64,000 nt of DNA from Roseitalea porphyridii. GTDB lineage: Bacteria; Pseudomonadota; Alphaproteobacteria; Rhizobiales; Rhizobiaceae. Position 1 is the first letter of the stretch. Each line of letters starts with the position of its first letter. This document shows, piece by piece, positions 1-64,000 of this stretch. The notes below the pieces were generated by a model. The model was not told the DNA's origin, ran no database searches, and was given only the letters and a program-made list of their open reading frames with translations. The stretch is from NCBI RefSeq assembly GCF_004331955.1, contig NZ_CP036532.1, positions 2,728,001-2,792,000 on the forward strand. The letters are read 5' to 3'. Position numbers and translations under genes: made by a program.

Positions 1-100
1 TCATGTTGTTGACCGCGTTGCCGCCGCCACCGCCGACGCCGAAGACCGTGATGCGCGGCTTCAACTCGGTAATGTCCGGCTTTTGGAGATTGATCGTCAT
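1..100 (-). CDS. ftsZ: Cell division protein FtsZ, N-terminal fragment (cut by window edge)
   Basis: Only the first 33 codons lie inside the window. The visible protein begins MTINLQKPDITELKPRITVF and runs into GVGGGGGNAVNNM, the glycine-rich nucleotide-binding start of the tubulin-like GTPase that forms the division ring. A purine-rich AGAGGATG stretch precedes the ATG and serves as ribosome-binding site. It lies 65 bases downstream of ftsA on the same strand, the standard end of a dcw cluster. Rhizobia can carry two ftsZ copies; a copy directly after ftsA is the essential division form (inference from family knowledge). Confidence 0.93.
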   Translation of the reverse strand, partial: MTINLQKPDITELKPRITVFGVGGGGGNAVNNM

Positions 101-165
101 GGTTTCATCCTCTTTTGGTGCCGGACCGGCCTGCGGGGCTTGAGCCGACGTGCCTTCGTCCGTTT

Positions 166-1485
166 CTAGAAGCTCTCTTTGATCCATTGTGTCATCCGCC
201 CGAGCGGTCCTTCTGTTCCGGTCCGTTTGACTGACGCGGTTCCGCGGAAGCGTTCACTGGAGTGGTCGTCTGCGGCCACTTGCGGATAGACCATCAGCCC
301 GACGGCCGCCGCGAAGGCCGGGCCCTTGGCCGCGGCGGGAAGCCCGCGCACGCCCAGCGGCCGGCCGATCCGCACGTTGCGGCCGAGGATCCGGCGGGCC
401 ATGTCGGGCAGCCCGCCGAGTTGCGCCGCGCCGCCGGTCAGCACCACGCGCTTGCCCACCACCGACGAGCAGCCCGAGGCGTTGATGCGTTCGCGCAGCA
501 TTTCCAGCGTCTCCTCGACGCGCGCGGCGACGATGCGGTTGAGCAGGCTGCGCGGGATCTGGTGGCCGCCCTCGTGGCGGTCCTCGTCCATCGACGGCAC
601 CTGGATGATGTCGCGGTCGTCGACGGAGGTGGCGATCACCGAACCCTGCATGACCTTGAGCCTTTCTGCGTCCTCGAGCCGGCAGTTGAGCCCGCGCGCG
701 ACGTCCATCGTCACGTGATGGCCGCCCAGCGGCAGCGTCTCGGTGTGCACGAAGCGGTGTTCGGAGAAGATCGCGATGGAGGTGGTTCCGCCGCCCATGT
801 CGATGCAGGCGCAGCCCAGTTCCAGTTCGTCGTCGACCAGCGTGGCGAGCCCGCTCGCATAGGGCGTGGCGACCAGCGTCTCGATCGACAGGTGCGCCCG
901 GTTGATCGCCAGTTCCAGATTGCGCACCGGCGCGACGTCGGCCGAAAGAAGGTGCATGTTCAGCGTCAGTTCCGAGCCGATCATGCCGCGCGGATCGACG
1001 ATGCCGCGCTCGCCGTCGAGCATGTGATCGATCGGCAGAAGATGGACGACGTGCCGGTCGACGCGGGCCGCACGGGCGACGGCGGCGCGCAGCACCTGCT
1101 CGATCTCGCGCTGGCTGACAGGCTTGTCCTTCAGCGTCAGCGAGGCCGAGCAGATGGTCGATTTCGGTCGCCCGGCGCTGAGATTGACGATCATCGAATC
1201 GACGGTGACCCCGGCCATCCGCTCGGCCGCCTCGACCGCATGGCGGATCGAGCGTTCCGCCGCGTCCAGGTCGACGACGACACCGGACTTCATGCCCAGC
1301 GAGCGGGTGTGACCGATCCCGACGATCTCGGCCTGGTGGGTGCGGGCGGACAGATACCGGCCGGTGTCGGACGGCACCATGCGGGCGATCAGGCACACCG
1401 TCTTGGTGCTGCCCATGTCGAGCACGGTGACGACCGCCGGTCGGCGGCCGCGCCTTTGCGTTTCGCTGGTGCGGGGACCGGCCAT
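166..1485 (-). CDS. ftsA: Cell division protein FtsA
   Basis: Actin-fold ATPase of 439 aa that anchors FtsZ filaments to the inner membrane and recruits later division proteins. The first phosphate-binding motif VLDMGSTKT is at residues 21-29, the second (IDMGGGTTSIAIF) at about 228-240, and VVLTGGAAQLGG is near residue 375. The last twelve residues, LGRMTQWIKESF, match the amphipathic membrane-targeting helix of FtsA. The reading frame stays open far upstream, but the ATG at 1485 overlaps the ftsQ stop codon (TGATG) and begins the recognisable protein, so this start was chosen. Translational coupling to ftsQ is likely. Confidence 0.95.
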   Translation of the reverse strand: MAGPRTSETQRRGRRPAVVTVLDMGSTKTVCLIARMVPSDTGRYLSARTHQAEIVGIGHTRSLGMKSGVVVDLDAAERSIRHAVEAAERMAGVTVDSMIVNLSAGRPKSTICSASLTLKDKPVSQREIEQVLRAAVARAARVDRHVVHLLPIDHMLDGERGIVDPRGMIGSELTLNMHLLSADVAPVRNLELAINRAHLSIETLVATPYASGLATLVDDELELGCACIDMGGGTTSIAIFSEHRFVHTETLPLGGHHVTMDVARGLNCRLEDAERLKVMQGSVIATSVDDRDIIQVPSMDEDRHEGGHQIPRSLLNRIVAARVEETLEMLRERINASGCSSVVGKRVVLTGGAAQLGGLPDMARRILGRNVRIGRPLGVRGLPAAAKGPAFAAAVGLMVYPQVAADDHSSERFRGTASVKRTGTEGPLGRMTQWIKESF

Positions 1486-2432
1486 CAGATCGCGCTCCCA
1501 CGGGCGCGTTCGGCACGCGCCTTGTCGCGCGCCTCGATCGCCGCCTGGCGCGTCTCGAGCGCATTGTCGGTCAGCGCGAACACGGTGCGGTCGTCGAGCC
1601 TGAGGTCGATGGCGGCCAGATCGCGCTCGAACAGGCCCAGTTCGGCCTGCATGGCGACGAGCCTCTCCAGCGCCCGTTCGACGCCGGCCTCGGGCAGCCG
1701 CACCGTGATGCCGTTGTCGAGTCTGATGTCCCAGCGCCGCTGGCCGACGCGGATATGGGCGCGCACGCGCTCCGCGATCTCCGGATAGCCGGCGATGGTG
1801 GCGACGAACCCGGCGCCGGTCTCGTCGGCGCCCTTGCCGACCAGCAGCGGCAGCGCGGCAAGGCGCGGGTCGGCCGCATAGCCGCCGATCACCGTGCCGT
1901 CGCGCTCGATCACCGACAGCGCCTCGCCGGTCTGCCAGACGGCGAACGGGGTGCGCTCGCTGACCTCGACGACCAGCTTGGACGGATAGACCTTGGCGAC
2001 GCGCGCGCTCTCGATCCATGGCAGGCCCTTGAGCGCGGTGCGCGCCTCGGCCGGATCGATCGACACCAGCGACCGCCGGCCGTGCAGGCCGAGTGCGCCG
2101 AACACCTGGTCGACCGAGGTATGGGCGTTGCCCGAAAGCTCGATCTCCTCGACCGCGAAACCGGCCGCCGCTGTGGTCGCCTCGACCGCGTCGCCGAACT
2201 GGCCGCCCAAGATCGAGCCATAGAGGATCGCGCCGCCGAGCACCGTGCCGAACAGGAAAAGCTCGAAGCGCGGCGGCACGTCGACGCGGCCCGAGACGAG
2301 CCGTCCGGCGAACCGGACCGGTCGCCGCAGCGCGCGCGGCAGGATGCGGCCGCCGCGCCCGGGCGCGCCGCCTTCCTTCCGCCTGCTCCGATGTCCCGTC
2401 AACGCATGCAAGATGCGTCCTCCACCATCCAT
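1485..2432 (-). CDS. ftsQ: Cell division protein FtsQ
   Basis: Bitopic divisome protein of 315 aa. A basic cytoplasmic tail of about 55 residues is followed by one membrane segment (about 57-77, [20 protein letters not shown]) and a periplasmic POTRA-like domain from about 92 ([13 protein letters not shown]), then the FtsQ beta domain. FtsQ links FtsL/FtsI to the rest of the divisome. The ATG start lies 34 bases inside the 3' end of ddlB. A TTG a few codons later is a possible alternative, so the N-terminus is a little uncertain. Its stop overlaps the ftsA start by one base. Confidence 0.92.
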
Positions 2433-3325
2433 TCAAGCAGTTCGGCGAAGGAGTGCCCGGCCGCCAGCGCGATTTCCGGGACCAGTGACGTCGCGGTCAT
2501 GCCCGGTTGCGTGTTGATTTCCAGCCAGATCAGCTCTCCGTTTTCCGAGAACCGGTCGTCATAACGGAAATCCGAACGCGTCACGCCCCGGCATCCGAAT
2601 GCCTGATGTGCTTTGAGCGCCAGTTTCGTTACCTGTTGGTAAATATTTGGTGAAATTTCCGCCGGACAGACATGTTTTGAACCGCCCGGAACATATTTGG
2701 AATCATAGTCGTAGAAGGCGTGTCCCTGCGGGATGATTTCGGTCACCCCGAGCGCCACGTCGCCCATAACGGCACAGGTCAGCTCGCGCCCGTGCACGTA
2801 GCGCTCGACCATCACCCGGTCGCCATAGGCCCATTCGTCCGAGGTGATGATCTGCGGCGGATGGGACTGGTTGGCGTCGACGATCACGACGCCGAAGCTC
2901 GACCCCTCGGCGACCGGCTTGACCACGTAGGGCGGCTGCATCGGATGGCGCGAGCCGATCTGGTGCCGGTCCATCACCTTCGACTCGGCGACCGGTATGC
3001 CGAACGTCTTCGCCAGCCGCTTTGACAGGTCCTTGTCCATCGTCACCGCCGAGGCGAGCACGCCCGAATGGGTGTAGGGGATCTGCAGATATTCGAGGAT
3101 GCCCTGCACCGTGCCGTCCTCGCCATAGGGGCCGTGCAGCGCGTTGAAGACGACGTCGGGCCTGAGTTCGGCGAGCCGCGCCGACAGGTTCCGGTCCACG
3201 TCGACGCGCGTGACCGGGTAGCCGGCCCGTTCGAGCTCGGCCGCGCATTCGCCGCCCGAGGCCAGGCTCACCGGCCGTTCCGACGAAAAGCCGCCCATCA
3301 GCACGGCGACGTGTTTCTTGCTCAT
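2399..3325 (-). CDS. ddlB: D-alanine--D-alanine ligase
   Basis: ATP-grasp enzyme of 308 aa that joins two D-alanines to make the dipeptide added by MurF. The start [20 protein letters not shown] carries the N-terminal glycine-rich loop. The ATP/Mg site EINTQPGMT lies at about 269-277 and ends the last catalytic motif. The start at 3325 fits the family length and has AAAGG upstream; an upstream in-frame ATG would add 19 unlikely residues. It heads the ddlB-ftsQ-ftsA-ftsZ block but is cut off from murB by about 10.4 kb of unrelated genes. Confidence 0.95.
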
Positions 3326-3463
3326 GGCTGAACCTTTCGAACCGGTGCGCGCGACAACCATAGCGCGCGAAACTTGACGCACGCTGGAATGCGGGCGCGC
3401 GAATCAAGGCCAAGGGAATCAAGGGTTTATGGCCGTGGCAAGCGCGCCGGGCCGGCCGGGCCA

Positions 3464-4846
3464 TCACATGTTGGGGCGGACGACGAAGAATCTGTGATTG
3501 AGCAGCACGGCGGCGACCAGAAGGCCCGAGGCAAGACCCACCCAGACGCCGATGCCGCCAAGGCCGAGCGGAAAGCCCAGAAGCCAGCCCAGGAACAGAC
3601 CCACCGGCCAGTAGGCGATGATCGCGATGATCATCGGCACCCGCGTGTCCTTGAGCCCGCGCAGCAGCGCCGCGCCGATCGCCTGGGCGCTGTCGACGAG
3701 CTGGAAGCACGCGGCGACGAACAGGAGCGGCACCGCATAGGCGAGCACCGCGCCCGTGTCGGCGTTGGTGTCATCGAGGAACAGCCCGATCAGCGTTTCG
3801 GGCGCGATGAAGAACAGCGCCGCGCTGGTCGCCGCAAATGTCAGGCACATCGCCATGACGGTTCCCGCCGCACGGTCGAGCCCGGTCCGGTCTCCCCGGC
3901 CGTGGAAATAGCCCACGCGCGCGGTCGCCGCCTGGGCCATGCCGAGCGGAACCATGAAGGCGAGCGAGGCGAGCTGGATGGCGATGCCGTGCGCGGCCAG
4001 CGCGACCACGCCCAGCCAGCCCATGAAGATCGACGAGAAGATGAACATGCCGGTTTCGGCGGTGACCATGGTCGAGATCGGCAGGCCGATGCGGAACACC
4101 TCGCCGAACGCCGGCCAGTCCGGCCGCCAGAACCGGACGAACAGTTCATATGGCCGCGCCCGCCCATTGATCGCGCAAAAGGCGGCGAGCCAGCCGAAGA
4201 TGAGCACGTTGGTGCCGATCGTGGCGATCGCCGAGCCGCGAATGCCGAGCTCCGGAAACCCCCAGTTTCCGAAGATCAGCAGCCAGTTGACGAACGCGTT
4301 CAGCACCACCCCGGCCATCGTCGCGACGAACACGACGCGGGTGCTGTCGATGACCGTCAGGAAGCTGCGCAGCGTCAGCCAGAACAGCACCGGGAACAGC
4401 GAGAACTGGGCGATGCGCATATAGGCCTGGGCGAGCCCGGCCACCTGCGGCTCCTGGCCGAGCGCCAGCAGCAGCGGTTCGGTGAACCACAGGATCGGCA
4501 TCATCAGCGCGCAGAACGCGCCGACGACCCAAAGGCCCATGCGCACCGACCGGCGCACCTGGGTGACGTCGCCCTGCCCTTCCGCCGACGCCGCCATCGG
4601 GATGACGGCGAAGGCGAACCCGCCGCCGAACATCATCACGGTATGGAAGACCTGTGTGGCGATGACGCCGGCGGCCAGTTCGGTCACGCCGTACCAGCCG
4701 AGCATCACCGTGTCGGTCGTGTTGAGCAGCATCGCGCCGAGCTGGCTGCCGACCAGCGGCACGCCGAGCGCCAGCGTGGCGCGCGCATGGGCGGGCCATC
4801 CCATCGGCGCGGGCGCCGAAGCGTGCGTGTTCGTCACTGTGCTCAT
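3464..4846 (-). CDS. MATE family efflux transporter (NorM-like)
   Basis: Polytopic inner-membrane protein of 460 aa with about twelve hydrophobic segments in two repeated halves, typical of MATE cation/drug antiporters. The N-terminus LGVPLVGSQLGAMLLNTTDTVMLGWYG is the characteristic first-helix region of NorM-type members, which export cationic compounds using Na+ or H+ gradients. The start at 4846 has AGAGG upstream. It is the first gene of the accessory block separating ddlB from murB and lies on the same strand as both. The substrate cannot be predicted. Confidence 0.88.
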   Translation of the reverse strand: MSTVTNTHASAPAPMGWPAHARATLALGVPLVGSQLGAMLLNTTDTVMLGWYGVTELAAGVIATQVFHTVMMFGGGFAFAVIPMAASAEGQGDVTQVRRSVRMGLWVVGAFCALMMPILWFTEPLLLALGQEPQVAGLAQAYMRIAQFSLFPVLFWLTLRSFLTVIDSTRVVFVATMAGVVLNAFVNWLLIFGNWGFPELGIRGSAIATIGTNVLIFGWLAAFCAINGRARPYELFVRFWRPDWPAFGEVFRIGLPISTMVTAETGMFIFSSIFMGWLGVVALAAHGIAIQLASLAFMVPLGMAQAATARVGYFHGRGDRTGLDRAAGTVMAMCLTFAATSAALFFIAPETLIGLFLDDTNADTGAVLAYAVPLLFVAACFQLVDSAQAIGAALLRGLKDTRVPMIIAIIAYWPVGLFLGWLLGFPLGLGGIGVWVGLASGLLVAAVLLNHRFFVVRPNM

Positions 4847-4904
4847 GGCCGGCCTCTATCGGCGGGCCGGGACCGTGCCAAGCCAATTCTTGTGACCGTT
4901 CCAT

Positions 4905-6077
4905 TCAGCGTCGGGCGGCGTCCGCCGGACGCGAGAAGTCGGTCGCGTAGCCAAGGGCCGCGGCGGCGAGCGAGAGGCCGGCCGCGAGTGCGAACATGTG
5001 CGGCCATGACAGGCCCGCCGCGATGCCCGCCAGCAGCGCGCCGAGCGCGCCGACGCCGTCCATCAGCGCGAAGGCGAACCCGAGCGTGGTGGCTTCGCGC
5101 CTACCGGCCCGGTCGACGGCGGCCGCCAGCATCGCCGCCCGGATCGAATCGAGCGCGGCGACCGCGACCGTCATCGCCGCCAGCATCACCGCGAACGGCG
5201 GCTGGAGCACGAGCGCGGCTCCGGCGAGCGCCGCCGTCAGGTTGCCGGCCACCAGCACCGGGCGCCGGCCGGCCATGTCCGAAAGCCGCCCGACGAAGGG
5301 CTGCGCCACCGCCCCGGTCAGCAGAAGCGCCGAAAAGACGAAGCCGGCCGCCGCCGGCGTCAGCGCGTGCGCGGCCACCAGATAGAGCGGGATCATGCTC
5401 AAAAGCGCCATCAGCGCCATGTTGTAGAGGCAGATCATCGCCACCAGCCGCAGGCCGTCGCGGCGGCGCCACGTCGCCAGCAGTTCGGCCATGTCCGGCC
5501 CGCGAACCGCCGTCTTTTCGACGCGGGGCACGGCCCGCGCAACGCGCGGGAAACAAAGTCCGACCAGCAGCGTCGGAAGCACGCAGACGGCCAGGGCCGC
5601 GCGCCAGTCGAGATGAGCGAGCAGCAGGCCGACCGAGACCGGCGCCAGCACCTCGGCGAGCGACCCGCCGATCGCGTGGATTCCGAGCGCCTGGGCGGGC
5701 TGCTCGCTGCAACGGCGCGTCAGCACCCCGGTCGCGATCGGGTGCCAGGCCGCATTGCCCATGCCCGCAAGGGCGAGCATCGCCGCGAGCGTGAGATAGC
5801 CGGGCGCGGCCGCCGCAACGCCGTAGCCGATCGCCACCCACCAGAAGGTGGCGACCAGCAGCCGCCCCCGGTCCGCCACTTGGTCGGCGACGATGCCGGC
5901 CGGCAGATAGGCGAGCGCGCCGCCCACATTGATCAGCGTGAACAGAAGGCCGATCTCGGTCGGCGACAGGTCCATGGCGATGCCGGCGGTCGGCACGATC
6001 AGCCACAGCGCGGCGATCGGCCAGTCATTGGCCAAATGGCCGACGGCGAACCATGTCAGGAACGTCCTCTGCTGCAT
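4905..6077 (-). CDS. MFS transporter, fosmidomycin-resistance-like
   Basis: Major facilitator superfamily exporter of 390 aa with about twelve membrane segments. The N-terminus FLTWFAVGHLANDWPIAALWLIVP and the loop LPAGIVADQVADRGR (MFS motif A-like between helices 2 and 3) resemble the Fsr subgroup. The start MQQRTFL at 6077 was preferred over an ATG 17 codons upstream that adds a non-hydrophobic tail. It diverges from an AraC-type regulator across about 140 bases, an arrangement typical of a regulator controlling its neighbouring exporter. The substrate is unknown. Confidence 0.82.
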   Translation of the reverse strand: MQQRTFLTWFAVGHLANDWPIAALWLIVPTAGIAMDLSPTEIGLLFTLINVGGALAYLPAGIVADQVADRGRLLVATFWWVAIGYGVAAAAPGYLTLAAMLALAGMGNAAWHPIATGVLTRRCSEQPAQALGIHAIGGSLAEVLAPVSVGLLLAHLDWRAALAVCVLPTLLVGLCFPRVARAVPRVEKTAVRGPDMAELLATWRRRDGLRLVAMICLYNMALMALLSMIPLYLVAAHALTPAAAGFVFSALLLTGAVAQPFVGRLSDMAGRRPVLVAGNLTAALAGAALVLQPPFAVMLAAMTVAVAALDSIRAAMLAAAVDRAGRREATTLGFAFALMDGVGALGALLAGIAAGLSWPHMFALAAGLSLAAAALGYATDFSRPADAARR

Positions 6078-6215
6078 GTCCGTCAGGCTCCGATGCGGCG
6101 GCGGGCACCGCGCCCGCCACGCAGGCAAGGCTAAAGCGGCCCGGCCCGCCGATCTGTCGACAGCGGAGCGAGTTCGATCTAGAATTCGTCAATCACCGGC
6201 CGCGAGCCACCGACG
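6078..6215. promoter_or_regulatory. Divergent control region between MFS exporter and AraC regulator
   Basis: About 138 bases separate the two divergent start codons, so both promoters and any AraC operator must lie here or in the flanking coding ends. I did not see a clear direct-repeat operator by eye. Confidence 0.4.
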
Positions 6216-6989
6216 ATGCCGACCACCACCGAACAAGGGCCCCGACCACGCTATCTGGGCGAGACCATCCGCCCGGCCGCCGGCGAACGCTATGGCTGGC
6301 ACAGCCACGAATTCGGGCAGCTCATCTCGGCCGCCTCGGGGTCGATGTATGTGGGCACGCCGGAGCGCGTCCTGCTTCTGAGCCCGGCGATGGCGGTGTG
6401 GATTCCGCCCGATGTCGATCACTGGATGCGCTACGGCGCCAACAACGAGATGCTCTATGTGGACGTGAACCGGCGCGAGGCGTCACGGCTCGGCGCGCAA
6501 TGCCGGGTGATGGCGATGACGCCGCTTCTTGCCGCGCTGATCGGCGCCACCATGCCTGCAGGAACGCACGCGCGCGCCCCGCGCCACAACGAGGTGCTGC
6601 ACGATCTGCTGCGCCAGGAACTGGTTTCTGCCGCCGACGTGCCGCTGTCGGTCGTCATGCCGCGCGACCGGCGCATCGCGGGTGCGGCAGGGGCCGCGCT
6701 CGACGATCCGCGCGCGATCGGTTCGACCGGGGCGTGGCTCGCCGGTATCGCCGCCAGCCGCAAGACGGTCGAGCGCCTGTTCGTCGCCGAGACCGGCATG
6801 ACGCCCTCGCGCTGGCTGCGCCATGTGCGCGTGCTGCACGCCATCTCGCTGCTTGCATCGGGCGACAAGGTCAGCGCGGTCGCCGCCGACATGGGCTACG
6901 AATCGGCGAGCGCGTTCAGCTACATGTTCCGCCGCACGCTCGGCATGAGCCCGAGCGACGTCGGCAACGCCACCGGCCCCCGCCGCTGA
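6216..6989 (+). CDS. AraC family transcriptional regulator
   Basis: Protein of 257 aa with an N-terminal cupin-like sensing domain. The early segment GWHSHEFGQLISAASGSMYV, with LLLSPAMAVWIPPDVDHWMR after it, is the usual AraC_binding barrel with its HSHE motif. The C-terminal double helix-turn-helix spans about 160-255 and ends SAVAADMGYESASAFSYMFR and RTLGMSPSDV, the AraC signature. It is transcribed away from the MFS exporter gene, so it most simply controls that gene. The inducer is unknown. Confidence 0.88.
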   Translation: MPTTTEQGPRPRYLGETIRPAAGERYGWHSHEFGQLISAASGSMYVGTPERVLLLSPAMAVWIPPDVDHWMRYGANNEMLYVDVNRREASRLGAQCRVMAMTPLLAALIGATMPAGTHARAPRHNEVLHDLLRQELVSAADVPLSVVMPRDRRIAGAAGAALDDPRAIGSTGAWLAGIAASRKTVERLFVAETGMTPSRWLRHVRVLHAISLLASGDKVSAVAADMGYESASAFSYMFRRTLGMSPSDVGNATGPRR

Positions 6990-7028
6990 GGGTATCGCCC
7001 GGGTCGGTGGCTCTGGTGATCGGCCCGG

Positions 7029-7742
7029 CTAGGCAGCCTGATCGATCTGAATCCGGCCGTTGTGCAGAAAGCAAACCTTGTCGAACGCCGACAGGTCGAG
7101 CGGGTTGGGCAGGCGAACATCCGACATTTCGGGCATGGGCCTGCCACTCAGATCGAACGACCTGTCAATCTGCGCAATGACCACACAGATTGCTTCTTCA
7201 GCCTTAACGTATCGCCGCAAGCTCGCGATCTGGTCTTCGAGGCCCGGATTGGTGCGCTTCTGATCAAGGATCTGAAGGTAATCGACCACCACAATGACCC
7301 GTTCCTCGAACCGTTTCAGGGAGCTGACTATGTAGTCTGCCGACACTTCGTCCGATGTGTCGACGACCGTGCCGTCCGGTTCGGGCGCGGGATTGATGCC
7401 GAGCATCGAAAGCAGACCCGCAACCTCGCCTGCGTGATAATCCAGCGTGAAGAAGAAACCCTTCCGGCCAAGCTGGGTCGCACATGACGCCAGTTCGAGT
7501 CCGAGCAGTGTCTTACCATGGCCGGGCCTTGCCCCAAGAAGGATTAGATCGCCGGGTTCGAGCCGCGAAAGAATGACGGCGGCAGGGCTTCTTGCCGAAG
7601 CCGTCGTTGCAAGATGGCTCCAGCTTCGGAAGCCCTCATCGACCGCCAGCCGATCCAACGCCGCGTGCAAAGGCAAAGCGTTCCGGCGCGCCAGAATCCT
7701 GGCTTGTTGCTTCAATCGATAAATGGGAGCTGAAAGGCGCAT
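7029..7742 (-). CDS. RecA/DnaB-fold P-loop ATPase, short helicase-like protein
   Basis: Protein of 237 aa with a RecA-type ATPase core resembling only the motor domain of the replicative helicase DnaB. Walker A is GARPGHGKT at residues 70-78 and Walker B is VIVVVDYLQIL with Asp154. VVIAQIDRSF near 190 sits where DnaB has its sensor Q/N segment. The first 60 residues are basic and helical (MRLSAPIYRLKQQARILARR). An excellent AGGAGG ribosome-binding site precedes the ATG. No DnaB N-terminal primase-binding domain is present, so it is not the replicative helicase. The substrate (DNA or protein) and partner are unknown. Confidence 0.75.
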   Translation of the reverse strand: MRLSAPIYRLKQQARILARRNALPLHAALDRLAVDEGFRSWSHLATTASARSPAAVILSRLEPGDLILLGARPGHGKTLLGLELASCATQLGRKGFFFTLDYHAGEVAGLLSMLGINPAPEPDGTVVDTSDEVSADYIVSSLKRFEERVIVVVDYLQILDQKRTNPGLEDQIASLRRYVKAEEAICVVIAQIDRSFDLSGRPMPEMSDVRLPNPLDLSAFDKVCFLHNGRIQIDQAA

Positions 7743-8035
7743 TTGTGTTCCTCCTCTTTCGAGCCGCTTCCGCAGTCCCTCCTTGTGCGCGCGCCCGAAC
7801 GAGAACGGTCCAAAATCGCCTTGCTCCGCATGAAAAGTGCTTCCCGGATGGAGGGCGGAGGCCCGAGCAAGGCCCGCGTCGATCTTGTATCAGTCCATTG
7901 GGAAACTCAACACCGAAAGCCTCGCCCGCAGCACGGCGACAAGGTTGCGGGAGTCTGGCTTGTGCTCTTGCACGACTAACCACCCTGGACCAACCGCCAA
8001 GCGTCGGCTTGGGGCCACCCGCCGACCTGCACGGA

Positions 8036-8389
8036 TCAGGGCCGCAAGGCGTCGCGGTCGTGGCGCGTCTTGATGGCGGCGATCTCGCGCAGCATCACCG
8101 ACAGGTCCTCGATGGCGTGCCGCTCCTGCTCGGTCAGGTCGGTTTCGGGCCTGAAGTGCCTGAGCAGCACCGCCAGCACGTCGCCCATCCGCCCCAACTG
8201 CTTGCCGTAGGAGCCGACCTCGTCGAGCACGGCCTGTTCCACCTGCGGCGCGCTCGACCTGCCGAAATTGACGTTGATCAGCCCGACCTGGCTGTCGGTC
8301 GCGGTGAACATCGAGTTCCACTGCTCGAACCATTGCGTCACGTCACCGGACGGGAAATCGAAGGTGATGGGGCGATAGACTTGGTTCAT
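8036..8389 (-). CDS. Conserved-looking hypothetical protein, 117 aa
   Basis: I do not recognise this family. The start MNQVYRPITFDFPSGDVTQW at 8389 was preferred because AGGA lies nine bases upstream; a second ATG three codons earlier is possible, and the longer open frame upstream reads like non-coding DNA. The protein has no membrane segment or signal peptide. Its middle reads SQVGLINVNFGRSSAPQVEQ and the C-terminal half is charged and helical. It diverges from the 76-aa peptide gene across about 250 bases of unusually AT-rich DNA, which suggests shared control. Confidence 0.6.
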   Translation of the reverse strand: MNQVYRPITFDFPSGDVTQWFEQWNSMFTATDSQVGLINVNFGRSSAPQVEQAVLDEVGSYGKQLGRMGDVLAVLLRHFRPETDLTEQERHAIEDLSVMLREIAAIKTRHDRDALRP

Positions 8390-8603
8390 GGGCCTCATTC
8401 CTGTGAAGTTCTGACGATATCGCAATGCAGCAAAGCCCATACAACGGCCACATGCAAACCAGAAGAGATCGATAAACGTCAGACGGTTGCGCCCGCCTGT
8501 ACGCGGGAAACTGTCCGAATCATGACGCATATAGAGCGATGTCACGGAAGTTGAAGTAATGCAATGGAGCTTATCCTGTTCTGCGGTCGCGACCTGTGTT
8601 AAT

Positions 8604-8620
8604 TTGAAGATGTACTTCAA
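8604..8620. promoter_or_regulatory. Perfect inverted repeat TTGAAG-N5-CTTCAA upstream of the 76-aa peptide gene
   Basis: TTGAAGATGTACTTCAA is a dyad with six-base arms and a five-base spacer. It is centred about 30 bases before the start codon of the 76-aa gene, in an AT-rich gap between divergent genes. Its position fits an operator or a leader hairpin. No regulator is identified. Confidence 0.4.
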
Positions 8621-8642
8621 TCATCAAAGGGAGCGATAAAAG

Positions 8643-8873
8643 ATGGAATCAAAGCGCGATATTCTGGAAATTCATCTGACCGAAGTCGCCGGGTTCGATC
8701 TGCCCGACGAAGTCAAGAAGACGCTCAGCGACGACATGCTGCGCGGCAAGGGATTTGAGGCCTGCCACCAGGCCATCCGCGCCCAGACAGGCATCTGGGT
8801 GCCGGAACTGGAGCAGGTCTTCAAGGACCTCGACAGGCTGCTCGGGCTGCCAACTCCGGACATGGTGAAGTAA
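8643..8873 (+). CDS. Small hypothetical protein, 76 aa (possible precursor or partner peptide)
   Basis: Acidic, helix-prone protein beginning MESKRDILEIHLTEVAGFDL, with one Cys and one Trp (ACHQAIRAQTGIWVPELEQV), ending TPDMVK. AAAGGGAG lies upstream at suitable spacing. No known domain is recognised. It lies 62 bases before a gene for a metalloprotease-like protein (positions 8936-9778), and the pair parallels the 61-aa peptide plus HExxH gene set at 11.4-13.6 kb. A precursor or regulatory peptide role is inference from that parallel only. Confidence 0.6.
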   Translation: MESKRDILEIHLTEVAGFDLPDEVKKTLSDDMLRGKGFEACHQAIRAQTGIWVPELEQVFKDLDRLLGLPTPDMVK

Positions 8874-8935
8874 TCACCCGCCCCTCGCACATTCTCGCGG
8901 CGAGGCTGGAAGAAGACGCCACGGGGGACGGCACC

Positions 8936-9778
8936 GTGTCCCGTGGCAACGCCGTCGCGGATCTTCTCGGCAATGCAGTCGTCCCGGTGGAGTGCGCCGC
9001 GCCTGATGACCCGATCCGCTACTGGGTCGTCGCCGACGGGTCCTTCGGGTCCGTCCCGAATTCTGGCTGGGGCCAGGCGCGTCTCGAGCAGGCCCGGCGG
9101 GCAACCCACCTGATGCGCGCCCGGGCGGAGCGCAACGACGCGATCCGGCTCTGCCTCGAAAACACCCGGTCGGTCATCTTCTTCGAAAGCGACAGCAAGA
9201 ACTCGTTCTATCATCCCGACCTGCGGCGGACCGTGTTCATCAACTGGCGCGCGGAGCAGTCGATCCACCATTTCATCGAGGAGTTCATCCACCAGTCCGT
9301 GCACTCGGTCATCGACGAAATCTCGAAAGATGGCGCGCTGTTCGTGACCAGCGCGACCGGAGAAGGCTTCGATCCCGACCATACGCACATGATCAACGCG
9401 GATTCGGAGACCTTTGTCCGCTTCCATTCGATGGCAACGCTCGCGCTGATCTGCGAAGGCCTGTTCGACCTGCCCGAAGACGCGGACGCAGCCGGGCGCG
9501 CCGTGGTTCTGGGACGCGCATCCTTTGCGTTCCAGAAATTGTCCTACGACCTGCAATACTTCATCGGGAACATGGAAGCGCTCGCGCCATCGGGCGCGGC
9601 GTTCCTGAAAGCGGCGCTGGCGCTCTATCAGCATGGGCTGGCCATCCACCGGGAAGAGTTCCAGCGCCACGACATGACCGGTCAGCCCTACGTGTTCGAC
9701 GAGGCGGCCTTCCTGCTGCGCAATGGTGAGACGCGCCGGTCCGCCGTCGGAGTGCCGGGCGTCGGGCAGCTTTCCTGA
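8936..9778 (+). CDS. HExxH-type peptide-modification protein paralogue with HQSVH motif (possibly inactive)
   Basis: Protein of 280 aa. The stretch INWRAEQSIHHFIEEFIHQS continuing SVHSVIDE (about 102-128) matches in layout the segment ANWPLEKPIRLASLLVHEAM followed by HQALY in the protein at 12711-13556. Later segments also align (FHSMATLALICEGLFDLPED here, HAFWTFSTQLAFLHEFVRAL there). Where the other has the zinc-protease motif HEAMH, this one reads HQSVH (residues 119-123), so the catalytic Glu is Gln. It may be a non-catalytic partner or bind metal only. The GTG start has GGGGGA seven bases upstream; the frame is open further upstream but holds no better start. It converges on dddP with a six-base gap. 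Confidence 0.65.
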   Translation: MSRGNAVADLLGNAVVPVECAAPDDPIRYWVVADGSFGSVPNSGWGQARLEQARRATHLMRARAERNDAIRLCLENTRSVIFFESDSKNSFYHPDLRRTVFINWRAEQSIHHFIEEFIHQSVHSVIDEISKDGALFVTSATGEGFDPDHTHMINADSETFVRFHSMATLALICEGLFDLPEDADAAGRAVVLGRASFAFQKLSYDLQYFIGNMEALAPSGAAFLKAALALYQHGLAIHREEFQRHDMTGQPYVFDEAAFLLRNGETRRSAVGVPGVGQLS

Positions 9779-9784
9779 ACGCCC

Positions 9785-11128
9785 CTAACCCAGCAAACGC
9801 GCGTCGAACGGATAGGACGACAGGTTCTGGTGACCCGTCTCGGTGATCAGCACCTGGTCCTCGAGCTTGACCCCGTCGCGCCCGCCGACCTTGCCGGCAT
9901 AGCATTCCACGCACAGCACCATGCCCGGCTCAAGCGGATAGTCGAACGCGCCCTCGATGAAATCCTCGCGGTAGTAGATCGAGGGGAACTCGTCGCACAG
10001 GCCCACGCCGTGCATGACCACGCCATAGCGCTGGGCGCGATAGGCCTCGGGCAGCGGCTTGGCGAGATGGGACAGTTCGGAAAAGGTCACGCCGGGGCGC
10101 AGCAGCTCCATGTTCGACATGACGTGATCATGGGCGACCGCATAGGCCTCCCGCTGTTCGGCGGTCGGTGTGCCGTCGCCGACGAACCATGTCCGGCTCA
10201 TGTCGCAGCACATGCCGTAGGGTCCGATCAGGTCGGTGTCGAAGGCCAGAAGATCGCCCGTCTGCAGCCGGCGCGGGCCCGCCTCCTGGAACCAGGGATT
10301 GGTACGGGGACCGGAACTGAGGATCCGCGTCTCGATCCATTCGCCGCCGCGCGCGATGTTCTCGGCATGCAGGATCGCCCACAATTCGGTCTCGGCGATG
10401 CCCGGCGCGCAGGCCTTCTCCATGGCCGCCATGGCGATCTCGCAGGTGGCGATGGCGCAGCGCATGGCGGCGATCTCGTCGTCGCCCTTGATCAGCCGCG
10501 CGTGCTCCATCACCTCCTGGCCCGAACCGATCTGAAGCCCGCGCGCGGCCAGCGCGGCCGCTCCGTGCAGTTCCATCTTGTCGACGGCGATGCGCCGGCC
10601 GCCATTGCCGTGCGCGTCCATCAGGTCGGCGACCTGGGCGGCGAAATCGGCGGCCAGATCGTCGGCCCGGTCGCCGGCGACGAAATAGAACAGCCCGGCC
10701 CCCGAGCGGATGTCGCCGATCAGCGGCAGATGCGCCGACAGGTGCTCGCAACGCTTGTAGTCCCACAGCACCATGTGCCCGTCCGCGCCCACGAACACCG
10801 CCCGCGCCGGATTGTGGGCGATCCACACATGCATGTTCGAGGAGTCCGAGGCGTAACGGATGTTGAGCGGATCGAACAGCAGCACGCCGCCATAGCCGCG
10901 CCGGTTGATCTCGGCGACCGTGCGGTCGAGCCGGAAACGCCGCATCCGGTCGAGGTTCGGGATCGCGAGCCCGAGCGCGGCCCATTCGGCGAAGGCCGTA
11001 TCGGTCGGCCCGATCTCGATCCGGTCCGGGTCGACCGGCGATCCGTCCGGCCGGAAAAGGTGCGTCGCCCGCCGGCGCGCCGGATCGATCTTGCGATTGG
11101 AGCTCGAAAGGCCCGGTTCGATGTTCAT
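9785..11128 (-). CDS. dddP: DMSP lyase DddP (M24-fold)
   Basis: Protein of 447 aa with the creatinase/prolidase (M24) fold. It would cleave dimethylsulfoniopropionate to dimethyl sulfide and acrylate. The metal and catalytic residues known for the characterised DddP are all present at a constant +2 offset: Asp297, Asp299 and Asp309 (FDTDLIGPYGMCCDMSR), Tyr368, His373 and Asp379 (VMHGVGLCDEFP), Glu408 (VECYAGK) and Glu423 (GVKLEDQV). The length also matches. Ordinary Xaa-Pro dipeptidases share the fold but not the HGVGLCDE pattern with its catalytic Asp. It stands alone, with no acrylate-handling gene next to it, and diverges from the 61-aa peptide gene. Its place inside the dcw gap suggests acquisition by transfer (inference). 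Confidence 0.88.
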   Translation of the reverse strand: MNIEPGLSSSNRKIDPARRRATHLFRPDGSPVDPDRIEIGPTDTAFAEWAALGLAIPNLDRMRRFRLDRTVAEINRRGYGGVLLFDPLNIRYASDSSNMHVWIAHNPARAVFVGADGHMVLWDYKRCEHLSAHLPLIGDIRSGAGLFYFVAGDRADDLAADFAAQVADLMDAHGNGGRRIAVDKMELHGAAALAARGLQIGSGQEVMEHARLIKGDDEIAAMRCAIATCEIAMAAMEKACAPGIAETELWAILHAENIARGGEWIETRILSSGPRTNPWFQEAGPRRLQTGDLLAFDTDLIGPYGMCCDMSRTWFVGDGTPTAEQREAYAVAHDHVMSNMELLRPGVTFSELSHLAKPLPEAYRAQRYGVVMHGVGLCDEFPSIYYREDFIEGAFDYPLEPGMVLCVECYAGKVGGRDGVKLEDQVLITETGHQNLSSYPFDARLLG

Positions 11129-11349
11129 GCCACGCCTCGCCGAAAGGGCGCGCCGCCACGCATGGATGCGGCTGCTTCAGACCGCCATCAGGCTGCCGAT
11201 TTGCGATTTTGTCGATTTCAGAAAGCGGCGTTCAAGGTCGTTTTCGGAGCCGGCATGCGATTGCGCGCCGCCCGGCGAAGGTTTGCGCGCCGCATCCGGA
11301 GCACTTCAGGAGCCTATACATCTCAGGTTGTAATACTCACTGTGTTATG

Positions 11350-11362
11350 CAATTATAAATTG
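11350..11362. promoter_or_regulatory. AT-rich dyad in the divergent dddP / 61-aa peptide control region
   Basis: CAATT-ATA-AATTG is a perfect short inverted repeat in a strikingly AT-rich patch (about 11,328-11,365) of otherwise GC-rich DNA, 26 bases before the peptide start codon. A larger imperfect dyad (GGTTG at about 11,327, CAACC at about 11,365) surrounds it. The 259-base gap must contain promoters for both dddP (minus) and the peptide operon (plus). This could be a -10 region, an operator or both. Confidence 0.4.
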
Positions 11363-11387
11363 TGCAACCAGAGCAAGGAACGATGCC

Positions 11388-11573
11388 ATGTCCAATGATC
11401 GCAAGTTGCAGATGACCCGGTTTTCCAGGATCAAGGAGATCGTCAAGGAACTCGAGGAGATCGAGGGGGCCGAGAAGGCGCGGATCGAAGAAAATGGCGG
11501 AGAGATCGAGTTGAAGATCAATTCCATCGATCCCGCACTGTGGTACGTCGCCTACAAGACGGCCGCCATGTGA
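11388..11573 (+). CDS. Small peptide, 61 aa; candidate RiPP precursor
   Basis: Protein starting MSNDRKLQMTRFSRIKEIVK, with a highly charged helical middle (ELEEIEGAEKARIEENGGEI) and an uncharged, aromatic-rich end SIDPALWYVAYKTAAM. That layout, charged leader then distinct C-terminus, is what a ribosomally made precursor peptide looks like. AAGGA lies upstream at good spacing. It is the first gene of an apparent three-gene operon with an M29/NicX-like protein and a HExxH protein of the type named as putative peptide-modification enzymes. It has no Cys, so lanthionine or thioether chemistry on this peptide is excluded. The role is inferred, not shown. Confidence 0.6.
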   Translation: MSNDRKLQMTRFSRIKEIVKELEEIEGAEKARIEENGGEIELKINSIDPALWYVAYKTAAM

Positions 11574-11598
11574 TCCTCTGAATCCGGTCAGCGATCCC

Positions 11599-12714
11599 AT
11601 GCTTGATACGCCCGATGAACTCCAGCTGGACGAGGTGGTCTGGCAGGGCCTGCATCGATTCCTCGATACCTATGCGGACCTGAAATCGGACGACCACGTC
11701 GTCATCGCCTATACGCCCGATTCCCGCACCTACGCGGCCTGGGCCGCATTGGCCTGCGAGAGCCGTGGCGTTGAGGCCAGTCTGGTCTTCATGGCGCCAT
11801 TGCGCGATCCCTGGTTCTGCGAACGGCTGGCTCCCCTGATCCCGCCGGAATCCGAGGGGCGCCTTATTCTTCTGACGTTCGAAAAGCACACGATGTCCCA
11901 CAACAAGGTCATCAAGACGCTTGTCGCCGACAGAAGTCCGGAGACCTATCGTGTCGTGCGCACCATCAACGCCAGCCGGGAAGTGTTCACCACCGGCGTG
12001 GAAACCTCCCCGTCCTTGCTGTCTGCTCTCAACACGACGGTCATCGAACGATGCCAGGCGGCACGCCGAGTTCGAATCCGAGCGCCCGGAGGCACCGATC
12101 TGGTCGCGACAATCGACAGCGACAAATATCAGTACAAGAGCAGTCGCGGCGTCCACATTCCGGGCAAGTTCATGGTCGTTCCTCCGGGCGAGGTGGCCAC
12201 ATTCCCTGCAAGCATCAGCGGACGGCTCGTGGCGGATTTCGCGCTGAACGTGAACGTGCTGTTCGAGGGGGATGTCCGTCTCGAGCGCTGCCCGGTCGTC
12301 GTCGATGTCGAGGACGGCGCCATGACGCGCTTCTCCTGTGAGAACGAGGAGATGTCCGCGTTCCTTGAACACAGCTTCTCCAGGCCGAACGCGAAACGGG
12401 TCGGAGAACTGGGGTTCGGCACCAATCCGGCCGTGTCGACGTGTCTGCCGGAGAATTCTCACCTGAACGAACGCGTGCCGGGCATCCATCTCGGCTTTGG
12501 CCAGCACAACCAGACCGACGAGGTCGCGGGCTATGCCTGCGACATCCACATCGACTTGTGCGCCAGGGGAGGCTCGATCTGGTTCGATGACGATGACGAG
12601 CCGCTCGACCTCGAAAACGTGCCTCCCTCGAAGAACACGCATCCGTCGCTGATCAGCGGCGAGGACGTTTTTTCCGATGACGCGGAAGATGACTGTTGCG
12701 GCATGTTGAGGTGA
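11599..12714 (+). CDS. M29 aminopeptidase / 2,5-dihydroxypyridine dioxygenase-like metalloprotein
   Basis: Protein of 371 aa matching the AmpS/AmpT (M29)-NicX fold. Recognisable pieces are APGGTDLVATID (163-173), HIPGKFMVVPPGEVATFP (186-203), VGELGFGTNPAVS (268-280), NERVPGIHLGFG (290-301) and DIHIDL (315-320). Candidate metal ligands are Glu270, Glu291, His297, His317 and Asp319; the last three correspond to the iron triad of NicX, the full set to the M29 site. It could therefore be a peptidase or an iron oxygenase. The C-terminal tail is acidic and ends DDCCGMLR. It follows the peptide gene by 25 bases and overlaps the next gene by four. Confidence 0.7.
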   Translation: MLDTPDELQLDEVVWQGLHRFLDTYADLKSDDHVVIAYTPDSRTYAAWAALACESRGVEASLVFMAPLRDPWFCERLAPLIPPESEGRLILLTFEKHTMSHNKVIKTLVADRSPETYRVVRTINASREVFTTGVETSPSLLSALNTTVIERCQAARRVRIRAPGGTDLVATIDSDKYQYKSSRGVHIPGKFMVVPPGEVATFPASISGRLVADFALNVNVLFEGDVRLERCPVVVDVEDGAMTRFSCENEEMSAFLEHSFSRPNAKRVGELGFGTNPAVSTCLPENSHLNERVPGIHLGFGQHNQTDEVAGYACDIHIDLCARGGSIWFDDDDEPLDLENVPPSKNTHPSLISGEDVFSDDAEDDCCGMLR

Positions 12715-13556
12715 CGGGCGCCGTGCCGGCCTTCGAACCACTCCGTGAGACGGCCGGCTGCGCCCTGCCGGGAATGCTGGTGGATGCTCCGGTCGGCCCG
12801 GTCAGGTCGAACTTCGACGCCAACATTCAGAGCCATTTCCCGTCGACGCTTCCTGTTTCCGAAACCCAACGAGATGCCGTCGGCTCGGAGATCGACGCCG
12901 CCTGCACGCTCTACAAGGGCGCGTTTCCGCTGGCGTTTCTCGATGAGACGGGGCGGGAGCGGCCGTTCATTTCCGAGATCCAGATCGGCCACAGCGTCCG
13001 TGACGACGAGGTCCTGACGGCGTCGTCGGCCGGTGCGCCGGGCGCGGTCATCGTCGTCGCGAACTGGCCGCTCGAAAAGCCGATCCGCCTGGCGTCGCTG
13101 CTCGTCCATGAGGCGATGCACCAGGCACTGTATGTCCGCGAGCGTCTGGCCAATCCGGTCCGACCCGGATCGCTCGGCTATTCGCCCTGGAAGAACACGC
13201 TCCGGCCGGGTCGCATGGTCTGGCATGCGTTCTGGACGTTCTCGACGCAGCTGGCGTTTCTTCACGAATTCGTTCGGGCGCTGCCGGAGAACCGCCGCGT
13301 GGACCCCGGGCTTGCCGAATTCGTGGCCGACATGTGGGCCAGGCTGGAGATTTGCATCGACAGCGTCCGTGGATTCGAACTGGTTGACGACGATGAGGAG
13401 AAGACCATGACGACCGTGTTTCGGGCGTCGGAAGACAGGCTCGCGCAATCGCGTTCGCAAGAGCTCGAAGACGCCATTGCGAAACGGCGAGCCGACGTCG
13501 AGACAGAATTCGCCGCGTGGAGATCATCCATGCTCAGCGAGGCAGGCACCGCGTGA
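12711..13556 (+). CDS. HExxH motif-containing putative peptide-modification protein
   Basis: Protein of 281 aa with a classic zinc-metallopeptidase motif LLVHEAMHQALY (HEAMH at residues 133-137). Downstream comes NTLRPGRMVWHAFWTFSTQL at about 162-181, with a further Glu (HEFVRAL) that could complete the site. The arrangement agrees with the mod_HExxH class, named for association with modified-peptide gene sets. The GTG start at 12711 overlaps the previous stop (GTGA), implying translational coupling; an upstream TTG is less likely. The gene closes the apparent operon peptide-M29/NicX-like-HExxH. Whether it cuts or modifies the peptide is unknown. Confidence 0.7.
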   Translation: MTGAVPAFEPLRETAGCALPGMLVDAPVGPVRSNFDANIQSHFPSTLPVSETQRDAVGSEIDAACTLYKGAFPLAFLDETGRERPFISEIQIGHSVRDDEVLTASSAGAPGAVIVVANWPLEKPIRLASLLVHEAMHQALYVRERLANPVRPGSLGYSPWKNTLRPGRMVWHAFWTFSTQLAFLHEFVRALPENRRVDPGLAEFVADMWARLEICIDSVRGFELVDDDEEKTMTTVFRASEDRLAQSRSQELEDAIAKRRADVETEFAAWRSSMLSEAGTA

Positions 13557-13598
13557 TCCCAATACGCTGGACCGCCCGTCGCAAGCTGGAAGCTGCCA

Positions 13599-13788
13599 AT
13601 GCGCCGGCACAAGCGCCCTACCCCGTGCGGGCTGACGGCGAAGATGCGTGCCGAGGTCGTCAGGACCGGCGATCTGCGGCGCATGTACGTCTGGGCCGGC
13701 CGATCCGCCCGTCTCGCACAGGCCAGGCCCGCGGCAATTCTGGTCGAAGCGCTTCGGGAAGGGGCCGGACCGACGTTGGCGCGCTGGG
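13599..13788 (+). pseudogene. Possible remnant of a nitronate monooxygenase C-terminus
   Basis: The plus-strand frame here reads KMRAEVVRTGDLRRMYVWAG followed by RSARLAQARPAAILVEALRE. It resembles the last 50 or so residues of 2-nitropropane dioxygenase/nitronate monooxygenases, where a WAGQ-x-A...RP-x-PAA-x-LV block is usual. No upstream part of such a gene is present; the preceding sequence is the HExxH gene. The frame then runs on into murB antisense sequence without a sensible stop. I read it as a decayed fragment marking the right edge of inserted DNA, but the match is short. Confidence 0.35.
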
Positions 13789-14763
13789 TTAGAGAAGCCG
13801 GCCCAGGAACGGCTGCACCGGCTCGTCGTCCTCGGCGAACTCGCCGATCCGCTTGATCTCCCAGTCGAGCCGGATGCCCGAATGGTCGAGCACGCGCGTG
13901 CGCACCGTCTCGCCGAGCAGTTCCAGATCGTGGCTGGTCGCGCCGCCCGTGTTGAGCATGAAGTTGCAGTGCAGCGGCGACATCTGCGCGCCGCCGATCG
14001 TCAGGCCCCGGCAGCCGGCGGCGTCGATCTGTTTCCAGGCCGAGCTGTCCGGCGGGTTCTTGAAGGTCGATCCGCCCGTCTTCTCCCGGATCGGCTGGAC
14101 CGTCTCGCGATGCGCCTGAACCTCGTCCATCAGCTTGCCGATCACCGCCCTGTCCTCGGCATAGCCCTCAAACGTCGCCCCGGTGAAGATCAGGTCCGGC
14201 GCGGCGGACGAATGGCGATAGGCATAGCCCATCTCCTCCCCGGTGATGACGTGCTTGCGCCCCTGCCGGTCGACCGCCCGGACCTCGACCACGCGCTCGC
14301 GGGTCTCGACGCCGTTCGCGCCCGCATTCATCCGCAGCGCCCCGCCGACCGAGCCGGGAATGCCGTGATAGTGGTGAAACCCGCCGATGCCCGCTTCGCG
14401 CGCGGCCGCCGCCAGCCGCTTGTCGGGCACCGCCGCGCCCGCCCTTATCCGGTTGTCGCCGAGCACCTCGATCGATCCGAAGCCCTTGGCCGACAGCCGC
14501 ACGACGACACCCCGGATGCCGCCGTCGCGGACAAGCAGGTTCGAGCCCACGCCGATCACCGTGACCGGCACATCGTCCGGCAGGGCGGCAAGGAAGGCGG
14601 CCAGATCATCCTCGTCGGCGGGCTGGAACAGAAGTTCGGCCGGCCCGCCGGTGCGGAACCAGGTGATCTCGCTCATCGGCGCGTTGGCCTTCAGCCGGCC
14701 GCGCGTTTCCGGCAGCAGCGGCCGAAGCCGTTCGAGCAGCGTCTCGCCATCGGACCGGCTCAT
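13789..14763 (-). CDS. murB: UDP-N-acetylenolpyruvoylglucosamine reductase MurB
   Basis: FAD flavoprotein of 324 aa that reduces the enolpyruvyl group made by MurA to give UDP-MurNAc. FAD-binding pieces are seen in [14 protein letters not shown] and [23 protein letters not shown] carries the Ser that protonates the substrate. The start at 14763 overlaps the murC stop (ATGA), which settles it against a longer open frame. In related genomes ddlB normally follows at once; here the next co-oriented dcw gene is about 10.4 kb away. Confidence 0.94.
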
Positions 14764-16172
14764 GCCGCCGCCTCGCCGGCCAGCTCCTTCGGCAGCGCGT
14801 AGGCCCACTGGGTGATGCTGCCCGCGCCCAGATAGATCACATGATCGCCAGGTCCCGCCTCCGCGCGGATCACCGGCGCGACGGCGTCCGGCCCCTCGAT
14901 CAGGCGCGCGTCGCGGTGCCCACCCGCCTTCATCCGGCTGACCAGTTCGCCCGAATCGACACCCTCGATCGGCGTTTCGCCCGCCGCATAGACCGGCGCG
15001 ACCAGTACGGTGTCGGCCTCGTTGAAGCAGGCGGCGAAATCGTCGAACAGGTCGTGCAGCCTTGTGAAGCGATGCGGCTGCATCACCGCGAAGACCCGGT
15101 GCGTGCCGGCCGCCTGGCGCGCGGCGCCGAGCACCGCCTTGATCTCGACGGGGTGGTGTCCGTAATCGTCGAAGATGCGCACGCCGTTCCAGTCGCCGGT
15201 GTGGGTGAAGCGCCGCTTGACCCCGCCGAACGCCATCAACCCTTCCTTGATCGCCTCGGCGCTCATGCCGAGCTGCTGCGCCACCGCGATCGCCGCCGTG
15301 GCGTTCGAGACGTTATGCGTGCCGGGCATCGGCAGGCGCAGCCCGTCGAGCGCCATCGTCGCGCCCGTCTTGCGGTCGCGGACCGTCACGTCGAACAGCG
15401 AGGTGGCGCCGTCCATGCCGCGCGGCGAAAACCGCACATCCGCCTGCGGGTTCTGCCCGTATGTGACGAGCCGGCGGTCGGTGACGCGGCTGACCAGCGC
15501 CTGCACCTCGGCATGGTCGATGCAGCAGACGCCGAAACCGTAGAACGGCACGTTCTCGATGAACTGCTTGAAGGCGTCGCGCACCGCCTGGAACGAGCCG
15601 TAATGGTCCAGATGCTCGGGATCGATGTTGGTGATCACCGCGATCTCGGCGGGCAGCTTGAGGAAGGTGCCGTCGCTCTCGTCGGCCTCGACCACCATCC
15701 ATTCGCCCTCGCCCATGCGCGCATTGGTGCCGTAGGCGTTGATGATGCCGCCATTGATCACGGTCGGATCGAGCCCGCCGGCTTCCAGAAGCGTGGCGAC
15801 CATCGACGTGGTGGTGGTCTTGCCGTGCGTGCCGCCGATCGCGATGGCGTTGCGGAACCGCATGATCTCGGCGAGCATCTCGGCGCGGCGGACGATCGGC
15901 AGGAGCTTCTCGCGGGCGGCGACCAGTTCGGGATTGTCCGGCTTGATCGCGGTCGAGACGACGACGACTTCCGCCTCGCCCAGATGGGCCGCGTCATGGC
16001 CGACGAACACCGCGATGCCCTTGTCGCGCAGGCGCTGCTGGTTGGCGCCGTCGGCCTGGTCGGAGCCCTGCACCTGATATCCCAGATTGTGCAGCACCTC
16101 GGCGATGCCGCTCATGCCGATGCCGCCGATGCCGACAAAGTGCACCGTTCCGATGTTCTGCGGCATCTTCAT
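14760..16172 (-). CDS. murC: UDP-N-acetylmuramate--L-alanine ligase MurC
   Basis: Mur ligase of 470 aa that adds L-alanine to UDP-MurNAc in the cytoplasm. The N-terminal Rossmann region is [20 protein letters not shown], the ATP P-loop is [12 protein letters not shown] at about 114-125, and [11 protein letters not shown] carries the Mg-binding Glu. It lies 21 bases after murG and overlaps murB by four bases, so the three are very likely co-translated. Confidence 0.96.
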
Positions 16173-16193
16173 GCGTCGGTCCTCGTGTTCGGA

Positions 16194-17315
16194 TCAGGCT
16201 TGCCGGGCGCGGAAGTCGGCCGGCGACTGGCCCTTGGCAATAGCTTCCGTGAGGTCGGCGAGCAAGGCGGCGGCCTCGGGTCGGCCGGCCTTCCGGGCCC
16301 GCGCCGCCATGTCGCCGAGCGTTGCCGGCTCGCCCGAAAGGCGTATCAGCTCGTCGGCGACGGTCTGCGGCGTCAGCTCCGCCTGCGGGCGCACGAGGGC
16401 GCCGCCGGCTTCGGCCAGCGCCTCGGCATTGGCCGCCTGATCGTGGTCGAGCGCATGCGGATAGGGCACCAGGATCGACGGTCGGCCGATCGCCGCGATC
16501 TCCGACACGGTCGAGGCGCCTGAGCGCGCGATGACGAGATGGGCGGCGCCGATCCGGGCCGGCAGATCGTCGAAGAACGGCGCCACCTCGGCATTCACGC
16601 GCAGCATCTCGTAGACTGATTTGGCCGCCGTCTCGTCCTCCGGACGCGCCTGCTGGGTGATCTCGATGCGTTCGCGCAACGCGTCGGGCAAGAGCTCCAT
16701 CGCCGCCGGAAGCGTCTCGGAGAAGAAACGCGCGCCTTGGCTGCCGCCGAACACGACCAGCCGGAACGGGCCGTCGGTGGCGGGCGCCTCGTAAGGCACC
16801 CGGGATGCCTCGATCACCGGCGGCCGCACCGGATTGCCGGTCGCGACGATCTTGTCCGCCATCGGGCCTTGTGCCTTCAGGAACCCGCCGGCGATAGCCG
16901 TCACCCGGCCCGCCAGCAGCTTGTTGGCCCGGCCCATCACCGCGTTCTGCTCGTGGATCATGGTCGGAAAGCTGCCCGCAGCGACGAACAGCGGCGGCAC
17001 GGTCGGATAGCCGCCGAACCCGACGACGGCCTTCGGCCGGATTTCAGCGAGCAGCCGCCGCGACTGGCGCATGCCGGCCCACAGCGCAAGTCCCGCCCGC
17101 ACCAGGCTGACCGGGTTCTTGCCCGAGGGCGTGTCGGAGCGGATGATGTGCATGGCGCCGGCCGGAAACCGGTCGGCATACTGGCGCGCCCGGGCATCGG
17201 TCGCCAGATGCACCGTCCAGCCGCGCCCGATCAACTCGTGCGCCAGCGCCTCGGCCGGAAACAGATGCCCGCCGGTGCCGCCCGCCGATAAAAGGATCGT
17301 GCCGCTTTCAGCCAT
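16194..17315 (-). CDS. murG: UDP-GlcNAc:lipid II transferase MurG
   Basis: GT28 glycosyltransferase of 373 aa at the inner face of the membrane; it adds GlcNAc to lipid I to make lipid II. The glycine-rich signature [19 protein letters not shown] is at the N-terminus and a second G-loop is [13 protein letters not shown]. The start [10 protein letters not shown] at 17315 begins the conserved strand; upstream in-frame codons look non-coding. About 650 bases holding a toxin-antitoxin pair on the other strand separate it from ftsW, so murG probably needs its own promoter or long read-through. Confidence 0.95.
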
Positions 17316-17383
17316 ATCGTGCCTTCCCGGCTCGTTCGTGTCGCCGGGCGACAACCCTGCCCCCGGTCCGGCTTGCGCCCAGA

Positions 17384-17404
17384 TTTATTATGCATATATT
17401 AATG
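17384..17404 (+). promoter_or_regulatory. AT-rich promoter/operator of the BrnTA module
   Basis: Immediately before the brnT start the DNA changes to an AT-rich patch with the palindrome TATGCATA (17389-17396) and TATTAT/TATATT boxes suited to a -10 element. BrnTA modules are autoregulated by BrnA at such sites (family knowledge). The close spacing to the GTG would give a very short leader. Confidence 0.4.
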
Positions 17405-17676
17405 TGGCGGGTGAGGACGGCGCGACGCGGCGGAACCGAGCCGAGCATCGGGTGGATTTCACCGAGGTCGAGCGGTTCGATTTCGAGGACGCTCTCGAGA
17501 TTGATGTCGCTGACACGGTCGCCGACGGTGAAGTACGTCGCGCCGCTCTGGGTTTCATCGGCAACCGGTTGCACATGCTGGTCTATGTGGAACTCGGTGA
17601 CCGAATTCGCGTGATCTCCCTGCGCCGGGCAACCAGGAGAGAAAGGCTTCGCTATGAACGACACCACATTGGATGA
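17404..17676 (+). CDS. brnT: BrnT-type ribonuclease toxin
   Basis: Protein of about 90 aa, the usual BrnT length. It contains NRAEHRVDFTEVERFDFEDA, LGFIGNRLHMLVYVELGDRI and RVISLRRATRRERLRYE, the standard order of BrnT blocks (N-x3-H-x-V-x-F...FDFEDA...RVIS-x-RRAT). BrnT cleaves RNA and is neutralised by BrnA. The start is uncertain: GTG 17404 fits the length, but the expected Trp-Asp-Glu at the N-terminus is missing and a neighbouring frame reads MHILMW, so the 5' end may be altered. It overlaps brnA by 23 bases and lies antisense to the dcw genes. Confidence 0.7.
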   Translation: MAGEDGATRRNRAEHRVDFTEVERFDFEDALEIDVADTVADGEVRRAALGFIGNRLHMLVYVELGDRIRVISLRRATRRERLRYERHHIG

Positions 17677-17965
17677 GGCTCGCGCGGCATTGCGCGCCCG
17701 CATCCGTGCCGATATCGAGAGCACGACTCCGGACGAGGATGCCCGGCTTTCGGAGGACGCCGCCTCCGACCCAGACAATCCGGAATGGACCGAGGCGGAG
17801 TTCGCGCGCGCCCGGCCCGGGCGCCCGCCGCTGCCGCCCGAGCGGCGCAAGAAGCGCGTGACCCTGTCGCTCGACCCGGACGTGCTCGCCGAGCTGAAGC
17901 GGGACGGACGCGGCTGGCAGACCCGCGCCAACGCGGCGCTGCGCAAGGCGCTGTTCGGCGAATAG
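17654..17965 (+). CDS. brnA: BrnA-type antitoxin (DUF4415)
   Basis: Protein of 103 aa with an acidic N-terminal half and a ribbon-helix-helix end: RPGRPPLPPERRKKRVTLSL, then LAELKRDGRGWQTRANAALR and KALFGE. The run GRPPLP...KKRVTLSLDPDVL...GWQTR-N-ALR is the DUF4415/BrnA signature. It binds BrnT and represses the module's own promoter (family knowledge). It converges on ftsW, with one base between the stop codons. Confidence 0.88.
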   Translation: MNDTTLDEARAALRARIRADIESTTPDEDARLSEDAASDPDNPEWTEAEFARARPGRPPLPPERRKKRVTLSLDPDVLAELKRDGRGWQTRANAALRKALFGE

Positions 17966-17966
17966 C

Positions 17967-19121
17967 TCATTGCGCCGCCTGCATCGGCGCGGGCGCCGCA
18001 AAGCGCACATGGCCGAAGCGCGTCTCCGGCCGCCGGCGGGTCAGCGCAAGGATGAAACCGGCCGTGATCGCCACCGCGATCATCGACGAGCCGCCATAGG
18101 ACACGAACGGCAGCGTCATCCCCTTGGCCGGCAGAAGCTGCAGATTGACCATGATGTTGATCATCGACTGCAGGCCGATCAGCGTGACCAGCCCGCTGAC
18201 GGCGAGCCGCCGGAAATGGTCCTCCTCGCGGAACGAGCGCATCAGCCCGCGCAGCACGATCAGCGCGAACACGCCGACCAGCACCATGCACAGCACGATG
18301 CCGTATTCCTCGGCCAGCACCGCGAAGACGAAGTCGGTATGGCTGTCGGGCAGGATGCGCTTGATCGTGCCCTCGCCGGGCCCCTGGCCGAACCAGCCGC
18401 CGCGCACGATCGCCTCGCGGCCGGTGTCCACCTGGAACGTGTCGCCGGCGCCGGTGAAGAACTCGTCGATACGGTTGGCCACGTGCGGCAGCATCAGATA
18501 GGCGCCGACCAGCCCGGCGACGCCGATCCCGCCCAGCACGACGATCCACAGCCAGCTCATGCCGGCCATGAAGAACATCGCGCCCCAGGTGCCCGCAACG
18601 AGAACGGTCTGGCCGAGGTCGGGCTGGGCGACAAGCAGCGCGGCGATCGCCGCAAACAGCACCCCGGCCAGCAGGTTGCCCGGAATGTCGGGACGGCGCA
18701 GATGCTCGGCGAACAGCCACGCGCAGATGATCACGAAGGCGGGCTTGGCGAACTCGGACGGCTGCACCGAAACGCCGGCAATCCGCACCCAGCGGCGCGA
18801 ACCCTTGACCTCGAGCCCGAAGAACAGCGCCAGCACCATCAGCGCCATCGCGCCGAGCAGCACCACGAGCGCCACGCGCCGCATCTGACGGTCATCGAGG
18901 AACGACACGCCGATCATCACCGCCACCGCCGGCACGATGAACATGGCGTGCCGTTCGACGAAGTGGAACGTGTCGAGCCCGATCCGGTCGGCCACATCGG
19001 GGCTGGCCGCGAAGGAAAGAACGATGCCGAACCCGATCAGCGCGATGAAGCCGAACAGGAACCACCTGTCGACGGTGCGCCACCATTCGGTGACCGGTCG
19101 TCGGTCGCTGCGTCTCTGCAT
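17967..19121 (-). CDS. ftsW: Lipid II polymerase FtsW (SEDS)
   Basis: Polytopic SEDS glycosyltransferase of 384 aa with about ten membrane helices that polymerises septal glycan with FtsI. Conserved pieces are VKGSRRWVRIAGVSVQPSEF and AQPDLGQTVLV; the large extracellular loop runs to about IKRILPDSHTDFVFAVLAEE, and MTLPFVSYGGSSM is near the C-terminus. The start overlaps the murD stop by one base (TGATG). The usual tight link to murG is broken by the brnTA insertion. Confidence 0.95.
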   Translation of the reverse strand: MQRRSDRRPVTEWWRTVDRWFLFGFIALIGFGIVLSFAASPDVADRIGLDTFHFVERHAMFIVPAVAVMIGVSFLDDRQMRRVALVVLLGAMALMVLALFFGLEVKGSRRWVRIAGVSVQPSEFAKPAFVIICAWLFAEHLRRPDIPGNLLAGVLFAAIAALLVAQPDLGQTVLVAGTWGAMFFMAGMSWLWIVVLGGIGVAGLVGAYLMLPHVANRIDEFFTGAGDTFQVDTGREAIVRGGWFGQGPGEGTIKRILPDSHTDFVFAVLAEEYGIVLCMVLVGVFALIVLRGLMRSFREEDHFRRLAVSGLVTLIGLQSMINIMVNLQLLPAKGMTLPFVSYGGSSMIAVAITAGFILALTRRRPETRFGHVRFAAPAPMQAAQ

Positions 19122-20470
19122 CAGGCCCCTCCCCCCGCCGCGCGCGGCACGTCATGCGGTTCAAGCGCATCGACCGCCGCGACGAACGCTTCGCCGCGCT
19201 TTTCGAAGTTGGCGAACTGGTCGAAACTGGCCGCCGCCGGCGCCAGCAGCACGACCGGTTCGTCGGCGTCCGAGGCGGCGGCGTCGGCGGCCGCATGATT
19301 GACCGCCACATCGAGCGTCGCCGAAATCTCGAACGGCACGCGGCCGCCCAGCGTGGCGGCAAAGGCGGGCGCCGCCTCGCCGATCAGGTAGGCCCGGGCG
19401 ATCCGGTCGAAGAAGCGGGCGAGCGGGGCGATACCGCCCTCCTTGGGAAGGCCGCCGGCGATCCAGTGGATCGACGCGAAGCTGGCGAGCGAACGGGCGG
19501 CCGCCTCGGCATTGGTCGCCTTGGAATCGTTGACGAACAGCACGCGCCCGTGCCGCGCGACGATCTGCATGCGGTGGGCGAGCCCGCCGAACGAGGCCAT
19601 GCCGGCGCGGATTTCGCTGTCGGTGAGGCCAAGCATGCGGCACGCATGCAGCGCGGCGAGGGCGTTCTGCAGATTGTGCTCGCCGCGCAGCGAGGGCGCA
19701 TCCGACAGGTCGATCGCGTCGCGATCGGTGGTGACGCTGATGCGCGTAACGGCGACGCCGGACTTCTCGATCAGGTTGGCGATCGACGCGCACCAGGGAT
19801 CGTCGACGCCGACGATGGCCCGCCCGGCCTTCTTGACGAGCTGTTTCTTGACGAGCGCGTAGTTCTCCATCGAGCCGTGCCGGTCCAGATGATCGGGCGA
19901 CAGGTTCAGAAGGATGCCGATACCCGGATCGAGGCCCGGCGCCAGGTCGATCTGGTAGGAGGAGACCTCGACCACATGGATACGGTCCGGCGCCGGCGGT
20001 TCGAGATCGAGCACCGGCACGCCGATATTGCCGCCCATCTGCACGTCGCGGCCCGCTTCGCGCAGGATGTGGGCGATCAGCGCCGTCGTCGTCGACTTGC
20101 CGTTGGTCCCGGTGATCGCCACGAACGGGGCATCCGGGGCCAGCAGGGCGCGCTGTCGGCAGAACAGTTCGATGTCGCCGATCACCGGCACGGCGTGCGC
20201 CTGCGCCTTGCGGACGGTCCAGTGCGGTTCGGGATGGGTGAGCGGCACGCCCGGCGACAGCACCAGCGCGTCGAACGCCGACCAGTCCGCTTCGCGCAGA
20301 TCGGCCGTCGCGATGCCCTCCGACGCCGCCCTTTCGACGCTGGCCGGATTGTCGTCCCAGGCGATCAGATCGGCCCCGCCGGCGACCAGCGCGCGGGCGC
20401 TGGCAAGGCCCGACCCGCCAAGGCCGAACAGTGCACAGCGCTTTCCCGCGAACGCGGTGACCGGGATCAT
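19121..20470 (-). CDS. murD: UDP-MurNAc-L-Ala--D-Glu ligase MurD
   Basis: Mur ligase of 449 aa adding D-glutamate. The Rossmann start is [15 protein letters not shown], the P-loop [16 protein letters not shown], and [10 protein letters not shown] and [16 protein letters not shown] are family blocks, with [12 protein letters not shown] in the C-terminal domain. It starts five bases after the mraY stop and overlaps ftsW by one base. Confidence 0.96.
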
Positions 20471-20474
20471 CGGC

Positions 20475-21557
20475 TCACCTCAGCTTCAGCGTGGACAGGC
20501 CGACGAGCGCCAGAATGACCGCGATGATCCAGAAGCGGATCACCACCTGGCTCTCGGTCCAGCCGAGTTTCTCGAAATGGTGGTGGATCGGCGCCATCAG
20601 GAAGATGCGCCGGCCGGTCGCCTTGAAGTAGGCGACCTGGATGATCACCGACAGCGCCTCGGCGACGAACAGCCCGCCGATGATGATCATGACGATCTCG
20701 TGCTTGGTGGCCACCGCGACCGCGCCGATCAGCCCGCCCAGCGCCAGCGAGCCGGTATCGCCCATGAAGATCGCCGCCGGCGGCGCGTTGAACCACAAGA
20801 AGCCGAGCCCCGCCCCGATCACCGCGCCGAGCACGACGGCCAGTTCGCCGGTGCCCGGCACGAAATGGATCTGCAGATAGTCGGCGAAGATCGCGTTGCC
20901 CGAAAGATAGGCGATCACCCCGAACGAGGAGGCGGCGATCATGATCGGCACGATGGCGAGCCCGTCGAGCCCGTCGGTCAGGTTGACCGCGTTGCCGGCC
21001 GATACGATCACGAAGGCGGCGAACGGAATGAAGATGATGCCAAGATTGATCAGCAGTTCCTTGAAGAAGGGAAAGGCGAGCGAGGAGGAGAAGGGCACGT
21101 TGCCCGCCCGCATGATCACATACGCGGCAAGGCCCGCGATCAGGAATTCGAGCGCCAGCCGCGAGCGGCCCGAAAAGCCCTTGTCGGTCTGCTTGGTGAC
21201 CTTCAGATAGTCGTCGTAGAAGCCGATCGCGCCGAAGCCCAGCGTCACCGCCACCACCACCCAGACGTAAGGGTTGGTCAGGTTGCCCCAAAGGAGCGTC
21301 GCGCCGATGATGCCGATCAGCATCATCAGCCCGCCCATGGTCGGCGTGCCGGCCTTCTTGAAATGGGTCTGCGGCCCGTCCGCCCGGATCGGCTGGCCCC
21401 GGCCCTGGCGCAGCCGCAGCACCGCGATGATTCGCGGGCCGAACAGGAACACGATGAAGGCCGAGGTCAGCAGCGCGCCGCCGGTGCGGAAGGTGATGTA
21501 GCGGAACAGGTTGAAGAACTGGACCTGATCGGAGAATTCCGTCAACCAGAATAGCAT
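20475..21557 (-). CDS. mraY: Phospho-MurNAc-pentapeptide translocase MraY
   Basis: Ten-helix inner-membrane enzyme of 360 aa that transfers phospho-MurNAc-pentapeptide to undecaprenyl phosphate, giving lipid I. Signatures are [25 protein letters not shown] (catalytic Asp pair), [30 protein letters not shown] and the HHH run in [13 protein letters not shown]. The family length matches exactly, and it sits between murF and murD as expected. Confidence 0.97.
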
Positions 21558-21585
21558 GTCGTCTTCCCCTCAGGCCCGGCGCGGA

Positions 21586-23037
21586 TCACGCGGCGGATTC
21601 AGCGTTCCGGAACAGCGCGACCAGTCTTGAAAAGCCGATCCCGTTCGAAGACTTGACCATCACCACGTCGCCCTCGGCGATGTCGCGTCTGAGCACGGCG
21701 CCGAGCGTATCGACATCCTCGAAATGATCGGTCGGCGGGCCGTCCTCGCCGATCGCCTCTGCGAGCGCGGCCATCTCGGGTCCGGCCAGATAGAGCCGGT
21801 CGAGCCCGGCCTTGCGGACCGGTTCGGCGAGCGCGGCGTGCAGGTCGCGCGCGTGCGCGCCGAGCTCCAGCATGTCGCCCAGAACGGCGATGCGCCTGCC
21901 GCCCGATCTGGGTTCGAGCGAGGCGAGCAGGTCGAGCGCCGCCTCCACCGAGGCCGGGTTGGCGTTGTAGCTCTCGTCGATCAGCGCGAAGGTCCCCGCG
22001 CCCGCCCTGAACCGGTACTGCTTGCCGCGCCCGTCCGGCGCCGGCAGGTCGGCAAGCGCGTGCGCGACCCTGGTCATGTCCGCGCCCATCAGGTGACAGA
22101 CCGCGAGCACGCCGAGCATGTTCTGCACCACGTGCCGGCCCGGCAGCCCGACCTTGAAGGCGACCTCCTCGCCGAACACCTTCGCCGTCACGCACGAGCA
22201 GTCGGCATGGTACTTGGCGTTGATGAGCTGCACGTCGGCCTTCTTGTCGGCGCCGTAGCCGATGATGCGGTTCACGCCGGCCTTGCCGGCCAGTTCCGCC
22301 AGCAGCTTGAAGCGCTTGTCGTCGCGGTTGATCAGCCCGGTGCCGCCGCGCACCACGCCCGAGAAGATCTCGGCCTTGGCGTGCGCGATGCCGTCGAGGT
22401 TCTTGAAATTGCCCAGATGCGCGGCGGCGATCAGCGTGACCATGCCGATATGCGGCCGCACCAGCTTGACCAGCGGCGTGATCTCGCCGGCATGGTTCAT
22501 GCCGATCTCGAACACGCCATAGTCGGTGTCGGCGGGCATTCTGGCGAGCGTCAGCGGCACGCCCCAGTGATTGTTGTAGGAGGCGACCGACGCATGCACC
22601 CTGCCGCAGCGGCCGAGGACATGGCGCAGCGCGTCCTTGGTGGTGGTTTTGCCGGCCGAACCGGTCACCGCGACGATGCGCGCCTTGGTGCGCGCCCGCG
22701 CCGCGCGGCCGAGCTGGCGCAGACCCTCGAGCACGTCCGGCACCACGAGCAGCGGCACTGTCAACCCGCCGAGCGCGGCGATCTTGTCTTCCTGCACGAC
22801 AAGGCACGAGGCGCCGGCCGCGATCGCCTTGGAGGCGAAGGAATGGCCGTCATGGGTGTCGCCCCTGATGGCGAAGAAGGCATCGCCCGGCCGGAGCGTG
22901 CGCGTGTCGATCGAAATGCCGGTGACGGCGCCGGCCAGCCCGCCCACGGGCCGCGCATCCATCGCGTCGGCCATGTCCTGACCGGTCCACAGCGGTGTGC
23001 CGTTCGCCTCGCCCGTCATGTGCGCATCATCGCTCAT
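21586..23037 (-). CDS. murF: UDP-MurNAc-tripeptide--D-Ala-D-Ala ligase MurF
   Basis: Mur ligase of 483 aa that adds the D-Ala-D-Ala made by DdlB. P-loop [20 protein letters not shown], the [14 protein letters not shown] block and [11 protein letters not shown] are diagnostic of MurF, as is [15 protein letters not shown] in the C-terminal domain. The start at 23037 overlaps the murE stop (ATGA); an internal ATG six codons in is possible. Confidence 0.96.
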
Positions 23038-24488
23038 GCCGCCGCCATCCCGGCGAGTGCGGCCCGCGCTTCCTCGTGGTCGGAGAAGTGGCGCGTCACG
23101 CCGGCGGCGGTCTGGCCGGTCTCGTGGCCCTTGCCGGCGATCACCAGCGTGTCGCCGCGCGACAGCGCCGAGATCGCCGTCCGGATCGCCGCGCGCCGGT
23201 CGCCGATCTCGATCGCGCCGGGCGCCGCTTCGATGATCGACGCGCGGATCGCGGCCGCATCCTCCGAGCGCGGATTATCGTCGGTGACGTAGACGCGGTC
23301 GGCCAGCCGTGCGGCGATCTCGCCCATGATCGGCCGCTTGCCCGGATCGCGGTCGCCGCCGCAGCCGAACACCACGGCAACCTTGCCGGTCGTGAACGGC
23401 CGCACCGAGGACAGCACCTGTTCGAGCGCCTCGGGCTTGTGCGCATAGTCGACATAGACGACCGCGCCGTTTTCGGTCGTGCCGACCAGATCGAGCCGGC
23501 CGGGCGCGCCGGTCAGATGTTCGAGCGCGCCGAACGCGGTCGCCGGCGCGACGCCGGTCGCGATCGCAAGGCCGGCCGAGACCAGCGCGTTGGCGACCTG
23601 GAAGTCGCCGGCCAGCGGCAGGTCGATCAGATGCGTCTCGCCGGCATGGACGAGTTCGATCACCTGCTTGTGGCGTTCGTGCTCGACGCGCTTGAGCGCG
23701 ATGAAATCGCCCCTTCGCCCGACGGTCAGCACGGTGCAGCCGGCCGCGCGCGCCGCCTCGGCGGCCCGGTCCGACCAGCCATCGTCGGCGAAGATGATCG
23801 CCGGCCTGCCCGCGCCGAGCAGCGTGTCGAACAGGCGCATCTTGGCGGCGAAATAGGTTTCCATGTCCGGATGATAGTCCAGATGATCGCGGCCCAGATT
23901 GGTGAAGCCGGCCGCCGCCAGTTCGACCCCGTCGAGCCGGCGCTGGTCGAGCCCGTGGCTGGAGGCCTCCATCGCCGCATGGGTGACGCCGGCGGCGGCG
24001 AGATCGGCGAGGATCGTGTGCAGCCTGACCGGATCGGGCGTCGTCAGCGCGCCCTCGATCACCATGTCCGGCGCGACGACGCCGGTGGTGCCGATCGAGG
24101 CAGCGCCAAGGCCCGCACGGGCGAAGATCTGCCGCGCGAACGAGGCGACCGACGTCTTGCCGGCGGTGCCGGTGACGGCGACGATGGTTTCCGGCTGCGG
24201 GCCGTAGAGCCTTGCGGCGATCAGCGCCAGCGCCCTGCGCGGATCGTCGACGCGGATCACCGGCGCATCGACATCGACCGTCGCGTCAGGGCCGCACAGC
24301 ACGGCCACCGCGCCCTTTTGGACCGCATCGGCGGCAAAGGCGGCGCCGTCGAGCTTCGAGCCGGGCAGCGCGACGAAGAGATCGCCCGGCCCGACGGCGC
24401 GCGAATCCGACGACACGCCGGAGATGCCGCCCTCGGGCAGCGGTCCGGGTGCCGGTTCGACCAGCCTGGCCAGTTCATCGAATTGCAT
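23034..24488 (-). CDS. murE: UDP-MurNAc-L-Ala-D-Glu--meso-DAP ligase MurE
   Basis: Mur ligase of 484 aa. P-loop [38 protein letters not shown] is the N-terminal uridine-binding part; [15 protein letters not shown] and [10 protein letters not shown] are central blocks. The motif DNPRSED selects meso-diaminopimelate rather than lysine, so the wall is of the Gram-negative A1gamma type. It lies 36 bases after ftsI and overlaps murF. Confidence 0.96.
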
Positions 24489-24524
24489 GTGCCGTTCCGT
24501 CAGAATCGGGCTCCTTGTTATCGT

Positions 24525-26240
24525 CTAATACGACACGAGCAAGGCGTCACGGGTGACGTCGTAGCGCGGTTCCACACCAAGCAGCGGCACCGCCCGGCCG
24601 ATGATGCGGCTGACCGTGGGCGCCGCGTTGAGGCCGGCGGTGGCGCTGTGCTGGCCCTCCTCGGGCTTGGGCTCGTCGATGATGATCAACACGACATATT
24701 CCGGATCGTCCATCGGGAAGGCGGCCAGGAACGCGTTGAAGCGGTGATCGTCCGAATAGCGGCCGTTGATCACCTTCTCGGCGGTGCCCGTCTTGCCGCC
24801 GACGAAGAAGCCGTCGACCGTGGCGCGCCGGCCCGAGCCCTGTTCGGCGTTCAGCCGGAACAGGTAGCGCATCATCGCGCTGGTCTCGGCCTTGATGACC
24901 TGGGTGGCGAGGGCGTTCGCCTCGGCCTCGGTGCGCGGCAGGAAGCTCGGCGGGATCAGCCGGCCACCATTGACGAGCGCTGCGGCGGCGACCGCGGTCT
25001 GCAGCGGCGTCGTCGAAACGCCGTGGCCGAACGAGATGGTGATCGAGTTAAGCTGCTTCCATTCGGCCGGCTCGAGCGGCTTGGCCACTTCGGGCAGTTG
25101 CGTGTCCATCCGGTCGAGCAGGCCGAGCCGTTTCAGGAACGCCCTGTGCCCGTCGATGCCGACCACTTCGGCCATCTTCGCGGTGGCGATGTTGGACGAG
25201 TAGATGAAGGTCTCGGGCACCGAGAGAATGCGCTTCTTGGCGTGGAAATCGTTGATGGTGAAGCGGCCGTAGCGGATCGGCTGGCGCGCGTCGAACCGGC
25301 TTTCGAGCGTGACCAGGCCCGAGTCGAGCGCCATTGCCGTGGTGAACGCCTTGAACGTCGAGCCCATCTCGAACGTGCCCGCGGACATGCGGTTGAGCCG
25401 GTCCTTGTCGAGCGCGTTGAACGGGTTGTTGGGATCGTAGTCGGGCAGCGAGACCATGGCGACGACCTCGCCGGTCTTGGCGTTCAGGATGACGCCGCCG
25501 GCGGCGATCGCCTGATAGCGCTGCATCGCCTGCACCAGCTCGTCGCGCACGATGTGCTGGACCCCGGTGTCGATGGAAAGCCGCACCGGCTCGAGCGCGT
25601 CGGACTGGTCGAGCCCCAGTTCCTGCAGCGTGCCGAGCCCCTGATCGTCGACATATTTCTCGATGCCGGCCGTGCCGGCATTGTCGATGTTGACGAGCCC
25701 GACAATGTGCGCGGCGGTCGGCCCGCCCGGATAGAAGCGCCGCGTTTCCTCGCGAAACCCGATGCCCGGAATGCCGAGCGCCATCACCTCGGCCTGCTGG
25801 CGCGGGGTGATCTCGCGACGCAGCCACACGAACCCCGCGCCCGAGGACAGCTTGCGGTGCCAGTCCTGATAGTCGACGTCCGGCAGCACGCTCGCCAGCG
25901 CCTCGACCGCCTCGTCGGGATCGATGATCCGGCGCGGCTCGCCGTAGAGCGCGGGCACGCGGATGTCGGTCGCCAGAAGATTGCCGCGCCGGTCGATCAG
26001 GTCGGGCCGCGCGGCGAGGATGCGATCGTTGACGCCGTAGGTGCCGGCATGGTCGAGATCGGTCAGGCCGTACTGGACCAGCCGGCCGCCGATCAGCGCG
26101 TAGACCGCGATGAAGCAGCCGATGGCGATGCCGAGCCGGCCCCTGCCCATGCGCATGAGCCGGTCGCCGCGATGGACCGCCGGCCGCGCGCCGAACCGCG
26201 GGAACGGGCCGAACCGCATGCGTGGCAGGGCGAACGGCAT
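24525..26240 (-). CDS. ftsI: Septal transpeptidase FtsI (PBP3)
   Basis: Class B penicillin-binding protein of 571 aa that crosslinks septal peptidoglycan with FtsW. One N-terminal membrane segment (about 37-56), a PBP dimer domain, then the transpeptidase with catalytic Ser294 in GSTFK (Lys297), SSN at 348-350 and KTG at 483-485. The ATG at 26240 lies one base after the ftsL stop; an internal start at codon 29 would still keep the membrane anchor. Confidence 0.95.
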   Translation of the reverse strand: MPFALPRMRFGPFPRFGARPAVHRGDRLMRMGRGRLGIAIGCFIAVYALIGGRLVQYGLTDLDHAGTYGVNDRILAARPDLIDRRGNLLATDIRVPALYGEPRRIIDPDEAVEALASVLPDVDYQDWHRKLSSGAGFVWLRREITPRQQAEVMALGIPGIGFREETRRFYPGGPTAAHIVGLVNIDNAGTAGIEKYVDDQGLGTLQELGLDQSDALEPVRLSIDTGVQHIVRDELVQAMQRYQAIAAGGVILNAKTGEVVAMVSLPDYDPNNPFNALDKDRLNRMSAGTFEMGSTFKAFTTAMALDSGLVTLESRFDARQPIRYGRFTINDFHAKKRILSVPETFIYSSNIATAKMAEVVGIDGHRAFLKRLGLLDRMDTQLPEVAKPLEPAEWKQLNSITISFGHGVSTTPLQTAVAAAALVNGGRLIPPSFLPRTEAEANALATQVIKAETSAMMRYLFRLNAEQGSGRRATVDGFFVGGKTGTAEKVINGRYSDDHRFNAFLAAFPMDDPEYVVLIIIDEPKPEEGQHSATAGLNAAPTVSRIIGRAVPLLGVEPRYDVTRDALLVSY

Positions 26241-26241
26241 G

Positions 26242-26619
26242 CTACTGCCCTCCCCCGTCGATGCTGCCCGTGGTGAGCGGATCGGACGGCTCGCCGGCGA
26301 TGATGTCGCCGACCGCGTCGCCGGGGTCGAACTGCGGCGGACCGGGCAGTTCCTCGACCGCGATGAACTGGTTGGCGTCGGGCGTCTCGAGGCCGAGATC
26401 GGCGGCGTAGCGCTCGGCCAGCAGCTGCAGCCTTTGCGGGTGGCTCAGATGCGCCCAGTCTGCCTTCAGAAGGTCGATCGTCTGACGCTCCAGCGCGATC
26501 TGCCGCTCGAGCCGGCGGATCTCGGCCAGCCGCTGCTCGGATTCGTGCTTGATCGAATAGGTCCAGGTCGCCGCCGCGATCACCAGCGCGACCAGCACCA
26601 GATTGACCAGGCGCATCAT
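26242..26619 (-). CDS. ftsL: Cell division protein FtsL
   Basis: Small bitopic protein of 125 aa. A membrane segment at about 4-20 ([20 protein letters not shown]) is followed by a coiled-coil region rich in Glu, Arg and Leu (about 25-60) and a Pro/Asp-rich tail. FtsL forms a trimer with FtsQ and a FtsB-type protein to activate FtsW-FtsI. Sequence conservation is low, so the call rests on layout and position between rsmH and ftsI. It overlaps rsmH by four bases. Confidence 0.88.
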
Positions 26620-27614
26620 GGCGTGCCCCCTTTGGCGGGTTGTGGCCAGGGCAGATCGGGCAGGCCGAACAGGCCCATGTCGGCGGGCCGCGCCGGCGCA
26701 TCGGTGCGCCGTGCCGCGCGCAGCTTGGCCGAACGGGCGCGCGGGTTGGCCTCGATCTCGGCCGCCGAGGGCTTGACCATCGCCTTGCCGGCGACCGTGA
26801 AGCTCAGCGGCCTTGGTTCGGTGGCCGGCATGTGGCGCGATCCGGCGCCCTGGCTGGTACGGTCGGCGATGAAGCGCTTGACGATCCGGTCCTCGAGCGA
26901 ATGGAAGGTGACGACGACCAGCCGGCCGCCCGGCTTCAGGCAGGTCTCGGCGGCGAACAGCGCCCGGGCCAGTTCGCGCAGTTCGTCATTGACGAAGATG
27001 CGCAGGCCCTGGAATGTCCGCGTCGCCGGATGGATGGTGTCGCGCCCCTTGCGCGGCTGCACCGCCTCGATCACCGAAGCGAGCCGGCCCGTGGTCTCGA
27101 TCGGCGCCTCCTGCCGGGCCCGCACGATGGCGTGCGCGATCTTCGGCGCGGCGCGCTCCTCGCCCAGAATGCCGATGATGCGGATCAGATCCTTGACGTC
27201 GAACCCGTTGACGACGTCCGCCGCGCCGAGCCCGGACTGCGCCATGCGCATGTCGAGCGGGCCGTCATGACGGAACGAAAAGCCGCGCGCGGCCTGGTCG
27301 AACTGCATCGACGACACGCCGATGTCGAGCACGAAGCCGTCGAGCGAGGCCGGCGCCACATGGTCGGCCAGCGTCGAGAACGGCGCTTCGACGAGCCGCA
27401 GACGGTCGCCATGTGTCTCGGCCAGGGCATGGCCCGCCGCGATCGCGTCGGGATCGCGGTCGAAGGCAATAACGGTTGCGCCCGCCTCGAGGATCGCGCG
27501 CGTGTAGCCGCCCGCACCGAACGTGCCGTCGGCGATCAGGGCATCGGGGGTCGGGTCGAGAGCGGCCAGCACCTCGGCCAGCATGACGGGCGTGTGGGGC
27601 GCTGCCCCGGTCAC
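26616..27614 (-). CDS. rsmH: 16S rRNA m4C1402 methyltransferase RsmH (MraW)
   Basis: SAM-dependent methyltransferase of 332 aa that N4-methylates C1402 of 16S rRNA. Motifs are [25 protein letters not shown] (SAM loop), [43 protein letters not shown] and [13 protein letters not shown], all typical. The GTG start at 27614 overlaps the mraZ stop (GTGA), chosen because the protein begins here although the frame is open much further upstream. Confidence 0.95.
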
Positions 27615-28075
27615 GATGGTCCCGTCCCGGCCTGCGCCTCGCGCTGGGCCAGAAGCCGGGCGCGCACCCGCGCGCGGTGCTCGGCGAAGCGCTCGGGCGA
27701 CCACATCTGGAAGAAGTGTCCCCGGCCGACGAAATGCACCTGATCGGTGATCCCCGTATGCTCGCGGATGAAATCGGTGACCGTGATCCGGCCCGTGCCG
27801 TCCAGCTTCAGGAAGGCGCCGTCGCCATGCACGTAGAACGACATGTCGTCCGATGTCCGGTCGAACGGGTCGTCGTCCGCCAGCTTCTGCTCGAACCGCT
27901 CCAGAAGGTCCATGCCGCCCGCATCGATCGCCGCCATGTCGATCGACTGCAGGGCGTAAAGATCGGTCAGGCCCCGCGTCTGCAGCACCGAACGGAAATG
28001 CGCCGGCACGGAAACCCGTCCCTTCGCGTCGATCCGGTTCACCGCATTCGACAGAAACCGCTCCACGCACGACAC
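27611..28075 (-). CDS. mraZ: Transcriptional regulator MraZ
   Basis: Protein of 154 aa with two AbrB-like repeats: one starts [20 protein letters not shown], the second contains [20 protein letters not shown]. MraZ binds repeated TGGGN elements before its own gene and regulates the dcw operon (shown in E. coli). Here a perfect triple repeat lies about 230 bases upstream. It is the first gene of the cluster. Confidence 0.95.
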
Positions 28076-28304
28076 CCGCTGCTTCCGTCCGGCGCAGAAA
28101 CCGCTGTGCGGTCATGGCCAAACCTGTCCCCTTCGTCGCGGATTTGCATCCGCCCGCGGCCCCTGCGGCCGCCCCTCTCGGGCGCTCGTCCGTGTGTCCG
28201 CGAAGCGTCGGCACGACCCGTCGCGCGCGCACGCCCGACCTTGCCGGGCATGGCGTCCATGCCGCACCACGAAACGCTGAAAGGACGATTACGCCGTCGT
28301 GATT

Positions 28305-28329
28305 TGGGGTAACATGGGCTGGCATGGGC
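28305..28329 (+). promoter_or_regulatory. MraZ-type operator: three TGGGN repeats with exact 5-base spacers
   Basis: The plus strand reads TGGGG-TAACA-TGGGC-TGGCA-TGGGC, that is TGGGN-N5-TGGGN-N5-TGGGN, the arrangement reported for MraZ binding. It is on the strand opposite to mraZ and about 230 bases upstream of the mraZ start, so the leader may be long. The rest of the 28,076-28,470 gap shows no gene; AT-rich TTAACCTTAACG at about 28,410 may belong to a promoter. Confidence 0.65.
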
Positions 28330-28470
28330 GTCAACGGGATTGCGGTGCCCGAGCCGGGTCTCGGCGTGGGAGGTCCGCCCGCGCGGGCGCAACCGAACCG
28401 TTTATCGGCGGTTAACCTTAACGATTGGTTGCGGCAGACCGGGCAGCCACGTGCGTTGAAAGGAGAAATT

Positions 28471-28852
28471 GCCAGTCGGCCTGTAAGCCGGGTTCTGTGA
28501 GCCGCTTTCGCGGCCCGGCAGCCATTCATCTGGGACGCCCGTCGCCGGACGCCTCATGCAACCCACCCGGACGGCTGGTGCGGAGACACCGGGCTTGCGC
28601 CCGCGCCGTCCCTATTCGGTCTTGCTCCCGGTGGGGTTTACCGTGCCATGGTCCGTTACCGGCCATGCGGTGGGCTCTTACCCCACCCTTTCACCCTTAC
28701 CCGCGCTGGCGCGCGGGCGGTTTGCTTTCTGTGGCACTGTCCCTGGGGTCGCCCCCGCCGGACGTTATCCGGCACCGTTCTCCATGGAGCCCGGACTTTC
28801 CTCGACGTCCGCCTTTCGGCATGAGGACGCCGCGGCCGCCCGGCCGACTGGC
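28471..28852 (-). ncRNA. rnpB: RNase P RNA (type A)
   Basis: Catalytic RNA of RNase P, which trims tRNA 5' ends. Read on the minus strand it contains GAGGAAAGTCCGGGCTCC near the 5' end (conserved region I), AGGGTGAAA, GGGGTAAGAGCCCACCGC and, near the 3' end, ACAGAACCCGGCTTAC. The ends pair perfectly as helix P1 (GCCAGTCGGCC with GGCCGACTGGC), which fixes the limits to within a few bases. It lies upstream of the mraZ operon on the same strand. Open frames crossing it are not genes. Confidence 0.95.
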
Positions 28853-28900
28853 AATGGTTTCATGTAGTTGAAAGGCACGCCTTTCGCAAACCGCAGCCGG

Positions 28901-30049
28901 TCACAGCGCGCTGACCATCGTGTAGCGCCCGCCACGGTCCGAAAGCCGGTTCAGCGCCAGCGCCGCCTCGGTGACATGCAGCGCTTCGGCGGCGAGCCGT
29001 TCGCGGCCCTTGCCCCGACCGGCAAGACAGTCTGCCATCGCCGCAAGCCCGGCACAGAAATCGATCTGCGAGGGATAGGCCGGCAGGTGCGTGCGCGCCG
29101 GCCTATCGGCATAGCGGAGCTTGCGGCCGGCCGGCAGGCGCAGCGGCAGCGCCCGGCCGAGCCGCGCCTCGACCCGCCGCGCGATGCGATGGCCGAGCGC
29201 CGGCGTCTCGCCGGCCGCCTCCAGATGCACCGCCGACCGGTTGTCCCACAGATCGGCGACGGTCAGCGTGCCGGTTTCGCCCATGATCGTCATCGCCCGG
29301 TCGCGCGGCGCGCAGAGCCCCGTCGTCAGCCGCGCCATCACGCCGTGATCGAAGGTGAGCAGCGCGCAGGAGAAGTCCGGCGCCATCCCGCCGGCGGGGA
29401 TCTGAGCGCCCTTGTCGACGAAGAACGTGCCCGACTGGCCGGTGATCGTCCGGATCGGTCCGAACAGGCCGATCAGCCATGTCAGCGCGTAGCCGGCATG
29501 TTCGAGCGTGCAGCCGATGCGGAATTCGTGCGCGCCCGGCCACGGCGCCCCGGAGACCGAGCGCCACTGCCGCCAGTTCTGCCGGAACACCGGCCCGTCT
29601 TCCATCTCGGCATAGACGAGCTTCGGCGCGCCGATCGCGCCGCGTTCGAGCGCCGCCCTTGCCAGCGCAAAGGCGTCCGAACAGGCGTTGGCCGGCGCCC
29701 CGGCGAGCACCAGCCCGGCCTCGTCCGCCGTCCGAGCGAGCGTTTGCGCATCCTCGAACCGCATCGCCAGCGGCTTTTCGCAATAGACGTGCTTGCCGGC
29801 GGCAAGCGCCGCCATGGCGATCTCGAAATGGCTTTCGGGATCGGTCAGAACGGCCACCGCCTCGACGGTCTCGTCGGCGAGCAGCGCGTCCTGCGCGGCA
29901 TAGGCGGTCGCGCCCCAATGGGCGCGGAACTGGCCGAGCCGCGCCTGATCGACGTCCCACACCCCCGCCAGCTCGAGGCCGGGATGGTTGGCAAGCGTGG
30001 TCATGTAGTAGTCGGCGACGAACCCCGTGCCGATGATCGCAAAGCGCAT
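28901..30049 (-). CDS. Gfo/Idh/MocA family NAD(P)-dependent oxidoreductase
   Basis: Protein of 382 aa. The N-terminal Rossmann motif is FAIIGTGFVADYYMTTLANH and the family signature HVYCEKPLAM is near residue 95, followed by the alpha/beta substrate domain (ETGTLTVADLWDN). Members oxidise or reduce sugars, inositols and related polyols. The neighbours give no substrate clue. It ends 48 bases before the RNase P gene, on the same strand. Confidence 0.82.
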   Translation of the reverse strand: MRFAIIGTGFVADYYMTTLANHPGLELAGVWDVDQARLGQFRAHWGATAYAAQDALLADETVEAVAVLTDPESHFEIAMAALAAGKHVYCEKPLAMRFEDAQTLARTADEAGLVLAGAPANACSDAFALARAALERGAIGAPKLVYAEMEDGPVFRQNWRQWRSVSGAPWPGAHEFRIGCTLEHAGYALTWLIGLFGPIRTITGQSGTFFVDKGAQIPAGGMAPDFSCALLTFDHGVMARLTTGLCAPRDRAMTIMGETGTLTVADLWDNRSAVHLEAAGETPALGHRIARRVEARLGRALPLRLPAGRKLRYADRPARTHLPAYPSQIDFCAGLAAMADCLAGRGKGRERLAAEALHVTEAALALNRLSDRGGRYTMVSAL

Positions 30050-30082
30050 GTGCCCGTCCCGGTTGCGCGGCGTTCACTTCAC

Positions 30083-30171
30083 CCTGAGCCTGTCGAAGGG
30101 CGAAGGGAACCCGCAAGCCCGCTCCTTCGCCAAGCCCTCATCCTGAGCCTGTCGAAGGACAGGGCTTGCGG
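30083..30171. repeat. Intergenic repeat pair CCTGAGCCTGTCGAAGG with flanking inverted arms
   Basis: The 17-base word CCTGAGCCTGTCGAAGG occurs at 30083-30099 and again at 30142-30158, in the same orientation. CCGCAAGCCC (30111-30120) and GGGCTTGCGG (30162-30171) form a perfect inverted pair around the second copy. This word is a widespread palindromic intergenic element in alphaproteobacteria. It fills the gap between the oxidoreductase and yacG. Confidence 0.7.
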
Positions 30172-30280
30172 TCGATCGGGCCGTCGTTCCCGATCCGTCC
30201 GGAAGCGTGAACTTCGACCGCCCCGGCGTGAAGCACCGCAACGACATCTGCACTGTAGGCAAACCCGACGAAGAAACCGT

Positions 30281-30493
30281 TTACGCTTCGCCGCTGCCGC
30301 TCTCGCGGGGCGGCACCAACGCGTCGTCCTCGTCCTCGTCGTCGCGGGCGGGGATGACATAGGCGCCCGACAGCCAGCGGTTCAGATCGATGTTCTTGCA
30401 GCGCGTCGAGCAGAACGGATAGGTCTCGCGCGCCGAAGGCCCGCCGCATTCGGGGCATTTTCGCTTCGGCCTGAGCGGTTCGACGCGCGCCAT
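30281..30493 (-). CDS. yacG: DNA gyrase inhibitor YacG, zinc-binding
   Basis: Small protein of 70 aa with the four-Cys zinc site CPECGGPS...[20 protein letters not shown]. YacG binds and inhibits DNA gyrase in E. coli (family knowledge). The tail is acidic (RDDEDEDDA). Start and maf stop overlap by one base (TGATG), as in other rhizobia where yacG follows maf. Confidence 0.92.
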
Positions 30494-31152
30494 CACACGC
30501 CCCCCTGCGCCCAGGCGAAATGCACCGAAAAGCCCTCGCCGGTCAGAAGCGCCACGGTCTCGGCGAGCGGCAGGCCGACGACATTGGTGTAGGAGCCGAC
30601 GAGCTTGACGACGAACGTGCCGGCCAGCCCCTGAATGGCATAGCCGCCGGCCTTGCCGTGCCATTCGCCCGAGGCCAGATAGGCCTCCATCTCCTCGCGC
30701 GTGAGCCGCTTGAAGCGCACCCGGGTCTCGACCACGCGCTGGCGCAGCCGGCCCTTGGGCGTGACCAGCGCAAGCCCGGTATAGACCCGGTGTGCGCGCC
30801 CCGACAGCATGCGAAGACACTGCGAAGCCTCGTCGAGCAGCTCGGCCTTGGGCATGACGTTGGAGCCGACCGCGACGACCGTGTCGGCGGCCAGGACGAA
30901 CGGTGCGGGCCCGCGCTCGTCCTCGGCCTGCCCCTTGCGCTCGCCGTCGATGATCTGGCGCGCCCGCTCGGCCTTTTCGCCCGACAGCCGCCGGGCGAGC
31001 GAACGCGGATGCTCGGCCTTGTAGGGCGTCTCGTCGATATGGGTGGGCAGCAGGCGCGCCGGCTCGATGCCGGCCTGGGCGAGCAGCTCGACCCGCCGCG
31101 GCGACGCCGAGGCGAGAACGAGCGGCGCTTCGCTGTGTGCCTGGGCGCTCAA
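30493..31152 (-). CDS. maf: Maf-like nucleotide pyrophosphatase
   Basis: Protein of 219 aa that hydrolyses non-standard or m7-type nucleoside triphosphates. Motifs are [43 protein letters not shown] (catalytic Asp), [15 protein letters not shown] and [14 protein letters not shown]. It lies between infA and yacG on the same strand. The 128 bases between infA and maf show no gene. Confidence 0.93.
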
Positions 31153-31280
31153 CGGCGTCTCCGTCCCGCCACGGCCGCAGGCTCGACGCGCTGCACCGGC
31201 GTTCGCCGCGAAGACGGTTCGGCACGGGCTTTCGGCCGAAGGCGCTCAGGGGTCTGCGGCTCGCTCATTGCGCGTTCGCG

Positions 31281-31499
31281 TTACTTGAAGCGATAGGTGA
31301 TGCGGCCCTTGGTCAGGTCATAGGGCGTCATCTCGACCAGCACCTTGTCGCCGGTCAGCACGCGGATACGGTTCTTGCGCATCTTGCCGGCGGTGTGGGC
31401 GATGATCTCGTGGTCGTTTTCCAGCTTGACGCGGAAGGTGGCGTTGGGGAGCAGTTCCGTGACAACGCCGGGGAATTCAAGCAGTTCTTCTTTCGCCAT
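31281..31499 (-). CDS. infA: Translation initiation factor IF-1
   Basis: S1/OB-fold protein of exactly 72 aa, beginning [20 protein letters not shown] and containing [20 protein letters not shown] and [19 protein letters not shown]. It binds the ribosomal A site with IF-2 and IF-3 at initiation. The start at 31499 gives the canonical length and sequence; an upstream in-frame ATG adds 24 spurious residues. Confidence 0.97.
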
Positions 31500-31789
31500 G
31501 CGAACCTGTGTGATCCTTGTGATCGGCGGTGAGCGCGCGGACCCGCGCGCCGCCTCGAAAATATCGTTCATGCGGGAAAGCCCGGCCGACGGCCAGGCGC
31601 GCCGCCCGGAATGGGCCGCTGTCTAGCGCATAGATGGGGATTTGAACAGCCGGTTTGCAGGGGGTGGGGGTCATGCGCTTCCCAAGTGGATCACGGCGGT
31701 CAGCTCTTGGCCGCCATATGAGTTCTCGGGACAGGAAGCTGGATACGGCCGCGCTCCGCACCATGCGGTCAGAAAAGGTGGCTATGCTC

Positions 31790-32560
31790 TCAAAGCTGCT
31801 TGTTCAGGTGCCACACTTGCTCGACCGGATAGCTCTTGGCCCAATCTGCCCCGATTGCCGCGCGTGTTCCCGATGCCCATTCAGGTGCGAAAAGCTCCTG
31901 ATACTTCATCACGGTGAACCCGATCTGCGAGAACAGCGCCATCCATGACGAGACGGTCAGGTTGAAGCAGATGCCGCTTGGCTCGTACGCGACCTCCGTC
32001 CAGTCAGCGCCCCACATCCCTCGATAGGGGCGGTGCAGCGCCCAGTCGCAGGACGAACCGTCAAGAGGCGAGCAGATCAGCGACAGCGGGTGGTTGCCGA
32101 GGAAAACCAGCCGTCCGCCGGGGCGCAGCAAGCGCCATGCCTCCCGCAGCCATTTCTCCGGTGGACACCAGATCGAAGCGCCATATTCCGAGATGGCGAA
32201 GTCAAACGCAGTATCAGGCAGGCCCGTCGCCTCGGCATTTGCCTCGATGAACGTTTTTTCTGCGCCATGCTCCGTGGCAAGGCGACGTGCGGTGGCCAAC
32301 TGTTCTGCAGAGATGTCGATTGCCGTGACCCTTGCGCCGCGTCGCGCCATCCAGCCCGAGACATAGGCCGTGCCGCACCCAAGCTCGATTGCTTCCATAC
32401 CCGTCATGTCCGATGGAAGCAGGTCCAGGCCCTTGTCCGGATTTCCCCAGTTGCCCCATTCGGGCGTCTCGAGGCTCCATAGACGTTTGCCGATCGCAAC
32501 CCAGTTGACCGCGTCGGCGTTCCAGAGATCCCTGTTGATCGATAGGTGGTCGCTTGTCAT
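31790..32560 (-). CDS. Class I SAM-dependent methyltransferase
   Basis: Protein of 256 aa. The SAM-binding loop is AIELGCGTAYVSGWMARRGA (about 57-76), followed by VTAIDISAEQLATARRLA and LREAWRLLRPGGRLVFLGNH, typical of methyltransferase domain 11 members. The substrate is unknown. Position is notable: in related genomes a low-molecular-weight phosphatase gene commonly stands between UPF0262 and infA, and here this gene occupies that place. Its codon choice looks less GC-biased than that of its neighbours, so it may be a replacement (inference). Confidence 0.82.
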   Translation of the reverse strand: MTSDHLSINRDLWNADAVNWVAIGKRLWSLETPEWGNWGNPDKGLDLLPSDMTGMEAIELGCGTAYVSGWMARRGARVTAIDISAEQLATARRLATEHGAEKTFIEANAEATGLPDTAFDFAISEYGASIWCPPEKWLREAWRLLRPGGRLVFLGNHPLSLICSPLDGSSCDWALHRPYRGMWGADWTEVAYEPSGICFNLTVSSWMALFSQIGFTVMKYQELFAPEWASGTRAAIGADWAKSYPVEQVWHLNKQL

Positions 32561-32706
32561 TGCCCCGCACCCGATGGCGTGCGCTCTGCCTCAGATACAC
32601 CGCGCCACAAGCAAGGCAGGCGATCTCCTGAAAACGGTCCGGTCAGGTTTCCCTACTCTGTTCGTACTTCGACCGGACCGGTCGATGGCGAACCCGGCAC
32701 GCCTCC

Positions 32707-33198
32707 TCACCCCTTCCAGTGCAACACGCACACCAGGGTGAACAGCCGCCGCGCCGTGTCGAAGTCGATGGCGATCTTGCCGTCGAGCCTTTCCTTCAGC
32801 GTTTCCGAGCCGTCATTGTGGACGCCGCGCCGGGCCATGTCGATCGTCTCGATCTGGCTGGTGGTCGCGCTCTTGATCGCCTCGTAATAGCTCTCGCAGA
32901 TCATGTAATAGTCCTTGACGATCTTGCGGAACGGGCCGAGCGACAGGATGTGGGTGGCGACCTGCTCGCCCGCCTCGCGCCGGACCACGAACACCAGCTT
33001 GCCCTCCTGCACCGACAGGTTCAGCACATAGGGCCCCTCACCGGTGTCGCCGACCGGCTTGAACCGGTTCTCCTCGATCAGGTCGAAGATGGCGACCGCC
33101 CGCTCGTGCTCGACGTCCGGCGTCGACCGGCCGATCGAGGCGTCGAGCGTCAGGTCGACCAGCCGGTCGTTCGGGCCGAATTCGCTCTCATCGGCCAT
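32707..33198 (-). CDS. UPF0262 family protein
   Basis: Protein of 163 aa starting [20 protein letters not shown]; the central [20 protein letters not shown] and the end [20 protein letters not shown] are the conserved blocks of this alphaproteobacterial family of unknown function. The start overlaps the 3' end of hisD by 11 bases; a GTG three codons upstream is an alternative. The family is regularly found just after hisD. Confidence 0.88.
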
Positions 33199-34504
33199 CG
33201 GGCCCACCCTGGTTCATGCGGATGGAGACAGAGCGGGCGTGCGCGCCCAGCCCCTCGGCCTCGGCCAGCGCGATCGCCGCCGGACCGAGGGCGCGCAACT
33301 GCTCGGGTCCCAGCTTGAGGATCGAGGTGCGCTTGACGAAATCCATGACCGACAGACCGGACGAAAAGCGCGCCGAACGCGCCGTCGGCAGCACATGGTT
33401 GGAGCCGCCCACATAATCGCCGATCACTTCCGGGGTATGGCGGCCGATGAAGATCGCCCCGGCGTTGGAGACGCGCCGCGCCAGCGCGTCGGCCTCGTCG
33501 CAGGCCAGTTCCAGGTGCTCGGCGGCGATCCGGTCGATCAGCGCCACGGTGGCGTCCGAATGGATGTCGCCCACGGTGACGATGCCGCCGAAATCGCGCC
33601 AGCTCGCCGCCGCCGTGTCGGCGCGCGGCAGCGTCTTCAGCTGGCGTTCGACCGCGCCGGCCACCGCTTCGCCAAGGCTCTCGTCGTCGGTGATCAGGAT
33701 CGACTGGGCCGCCTCGTCATGCTCGGCCTGGGCCAGAAGATCGGCGGCGATCCAGTCGGGATCGTTGGCGCCGTCGGCCACCACCAGCACCTCGGACGGC
33801 CCGGCGATCATGTCGATGCCGACCGTGCCGAACACACGCCGCTTGGCGGCGGCCACATAGGCATTGCCCGGCCCGACGATCTTGGCGACGGGCTGGATCG
33901 TCTCGGTGCCGTAGGCGAGCGCGGCCACCGCCTGCGCCCCGCCGATCCGGTAGATCTCGGTGACGCCGGCCAGATCGGCCGCGGCCAGAACCAGCGGGTT
34001 GAGCACGCCGCCGGGCGCCGGCACGACCATGACGATCCGGGCAACGCCGGCGACCACCGCCGGCACCGCGTTCATCAGCACCGAGGACGGATAGGCCGCC
34101 GTGCCGCCGGGCACGTACAGGCCGACCGATTCGACCGCCGTCCAGCGGCTGCCGAGCGTCACGCCGAGCGCATCGGTGTAGGCGTCGTCGGCCGGGAGCT
34201 GGCGTTCGTGATGGGCGCGGATACGGTCCCGCGCCAGCTCCAGCGCTGCGCGCGTCCCGGCATCGATGCGGTCCGTCGCGGCCGCGACCTCGCCCGCGCC
34301 GACGCGCATCGGCGTGTCGGCGAAATCGAGCCGGTCGAAGCTGGCCGTCAGCCGCGCCAGCGCCTCGTCGCCATTCTGGCGCACATCGTCGATGATCGCG
34401 CGCACGGTCGCGTCGACATCCTCGGAGACCTCGCGCTTGAGCCCCAGAAAGGCGGAAAAGCGGGTCTCGAAATCGGCGGCGGTGGTGCTCAGCAGATGCG
34501 GCAC
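33188..34504 (-). CDS. hisD: Histidinol dehydrogenase
   Basis: Zinc enzyme of 438 aa that carries out the last two steps of histidine synthesis (L-histidinol to L-histidine with NAD). Blocks seen are [91 protein letters not shown] and the His-containing C-terminus. It is isolated from other his genes, as is usual in rhizobia. Confidence 0.96.
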
Positions 34505-34525
34505 GGCTGGTGTCCTTCCACGCGC

Positions 34526-34966
34526 TCAGCCGGCCGGATGGCGCGGCTTGAAGCTGGTCTCCCAGGCCGAACCCAGATCGGCCATCTGCGCCTCGATCAC
34601 CTCGACGTCGAGCCGCACCGCAGCCTCGTCGGCGAACACCAGTTCGACCGTGCCGGCGGGCGCTTCGCCGCCGGGCAGGAACCGGATGGCGAGCAGCGAC
34701 AGCACCTGGTCGTCGTCGCCGCGCCTGATGCCGATCGTCTTCACGCCGGTGACGCGGGCGAACGACAGTGCCGCCTGCCGGCGCTCGTGGCCGCGGGCGC
34801 GGCCGCCGGTCTCCGCATCCCAGGCGAACCGGTTGGCGACCAGTGAGAACCGGTTGGCGGAGGGGCGATAGTCGAACGTCGACGGCTTGGTGATGGCGTC
34901 CTGCATCTGCGCGGATATGACCGTCAGATCGGATTCGTCCAGCGCCATCAGTTTCAAGCCGTCCAT
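34526..34966 (-). CDS. DUF2948 family protein
   Basis: Protein of 146 aa: MDGLKLMALDESDLTVISAQ at the start, then MQDAITKPSTFDYRPSANRF and FALVANRFAWD-type sequence, ending LGSAWETSFKPRHPAG. This matches the alphaproteobacterial DUF2948 family, regularly found between murA and hisD. The function is unknown; no membrane segment. The start at 34966 was chosen because the conserved MDGLKLMALDE begins there. Confidence 0.85.
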   Translation of the reverse strand: MDGLKLMALDESDLTVISAQMQDAITKPSTFDYRPSANRFSLVANRFAWDAETGGRARGHERRQAALSFARVTGVKTIGIRRGDDDQVLSLLAIRFLPGGEAPAGTVELVFADEAAVRLDVEVIEAQMADLGSAWETSFKPRHPAG

Positions 34967-35062
34967 CGGTCCGCCACTCGCATGCAGGGATCGGGGTTCG
35001 GCCGAACTGCTACGCGTTTCGCCGGTGCGGTGCAACAGCACCGATCGGCGCAGCCGCGGCCC

Positions 35063-36352
35063 TCAGGCGGAGACGCGCGCGATCTCGGCACCGCAGGCGC
35101 CGAGCTTCTCCTCGAGCCGCTCGAAACCCCGGTCGAGATGGTAGACACGGTTGACCTGCGTCTCGCCCTCGGCGGCAAGTCCGGCGATCACCAGCGAGAC
35201 CGAGGCGCGCAGGTCCGTCGCCATCACCGGCGCGCCCTTGAGCACCGGAACGCCGGTGACCGTTGCGGTCTGCCCGTTCAGCGCGATGTCCGCGCCCAGC
35301 CGCGCCAGCTCCTGCACGTGCATGAAGCGGTTCTCGAAGATCGTCTCGGTGATCCGGGAGGTGCCGCTGGCTTTCGTCATCAGCCCCATGAACTGCGCCT
35401 GCAGATCGGTCGGAAAACCCGGGAAGGGCCGGGTCGTGACGTCGGCGGCGACAAGGCCGTTGCCGTTGCGGTAGACGCGCACGCCGCCCTCCTCGGGCGT
35501 GATGTCGATGCCCGCCTCGCCCAGCACGTCGATCGCCGCCTGCCAGGTCTCGGTCTCGGCGCCCTTGAGCAGCACGTCGCCACCCGTCATGCCGACGGCC
35601 ATCGCATAGGTGCCGGTCTCGATCCGGTCCGGAATGACCCGGTGGCGCGCGCCCGACAGCGCGGCGACGCCCTCGATGTGGATCGTGTCGGTGCCGGCAC
35701 CCTCGATCTTGGCGCCCATCGCGTTCAGGCATTCGGCCAGACACCGCACTTCGGGCTCGCGCGCCGCGTTCTCGAGCACCGTTTCGCCGCGCGCCAGCGA
35801 GGCGGCCATCAGCGCCACATGGGTCGCGCCCACCGAGACCTTCGGGAACGCGTAGCGGGCGCCGACCAGCCCGTTGCCGGCGGTCGCGTGCACATAGCCC
35901 TTCTCGATCTCGATCTGCGCGCCCAGCGCAGACAGCACCTCGATGAAAAGGTCGACCGGCCGCGTGCCGATCGCGCAGCCGCCCGGCAGCGACACGCGCG
36001 CCTCGCCCATCCGCGCCAGCAGCGGGCCGATCACCCAGAAGCTGGCCCGCATCTTCGAGACGAGTTCGTACGGCGCGGTGACGTCGACGATGTCGCGGGC
36101 GGTGAAATCGATGGTGCGCGCGAAGTTCTGGCCGTCGGCGCGCCGGCGCCCGCGCACCGCATAGTCGACGCCATGATTGGACAGGATGCGGATCAGCTGC
36201 TCGACATCGGCCAGGTGCGGCACGTTCTCGAGCGTCAGAGTGTCGTCGGTCAGCAGCGAGGCGATCATCAGCGGCAGCGCCGCGTTCTTGGCCCCGGAGA
36301 TCGGGATCACCCCGTTCAGCCTGTGGCCGCCGACGATGCGAATGCTGTCCAT
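35063..36352 (-). CDS. murA: UDP-GlcNAc 1-carboxyvinyltransferase MurA
   Basis: Enzyme of 429 aa for the first committed step of peptidoglycan synthesis: it transfers enolpyruvate from PEP to UDP-GlcNAc and is the target of fosfomycin. Lys22 lies in [13 protein letters not shown] and the reactive Cys126 in [16 protein letters not shown]; the Cys (not Asp) predicts fosfomycin sensitivity. The start at 36352 gives the usual length. It is separate from the dcw cluster, heading murA-DUF2948-hisD-UPF0262. Confidence 0.96.
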
Positions 36353-36657
36353 CAGGAAAGTGTCCCCTTGCTGCGTGCGCCCCTGCCCGCGTGGCCGGCG
36401 GGCCCGCGACATCGGCGCGCTCTAGACGATGATCGGGGCCGGTTCAAGGCAACCGCGCCGCTTCGGCCTCGTACCGAAGGGCACTTCGGCGGTCCCGCGG
36501 GCAGCCGGAACGCCGGCCTCGATCGCGAACCTCTGGTCTGCCAGACAGGCTTGAAGCGATGGTTAACGCCGGGTTGATCGCATGCCGGGCGTCTGCCGGA
36601 CACCGCGCCGCGCCGCCATACGACCACCCGGCAGGCGCCCGGCGCAAACCAACGGCG
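36353..36657. other. Intergenic stretch upstream of murA
   Basis: About 305 bases without a convincing gene. It must hold the murA promoter. TTAACCAT on the minus strand (36559-36566) resembles a half-site of the cell-cycle regulator CtrA, about 200 bases before murA. Evidence is the motif alone. Confidence 0.35.
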
Positions 36658-36852
36658 CTAGCGTGGTTCGTCCCGGCGGTTCGTCGCGCCGGCCGCATCG
36701 TCCTTGCCCGCCGCGTCGATCCCCTCGTCGCGCGCATCGGCCGCCCCGGCCTTGCGGGCGCGGGCCTGCGCCTTGCGCTTTTGCAGGTTGGCGCGCAGTT
36801 CGGCCGCCAGTCGCGCCTTGCGCGCCTTGTCGCTCTCCGTCTTGCCGCCCAT
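36658..36852 (-). CDS. Small basic Lys/Arg/Ala-rich protein next to murA
   Basis: Protein of 64 aa starting MGGKTESDKARKARLAAELR and continuing ANLQKRKAQARARKAG, then an acidic/Ala tail. Such short basic proteins (ELRANLQKRKAQARAR-type core) recur beside murA in rhizobial genomes; the function is unknown. The start is uncertain because the frame is open upstream (an ATG 18 codons earlier); the chosen Met begins the conserved-looking core. Confidence 0.6.
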   Translation of the reverse strand: MGGKTESDKARKARLAAELRANLQKRKAQARARKAGAADARDEGIDAAGKDDAAGATNRRDEPR

Positions 36853-37007
36853 CGCCGCGACCGCTCCCGTTTCCCGACGCTTCTTGCCGGCGCTTCGCGC
36901 TTGCATCGCCGTCACCGGCGACCGATATCGCCGGTGACGGCATTTGACGCCTTGATAAGCCAAAAAGGCTGTGGCACAAGCCGCCCGTCGCGCGCACCGC
37001 CGAAGAT

Positions 37008-37082
37008 GCTGCTATAGCTCAGGGGTAGAGCACTCCCTTGGTAAGGGAGAGGCCGTGAGTTCAAATCTCACTAGCAGCACCA
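37008..37082 (+). tRNA. tRNA-Thr (anticodon GGT)
   Basis: Complete cloverleaf: acceptor GCTGCTA/TAGCAGC, D arm GCTC/GAGC, anticodon stem CTCCC/GGGAG with loop TTGGTAA (anticodon GGT, Thr), T arm GTGAG/CTCAC with TTCAAAT loop. CCA is encoded at 37080-37082. It decodes ACC and ACU. Confidence 0.97.
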
Positions 37083-37246
37083 TCCTCCCCGCATGATCTC
37101 CTTCCTCGTCTGTCGCCTTGTAGCCGCCGCGAGCAAAGGCGCGTTTCGTTGACAATGCCGGGGCGTGCTGGTTGAAGTCTTCAGCCGCGTTCCGAAGGCC
37201 CGCACGCAAGGGCCGGGGGCACGCCGACATCAGCCGGGGGGCGCCG

Positions 37247-37900
37247 ATGATCCGCTTTGACCGCCTCGGGCGCGCCTTTGCGCTGGTCGCCGCGCTTGCG
37301 GCGCTGTGGTCCTGTTCGGCCGGCGGCTATGGCACATCGGCCATCTACAGCCCGCTCGTCGAGGACGACATCGTCGTCATCATGCCGCCCGACGCGCCCT
37401 CGATCTCGCAGCAGTTCCGCGACGTCGGCCGACGCGCCGGCCGTGGCAATCCGGCCTCCGATCACAACGGCATCGACATCGTCGCGCGGGTCGGCGCCCC
37501 GGTCATCGCCGCCGCGCCGGGTCTGGTCACCCAGTCGCTGATCGAGCCGATGTACGGCAACCGCGTGGTCATCGACCACGGCGTCGACGCCGGCGGTCGC
37601 CGCTCGCGCACCGTCTATATGCATCTGGACAGCCGCACCGTGCGCGAAGGCATGCAGGTCGCGCGCGGCCAGACGATCGGCACGATGGGCCGTACCGGCA
37701 TTCTCGCCGCGGCGATCTCGCATCTGCACTTCGAGGTGCATCGCGAGCGCGGGCGCAGCGGCCTTCAGGCGCGCGATCCGCACCGGTTTTGGGCGGACGG
37801 CGTCGGCCGCGTCACCTGCTTCGATCCGGACCGTCCGCTCGAGGACGGCACGTTCCGCATCACCTATCCGGTGCCCTGCCGCGACACCGCTGCAAGGTGA
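37247..37900 (+). CDS. M23 family peptidoglycan-peptidase-like lipoprotein
   Basis: Exported protein of 217 aa. The N-terminus FALVAALAALWSCSAGG is a lipoprotein signal with Cys23 as acylation site. The LytM/M23 domain keeps zinc ligands His73 and Asp77 in SDHNGIDIVA and HLH (159-161) in ISHLHFEVHRERG, so it looks catalytically intact. It may cut peptide crosslinks or regulate amidases. The start at 37247 is chosen because the signal peptide begins there. Confidence 0.85.
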   Translation: MIRFDRLGRAFALVAALAALWSCSAGGYGTSAIYSPLVEDDIVVIMPPDAPSISQQFRDVGRRAGRGNPASDHNGIDIVARVGAPVIAAAPGLVTQSLIEPMYGNRVVIDHGVDAGGRRSRTVYMHLDSRTVREGMQVARGQTIGTMGRTGILAAAISHLHFEVHRERGRSGLQARDPHRFWADGVGRVTCFDPDRPLEDGTFRITYPVPCRDTAAR

Positions 37901-37923
37901 CGGCTGGGCGTCCCGGCCCGCCC

Positions 37924-38769
37924 TCAGTTCTGGCCGGCGGTGATCATGTGCACGTCGCGCTGCGGGAACGGGATCGAGATGCCCCGCGCGTCGAACTCCT
38001 GCTTGGCCTTCTTGGTCAGCTCGCGGCTCGCCGTCCACCAGTCCGACGCGCCGATCCACACGCGCGCGGTCACCTCCACGGCGCTATCGCCGAGCGCGCC
38101 CACGAACAGGAACGGTTCGGGATCGTCGAGCACGCGGTCGTCGCCGCGCACCAGCTCACCCAGCGTCTCGAGCGCCAGATCGACATCGTCGTCATAGCCG
38201 ATGCCGATCGTCAGGTCGAAGCGGCGCCGCTCGACCCGCGAATAGTTGGTCACCGGGCTGCCCCACACCGAGGAGTTGGGCGCGAGCACGTAGAGCCCGT
38301 CGAACGTCTTCAGCTCGGTCGCAAACAGGCCGATCTCCTCGACCGAGCCCATCACGGAGCCCGCATCGATGAAGTCGCCGATCTTGAAGGGCCGCAGGAA
38401 CAGCAGCATCACCCCGGCGGCGACGTTCTGCAGCGTGCCCTGCAGCGCAAGGCCGATCGCCAGCCCCGCCGCGCCGAGCGCGGCGATGATCGAGGCCGTC
38501 TGAACGCCGAACTGGGCGAGCACGGTCACGCCGACCAGGATCAGCACGCCGTAGCGCGCGCCCGCCGCCATGAACCGCGCCAGCGTGGTGTCGCCGCGCT
38601 TGTCCAAGGCGTGGAACACCGCCCGTTTGGCCCACCCGGCGACGATGAAGCCCGCCACCAGCAGGATGATCGCGCCGACGACGGAGAAGGCATAGGAGAC
38701 GACGAGATCCGCTGTCCCCGCGATCACCATCGCGGCCGATGATTCGACGTCCTGAAAGATCTGTTCCAC
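37924..38769 (-). CDS. MscS family mechanosensitive channel
   Basis: Protein of 281 aa with three N-terminal membrane helices, the pore helix ALGAAGLAIGLALQGTLQNVAAGVMLLFLRPF (quoted in part: LAIGLALQGTLQNVAAG), and the beta domain start FKIGDFIDAG. This is an MscS-like small channel that opens under hypo-osmotic stress to release solutes. A GTG start at 38769 is chosen: GGAGG lies six bases upstream, while the longer frame has no such site. It diverges from the phosphatase/GpgS genes, consistent with a shared osmotic-stress theme. Confidence 0.87.
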   Translation of the reverse strand: MEQIFQDVESSAAMVIAGTADLVVSYAFSVVGAIILLVAGFIVAGWAKRAVFHALDKRGDTTLARFMAAGARYGVLILVGVTVLAQFGVQTASIIAALGAAGLAIGLALQGTLQNVAAGVMLLFLRPFKIGDFIDAGSVMGSVEEIGLFATELKTFDGLYVLAPNSSVWGSPVTNYSRVERRRFDLTIGIGYDDDVDLALETLGELVRGDDRVLDDPEPFLFVGALGDSAVEVTARVWIGASDWWTASRELTKKAKQEFDARGISIPFPQRDVHMITAGQN

Positions 38770-38969
38770 TGCTTCCCTCCATTGTGATTTCGTCTCTGCG
38801 GGCCGGCGCGCGGCCTCATACATCCCGAGACGGGACGCACGGCGCCCACCCGCCCCTCGGTCAAGCCTCCACGGCCGGCCTGGTTCCAGCCCCGGCAACT
38901 GGGCGGTCGGCGCGCGCGCGTCAAGGCCGCTGGATCGCCGCGCCGAGCCGTGGTCTATTCGCCGCCATC

Positions 38970-39764
38970 ATGACGGACCTGCCGCCCGACCGCCCGCTGA
39001 TCGTCTTCACCGACCTCGACGGCACGCTGCTCGACCACGAGACATATGCGTTCGCCGCCGCCGAGCCGGCACTCGCCCTGCTGCGCGAACGGGCGGTGCC
39101 GCTGATCCTCGCCTCGTCCAAGACCGCCGCCGAGATCGCGCCGATCCGGTCCGAACTGGGCTTCGGCGATTGCCCGGCGATCGTCGAGAACGGCGCCGGC
39201 GTGCTGGCGCCCGAGGGTGGCGAGGCGGAGGCTGCGGCGGACGATTACCAACGCCTGCGCGCGATCGTCGCCACCGCGCCGGCCGACCTGCGCCGGCATT
39301 TTTCGGGCTTTTCCGACATGGGCGTTCAGGGCATCACGGCCGCGACCGGCCTGCCGGCGGACGCCGCCCGGCTGGCGGCCACGCGCCGGTTTTCCGAGCC
39401 GGGCCTGTGGTCGGGCGGCGCGGACGAGCGCGCCCGCTTCGTCGCCTGGCTCGAACGCCACGGCGTCCACGCCCGCTCGGGCGGCCGCTTCCTGACGCTT
39501 TCGTTCGGCGGCACCAAGGCCGGCCGCATGGAGGCGATCGCAAGCCGGATCTTCCCCGACGCGCGGCCGTTCATCGTCGCGCTGGGCGATGCGCCCAACG
39601 ATGTCGAGATGCTCGAAGCGGCCGACCGCGCCTTCATCGTCGCCAACCCGCACGGAACCGGCGTGCCACGCCTCTCGGGCGAGGATGACGGAACCGTGAC
39701 GCGCACCGCCGACCCGGGCCCTTCCGGTTGGAATGGGGCGCTGCTCGGGCTACTGTCAGGCTGA
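38970..39764 (+). CDS. HAD-IIB phosphatase, mannosyl/glucosyl-3-phosphoglycerate phosphatase-like
   Basis: Protein of 264 aa. The HAD nucleophile motif FTDLDGTLLDHETY is near the start, LILASSKTAAEI is motif II and LGDAPNDVEMLEAAD carries the metal-binding Asp pair of motif IV. The closest recognisable group is the MPGP/YedP set that dephosphorylates mannosyl- or glucosyl-3-phosphoglycerate. Since the next gene is a GpgS-type synthase, the likely substrate is glucosyl-3-phosphoglycerate, product glucosylglycerate. It lies 73 bases before that gene. Confidence 0.8.
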   Translation: MTDLPPDRPLIVFTDLDGTLLDHETYAFAAAEPALALLRERAVPLILASSKTAAEIAPIRSELGFGDCPAIVENGAGVLAPEGGEAEAAADDYQRLRAIVATAPADLRRHFSGFSDMGVQGITAATGLPADAARLAATRRFSEPGLWSGGADERARFVAWLERHGVHARSGGRFLTLSFGGTKAGRMEAIASRIFPDARPFIVALGDAPNDVEMLEAADRAFIVANPHGTGVPRLSGEDDGTVTRTADPGPSGWNGALLGLLSG

Positions 39765-39837
39765 CGTGACACACGATACCGGCCGGGGAACCGGTCGGGG
39801 TGACGGGCGTTGAGCGGGCGCAACAGGAGGCGAGGCC

Positions 39838-41058
39838 TTGGCAGACTTTCACCAGAACGGCGCCGTCGCCACATTGCACAATCTGCGCACCCGCTCGCCC
39901 GAGGATCTTGAACGCGAACTGATCACGATCACCGGGCGCCAGAAGGTCACGCTGATCCTGCCCTCGCTCTATTCCGAGCTCGAGGGCCCTGCCCTTCCGG
40001 CGATCCTGGACGAACTCAACACGGTCAAGTTCATCCACCATGTGGTGATCGGGCTCGATCGGGCCTCGAAGAAGGAGTACAAGTCGGCCCGCAAGTTCTT
40101 CTCGCGGCTCGAACTGCCCCATTCGGTGCTGTGGAACGACGGGCCGCGCCTTCAGGCGATCGACGCGCGCCTCGCCGAGGCGGGCCTCGCCCCGTCCGAA
40201 CCCGGCAAGGGCCGCAACGTATGGTACTGCGTCGGCTACACGCTCTCGCGCGCCGAGAGCGACGTGATCGCGCTGCACGACTGCGATATCCTGACCTATT
40301 CGAAGGACATGCTGGCGCGGCTGGTCTACCCGGTCGCCCACCCCGATTTCACCTACCAGTTTTGCAAGGGCTATTATCCGCGCACGGCCGAGGGCAAGAT
40401 GAACGGCCGCGTCAGCCGGCTGCTCGTCGCGCCGCTCCTGCTGGCGCTGCGCAAGACGCTGGGTGAGAACGACTATCTCGATTATCTGCGCTCGTTCCGC
40501 TATCCGCTCGCCGGCGAGTTCGCCATGCGCAGCTCGATCCTGCCGGCGATGCGCATTCCGTCCGACTGGGGGCTGGAGATCGGCACCCTGTCGGAGGTCT
40601 GGCGCAACCTCGCCCCGCGCTCGGTCTGCCAGGTGGAGATCTCGGACGCCTACGACCACAAGCACCAGCCGCTGTCCGAGGACGACGCCTCCAAGGGGCT
40701 GTCGCGCATGTCGACCGACATCTGTAAGGCGATCTTCCGCAAGCTGGCAACCGACGGCACGGTGTTCTCCAAGGAGACGTTCCGCGCGCTCAAGGCCAGC
40801 TACTACCGCATCGCGCTCGATTTCGTCGAAACCTACTACAACGATGCGCGGATGAACGGGCTCTACGTCGACCGGCACAGGGAGGAGCGCGCCGTCGAAC
40901 TGTTCGCCGCCAACATGGTCGAGGCGGGCCGCACCTTCCTCGACAATCCCATGGAAACGCCGTTCATTCCGGCCTGGTCGCGCGTGCAGGCGGCCGACCC
41001 CGACCTCGTCCGCGACCTCTACGAGGCCGTGCAGGAGGACGACAAGGAGTTCGGATGA
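39838..41058 (+). CDS. gpgS: Glucosyl-3-phosphoglycerate synthase (GT81-type)
   Basis: Glycosyltransferase of 406 aa predicted to join NDP-glucose and 3-phosphoglycerate. The start ADFHQNGAVATLHNLRTR, PSLYSELEGPALP, NDGPRLQAIDARL, GKGRNVWYCVGY and the metal/NDP site ALHDCDILTY (DxD at 148-150) match the proteobacterial GpgS group; YDHKHQPLS lies in the C-terminal half. The start codon is TTG, backed by AGGAGG seven bases upstream. A mannosyl donor cannot be excluded. It overlaps the GNAT gene by four bases. Confidence 0.85.
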   Translation: MADFHQNGAVATLHNLRTRSPEDLERELITITGRQKVTLILPSLYSELEGPALPAILDELNTVKFIHHVVIGLDRASKKEYKSARKFFSRLELPHSVLWNDGPRLQAIDARLAEAGLAPSEPGKGRNVWYCVGYTLSRAESDVIALHDCDILTYSKDMLARLVYPVAHPDFTYQFCKGYYPRTAEGKMNGRVSRLLVAPLLLALRKTLGENDYLDYLRSFRYPLAGEFAMRSSILPAMRIPSDWGLEIGTLSEVWRNLAPRSVCQVEISDAYDHKHQPLSEDDASKGLSRMSTDICKAIFRKLATDGTVFSKETFRALKASYYRIALDFVETYYNDARMNGLYVDRHREERAVELFAANMVEAGRTFLDNPMETPFIPAWSRVQAADPDLVRDLYEAVQEDDKEFG

Positions 41059-41528
41059 ACGCACCGGCCGCAGCGGCGCCATTGACGATACGGCCCGCGC
41101 GAGAGGCGGACGCGGTAGTTCTCGAGGCGATCGCCGAGCAGGCCTATTCCCGCTACGTCGCGGCGGTCGGCCGCCGCCCGGCTCCGATGGACACCGACTT
41201 CGCCGCACGGATCGGCGCGGGCATCGTGTACGTGGCGGCGCGGGACGAGGCCGTAATCGGTTTTGCGATCTTCCTTGCCCGTGGCGATCACATGCTTCTT
41301 GAGAACATCGCCGTCGACCCGGCGAGTTCCGGGCAGGGCGTCGGCGGAGCGCTGATCACCCATTGCGAAGCAGAGGCCCGCCGGCTCGGGCTCGGTGCGG
41401 TCGAATTGTACGCGAACGAGAAGATGACGCAGAACCTGTCGATCTATCCGCACCTTGGCTACCGCGAGATCGGCCGGCGCGAGGAAGACGGATTTCGGCG
41501 CGTCTTCTTCCGCAAGGAACTGCGATAG
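41055..41528 (+). CDS. GNAT family N-acetyltransferase
   Basis: Protein of 157 aa. The acetyl-CoA binding segment LLENIAVDPASSGQGVGGAL (motif A, Q/RxxGxG/A-like) and LYANEKMTQNLSIYPHLGYR are standard GNAT pieces. The start overlaps the gpgS stop (ATGA), implying co-translation. The acceptor is unknown; acetylation of an osmolyte or precursor is speculation from the overlap. Confidence 0.83.
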   Translation: MNAPAAAAPLTIRPAREADAVVLEAIAEQAYSRYVAAVGRRPAPMDTDFAARIGAGIVYVAARDEAVIGFAIFLARGDHMLLENIAVDPASSGQGVGGALITHCEAEARRLGLGAVELYANEKMTQNLSIYPHLGYREIGRREEDGFRRVFFRKELR

Positions 41529-41648
41529 GGGAACACCACCCCTGCCGGCCGCTCAACGAGGCTGCATGCAGCGTTCAGCGCTTGGCGCTGGTCCCTGGAG
41601 GTGATCCGGCATAACCGGCGGCGCAACCGAGCAAGCCGGAGCCCTGTC

Positions 41649-42473
41649 ATGACACTTCTCGACCTTCCCCAATGCTTCGATCACGACGGCGTCCGCGTCG
41701 CCTGGGGCCGGATCGGCGAAGGGCCGCCGCTGGTGCTTGTGCACGGCACGCCCTTCTCCTCGCAGGTCTGGCGGCGGATCGCGCCCCATCTGGCGCGCCA
41801 CTGGACGGTCCATTTCTTCGATCTGATCGGCTACGGCCGGTCGCAGATGGGCGAGGGTCTCGACGTCTCGCTGGGCGTCCAGAACGGGCTGATGGCGGCG
41901 CTGTTCGCCGAATGGCAACTCGACCGGCCGGACGTGCTGGCCCATGATTTCGGCGGGGCCACGGCGCTGCGCGCCCATTATCTCGACGGGCTCGCCTATC
42001 GTTCCCTGACGCTGGTCGATCCGGTCGCCGTGGCGCCGTGGGGCTCGCCCTTCGTCGCCCATGTGCGCAACCACGAACCCGCCTTTGCCGGCCTTCCGGC
42101 CTACGCGCACGAGGCGCTGCTCGCCGCCTATATCGCCGGCGCCGCCCATCGGCCGCTCGGCGAGGACGCGCTCGGCGTCCACATGGCGCCCTGGCTCGGC
42201 GAGACCGGCCAGCCGGCCTTCTATCGCCAGATCGCGCAGATGGACCAGCGCTTCACCGACGAGGTCGAACCGCGCTACGGACCGATGGATTTCCCGGTCA
42301 GGCTTCTGTGGGGAGAGCGGGACGACTGGATCCCGATCGAACGCGGCCGCGCCCTTGCGGGCAAGCTCACCGGCGGCCGTCTGACCGCGATCCCCGATGC
42401 CGGCCATCTCGTCCAGGAGGACGCGCCAGAGGCGATCGTCGCGGCGATGATGGCGATGCCGGCCGAGCGGTAG
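41649..42473 (+). CDS. Alpha/beta hydrolase with Asp nucleophile (dehalogenase/epoxide-hydrolase-like)
   Basis: Protein of 274 aa. The oxyanion segment is VLVHGTPFSSQVW (31-41), and the nucleophile elbow LAHDFGGATA has Asp100 instead of the usual Ser, as in haloalkane dehalogenases, haloacetate dehalogenases and epoxide hydrolases. LWGERDDWIP and PDAGHLVQEDAPEA supply the acid and His. The exact substrate cannot be told. The start MTLLDLPQ was chosen because the fold begins there. It converges on the GH13 gene with three bases between. Confidence 0.8.
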   Translation: MTLLDLPQCFDHDGVRVAWGRIGEGPPLVLVHGTPFSSQVWRRIAPHLARHWTVHFFDLIGYGRSQMGEGLDVSLGVQNGLMAALFAEWQLDRPDVLAHDFGGATALRAHYLDGLAYRSLTLVDPVAVAPWGSPFVAHVRNHEPAFAGLPAYAHEALLAAYIAGAAHRPLGEDALGVHMAPWLGETGQPAFYRQIAQMDQRFTDEVEPRYGPMDFPVRLLWGERDDWIPIERGRALAGKLTGGRLTAIPDAGHLVQEDAPEAIVAAMMAMPAER

Positions 42474-42476
42474 GGA

Positions 42477-44366
42477 TCAGCCGCGGTTGGAGATCCACCG
42501 GCACTGATAGGGCGCGAAATCGATCTCGCCGTCCGACCGTGCCCGGTCGCCAGCGAGGATGTCGGTGCCGTGCGCGCGCACCTGCTCGCCCGACAGCAGG
42601 TCGACCCAGTGATCCCCGCCGATCAGATTGATCGCGCTGACCGGGATCGTCACCTGTTCGGCGCTGACATTGTGGATCGCGAAGATCGACTGGTCCCGGT
42701 CCAGCGACTGGCGCCAGAAACCGAACAGCTTCGGCCCGAACTGCATGGTGAACTGCGTCGCGTTGGGGTGGAAGGCGGCCTGCGCGCGGCGGATGCGGAT
42801 GCGCTCGGACAGGCGCTCGAGAACGCGCGCATGCACGTTGTCGCCGTCGTCCAGCAGCGCCCGCAGTTCCGGATAGTGCCAGCGGCGCCGGTTCAGCGCC
42901 CGGTTCTGGCCCGTCTTCTCGAATCCCTCGGCGTCGTTGTGCGTGGCGATCAGCGAATGCACGTAGAACGCCGGTATGCCCTCGAGCGCCATCTGGATCG
43001 TCTGGCTGCACAGGAACCGCTCTTCCTGCCAGTCGTCGACCCCACCGAACGTGCCGGCCATGGCGTCGAAGAAGGTGATGTTGAGTTCGTAAGGCCGGCG
43101 CGAGCCGTCCGGCATGGCGCGCATCGACACCTTGCCGCCGAACGCCTCGGTCGCCGCCACCATCTGGTCGAGGTCGGTCTGGGCGATCAGCCCCTCGCCG
43201 CCGCGAACGCCGATCCCGTCATGGGAAGCGGTGAAGTTCAGATAGGCGCAACCGAGCGGCGCCGGCGGCATCGCCATCTGCCAGCGGTTCAAAAGGTTCG
43301 AAGAGCCCGACCAGAGCGCATGCAGCACCAAGGGCGGCAGCGGGAAATTGTAGATCGCGTGCGCTTCGTTGCGGTTGCCGAAATAGGAAAGGTTCTCCGT
43401 GTTCGGCACGTTCGTCTCGGTCAGCAGCACGATCGGCTCGGAGGCGTAGTCCGCCAGCACCCGCATCAGCCGCACGATCGCGTGCGTCTGCGGCATGTGG
43501 ATCGACGGCGTGCCGATGTCCTTCCAGATGAAGGCGACCGCGTCGAGCCGCAGGATGCGCACGCCATTGTCTATGTGCAGCCGCATGATGCGGATGAATT
43601 CGAGCAGCACTTCCGGATTGCGGAAATCGAGATCGACCTGGTCGTAGGAGAAGGTGCACCACACGTGCCGGGTGCCCTTGGCGGTCTCCACCTCGCGCAG
43701 CAGATCGTGCGCGCGCGGCCTCACAACCTGGCTCAGATCGTCCTCGGGCGAGGCCTCAACGAAGAAGCCGTCATAGGGCTCGTGCCCCTGCAGATATTCG
43801 TTGAACCAGGCGCTCTGGCTGGAGACGTGGTTGAGCACCAGATCCGACATCAGCGTGAAGTCGGCGGCGATGCGGCGGATGTCGTCCCAGTCGCCGAGCG
43901 CCGAATTGACGACCCGGTAGTCGGTCACCGCGAAACCGTCGTCGGAGGTGAACGGGAAGAACGGCAGGATGTGCACGCCGTTGATCGTGCCGCTCAGATA
44001 GCGGTGCAGGAAGTCGCCGAGCAGATCGAGCGGCTTGTGCGTGCCGTCGAAGAAGGTGTTGCCGTAGGTGATGACGATCGCGTCTTCTTCCGACCACAGC
44101 GTGTTGCCGGGCTGCCGACCGCGCTGGCGCGATTTCAGGTTCTCCGGCCAGAACGCGTCGCAGATCGACTGGACGACCGCATCGGCGTCCTCGTCCGGAT
44201 AGATGAAGGCGACAAGGCTCTTCAGCTTGGCCCGCAGCGCCGCGTTCTGGCCGCGCGTCGGACCGCGATGCGGCACGCGCGCCACCGGCAGACGCTGCCA
44301 GTATTCGGTGCTTATGTCGGTTCCGTCCATGCCCGACCCGTCGTCCAGACTGTTCCTCACGCCCAT
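42477..44366 (-). CDS. GH13_18 sucrose/glucosylglycerate phosphorylase-like enzyme
   Basis: Protein of 629 aa with the GH13 barrel: PFFPFTSDDGFAVTDYRVV, DLVLNHVSSQS, nucleophile Asp274 in ILRLDAVAF, acid/base Glu317 in LLTETNVPNTE, transition-state Asp383 in FTASHDGIG. The TSDDGF-x-V-DY and absence of hydrolase-type insertions point to subfamily 18 (sucrose, sucrose-6-phosphate and glucosylglycerate phosphorylases). With GpgS and its phosphatase nearby, phosphorolysis of glucosylglycerate to glucose 1-phosphate and glycerate is the best guess. The start is uncertain (44366 or 44327). Confidence 0.8.
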   Translation of the reverse strand: MGVRNSLDDGSGMDGTDISTEYWQRLPVARVPHRGPTRGQNAALRAKLKSLVAFIYPDEDADAVVQSICDAFWPENLKSRQRGRQPGNTLWSEEDAIVITYGNTFFDGTHKPLDLLGDFLHRYLSGTINGVHILPFFPFTSDDGFAVTDYRVVNSALGDWDDIRRIAADFTLMSDLVLNHVSSQSAWFNEYLQGHEPYDGFFVEASPEDDLSQVVRPRAHDLLREVETAKGTRHVWCTFSYDQVDLDFRNPEVLLEFIRIMRLHIDNGVRILRLDAVAFIWKDIGTPSIHMPQTHAIVRLMRVLADYASEPIVLLTETNVPNTENLSYFGNRNEAHAIYNFPLPPLVLHALWSGSSNLLNRWQMAMPPAPLGCAYLNFTASHDGIGVRGGEGLIAQTDLDQMVAATEAFGGKVSMRAMPDGSRRPYELNITFFDAMAGTFGGVDDWQEERFLCSQTIQMALEGIPAFYVHSLIATHNDAEGFEKTGQNRALNRRRWHYPELRALLDDGDNVHARVLERLSERIRIRRAQAAFHPNATQFTMQFGPKLFGFWRQSLDRDQSIFAIHNVSAEQVTIPVSAINLIGGDHWVDLLSGEQVRAHGTDILAGDRARSDGEIDFAPYQCRWISNRG

Positions 44367-44432
44367 CCCCGTGACCTTACAGGCTGGGTCATACCTTTCA
44401 ATTAACAAGGCCGAAAAGCGCCCCGGACACCT

Positions 44433-46334
44433 TCAAACCGGTGTGAACACGTCCGTTTCGCCCGCAAACCCCCTCAGGGCGACGCGTCCGACCTTGCGCA
44501 CCGGCCGCTTCAGCGCCGCCGCGCAGGCCGGCCCCACCAGCACCGGCACGCCCAGCGCCTTGGTCTGCTGCTCGAGCCGGGCGACCATGTTGACCGCCGG
44601 GCCGATCGCGGTGAAGTCGATCCGCTCGGCCGTTCCCATGTTGCCGACCGAGCACACGCCGGTCTCCACCGCCGCGACGACATCGATCTCCGGCAGCCCG
44701 CGCGCGGCGAGCGTTCCGTTCTCGCGCGCCACCCGTGCGATGATTGCCTGCGCCGCGTCAAGGGCCGTATCGGCATGGTCCGGCCGGGCCAGCGGCGCGT
44801 TCCAGAAGGCGAGCACCGCATCGCCCATATATTTGTCGATGGTGCCGTCGCGCGCGAAGATCTCCGCATTGGCGATGGCGAAGAAATGGTTGACCAGTTC
44901 GACCGTCCGCTCGGCCGGCAGCGCCTCGCCGAGCGCGGTGAAGCCGCGTATGTCGACGATCATCGCGGTGATCGGCCGGTCCTCGACGGCAAGCGCGGCG
45001 CGCGTGTCGGTCTCGGCCAGGCGCTTGACGATTTGCGGCGACAGGAACTGGCCGAACTGCTCCTGCAGCAGCGCGCGACGGCGTTCGGCGCGCCGGTAGA
45101 GCCCGTAACCTCCGGCCAGCGCGACGATGAACAGCCCGGCCACCGGCTGCGTCCAGTCGATCAGCCGGCCCCAGCCCAGATAGGCCGTAAACCCGGCCGC
45201 AGGCGGCACCGAGACGACCACGAGAGCGGCCATCGCGACGAGCGCCGGCCGGCGGCCGAGCCCGGCGAAGGCCGCGGCGATCATCAGGCCGCCGATCGCC
45301 AGCATCGCCCATTCCAGAAGCCGCGCCGACGGCACCGGCAGCAGGAACCGCCCGGCGATCATCTGGCTGACGGCGATGGCGTGCAGGTCCGCGCCAAGGC
45401 GCAATTCGCCCCGCGCGGTCAGATGGTAGCGGTCGAGCCCGGCCGCATCGACGGCAAGGATCGCGATCCGCCCGGCAAGGCTTGCATCGGACCCGTCCGC
45501 CAGCAGTGCGCCCGCCGAGACGCGCAGGGGCGAAGCCGGCACATCGATCAGCCGCAGCCGTCCGTCGCCGAGCGGCACGATCGCTCCGCCCACGCGCAAC
45601 GCGTCGTCATCGCGTCCGGCGATGCGGACCGCCAGCGCACGCTCGCCCTGGGCAACGCGCAGCAGTTCCACCGACAAGGCCGGCCAGTGACGCACGGCCC
45701 CCTGCCCCGTGCGCTCGGCCCAGACCAGCGGAATGGCACGCATGCGACCGTCCGCGTCGGCAAAGGACCGGATCACGCCGAGCCCGCTCGCCGCCTCGGC
45801 GAGCGGCGCGATCGGCGCGACCCCGCCCTCATAGCCGTCGCCGAACGCCGCTTCGGGCGCGCCGATGAAGGTAAAGCCCGCCTTGGGTTCGACGGAGAGG
45901 GGCAGTCCGTCCTCGCCGAGCGTCATTGCCAGCACGGCGGGCGCGGCCGCCAGCGCGTCCGCAAGGGCCGCATCGCTGGCCGCGCCGCCCGGCGAGGCGT
46001 CCGGCTCGGGGAACAGAAGATCGAGCCCGATCGCCGCCGCGCCGCTGTTGGCGACCGTGGCGACCAGGGCGCCGACGCGCTCGCGCGGCCACGGCCAGCG
46101 GCCATGTTCGGCCAGCGTCGCCTCGTCGATGGCGACGATCGCCACCCGGTCGAGCGGCAGGTCGATCGGCGCAAGGCTCTGGTAGAGGTCGAAGCCGCGC
46201 TCGCGCAGCGGCGCCAGCGGCCCGGCAAGCGCGATCACAGCCGCGAGGACGAGGACAAGGGCGAATAGTGCAAATACCGCCGGAGCCCCGGTCGACCTCA
46301 GACGAAGGTGCACGAGCCCAGCGTCGGGTTCCAT
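44433..46334 (-). CDS. CHASE2-domain adenylate/guanylate cyclase
   Basis: Protein of 633 aa. An N-terminal membrane segment is followed by a periplasmic CHASE2 sensor (about 35-325; IVAIDEATLAEHGRWPWPRE is its hallmark), then three helices (about 340-410) and a class III cyclase domain. Metal Asps lie in MIVDIRGFTALGEA and KYMGDAVLAFW; the transition-state pair is in FTAIGPAVNMVARLE. It would make cAMP (or cGMP) in response to an outside signal. The ATG at 46334 overlaps the fecR gene by 37 bases; a GTG at 46313 is an alternative. Confidence 0.87.
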   Translation of the reverse strand: MEPDAGLVHLRLRSTGAPAVFALFALVLVLAAVIALAGPLAPLRERGFDLYQSLAPIDLPLDRVAIVAIDEATLAEHGRWPWPRERVGALVATVANSGAAAIGLDLLFPEPDASPGGAASDAALADALAAAPAVLAMTLGEDGLPLSVEPKAGFTFIGAPEAAFGDGYEGGVAPIAPLAEAASGLGVIRSFADADGRMRAIPLVWAERTGQGAVRHWPALSVELLRVAQGERALAVRIAGRDDDALRVGGAIVPLGDGRLRLIDVPASPLRVSAGALLADGSDASLAGRIAILAVDAAGLDRYHLTARGELRLGADLHAIAVSQMIAGRFLLPVPSARLLEWAMLAIGGLMIAAAFAGLGRRPALVAMAALVVVSVPPAAGFTAYLGWGRLIDWTQPVAGLFIVALAGGYGLYRRAERRRALLQEQFGQFLSPQIVKRLAETDTRAALAVEDRPITAMIVDIRGFTALGEALPAERTVELVNHFFAIANAEIFARDGTIDKYMGDAVLAFWNAPLARPDHADTALDAAQAIIARVARENGTLAARGLPEIDVVAAVETGVCSVGNMGTAERIDFTAIGPAVNMVARLEQQTKALGVPVLVGPACAAALKRPVRKVGRVALRGFAGETDVFTPV

Positions 46335-47209
46335 ACCCCGCCCTGCGCGACGCAGTTCGTCTCGGCCGCTGTCGGCGTGGTGTTCGGCGTCTGCGGTGGC
46401 GGTGGTGGCGGCGGTGGCGGAGGTGGTGGCGGCTCCGGCGGCGGCGAGCCGGGAGAACCACCTGCGATCCCGCCGGAGGCCCCGCCCTGCGTGCCGCCGT
46501 TCGGCGTTGGCAACCCGCCGTCGCGCGACCGGCACGCGGCCGAGTTCATGCCCGCCTCGGTGGCGCAGTGCGCGCGCGGCAGGCCGGTGCCGCCGTCACC
46601 GCCACCTGTGACCGGATCGACGAAGGTGCCGCCGGTTCCGCCGGCCGGGCCAATCCGGAGCCCGCTCCCGTCCGAACTGCACGAAAAGCCCGGATTGGTG
46701 ATCGTGCGGCGAATGCCCTCACTCTCGCAGGTCATCACGCCGCCGACCAGCGTGCCGGTGCTGGTCGTCGCGCCGACGACGATGTCGGCGATGCCGCCGC
46801 GCAGGCCCAGCACGATATGCGGCGTGCGCACCTCGGACCGGCCGCGCTTGGAGATTTGCCCGCCGAAGATGCGCGCCACGCCGTCGCGCTGGATGAAGCG
46901 CACCGTGCCGTTGCGGCGCTGCGGGTCATAGACGAAGGCGTCGATGGTCAGGTCGGCGTTCGGGCCGAGCCGGGCGCTCGATTCGTCGTCAAAGACGATC
47001 ATGCCCTGGCCGGTCGCGTTCGACCGCAGCCGGTCGCCGAGCGCAATGCCGTCGCCGGCGCGCACCCGGCCGGCGCCCTGCTTGGTCACGGTCGCCCGCT
47101 CGGCGGTCATCGTGCCCACCGTCTGCGCCGCCGCCGGCACCGCCGCCAGCGCGATCTGCGCGGCGGTCAGAAGGGCGAGCGTGACGATGGTGCGTGGCAT
47201 CGGGCGCAT
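46298..47209 (-). CDS. FecR domain protein with proline-rich tail
   Basis: Exported protein of 303 aa. A signal peptide ends about residue 28 (AAVPAAAQ). The FecR-like domain (about 32-150) contains VGTMTAERATVTKQGAGRVR and ADLTIDAFVYDPQRR. The second half is Gly-rich, then has about thirteen consecutive prolines near residues 265-277, and ends with a Cys pair region (NCVAQGGVWNPTLGSCTFV). It lies between the TPR/beta-barrel gene and the CHASE2 cyclase, all on one strand and overlapping or abutting, so a joint envelope-signalling role is likely. Confidence 0.8.
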   Translation of the reverse strand: MRPMPRTIVTLALLTAAQIALAAVPAAAQTVGTMTAERATVTKQGAGRVRAGDGIALGDRLRSNATGQGMIVFDDESSARLGPNADLTIDAFVYDPQRRNGTVRFIQRDGVARIFGGQISKRGRSEVRTPHIVLGLRGGIADIVVGATTSTGTLVGGVMTCESEGIRRTITNPGFSCSSDGSGLRIGPAGGTGGTFVDPVTGGGDGGTGLPRAHCATEAGMNSAACRSRDGGLPTPNGGTQGGASGGIAGGSPGSPPPEPPPPPPPPPPPPPQTPNTTPTAAETNCVAQGGVWNPTLGSCTFV

Positions 47210-47210
47210 C

Positions 47211-48542
47211 CTATTCGAACCGGTGCGTGTAGCGCAGCCGGCCGGTCCATGCCTCGGTTCGCCCGTTGAACCCGGACGGGCCGACGCGTTCGTTGCGATA
47301 GCCTACGCCGAAGCGCAGCCACCCCTGTGCGCTCAATTGCACAGTGTGATCCCAGTCGATGTGCCAGGCGTCACGGTCCTTGACGAACGGCCCGCGCGCG
47401 ACGCCGACCGCGCCATAGTCGAGGATCGTCTCGTCGGTGTAGCGCACGCCGAACCGGTGGAACCAGCCGCGCCCGTCCTCGAACACGTAAAGCAGATGGA
47501 TCAGCGACGCGCCCGCCTCGGTCCCGGCGACCTGGTAGGCGAAGTCGGTGCCCGCGAGCACCGCGCCGGGCACCGTGCCGCGCCGGTGCGTGCGCCGGAC
47601 ATGGGCATCGAACGTCCAGCCCGGCGCCAGCCGCTGGCGCAGCCCGGCGCCGTAGGACCAGCGGTCGGTCGCATAGAGCGCCTGCGACTGGTCGAGCCAG
47701 CCATAGGCCCCCTCGACATAGACCGCCGTCTCCACCGCCGGCCGGAAGCCGAGCCGCCCGCGCACGCCAAGTTCGCGCAGATCGCGCGGTCCGCCCAGAT
47801 CCCGGTATTCGCCGAACACGCCGATATCGGCGCGCAGCGTGTCGATGATGTCCGGCAGCCCCTTCGAAAGGGTCACCGCGCCATAGCCGCCAAGCGCCGT
47901 GAAACCGTCATACCGGCCGTCGAAATCGGTGTCGAAGAAGCCCTGGTCGACCGACACCCCGCCCTCGAAGCGGATCAGATCGCGCGTCGCCGTCTGAAGG
48001 TCGTTGACGATCTCGGCATCGATCGCGCCGAACCCGCCGCCGCCGGTGGTCGTCGTCCCGGTGGCGAAGCCGGACGGGTAGGCAGTGCGCGCATGCACGA
48101 TCTGGCCGCCGGCGGTGACGTCGACCCTCGCCCGCAGCGGCCGCTGCGCCCGCTCGATGCGCGCCTGGAGCTCGCGCAGCGCCTGCTCGAACGTCGGCAC
48201 GTTCAGCCGCAGCGCCTCGTTGACGTGGCCGAGCGCCAGATCGAACGAGCCGATATGGTAGTAGAGCCGCGCCAGCGTCAGCCGCGCGCCGATGTCGTCG
48301 GGGTTCTGGAACAGGATCTGCTCGAGCGTCGAGATCGCCTGGTCGTACTGGCCGACACGCACCGCCTGATCGGAGAAGTCGGCCAGCGCCTGCGGATCGG
48401 AGAAATTGGCGATGCGCGCCGCGAACGCGTCCTCGTAGAGGCTGTCCGCCCCCGCCGGCGCCGCGCCGAAGGCGACGAGCGCGAGGGTCGCCAGCGCCCT
48501 GCGCCACCGGGCCCGTCCCGCAATCGCCGAAATGTACGCCAT
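47211..48542 (-). CDS. TPR plus outer-membrane beta-barrel protein (Slam/DUF560-like)
   Basis: Exported protein of 443 aa. The signal peptide ends about residue 32 (GAAPAGADS). TPR units follow (about 40-135; QYDQAISTLEQILFQNPDDI and SFDLALGHVNEALRL). The rest alternates aromatic/polar strands and ends with a C-terminal aromatic pattern RLRYTHRFE, typical of an outer-membrane barrel. The layout resembles surface lipoprotein assembly modifiers, but family membership is not certain. It precedes fecR by one base. Confidence 0.68.
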   Translation of the reverse strand: MAYISAIAGRARWRRALATLALVAFGAAPAGADSLYEDAFAARIANFSDPQALADFSDQAVRVGQYDQAISTLEQILFQNPDDIGARLTLARLYYHIGSFDLALGHVNEALRLNVPTFEQALRELQARIERAQRPLRARVDVTAGGQIVHARTAYPSGFATGTTTTGGGGFGAIDAEIVNDLQTATRDLIRFEGGVSVDQGFFDTDFDGRYDGFTALGGYGAVTLSKGLPDIIDTLRADIGVFGEYRDLGGPRDLRELGVRGRLGFRPAVETAVYVEGAYGWLDQSQALYATDRWSYGAGLRQRLAPGWTFDAHVRRTHRRGTVPGAVLAGTDFAYQVAGTEAGASLIHLLYVFEDGRGWFHRFGVRYTDETILDYGAVGVARGPFVKDRDAWHIDWDHTVQLSAQGWLRFGVGYRNERVGPSGFNGRTEAWTGRLRYTHRFE

Positions 48543-48858
48543 GGCCGCGGCCACCTGTGATGTCCCTGAGACGCACCGACCATAGTGCACCTTCGCCGGC
48601 GCTTTCCAGTGCAGCGCGGCAACACTTGCCCGCCGAGGCGAGGGCGCCGGGTGTGTAACGGTTCGCTGTAACCCGCCTGTAACCCCCTGATACCTGACCT
48701 TTGGCGTCCCCGGCCGGTATCGAGGACGGGCGTGGCCCGGATCATCAATGCGATGGGGCGCTGATCCCCGCCGCGCCAATCACAAAAAGAGCAGCGAAAA
48801 ACGGCGGTCCGCGCGAAGCAGACCGCCGTTCTTCGATTCAAAGCGCTGTGAGGGCGAT
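48543..48858. other. Intergenic stretch between the TPR/barrel gene and aspartate aminotransferase
   Basis: About 316 bases with no convincing gene. It contains the aatA terminator at its right end and must carry the promoter of the TPR/barrel-fecR-cyclase genes. Confidence 0.5.
48795..48830 (-). terminator. Rho-independent terminator of aatA
   Basis: On the minus strand, AACGGCGGTC and GACCGCCGTT form a perfect ten-base stem (plus-strand arms 48800-48809 and 48821-48830) with an 11-base loop and a following run of T residues. It starts 29 bases after the aatA stop codon. Confidence 0.82.
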
Positions 48859-50215
<1,357 letters not shown>

Positions 50216-50260
50216 AGGGTCGGGCGACGCACGACCGACAGGGTGAGGGTTGGACGGACG

Positions 50261-51115
50261 ATGATGACGATCGACAGCGAAGCCAGCGAACGGCGTCCGC
50301 GCCGCACGATCCGCAACGATGACGGCACGGTCTCCGCGCTCGACGGCACGGTGATCGTCAACAGCGCGTTTCAGCCGGTGTTCCGCCATTTCGAGGACCG
50401 GCTCTATCCGGTCGCCTTCGAGGCGCTGGCGCGCCCGTTCCGGAACGACACGCCGCTTCTGCCGGACGCCTATTTCGGTCAGGTGCCGGTGACCGAACTG
50501 CGCGCGGTCGAGGCGCTCGTGCGCCATATCCACGTGCAGAACGCCCGCCACCTGCCGCACAACGCAAAGCGGCTGTTCCTGAATTTCCATCCGGCCGGAC
50601 TGGGTTCGCCCGGCCGCTTCGAGGCCGATCTGGACGCGCTCGGCGCCGATCTCCGGCAGGTTGGCGTCAGCCCGCGCGATCTGGTCTGCGAGTTCACCGA
50701 ACATCGCGAACAGGACGAACATGACCTCAAGCATTTCGTCTACGCGTTGCGCGCGCGCGGCTATCTGATCGCGGTCGACGATTTCGGCGCCGCCTTCTCC
50801 GACCCCGCCCGCATCGCCCGGCTGACGCCGGACATCGTCAAGATCGACGGCGCGGTGGTGCGGCGGCTGCTGGCCGCCGAGGAGGGCTTCGACGAGCTCA
50901 AGCGGCTCGTCGACGGGTTTCGCCGCGACGGCATCCGCTGCGTGCTCGAGGGCCTTGAAAACATGCGCCAGATCGAACTGGCGCGCCGCACCGGCGCCCA
51001 TTTCCTGCAAGGCTACGCGCTCGCCGCGCCGCAGTCCGCGCCCGGCCATTTCGAGCCGCTGATGGCGGCCTATCGCAGCGAACCGGGCAGCGATCTGGTC
51101 AAGGCGCTGCGCTGA
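50261..51115 (+). CDS. EAL domain protein (cyclic-di-GMP phosphodiesterase)
   Basis: Stand-alone EAL protein of 284 aa. The key residues appear in order: VAFEALARPF, LFLNFHPAG, VCEFTEHREQ, AVDDFGAAF, VKIDGAVV, VLEGLEN and FLQGYALA, so it is probably active against cyclic di-GMP. No sensor domain is visible beyond a basic N-terminal 35 residues. The start at the ATG pair (50261) was preferred to a GTG six codons upstream. Confidence 0.85.
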   Translation: MMTIDSEASERRPRRTIRNDDGTVSALDGTVIVNSAFQPVFRHFEDRLYPVAFEALARPFRNDTPLLPDAYFGQVPVTELRAVEALVRHIHVQNARHLPHNAKRLFLNFHPAGLGSPGRFEADLDALGADLRQVGVSPRDLVCEFTEHREQDEHDLKHFVYALRARGYLIAVDDFGAAFSDPARIARLTPDIVKIDGAVVRRLLAAEEGFDELKRLVDGFRRDGIRCVLEGLENMRQIELARRTGAHFLQGYALAAPQSAPGHFEPLMAAYRSEPGSDLVKALR

Positions 51116-51213
51116 ACAGCGGCGCTGCGCGGCACCGAGACCGAAGCGCCCCTGAACCGGCGATCATTTTTTCTGTTTTGACTTCGCCGGCCGTGCACCG
51201 CAAACGCATTGGC

Positions 51214-51858
51214 ATGCTCACGCTCTGGTCGATGCCCTCGTCAGGCAACTCCTACAAGGTGCGGCTGCTGCTCGCCCATCTCGGCCTGCCGTTCCATCAT
51301 GTCACCGCCGAGCACGGCTCGAACGTCACCCGAAGCGCGGCGTTTCTCGCCCTCAATCCGGCGGGCAAGGTTCCGCTTCTTGTTCTCGATGACGGCCGGA
51401 CGCTGCGCGAATCGAACGCCATCCTGCTCTATCTGGGCCGCAACAGCCGCTTCGTGCCCCACAATGCCTACGACCGTGCCCTGTGCCACCAGTGGATGTT
51501 CTTCGAGCAGTACAATCACGAGCCTTCGGTCGCCGTGCGCATCGCCATCCTGACCTATCCGGACCTTGCCGACCGCCGCCGCCCCGAAATCCTCGATCCC
51601 CTCCTGGAGAAGGGACACGCGGCCATGACGCTGATGGAAACGCAGCTTTCGCAAACGCCGTTCATCGCCGGCGAGACCTTCACGGTCGCCGACATGTGCC
51701 TTTACGCCTACACCCACTGTGCCGGCGACAAGGGAGGCTTCGAGATGCAGCGCTTCCCGGCCATCAACGCATGGCTCGAGCGCGTCGCCTCCGAGCCCGG
51801 TCACGTCACCCTCGACTGGTTGCCGCCGGACAAGGACGGCAACACGGCCGGCACCTAG
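51214..51858 (+). CDS. Glutathione S-transferase family protein
   Basis: Protein of 214 aa. The N-terminal thioredoxin-like half begins MLTLWSMPSSGNSYKVRLLL, with FLALNPAGKVPLLVLDDGRTL and the glutathione contact RESNAILLYLG; the C-terminal helical half has FIAGETFTVADMCLYAY with the conserved Asp. The substrate is unknown. The ATG at 51214 begins the fold. Confidence 0.88.
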   Translation: MLTLWSMPSSGNSYKVRLLLAHLGLPFHHVTAEHGSNVTRSAAFLALNPAGKVPLLVLDDGRTLRESNAILLYLGRNSRFVPHNAYDRALCHQWMFFEQYNHEPSVAVRIAILTYPDLADRRRPEILDPLLEKGHAAMTLMETQLSQTPFIAGETFTVADMCLYAYTHCAGDKGGFEMQRFPAINAWLERVASEPGHVTLDWLPPDKDGNTAGT

Positions 51859-51985
51859 GCTCTGCCATCTTTTCGCCACAGAATTTCCCACGGCCCGGCC
51901 CAATCCGATCCTGTTGGCGCCGCAAAGCGTAACTATCCGTGATCATGAGACGAATCGACTGTCCGGGCGGCTGGGAGCACGGAAC

Positions 51986-52327
51986 ATGTTCATGGACTAC
52001 GCAAGCCATCGCGCCGACCGGCGCCGTTTCAATCTGGCAAGTTCCGCCGTGCTGATCGGCGGGTTCGTGTTCGCCACGCTGATCGCCCTCGTCGGCCTCG
52101 CCTCGGCCGCCGCCGCGTCCCCGGTCGTCATGCTCGATACCGATGCGCTGGCGACCATGCTCGCCGCGCCGTCCCTTCATCCCGCCCCGTTCGCGCCCAG
52201 CCGCGAGATGCTGCTCGGCCTGATGAGCGTCGCCCTTTTCGCCATGAGCGCCGGCGCGTTCGCCTTCTGGCGCGGGCTCGAACAGGACTGGCGCGACCGG
52301 CCCGGCGCCGCCGCCCGCACCCGTTGA
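51986..52327 (+). CDS. Small membrane protein of unknown function, 113 aa
   Basis: Not recognised. Two hydrophobic stretches are visible, about 20-45 (LIGGFVFATLIALVGLASAA) and about 75-95 (EMLLGLMSVALFAMSAGAFA), with basic flanks RADRRRF and RDRPGAAARTR. A GGGAG/GGAAC ribosome site precedes the ATG. A second Met two codons in could be the start. Confidence 0.6.
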   Translation: MFMDYASHRADRRRFNLASSAVLIGGFVFATLIALVGLASAAAASPVVMLDTDALATMLAAPSLHPAPFAPSREMLLGLMSVALFAMSAGAFAFWRGLEQDWRDRPGAAARTR

Positions 52328-52426
52328 CGGCCCGGCCCTTCAAGCGTTTTTGAAGCCGCGCCCCTTTCGGCGTCGCCCCGGCGACCTAGGTTCTGGAGTA
52401 CTGGAACCGATCTCCGGAGACCGATC

Positions 52427-53578
52427 ATGCCCCGCGCCCGACTGACGACCGCCATCACCTCGCTTGCCCTTGTGTGGGCCGCGCCAGCCCTTGCCCAGGA
52501 CATGCAGGTGACCACCGAGGACGGCATCGCGCTGACCGTGCAGACCGTCGCCGACGGCCTGACCCATCCCTGGGCGGTCGAGGTGCTGCCCGACGGGGCG
52601 CTGCTGGTCACCGAACGCGAGGGCGCGATGCGCATCGTCCGCGACGGCGCGCTGTCCGAACCGATCGGCGGCCTGCCGGAGATCGCCACGCGCGGCCAGG
52701 GCGGCCTGCTCGACGTTGCGCTGGCGCCCGATTACGCCGACACGCGCGAAGTCTATTTCACCTTCTCCGAGCCCGGCCCGGGCGGCGCGGGCACCGCGCT
52801 CGCAAGGGGCGTGCTGACCGGCGCCGACACGAATGCGCCCGCGCTCGACAATGTCGAGACGATCTTCTCGATGAACGTCAAATCCTCCGGCGGCCGCCAT
52901 TTCGGCTCGCGCACCGGCTTCTGGCCGGACGGCACCGTCTACGTGACGACCGGCGACCGCGGCGAACGCCCCCGCGCGCAGGACATGGACGACCATGCCG
53001 GCGCGGTGATCCGCGTCAACCGCGACGGCTCGGTGCCCGCAGACAATCCCTTCGTCGGCCAGGACGGCGTCGCGCCGGAGCTGTGGTCCAAGGGCCACCG
53101 CAACATCCAGGGCGCCGACATCGATCCTGAGACCGGGCTCTTGTGGACCGTCGAGCACGGCGCCCGCGGCGGCGACGAGATCAACCGTCCCGAGGCCGGG
53201 CTGAACTATGGCTGGCCGGAGATCTCCTACGGCCGGCACTATTCGGGCATGCGCATCGGCCAGGGCACCGAGGCGCCGGGCTACGAGCAGCCGATCCATT
53301 ACTGGGACCCGTCGATCGCGCCTTCGGGTCTTGCGGTCTATGACGGCGAAATGTTCCCCGAATGGCAGGGCGATCTGTTCGTCGGCGCGCTCGCCGGCCA
53401 GCTTCTGTCGCGGCTGACGCGCGACGGCGATGCGAACATCACCGGCGAGGAGCAGCTGTTCGAGGGCGCGCTCGGCCGTATCCGCGACGTCGATGTCGCT
53501 CCCGATGGCGCGCTGCTGCTGGCCATTGACGCCGATCCGGGCCGGATCGTAAGGGTCGCACGCGAACCCGCATCGTAA
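52427..53578 (+). CDS. PQQ-dependent aldose sugar dehydrogenase (YliI/Asd-like)
   Basis: Periplasmic six-bladed beta-propeller of 383 aa. The signal peptide is cleaved at about LALVWAAPALAQ-D. Blocks typical of soluble aldose dehydrogenases are LTHPWAVEVLPDGALLVTER, RGQGGLLDVALAPDY, GGRHFGSRTGFWPDGTVYVT, ELWSKGHRNIQGADIDPETG and VEHGARGGDEINRPEAGLNY GWP (in two parts). It would oxidise aldoses using PQQ; no PQQ synthesis genes are in the window. Confidence 0.87.
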   Translation: MPRARLTTAITSLALVWAAPALAQDMQVTTEDGIALTVQTVADGLTHPWAVEVLPDGALLVTEREGAMRIVRDGALSEPIGGLPEIATRGQGGLLDVALAPDYADTREVYFTFSEPGPGGAGTALARGVLTGADTNAPALDNVETIFSMNVKSSGGRHFGSRTGFWPDGTVYVTTGDRGERPRAQDMDDHAGAVIRVNRDGSVPADNPFVGQDGVAPELWSKGHRNIQGADIDPETGLLWTVEHGARGGDEINRPEAGLNYGWPEISYGRHYSGMRIGQGTEAPGYEQPIHYWDPSIAPSGLAVYDGEMFPEWQGDLFVGALAGQLLSRLTRDGDANITGEEQLFEGALGRIRDVDVAPDGALLLAIDADPGRIVRVAREPAS

Positions 53579-53608
53579 ACGCGCCCTCCAAGAACCCCGG
53601 ACGATCCC

Positions 53609-54136
53609 ATGAAATGGCTCTTCGGCCTGCTGCTCGTCGCCGGCGCCCTTGTCGCCGTCGCCGGCACGATCTTCATCTTCTTCGGCCGCGAGCAGACCTG
53701 GCGGACGATCGCCGGCGACCCCGATCTCGGCCCGTTCGATCTGACCGCGCCCGAGCGCTCCGGACGGCCCAATGACGCGCTGCTGTGCACGCCAGGCCTG
53801 TGCGATGGGGCGGCAGTCGACGCCGAACTGCCCGTCTACGCGATGGCGCCGGGCGACCTGATCGACGCGCTGCGGCAGGCGATCGAGGCGCAGCCCGATC
53901 GCAAGCGGCGGGTCGACGACGGCAGCGATGCGGCCGCTTTGCGCTACGTCACCTGGACCGAGACGATGCGCTTTCCCGACACCAACCAGTTCCTTGCTGT
54001 TGATCTGGGCGAGGGCCGCACCGGGCTGATCGCCTATGCGCGCGCCCAGCTCGGCTATTCGGACGCCGGCAACAACCGCGCCCGCCTCCAGCGCTGGACA
54101 GGCGCTTTCCCGGCCGCAAATCCGTCGGGCGATTGA
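53609..54136 (+). CDS. DUF1499 family membrane-anchored protein
   Basis: Protein of 175 aa with an N-terminal membrane segment (about 3-26, LFGLLLVAGALVAVAGTIFI). The remainder (RSGRPNDALLCTPGLCDGAA, RRVDDGSDAAALRYVTWTET, FPDTNQFLAVDLGEGRTGLI) resembles the DUF1499 family of unknown function. It lies 30 bases after the sugar dehydrogenase gene, on the same strand. Confidence 0.68.
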   Translation: MKWLFGLLLVAGALVAVAGTIFIFFGREQTWRTIAGDPDLGPFDLTAPERSGRPNDALLCTPGLCDGAAVDAELPVYAMAPGDLIDALRQAIEAQPDRKRRVDDGSDAAALRYVTWTETMRFPDTNQFLAVDLGEGRTGLIAYARAQLGYSDAGNNRARLQRWTGAFPAANPSGD

Positions 54137-54247
54137 CACGGGTCAAGGCGCCCGCCTGATCCCTTGCCATTGTCTTCCGATCACCCGGTCGCAACCGGTG
54201 CGGCCGGCGGAATGCAGTCGGCTTGCCGAGCTGCAAGGGAGGCAAAC

Positions 54248-55222
54248 ATGGACCCCAGGAAAGACCGAACCCCGACACCGGGAACAAACGATGAACCGCG
54301 CGACCCGGCGCGCAGGCGCACGATGATAGCCGGCCTGGGCGCGCCGATTGCCCTGTCGGCCCTGGCCGCCACCGCCACGGCGCAGGACGACAACGCGGCC
54401 GCGGGCATTGTCGACGGCCAGGTCGCCATGGTCACCGGCGCCGCCCGCGGCATCGGGCGCGCCATCGCCGTCGCCTATGCGCGCGCCGGCGCCGACATCG
54501 TCGCGCTCGACATCGCCGATGCCGAGGCCTATCGCGACGTGCTCGGATACCGGCTCGGCTCGCAGGCCGAACTGGACGAAACCGCCGCCCTGATCGAGGC
54601 CGAGGGCCGTCAGGTTCTTGCCATCAAGGCCGACGTCTCCGACGCAGGCGCCATGCGCACGGCGGCATCGGAGGCGCTCAAACGGTTCGGCCGGCTCGAC
54701 ATCGTCGTCGCCAATGCCGGCGTCGGCGGCGGCGGCCCGATCCATGGCGTATCCGACGCGCACTGGAAGACGGTGCTCGACATCAATTTGACCGGCGCCG
54801 CAAACACGATGAAGGCGACGCTTCCCGCGATGATCGAACGGCAATCGGGACGGTTCATCGCCATCACGTCGGTGGCAGGGCGGATGGGCGCGGGCGGTCA
54901 GGCCGACTACGGCGCGTCGAAATGGGGCCTTGTCGGTCTGGTCAAATCCGCCGCGATCGACGCAGGGCCGCACGGGATCACCGTCAACGCGATCGCTCCG
55001 ACCGGCGTGCGCACCGGGATCTTCGGGCAACTCATGGACGATACGGCCTGGATGGCGGGGTTCGAGACCTTCCTGAACCAGATGCACACCCTGCCGGTCG
55101 GCATGCTTGAGCCCGAGGACATGACGGGCGCCGCCCTGTTTCTGGCCTCTCCCGCCGGGCAGTACATCAGCGGCGCCGTCATCGACATGGCAGCCGGCAT
55201 GAACGCCCGCTACACGGCCTGA
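54248..55222 (+). CDS. Exported short-chain dehydrogenase/reductase
   Basis: Protein of 324 aa. The SDR core has TGAARGIGRAIAVAYARAGA (cofactor), NAGVGGGG, and catalytic YGASK in GGQADYGASKWGLVG. Unusually for an SDR it carries an N-terminal RRRTMIAGLGAPIALSALAA stretch with TATAQ, which looks like a twin-arginine export signal. The insertion YRLGSQAELDETAALIEAEG after the second strand resembles the group called mycofactocin-coupled SDRs. The substrate is unknown, and no mycofactocin genes are in the window. Confidence 0.8.
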   Translation: MDPRKDRTPTPGTNDEPRDPARRRTMIAGLGAPIALSALAATATAQDDNAAAGIVDGQVAMVTGAARGIGRAIAVAYARAGADIVALDIADAEAYRDVLGYRLGSQAELDETAALIEAEGRQVLAIKADVSDAGAMRTAASEALKRFGRLDIVVANAGVGGGGPIHGVSDAHWKTVLDINLTGAANTMKATLPAMIERQSGRFIAITSVAGRMGAGGQADYGASKWGLVGLVKSAAIDAGPHGITVNAIAPTGVRTGIFGQLMDDTAWMAGFETFLNQMHTLPVGMLEPEDMTGAALFLASPAGQYISGAVIDMAAGMNARYTA

Positions 55223-55229
55223 GGCGCCC

Positions 55230-55820
55230 CTACCCCGCCCAGGCCGCGCGGCCTTCGGCGAGAGCCTCGGTCTCGGCGTCGATCAGCGCGCGGATTTCGG
55301 CGAGCAGCGGATGGGCGTCGGTGCGCACCTTGCCGTAGTGCAGGTTGAACCGGTAGTCGAAGTCCGGCGCGTTCGCCCCTTGCGTGTGCTGCAGGATCGT
55401 CTCGAGCTTGTCGAACCCCTTGGCCAGCACCGCCTCCGGCGTCGAGGCGGCGGCATATTCGTCGTAGAGCGCCCGGAACTCGGTTCGCAACGCGTCAGGC
55501 AATCGTTCGGTCAGCCGGTGGAAATCGGCGCGCTCGCGCGCATCGCGCCCATCGTCCGCCCTCTGGTGGATCGCCGGCACGTCGCCCTCGTAGATTTCGC
55601 CCAGATCGTGGATGATGACGAGCTTGAGAAGCCGCAGCGGATCGATGTCGGGCACAAGGTCTGCGAACGCCAGAACCGTCAGGCACAGCCGCCAGCTATG
55701 CTCGGCGACGCTCTCCTGCCGCCCGCCCGCGGTCACCCCGGAGCGCAGCGTGTCCTTGAGCCGTTCGGCCTCGCGCAGGAACGCAAGCCGGGTCTCGAGA
55801 TTGCCGGCATCCGGTCCCAT
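55230..55820 (-). CDS. HD domain phosphohydrolase (YfbR-like)
   Basis: Protein of 196 aa. The metal ligands of an HD fold are seen in SVAEHSWRLCL, VIIHDLGEIYEGDVPA and DKLETILQHTQ. Such proteins act as 5'-nucleotidases or related phosphohydrolases. The start MGPDAGNLETRLAF was chosen because the fold begins there. It converges on the SDR gene with seven bases between and follows the DUF1176 gene by 11. Confidence 0.85.
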   Translation of the reverse strand: MGPDAGNLETRLAFLREAERLKDTLRSGVTAGGRQESVAEHSWRLCLTVLAFADLVPDIDPLRLLKLVIIHDLGEIYEGDVPAIHQRADDGRDARERADFHRLTERLPDALRTEFRALYDEYAAASTPEAVLAKGFDKLETILQHTQGANAPDFDYRFNLHYGKVRTDAHPLLAEIRALIDAETEALAEGRAAWAG

Positions 55821-55831
55821 GGCAGCTCCGT

Positions 55832-56923
55832 CTACGACTTGTCGGGCTGCGGCGGCCACAGCCGGTCCCAGCTCTGCATGGTCTCGTCGAACTCGCCGTC
55901 GCACTCATCCTTGACGCGCATCTCGCGCAGCACGAAGCCCTCGTTGAAGCCGACCATGCCGATGTCCCAGCGGTTGAAGACGCCGCAATCGCCAAGCCCG
56001 CGCCCCCTGAAGAAGGCGGTCAATTCGTCTGTCTCGTCGTCCCAGACCGCGTTCCAGGCGACCATTTCGGCGCCCGGGCCGTCCTCGGTCATCACCGGCA
56101 GGGCGAGACGGTAGTAGGTCCCATCGATCTGCTTCCAGAAGGCGAACGGCGCGTTATAGGCGCCCGCCGATCCGCAGCGCAGGCCGACGAGCCGTATCTC
56201 GTCGGTGATCTCGGCGGTGAACCCGCCGAGCGGATCGGGAACGGCGCCGTCGAAATCGGCGCATGGCGCGCCGACCCCGTCATAGTAGCGCTGCAATCCG
56301 GCCGGCACCGCGCCCAGATCGGCGAGCGTCTCGTCGACCGCCGCGCCGGGCGTTTCGGGCGTATCGGCCACCGTTCCGATGGCCTGAAGCGCGTCCTCGC
56401 GGCCGACCCGGCCCTGCACCTCGTCCATGAAGATCGCGCCCGCCACCACGCCGGCCAGCGAGAACTGCGCGGTCGCCTGTCCGTTGCGGGTACGATAGGT
56501 CACCTGCAGCCGCTCGCCCGCCTTGGCGGCGGCGAACAGCGCCCGCACCGCCTCCTGGTCGTCATAGGAATATTCGGCGATCGCCGCGCGATAGGAAAAG
56601 GCGCCGACCGGCACCGTCAGTTGCTCGGTGCCGTCGATCACGAAGCGCACTTCCGAGCCCGCCGCCAGCGCCTCGCGCATCGTCAGGTAGAGCGCGACCG
56701 GCGCCTCGAACGCGGCCGCCCGGCGGAAGCCGACCGTATAGAGCGTCACGCGCGGATTGGTGATGTACAGATCGCAGCGCAGCGTGTTGGTGCACGAGAC
56801 GTTGACGTCGCGGATGCGCTTGAACTCGCGCGCTTCGGCCGGCCCCGGCAATGCCGTCGCCAGCATCGCGCCAACGAGCGCGGCGAGGATCATGAAGGTC
56901 GATGGTCTGGTCGGACGCGGCAA
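55832..56923 (-). CDS. DUF1176 family exported protein
   Basis: Protein of 363 aa with a signal peptide (FMILAALVGAMLATALPGPA, cut near AEA). The mature part starts FKRIRDVNVSCTNTLRCDLY, continues with a sandwich-like region and ends with the conserved block GLGDCGVFNRWDIGMVGFNE, then MRVKDECDGEFD. This fits the DUF1176 family of unknown function, which is common in alpha- and gammaproteobacteria. The several Cys suggest periplasmic disulfides. Confidence 0.78.
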   Translation of the reverse strand: MPRPTRPSTFMILAALVGAMLATALPGPAEAREFKRIRDVNVSCTNTLRCDLYITNPRVTLYTVGFRRAAAFEAPVALYLTMREALAAGSEVRFVIDGTEQLTVPVGAFSYRAAIAEYSYDDQEAVRALFAAAKAGERLQVTYRTRNGQATAQFSLAGVVAGAIFMDEVQGRVGREDALQAIGTVADTPETPGAAVDETLADLGAVPAGLQRYYDGVGAPCADFDGAVPDPLGGFTAEITDEIRLVGLRCGSAGAYNAPFAFWKQIDGTYYRLALPVMTEDGPGAEMVAWNAVWDDETDELTAFFRGRGLGDCGVFNRWDIGMVGFNEGFVLREMRVKDECDGEFDETMQSWDRLWPPQPDKS

Positions 56924-57136
56924 GGGCGCACTCCTGCTGTTCGGCTCGATCCTAACATAGGCCTTTGCGCGGCCGTGATAAGTGGCCGTGTGTCACACCG
57001 ATTTGTGAACCGGCGCCGCGCCGGGCGCAACCTGCCGTCCGCGCCGCAATGCCACCGTGACAAGTTCCCGCTTGCCCGGACCGGGAGCACGTGGCACCGG
57101 CTTGGGGTCACCCGTTTGCCGAACCGATGGACCGCC

Positions 57137-58048
57137 ATGAACCGCGCTGCCGCCAATGGCCTGTTGCTGATCACCGGTGCCGTCTGGGGCATGGGCTTCG
57201 TCGCCCAGTCGACGGCGATGGAAGCGATCGGCCCGGTCTTCTTCACCGGCCTGAGGTTCCTCGCCGCGGCCGTCGCCGTCGCTCCGCTGGCGCTGTGGGA
57301 GGGCCGGCGCGCGGCCGCAAGGGGAAGCGCGCCGCTGACACCGCGCCAGTGGCGCAATTTCGCCCTTCTCGGCGCGATCCTGTTCTCCTCGCTCGCCGCC
57401 CAGCAGATCGGCCTTCTGACGACGACGGTGACCAATGCGGGCTTTCTGACCGGCACCTACGTGGTCATCGTGCCGATCGTCGCGGTGGTGCTGTTGCGCG
57501 AATTTCCGCATCCGGTCGTCTGGCCGGCCGCGCTCGTCACGCTCACCGGCATCGGGCTCCTGTCGGGCGGCCGTCTCGACGGGCTGACCGAGGGCGATCT
57601 GTGGACGCTCCTGTGCGCGCTTCTGTGGGCATTCCACGTCATCGCGCTCGGCCGCTTCGTGCGCGGCGCGCCGCGCCCGTTCACGCTGGCCTTCACCCAG
57701 TTTCTCGTCTGCGGGGTGATCGGCTGCGTGCTGGCGCCGGCCTTCGAGACGGTCGCCCTCGCCCCGATCGTCGCCGCCGCGCCCGAGATCCTGTTCGCCG
57801 GCGTCGTGTCCGGCGGCGTCGCCTTCACGCTGCAGGCGATCGCCCAGCAGCACACCACGGCCCCGCAGGCGGCGATCTTCATGTCGACCGAGGCGCCGTT
57901 CGCGGCGCTGTTCGGCGCGCTCATCCTGGCCGAGCGGATCGCGCCGATCGGCCTTGTCGGCTGTGCGCTGATCTTCCTTGCCATCCTCGCCGTCGAACTG
58001 GTCCCGATGCTGCGCCCGGCCCGTCCGGCGCCCGCTCACGAACCGTAA
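57137..58048 (+). CDS. EamA/DMT family transporter
   Basis: Ten-helix inner-membrane protein of 303 aa made of two EamA repeats (about 5-140 and 150-290). LLLITGAVWGMGFVAQSTAM and GPVFFTGLRFLAAAVAVAPL are the first-repeat signature; STEAPFAALFGALILAERIA is its counterpart in the second. It likely exports a metabolite. It diverges from the DUF1176 gene. Confidence 0.88.
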   Translation: MNRAAANGLLLITGAVWGMGFVAQSTAMEAIGPVFFTGLRFLAAAVAVAPLALWEGRRAAARGSAPLTPRQWRNFALLGAILFSSLAAQQIGLLTTTVTNAGFLTGTYVVIVPIVAVVLLREFPHPVVWPAALVTLTGIGLLSGGRLDGLTEGDLWTLLCALLWAFHVIALGRFVRGAPRPFTLAFTQFLVCGVIGCVLAPAFETVALAPIVAAAPEILFAGVVSGGVAFTLQAIAQQHTTAPQAAIFMSTEAPFAALFGALILAERIAPIGLVGCALIFLAILAVELVPMLRPARPAPAHEP

Positions 58049-58364
58049 CCGCCATCAAATCCGCCATCGGATCGCGTCCGCGTGATCGGCCCGGGACGGG
58101 CTGGCGCCCCGGCGTGCCCGATTCTGGACAGATCGTGGCGCGCGCGACGCCTTGATCGTCCGGCTCTTTTGGCGCTCCCGACGCCGATCATGGCAGCGAG
58201 GCATCAATCATGGCGGCAATAAGGCACTGATTTCGCTGACTTTTGGCAACCGAACGTGAATTGCGCGGCGACCGTCTTCGCCCCAGCTTCCGGTCTGTCG
58301 ACGCCACCGCACCGGACGACCGGACGGACGGCGCCGGCACCAAACGGGAGACAGAAAGGACCTG
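58049..58364. other. Intergenic stretch before the first DUF1344 gene
   Basis: About 316 bases. Short frames on the minus strand were considered and not supported. No repeats or RNA were recognised; it should contain the promoter of the gene at 58365. Confidence 0.4.
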
Positions 58365-58619
58365 ATGATGAAACGCACACTGACAGCCGCCATGGCCGCC
58401 GCCGCCCTGATGGGCACCGCCCTTTACGCCCATGCCGGCGAAGGTGAGGGCGTGGTCGCCTCGATCGACCCCGAGACCCGCATGGTCGTGCTCGAAGACG
58501 GCTCGACCTGGACGGCGGCCGAAGAGGTCGACCTCTCCGGCGTGGCGCCCGGCGATATGATCTCCGTCGTCTACACCGACGGCACGACCACGCTGACCGA
58601 GGTCACCAAGGTCGAGTAA
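58365..58619 (+). CDS. DUF1344 small periplasmic protein, copy 1
   Basis: Protein of 84 aa. Signal peptide MMKRTLTAAMAAAALMGTAL with cleavage near AHA; mature domain GVVASIDPETRMVVLEDGST, then a small beta-rich fold. AAAGGA lies upstream. The family is small and mostly rhizobial; function unknown. The pattern SID-x-ET/DT-R-x-VVLEDGS is shared with the gene at 58846, so they are paralogues. Confidence 0.8.
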   Translation: MMKRTLTAAMAAAALMGTALYAHAGEGEGVVASIDPETRMVVLEDGSTWTAAEEVDLSGVAPGDMISVVYTDGTTTLTEVTKVE

Positions 58620-58845
58620 GCGGCCGGACGGGCCGGGCGGCCGGCTTCGACCGGTCGCCCACCACCCCGGCGGCGGCGAACGCGGCGGAATTGCGGCGCT
58701 TTTTGAGCTTTTTCAAGCCACTGAAAACAAAGCGCTTTAGCGGAATCCCACTTGCCGGTTCATACGCTTTCGGCTAGTCATCGATTGCCCGGCAGCAAAG
58801 CGGAACACGCGAGCTGAGCCCGGGTTTCATTCAGGAAACACGAAG

Positions 58846-59085
58846 ATGAGGAAGCTCGTCATTGCACTTGCGGCAGCGCTTGCCGCGACCTCCGCCGCCG
58901 TTGCGGCGCAGATGGAAGCCGTCATCGAGAGCATCGATGCCGACACGCGCACGGTCGTTCTGGAAGACGGCAGCGAACTGCTCGTCGCCGAGGGTATCGA
59001 CCTGTCGGCCATCGAGGCCGGAGCGACGGTCATGATCACGGTCGACGACGCGACAAACGAGGTCACCGAGATCGTCGGCCAGTAG
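58846..59085 (+). CDS. DUF1344 small periplasmic protein, copy 2
   Basis: Protein of 79 aa with signal peptide MRKLVIALAAALAATSAAVA and mature domain AVIESIDADTRTVVLEDGSE followed by LLVAEGIDLSAIEAGATVMI. It repeats the layout of the gene at 58365 but with diverged sequence. The 226-base gap between them contains GGAAT...ACGCTT, which weakly resembles a stress sigma-factor (EcfG-type) promoter. Confidence 0.8.
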   Translation: MRKLVIALAAALAATSAAVAAQMEAVIESIDADTRTVVLEDGSELLVAEGIDLSAIEAGATVMITVDDATNEVTEIVGQ

Positions 59086-59154
59086 GCCGCTGATCGCCGG
59101 CGGCGCCACAGGGCGTCGCCGGCACGGCCCTTGCGCCGTACATTTGGCCATTCT

Positions 59155-60369
59155 TCAGGGCTGAACCGCCCGCTCCTCCATGACAAGATGCAGGTCCGGC
59201 CCGTCATAGGGGTGGGCGCGGGCGACCTCCTCGTTCAGCGCGACACCGAGCCCCGGCTCGGTCGGCACCAGCGTGTAGCCCTCTTCGAGCACCAGCGGCC
59301 GGTTGATCAGATCGGCATGAAAGCCCGTCCAGTCCTTGATCGCCTCCAGGATCAGGAAGTTCGGCAGCGTCGCGGCGAGCTGGATGTTCGCCGCCGCCGC
59401 GATCGGGCCGCAATAACAGTGCGGCGCGACCAGCGCGTGATGGGTCTCGGCGATCGCGGCGATCTTCTTGGTCTCGAGAATGCCGCCGGAGCGGCCGAGA
59501 TCGGGCTGGACGATCTGCGCCGCGCCCAGCGCCAGCAGCCGGGCGAATTCGTACTTCGTCGTCAGTCGTTCGCCGGTCGCGACGGGGATCGAGGTCTTCG
59601 CCGCGAATTCGGCCATCGCCTCGGGCATGTCCGGCGGCACCGGCTCCTCGAACCACAGCGGATCGTAGGGCTCGATGGCTTTGGCCATCCGCGCCGCGCC
59701 CGAGGGCGTGAACTGGCCGTGAGTGCCGAACAATATGTCCGCGCGCGTGCCGACCGCCTCGCGCACCGCGGCCACCATCGCCGCCGACCGTTCGATGTCG
59801 GTCAGCAGCGGCTGGTGCGGATCGAGGACGGTGTAGGGCCCGGCCGGGTCGAACTTGACCGCCGTGAAGCCGCGTTTCACCCATGCCAGCGCCGCCTCGG
59901 CCGCCATGTCCGGATCGTTGTAGACGTTGCGGCCCGCCGTTTCGGCCGGATAGATCGAGCCGGTCGCGGGATAGAGATAGGTGTAGGACCGCAGCCGCTC
60001 ATGCACCGCACCGCCGATCAGCTTGTGCACCGGCTGGCGAGCATGCTTGCCGATGATGTCCCAGCAGGCCATCTCCAGCGCCGAAAAGCACCCCATCATC
60101 GACACGTCCGGCCGCTGGGTGAAGCCGGACGAATAGCAGCGCCGGAAAAAGGCCTCGACGTCGTGCGGGTCGCGGCCGACCAGGTGCCGCTCGGCCGCAT
60201 CGACGATCATCGCCGCCGTGACCCTCGGCCCGAAGGTGGCGTTGTAGGCTTCGCCCCAGCCGACGACGCCTTCGGAATCGGTCAGCTTGACGAACAGGAA
60301 ATAGCGCCCGCCGGGCGTGCCCTCGGGCGTGCCGACGATGAAGGTGTCGATGTCGGTGATGGTGGGCAT
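59155..60369 (-). CDS. Mandelate racemase/muconate lactonizing enzyme family protein (enolase superfamily)
   Basis: Protein of 404 aa. The capping domain starts MPTITDIDTFIVGTPEGTPG; barrel pieces are LEMACWDIIGKHARQPVHKL, KFDPAGPYTVLDP, GTHGQFTPSGAARMAKAIEP, WFEEPVPPDMPEAM (metal Glu), TGERLTTKYEFARLL (metal Glu) and PHCYCGPIAAAAN (His). It is probably a sugar-acid dehydratase or cycloisomerase. The start at 60369 is chosen although the frame stays open through the heptamer repeat upstream, which would code for repeated IHHSPFT. Confidence 0.83.
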   Translation of the reverse strand: MPTITDIDTFIVGTPEGTPGGRYFLFVKLTDSEGVVGWGEAYNATFGPRVTAAMIVDAAERHLVGRDPHDVEAFFRRCYSSGFTQRPDVSMMGCFSALEMACWDIIGKHARQPVHKLIGGAVHERLRSYTYLYPATGSIYPAETAGRNVYNDPDMAAEAALAWVKRGFTAVKFDPAGPYTVLDPHQPLLTDIERSAAMVAAVREAVGTRADILFGTHGQFTPSGAARMAKAIEPYDPLWFEEPVPPDMPEAMAEFAAKTSIPVATGERLTTKYEFARLLALGAAQIVQPDLGRSGGILETKKIAAIAETHHALVAPHCYCGPIAAAANIQLAATLPNFLILEAIKDWTGFHADLINRPLVLEEGYTLVPTEPGLGVALNEEVARAHPYDGPDLHLVMEERAVQP

Positions 60370-60380
60370 GGCTGGCTTTG

Positions 60381-60456
60381 AATGGTGAATGGTGAATGGT
60401 GAATGGTGAATGGTGAATGGTGAATGGTGAATGGTGAATGGTGAATGGTGAATGGT
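60381..60456. repeat. Heptanucleotide tandem repeat (AATGGTG), 10 full copies plus 6 bases
   Basis: Ten perfect AATGGTG units followed by AATGGT, without a single mismatch, beginning 11 bases upstream of the start codon of the enolase-superfamily gene on the minus strand. Unit length 7 means each change in copy number shifts spacing and frame. A degenerate relative in the opposite sense (TTCACTATTCACCACTC type) lies at about 60,487-60,512. Confidence 0.95.
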
Positions 60457-60516
60457 CCGCCTGACCCGCGGTCGACGCAACCCTGTTCACTATTCACCAC
60501 TCACTATTCACTTCCT

Positions 60517-61608
60517 TCAGAACACGATCACATTCCGCAAGCCCTGCCCGGCCCGCGTCGCGGCGATCGCCTCGTTGATCTGATCGAGCGGGTAGCGGCC
60601 GGTGACGAGCGAATCGAGGTCGAGCACGCCGTCCCGCCACAGCGCGGCAAGGTGCGGCACGTCGCGGGCGACCGACGCCGAGCCCATCTTCGAGCCGATG
60701 ATGCGCTGGCTGAAGCCGGCGAAGCTGGCCGGGTTGAAGGCGATGTTGACGTCGCTCGCCGGCATGCCGACGATGACGACGGTGCCGTTCTTGCCGATAT
60801 AGCTCGCCGCGCTTTCGAGCGCCGCCGGGGCGCCCGAGGCGACGAAGACGAAGTCCGCGCCGCGCCCGCCGGTCGCCGCCGTGACGATGTCGACGGCGTC
60901 CTCGTGGAACGGGTCGATCGCGCGCGTCGCGCCGAGCCTGAGCGCGGCGTCGAGCTTTTCGCGCGCGAGATCGATGGCGATGATCGAGGCGGCGCCGGCG
61001 ATCCGCGCGCCCTGCACCGCGTTCAGCCCCACCCCGCCGCAGCCGATCACCACCGCATGCGCGCCCGCCGGCATCTTCGCGGTGTTGGTGACCGCGCCGA
61101 CGCCGGTGATCGCCCCGCAGGCGAGCAGGCTGGCCGAGGCGAACGGCATGTTGCCGCCCACCGCGACGAGCTGGCTTTGTTCGACCACGAGCTTTTCGGC
61201 GAACGCGCCGGTGCGCAGGCCATGGCCGATCGGTGCGCCGGTGCCGTCGGTCAGCGGCGATGTCCGGTCGAGATCGAACACGGTCTCGCAAAGAAAATCG
61301 TGACCGCCCGCGCAATAGTGGCAGCCGCCGCACGAGCGGATCAGCGTGACCACCACGGGATCGCCCGGCTTGACGCGCGTCACCCCCGGCCCGGTCGCCT
61401 CGACGATGCCCGCCGCCTCGTGGCCGAGCACCATCGGCACCGTGCCGCCCCAGCCACCATCCGCATAGGTGATGTCCGAATGGCAGATCGCGCACGCCTT
61501 GACCGCGACCAGCACCTCGCCGGGCCCCGGATCGGCGAGCGTGACGGTCTCGACGCGCATCGGCTCGCCGAAGGCGCGGGTGACGGCGGCGCGGATCGTC
61601 TGCGGCAT
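60517..61608 (-). CDS. Zinc-dependent alcohol dehydrogenase
   Basis: Protein of 363 aa of the medium-chain dehydrogenase family. Catalytic zinc ligands are in KACAICHSDITYADGG and VLGHEAAGIVEATGPGV; structural zinc Cys run is SCGGCHYCAGGHDFLCE; NAD-binding is VIGCGGVGLNAVQGARIAGA. It oxidises alcohols or reduces aldehydes; the preference is not clear. It follows the enolase-superfamily gene region on the same strand and could act in the same sugar-acid or alcohol pathway. Confidence 0.88.
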   Translation of the reverse strand: MPQTIRAAVTRAFGEPMRVETVTLADPGPGEVLVAVKACAICHSDITYADGGWGGTVPMVLGHEAAGIVEATGPGVTRVKPGDPVVVTLIRSCGGCHYCAGGHDFLCETVFDLDRTSPLTDGTGAPIGHGLRTGAFAEKLVVEQSQLVAVGGNMPFASASLLACGAITGVGAVTNTAKMPAGAHAVVIGCGGVGLNAVQGARIAGAASIIAIDLAREKLDAALRLGATRAIDPFHEDAVDIVTAATGGRGADFVFVASGAPAALESAASYIGKNGTVVIVGMPASDVNIAFNPASFAGFSQRIIGSKMGSASVARDVPHLAALWRDGVLDLDSLVTGRYPLDQINEAIAATRAGQGLRNVIVF

Positions 61609-61800
61609 GAACGGCCCTCCCCCGGCCGGTCGCGTCGGCCCATCCAAACACCGGCGCGCGCGTCTGTCGTTTCGGTCAGGCGACATGGCGGGTCGACTTT
61701 GCGCCAATGGCGGGCCGAAAGGCGTCGGTCGGCGAATTCATACGGTCGCGGCACATCAATTCTTAAGCCCGCTCCGGTAATCCCGAGCGAGCAAAGACGA

Positions 61801-62598
61801 ATGAAGCGGGTGATTTCCATGACGACAAGCAGACAATGCAGGGCCTGCAGGAACGGCGCGCGGTTCGACGTGCCCATCACCATGGCCTTCCAGCCGATCG
61901 TCCATGCCGAGACGGGCGACGTCTTCGCCTACGAGGCATTGTTGCGCGGCGCCGACGGCGCCGGCGCCGGCGCGATCATGGCGCAGGTGACCGACGAGAC
62001 GCGCTACGTGTTCGACCAGACCTGCCGCACCACCGCCATCGAGGTCGCCACCAAGGTCGGCCTGCCGGAGACCGGCGCGCTGTTGTCGATCAACTTCCTG
62101 CCGAACGCGGTCTACGAGCCGCGCGCCTGCATCCGCCTGACGCTCGAGGCGGCGATGCGCACCGGCTTTCCGCTCGACCGGATCATGTTCGAGTTCACCG
62201 AGGTCGAACGGCTCGACGCCGAGCACCTGCTCAACATCCTGCACGCCTACCGCTCGCTCGGCTTTCACACCGCGATCGACGATTTCGGCGCGGGCTATGC
62301 GGGGCTCGAACTGCTGTCGCGGTTCCAGCCCGACATCGTCAAGCTCGACATGGCGCTGGTCCGCGACATCGACACCGAGCCGGTCAAGCGCGGCATCGTG
62401 CGCCATATGGTGCGGATGACCGGCGATCTCGGCGTGCGCCTTGTCTGCGAGGGCATCGAGACGGCGGCCGAATACGCGGTGCTGCGCGATCTCGGCGTCA
62501 CGCTGATGCAGGGCTACCTGCTGGCGCGGCCGGCAATGGAGGCGCTGCCGACGCCGCGCCGTCCCGACCATGTGCCGGCGCTTGCCGCAGCGGGTTGA
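61801..62598 (+). CDS. EAL domain protein (cyclic-di-GMP phosphodiesterase) with N-terminal CxxC
   Basis: Protein of 265 aa. The EAL residues are complete: FAYEALLRG, LSINFLPNAVY, FEFTEVERLD, AIDDFGAGYAGLELL, IVKLDMALV, LVCEGIETAAEY and LMQGYLLARP. A short N-terminus carries RQCRACRNGARF, a CxxC pair that could bind metal or sense redox state. The start at 61801 or the Met six codons later are both possible. Confidence 0.87.
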   Translation: MKRVISMTTSRQCRACRNGARFDVPITMAFQPIVHAETGDVFAYEALLRGADGAGAGAIMAQVTDETRYVFDQTCRTTAIEVATKVGLPETGALLSINFLPNAVYEPRACIRLTLEAAMRTGFPLDRIMFEFTEVERLDAEHLLNILHAYRSLGFHTAIDDFGAGYAGLELLSRFQPDIVKLDMALVRDIDTEPVKRGIVRHMVRMTGDLGVRLVCEGIETAAEYAVLRDLGVTLMQGYLLARPAMEALPTPRRPDHVPALAAAG

Positions 62599-62652
62599 CG
62601 CACCGCGCGGTTCCCGGCAACCAGAGGGCCGGATCGCGACGGGACACTTCCG

Positions 62653-63042
62653 ATGAACGAGGACACCGCGCCGCGCGGCGCGCTCACCTTGCGCACGCTC
62701 GCCATGCCGGGCGACGCCAACGCCGCCGGCGACATTTTCGGCGGCTGGGTGATGGCGCAGATGGACCTGGCCGCCGGCATCGCCGCCGCCGAGCGGGCGC
62801 GCGGCCGCGTCGTCACCGCGGCGGTCAACGAGATGGCCTTCAAGAGCCCGGTCCGGATCGGCGACACGCTGTCGATCCACGCCGAGGTCGAAAACGTCCG
62901 CCGCACCTCGATGGTGCTCTACATCGAGGCCTGGGCGCAGCGCTATCTTTCCGAGGACAGCGAGCGCGTCACCTTTGCCCGCTTCACCATGGTCGCGCTC
63001 GATGCGACCGGCAAGCCGACCCCGATCCCGCCGGAGCGTTAA
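62653..63042 (+). CDS. Acyl-CoA thioesterase (YciA-like hotdog fold)
   Basis: Protein of 129 aa with LRTLAMPGDANAAGDIFGGW followed by VMAQMDLAAGIAA, the active-site region of YciA-type thioesterases (catalytic Asp in GD-x-FGG), and NEMAFKSPVRIGDTLSIHAE. It hydrolyses acyl-CoAs in the cytoplasm. It lies 54 bases after the EAL gene. Confidence 0.9.
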   Translation: MNEDTAPRGALTLRTLAMPGDANAAGDIFGGWVMAQMDLAAGIAAAERARGRVVTAAVNEMAFKSPVRIGDTLSIHAEVENVRRTSMVLYIEAWAQRYLSEDSERVTFARFTMVALDATGKPTPIPPER

Positions 63043-63048
63043 GCCGGC

Positions 63049-63240
63049 TTCCTTCTCCCCGCCCGGCGGGGAGAAGGTGGGCCCGAGCGTGGCGAGGGGT
63101 CGGATGAGGGGCGGAGCAAAAGCGAGCAGCTCTACACCACCGACGATATCTTGCCCCTCACCCCGCTGCGACCAGCGCCCGCTGCGCGCACGCGGTCTCG
63201 CATCCCGCTCCCCGCAAGCGGGGAGAGGGTGGTGGCAAGG
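63049..63240. repeat. Alphaproteobacterial intergenic repeat with inverted arms
   Basis: CCTTCTCCCCGCCCGGCGGG begins a strong hairpin (63051-63076, arms CCTTCTCCCCGC / GCGGGGAGAAGG), continuing GGGTCGGATGAGGGG. A partner unit GCTCCCCGCAAGCGGGGAGAGGGTGG (hairpin arms CTCCCCGC/GCGGGGAG) lies at about 63,208-63,233. Such palindromic units are spread through rhizobial genomes. The first hairpin could also end transcription of the thioesterase gene. Confidence 0.65.
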
Positions 63241-63295
63241 CCGTTGCGTCCCTGCTCTCGCCCGGTGGGCGCCCGTACGGCAGCCCCCACCCGGA

Positions 63296-64000
63296 TCAGT
63301 CGCAGTGGCGATAACCCGATCGCCGCTGGCGCAGGTCGAAGTGGAAATGGTCGGCATGGTCGGCGTCGCTGCCCGGGCCGAGCACGGTCGAGAACTCGTC
63401 GCAGGCCCCCGCCCGCGCCGCATGCAGGAAGCCGCGCGCCCGCATCGCGAACAGGCCCTGGCGCGAGACGTCGATCACGTGCCCGTTCTTGAGCTTGAAC
63501 GAGCCGATGTCGAGCGCGTTGCCCTTGGAATGCTCGGACCACTGGCCGGAGCCGCGAATGCGCCGGCACGAATAGGACGACATGTTGCGCACCTCGGCGA
63601 TGCCGGTCAGGTACCGCTTGCGGGCGGCCGGGCCGGCATCCTCCTGCAGCCATTCGGCGGCGGCGAGCGCGGCCTGGCAGTTCAGCGTCGCCGCCGGCTT
63701 CAGCGCGACGCCGCGCGCCAGCGTCGACACCTTGACCGGATGGTCGATGCCGCATGCCGCGCTGTCGCGGATCGGCGCGATGTCGACGAACTGCACGCCG
63801 CGGCGCTTCAGCGCGGCGCGGCACTGCCGTTCGGCGGCGCTCATCACGCCCGGACCACCGCCAAGGCCCAGCCCCGGAATGGACGGACGCGGCAGCGAGA
63901 AGATGGTGCGCGTCGGCGAGGGATCGATGCTTGCCGGCGGCGCCTTGGCCGCGCCGTCCATGAAGCCCCAGTCCAGGAAGCTGCACGCCGCGAGCGCCAG
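63296..64000 (-). CDS. Extensin family lipoprotein, 5' end cut by window edge
   Basis: The frame is open to the window edge and 234 residues are visible. The first visible residues LALAACSFLDWG contain a lipobox (LAAC), so this is a secreted lipoprotein whose signal start lies beyond base 64,000. Conserved parts include ERQCRAALKRRGVQFVDIAP, SYSCRRIRGSGQWSEHSKGN ALDIGSFKL (in two parts) and HADHFHFDL, a D/H pattern like that of D-Ala-D-Ala-type zinc peptidases. The extensin-like family of rhizobia is of unknown function, probably cell-wall linked. An internal Met at 63961 is not the true start. Confidence 0.85.
   Translation of the reverse strand: MALAACSFLDWGFMDGAAKAPPASIDPSPTRTIFSLPRPSIPGLGLGGGPGVMSAAERQCRAALKRRGVQFVDIAPIRDSAACGIDHPVKVSTLARGVALKPAATLNCQAALAAAEWLQEDAGPAARKRYLTGIAEVRNMSSYSCRRIRGSGQWSEHSKGNALDIGSFKLKNGHVIDVSRQGLFAMRARGFLHAARAGACDEFSTVLGPGSDADHADHFHFDLRQRRSGYRHCD

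Follow-up and report, generated by a model that had tools for sequence, protein, structure and literature searches.

Crocagin biosynthesis is, to our knowledge, the sole peptide natural-product pathway with M29-fold proteins. In the crocagin pathway of Chondromyces crocatus (CgnA, CgnB/CgnE, CgnC, and CgnL), the M29-fold proteins CgnB and CgnE are described as binding both the precursor and the Fe/αKG oxygenase CgnC, and the β-carbons of Tyr and Trp are hydroxylated (PMC10070186). The zinc-holding CgnB, which has no aminopeptidase activity, was proposed, though not proved, to initiate ring closure through an elimination at the hydroxylated Tyr (PMC10070186). The homologues given in that account belong to Actinobacteria, Cyanobacteria, and Beta-, Gamma-, and Deltaproteobacteria (PMC10070186). 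A second described group is the αKG-HExxH proteins, a RiPP-modifying family (PMC12636437), for which radical SAM, MNIO, or MNIO-nitroreductase proteins are the partners reported in two accounts (PMC12636437, PMC13060819). The M29 fold is otherwise represented by the aminopeptidases AmpT, AmpS, and PepS, and by NicX, a 2,5-dihydroxypyridine dioxygenase whose Fe ligands are given as His265, Ser302, His318, and Asp320 (PMC7910607).

The window, the whole 64,000-nucleotide stretch of Roseitalea porphyridii DNA that was analysed, contained a cassette of three ORFs laid out as an earlier note on this DNA had described them (Table 1). The GTG start of the HExxH ORF at 12711 overlapped the preceding TGA of the 371-aa ORF in a GTGA sequence. 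The window cassette itself showed no gene for a transporter, a protease, or a regulator, and it was flanked on the minus strand by dddP upstream and by murB downstream, the latter named from its sequence and its place in the window. Three other genomes of the genus were compared at this position. In G099, dddP and murB lay approximately 0.1 kb apart without the cassette; in G173, other ORFs lay between the two genes; and in G233, no dddP match was found in the 12 kb around murB.

Table 1. Positions in the window of the cassette ORFs and of their main sites.
Feature	Position	Strand	Basis
61-aa precursor-like peptide ORF	11388..11573	+	ORF; coding G+C pattern; short ORF here in 7/7 family loci
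Core motif W52-Y-V-A-Y-K-T58 of the peptide	11541..11561	+	W-x-[VI]-x-Y-x-T in 5/7 loci, TYKT repeats in 2/7
371-aa M29-fold protein, found with the peptide at every family locus	11599..12714	+	46–55% identity to five relatives (alignment of six members); AlphaFold2 model
Presumed dinuclear metal site: E198, E270, E291, H297, H317, D319	12190..12555	+	Invariant in 6/6 aligned members
HExxH ORF, putative αKG-HExxH peptide β-hydroxylase family	12711..13556	+	TIGR04267 51.3 bits, cut-off 40
HEAMH motif of the HExxH protein	13107..13121	+	HEA-H invariant in 3/3 HExxH partners

The upstream neighbour, the DMSP lyase gene dddP (9785–11128, −; NF043017 630 bits, cut-off 600), was located between two peptide-bearing units. 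The second unit, just beyond dddP, was a pair of genes for a 76-aa peptide (8643–8873, +) and a 280-aa protein (8936–9778, +), neither of which matched a Pfam family. In G173 (locus L042), of the same genus, the corresponding products were 89% and 68% identical, with pN 0.06 and pS 0.58 for the peptide and pN 0.19 and pS 0.51 for its partner. No other relative of the pair was detected among 131 family genomes, whose matches did not include G173. The 280-aa protein was considered as a diverged HExxH protein because of an xExxH stretch (EEFIH), and no detectable relation was found. A duplicate C-terminal dddP fragment beside the 280-aa gene in G173 (L042, 6634–6870, −) marked a past rearrangement at this site.

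Relatives of the cassette were sought with the 371-aa protein alone as the query, the peptide being ignored. In the window's taxonomic family, four of 247 genomes gave a match; besides the window itself, these were three weak hits with 29–30% identity over about 130 residues. In the phylum, 11 of 398 genomes matched, namely the window, G977 with 49% identity, and nine with weak hits. In the class, the four matches among 385 genomes were to the window, to G424, and, weakly, to two others. The family of G977 yielded G977 and G1045 from 199 genomes, the relatives of G424 yielded G424 and one weak match from 123, and the relatives of G1045 yielded G1045 alone from 116. No locus came from a first scan of genome contigs, for which the patterns were derived solely from the window protein, and a profile-based scan gave four (L020, L021, L022, and L023); as the latter used just two patterns, members were surely missed. 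L020 was from a Sphingomonas MAG and L022 and L023 were from Rhodospirillaceae MAGs, while L021 was the same contig as L019 (G977, an uncultured Sphingomonadaceae) and was counted once. With L026 (G1045) and L031 (G424), the family was carried by seven genomes in all, the window and six further, and it is alphaproteobacterial, rare, and scattered. Carriage on plasmids or viruses was rejected: tblastn against plasmids gave two weak partial matches for the window protein and none for the L022 protein, and one scan of viral contigs gave no relative. L023 was omitted from all protein alignments for an in-frame stop in the M29-fold frame of that assembly. This TGA was located near codon 14 (about 166–212 of L023), and it represented either a pseudogene or an assembly error.

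At all seven loci, a short ORF was located just upstream of the M29-fold gene, and where the locus was complete (six cases), 3–80 bp separated the two. The window peptide terminated in SIDPALWYVAYKTAAM, and its ORF had G+C contents of 0.48/0.32/0.81 by codon position, which is a coding pattern. Compared with the two tandem peptides of L020 over 58 codons, it gave pS values of 0.61 and 0.67 against pN values of 0.38 and 0.38, and the L020 pair compared with each other gave pS 0.69 and pN 0.36. The excess of pS over pN between the window and L020 peptides indicates that the 61-aa frame is conserved as a protein. The leaders of the window and L020 peptides were alike (F-x-R-[IL]-K-[ED]-[IL]-V-[KR]-E-L-E), and those of the other loci were less so.

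The C-terminal part of the precursors, for which the earlier note had left conserved and hypervariable as alternatives, carried a conserved motif. Y-x-T was present in the upstream peptides of all seven loci, and since these loci had been picked by the M29-fold protein alone, this counts for a RiPP-like cassette. The core was WYVAYKT in the window and in L019, WYVAYKT and WFVAYRT in the two L020 peptides, WSISYST in two copies within one peptide in L026, and WKITYDT at the peptide C-terminus in L031. The L022 peptide carried ten units spaced at a six-residue period, one of them TYAT and the other nine TYKT, and the L023 peptide showed the same C-terminal units up to the contig end; the two shared 39 codons (stop included) with a single, synonymous difference. 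Such multiplication of the core, as tandem peptides, double cores, or ten units, is typical of precursors.

The pattern W.[VI].Y.T had a single match in the window (127,996 six-frame positions), at the core of the 61-aa peptide, and matched six times in five family loci (L019, L020, L022, L026, and L031; 9–18 kb), each time at a peptide core, with no match in a six-frame scan of L022. It was absent from 102,070 six-frame positions of 15 loci of weaker relatives, scanned over about 1.5 kb on each side and less near contig ends, and the 14 of these loci scanned for it also lacked the wider W.[VIL].Y.T. The cassette is real and beyond chance, and the peptide, the M29-fold protein, and usually one more enzyme probably form an undescribed kind of modified-peptide cassette. 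A short precursor gene beside genes of modifying enzymes, kept as a conserved unit, is the general mark of RiPP cassettes, and this arrangement, with a putative precursor and candidate modifying enzymes, was seen at 7/7 loci.

The second enzyme was variable. It was an HExxH protein at three of the seven loci (the window, L019, and L020) and a methyltransferase at two (L026 and L031), and neither was seen at the remaining two (L022 and L023). A constant three-gene system was rejected, since the third gene differs between loci. The window HExxH protein, which scored above the TIGR04267 cut-off and carried the HExxH motif, is a putative member of the Fe(II)/αKG peptide β-hydroxylase family; the L019 partner scored 39.9 and 41.8 bits in two runs, about at the cut-off of 40, and the L020 partner 32.5 and 33.3 bits, below it. 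The window protein also matched ChlH (8s5f) with E 2e-5 alone and 3e-7 as a profile. Its AlphaFold2 model (pLDDT 58.4) was too poor for a fold test, and Foldseek gave no match to this low-confidence model at E 0.001. In the genomes of G977 and L020, the best TIGR04267 match was that of the cassette, with one more each at E about 0.004, whereas L022, L023, G1045, and G424 had no genomic match with an E value of 0.01 or lower. The proteins of L026 and L031 were class I methyltransferases identical in 93 of 250 aligned columns, and their best NCBIfam match, CmoM, was far below its cut-off. Neither enzyme was encoded among ORFs of at least 150 aa on both strands of the 9.3-kb L022 contig, or on the plus strand of the first 3.5 kb of L023.

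The residue following the Trp of the core was Tyr or Phe in all four precursors at HExxH loci and Ser or Lys at the two methyltransferase loci, a correlation drawn from three HExxH loci, which are few, and the tree does not give the number of independent events behind them. In that tree of M29-fold proteins, the window and L020 grouped with 98% support, the two methyltransferase-linked members with 76%, and L022 was placed with 43%; with such weak support, the order of the second-enzyme changes cannot be read from it. A comparable exchange is described for nitrilobacillin-like clusters, where the αKG-HExxH enzyme is replaced by another enzyme and the precursor is changed to match; Pro occurs only where the αKG-HExxH enzyme that hydroxylates it is encoded (PMC13060819). 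The cassette shares with the described αKG-HExxH systems (ChlH, BpmH, PflC/PosC, and PesO; TIGR04267, IPR026337) the family model, the HExxH motif, the ChlH match, and the nearby precursor gene. It differs from them in its M29-fold partner and in the methyltransferase that takes the place of the HExxH protein at two of the seven loci.

The AlphaFold2 model of the 371-aa protein matched NicX, AmpT, PepS, CgnB, and CgnE in fold. NicX was the top Foldseek match (E 1.7e-16), and the fold Z values were 17.8 for NicX, 16.3 for AmpT, and 15.7 for CgnB. A PDB profile search of the family at E up to 10 retrieved no M29, NicX, or CgnB/CgnE sequence and three chance matches (E 0.45–1.4). The M29 model PF02073 matched the L020 member at 28.1 bits (cut-off 27), scored the L031 and L019 members below the cut-off (23.9 and 19.4), and did not match those of the window, L022, and L026; the window member had no Pfam match of any kind. 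The modelled likeness to CgnB and M29 enzymes lies in the fold and in the placing of the ligands, and NicX and AmpT were matched equally well in fold. Near the C-terminus, the family also had an invariant D-C-C-G (D365–G368, 6/6; 12691–12702, +), in a region of very low model confidence.

The six presumed metal positions corresponded to the M29 and CgnB ligand sets as these are described (PMC7023490, PMC10070186). The site read E/E/H/H/D, as in two aligned M29-like proteins (L029 and L030). The ligand comparison with outgroups rests on five of 13 loci, these two and three NicX-like ones (L002, L017, and L032); at the others either no ORF was picked (L010, L012, L015, and L018) or the frame appeared wrong (L003, L004, L011, and L016). 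The proposal that the 371-aa protein is a NicX-type mononuclear iron dioxygenase oxidising the Trp/Tyr tail, through an iron triad of His297, His317, and Asp319, agrees with the rank of NicX as best fold match and with the correspondence of His317 and Asp319 to the HxD pair His318 and Asp320 of NicX. Against it, the column of NicX His265 was Glu270 in 6/6 members, and on this column the protein would lack the NicX Fe ligand set (PMC7910607). His297 was not equivalent to a NicX ligand, and it and E198, both of M29 type, were kept in the family where the three NicX-like proteins have V/L and I/V, respectively. The triad was rejected on this alignment, and a NicX-type activity, which the unrelated gene context does not recall either, is considered highly improbable.

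The M29 catalytic set EEHYHD was kept in its metal ligands, E/E/H/H/D, and the position of the catalytic Tyr (Tyr355 of AmpS) was Asn304 in 6/6 members, as judged by the spacing from His348 to Tyr355 in AmpS and from His297 to Asn304 in the window protein. The earlier suggestion that an M29-type site removes the leader is weakened by this substitution, though still conceivable. More generally, the M29-fold protein may serve solely to cleave the precursor, as a metallopeptidase acting at or close to Tyr-x-Thr and removing the leader or releasing repeated hexapeptides, with the HExxH protein or methyltransferase as the sole modifying enzyme. The full set of M29 metal ligands, the L020 score just above the PF02073 cut-off, the lack of any other protease in the cassette, and the ten equal units of L022, which could be freed by cutting, agree with such a role. 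In addition to the missing Tyr, however, M29 enzymes are aminopeptidases, CgnB with the same ligand set lacks this activity (PMC10070186), and L022 would be left with no modifying enzyme beside the M29-fold protein. The family further differs from M29 aminopeptidases in the Tyr-x-Thr peptide that always adjoins it. A purely peptidase role is regarded as rather unlikely.

The Trp, Val/Ile, Tyr, and Thr of the motif occupy every second residue and may form one face of an extended strand, which could fit into a cleft. This spacing, the conservation of the motif where a hypervariable core might stand, and the lack of export genes in the cassette would agree with a peptide that acts as a small subunit or regulator, its tail docked in the M29-fold protein of a small metabolic enzyme complex with no peptide product. 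The ten repeats of L022, the two cores of L026, the tandem peptides of L020, and the exchange of the HExxH protein for a methyltransferase fit a substrate better, and the subunit role appears quite improbable.

By analogy, the closest logic is that of crocagin biosynthesis, in outline. The earlier note had named no precedent for an M29-type partner; CgnB and CgnE are one (PMC10070186). Both systems have a short precursor whose core contains Trp and Tyr, an M29-fold partner whose six ligand positions for a dinuclear metal site are those of CgnB, and, at some of the present loci, an Fe/αKG-type oxygenase or a methyltransferase (PMC10070186). The crocagin core is a C-terminal Ile-Tyr-Trp, whereas the present precursors carry W-x-[VI]-x-Y-x-T or repeated TYKT units, and Tyr-Trp was found neither at the terminus nor internally in any family precursor. 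As described, crocagin has a pair of M29-fold paralogues, in one of which the metal site is broken. The cassette has one; a single M29-fold match was found in the window genome (E up to 0.001) and one each in G977, G1045, and G424 (E up to 1e-6). Its putative oxygenase is of the HExxH family, no CgnD-like hydrolase, carbamoyltransferase, or glycosyltransferase was seen in the cassette, and the loci are alphaproteobacterial while the homologues in the crocagin account are from other groups (PMC10070186). Lacking the Tyr-Trp core and the paired paralogues, the cassette is not a member of the crocagin pathway. Among the titles retrieved by a literature search of limited scope, none described an M29-fold/HExxH pairing, and the supplementary list in the crocagin paper of precursors beside single CgnB homologues could overlap with the present family.

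The same three kinds of parts as in crocagin lead us to read the M29-fold protein as the precursor-binding, probably catalytic constant part and the HExxH protein as a core hydroxylase. The preferred interpretation, held with moderate confidence, is a RiPP pathway of a new variant, with Tyr-x-Thr cores that are bound or processed by the M29-fold protein and hydroxylated by the HExxH protein. It is drawn from gene order, conservation, motifs, and family matches, from which each activity is deduced. The 61-aa peptide would serve as the precursor, its N-terminal part providing recognition and its short core centring on W-Y-V-A-Y-K-T. This precursor would be bound by the M29-fold protein, which would act on, or hold in place, the Tyr-x-Thr unit, and the HExxH protein would β-hydroxylate one core residue, most plausibly the aromatic residue after the Trp. 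In the window peptide, Tyr53 would then be the predicted site of the HExxH protein, and Tyr56 and Thr58 those of the M29-fold protein. The metal site may then drive elimination or ring closure at the hydroxylated residue, as proposed for CgnB. In relatives, a methyltransferase would replace the oxygenase, or the core would be repeated ten times with no second enzyme seen. The RiPP-like cassette of the earlier note, with a conserved peptide tail and a member of the HExxH peptide-modifying family, is supported in this form: the frame is conserved as a protein, and the M29-fold gene was nowhere found without its adjoining peptide (7/7 loci). Counting against the preferred interpretation are the lack of a transporter or protease gene in the cassette, the absence of the HExxH protein at four of seven loci, the lack of a sequence match to CgnB/CgnE, the small number of HExxH loci behind the Tyr/Phe correlation, and the L020 and L019 scores below and at the cut-off.

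As the HExxH protein is absent from these four loci, its step cannot define the class. A new RiPP class defined by the dinuclear-metal M29-fold protein alone, which would convert Tyr-x-Thr through an elimination, a cyclisation, or a change of the backbone at either the Tyr or the Thr, is possible, although we regard it as doubtful. Its cores would be single, double, or ten-fold, and the oxygenase or methyltransferase would be an interchangeable tailoring step.

What the metal-bearing CgnB does chemically is a proposal and not a proven step in the crocagin account (PMC10070186). With two or three genes, a single M29-fold protein, a clear motif, and one lineage in which no second enzyme was seen, the family would offer a much simpler test system for the action of such a metal site on a peptide. 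The M29-fold protein together with the Tyr-x-Thr motif could also guide genome mining towards clusters in which the customary RiPP markers are missing.
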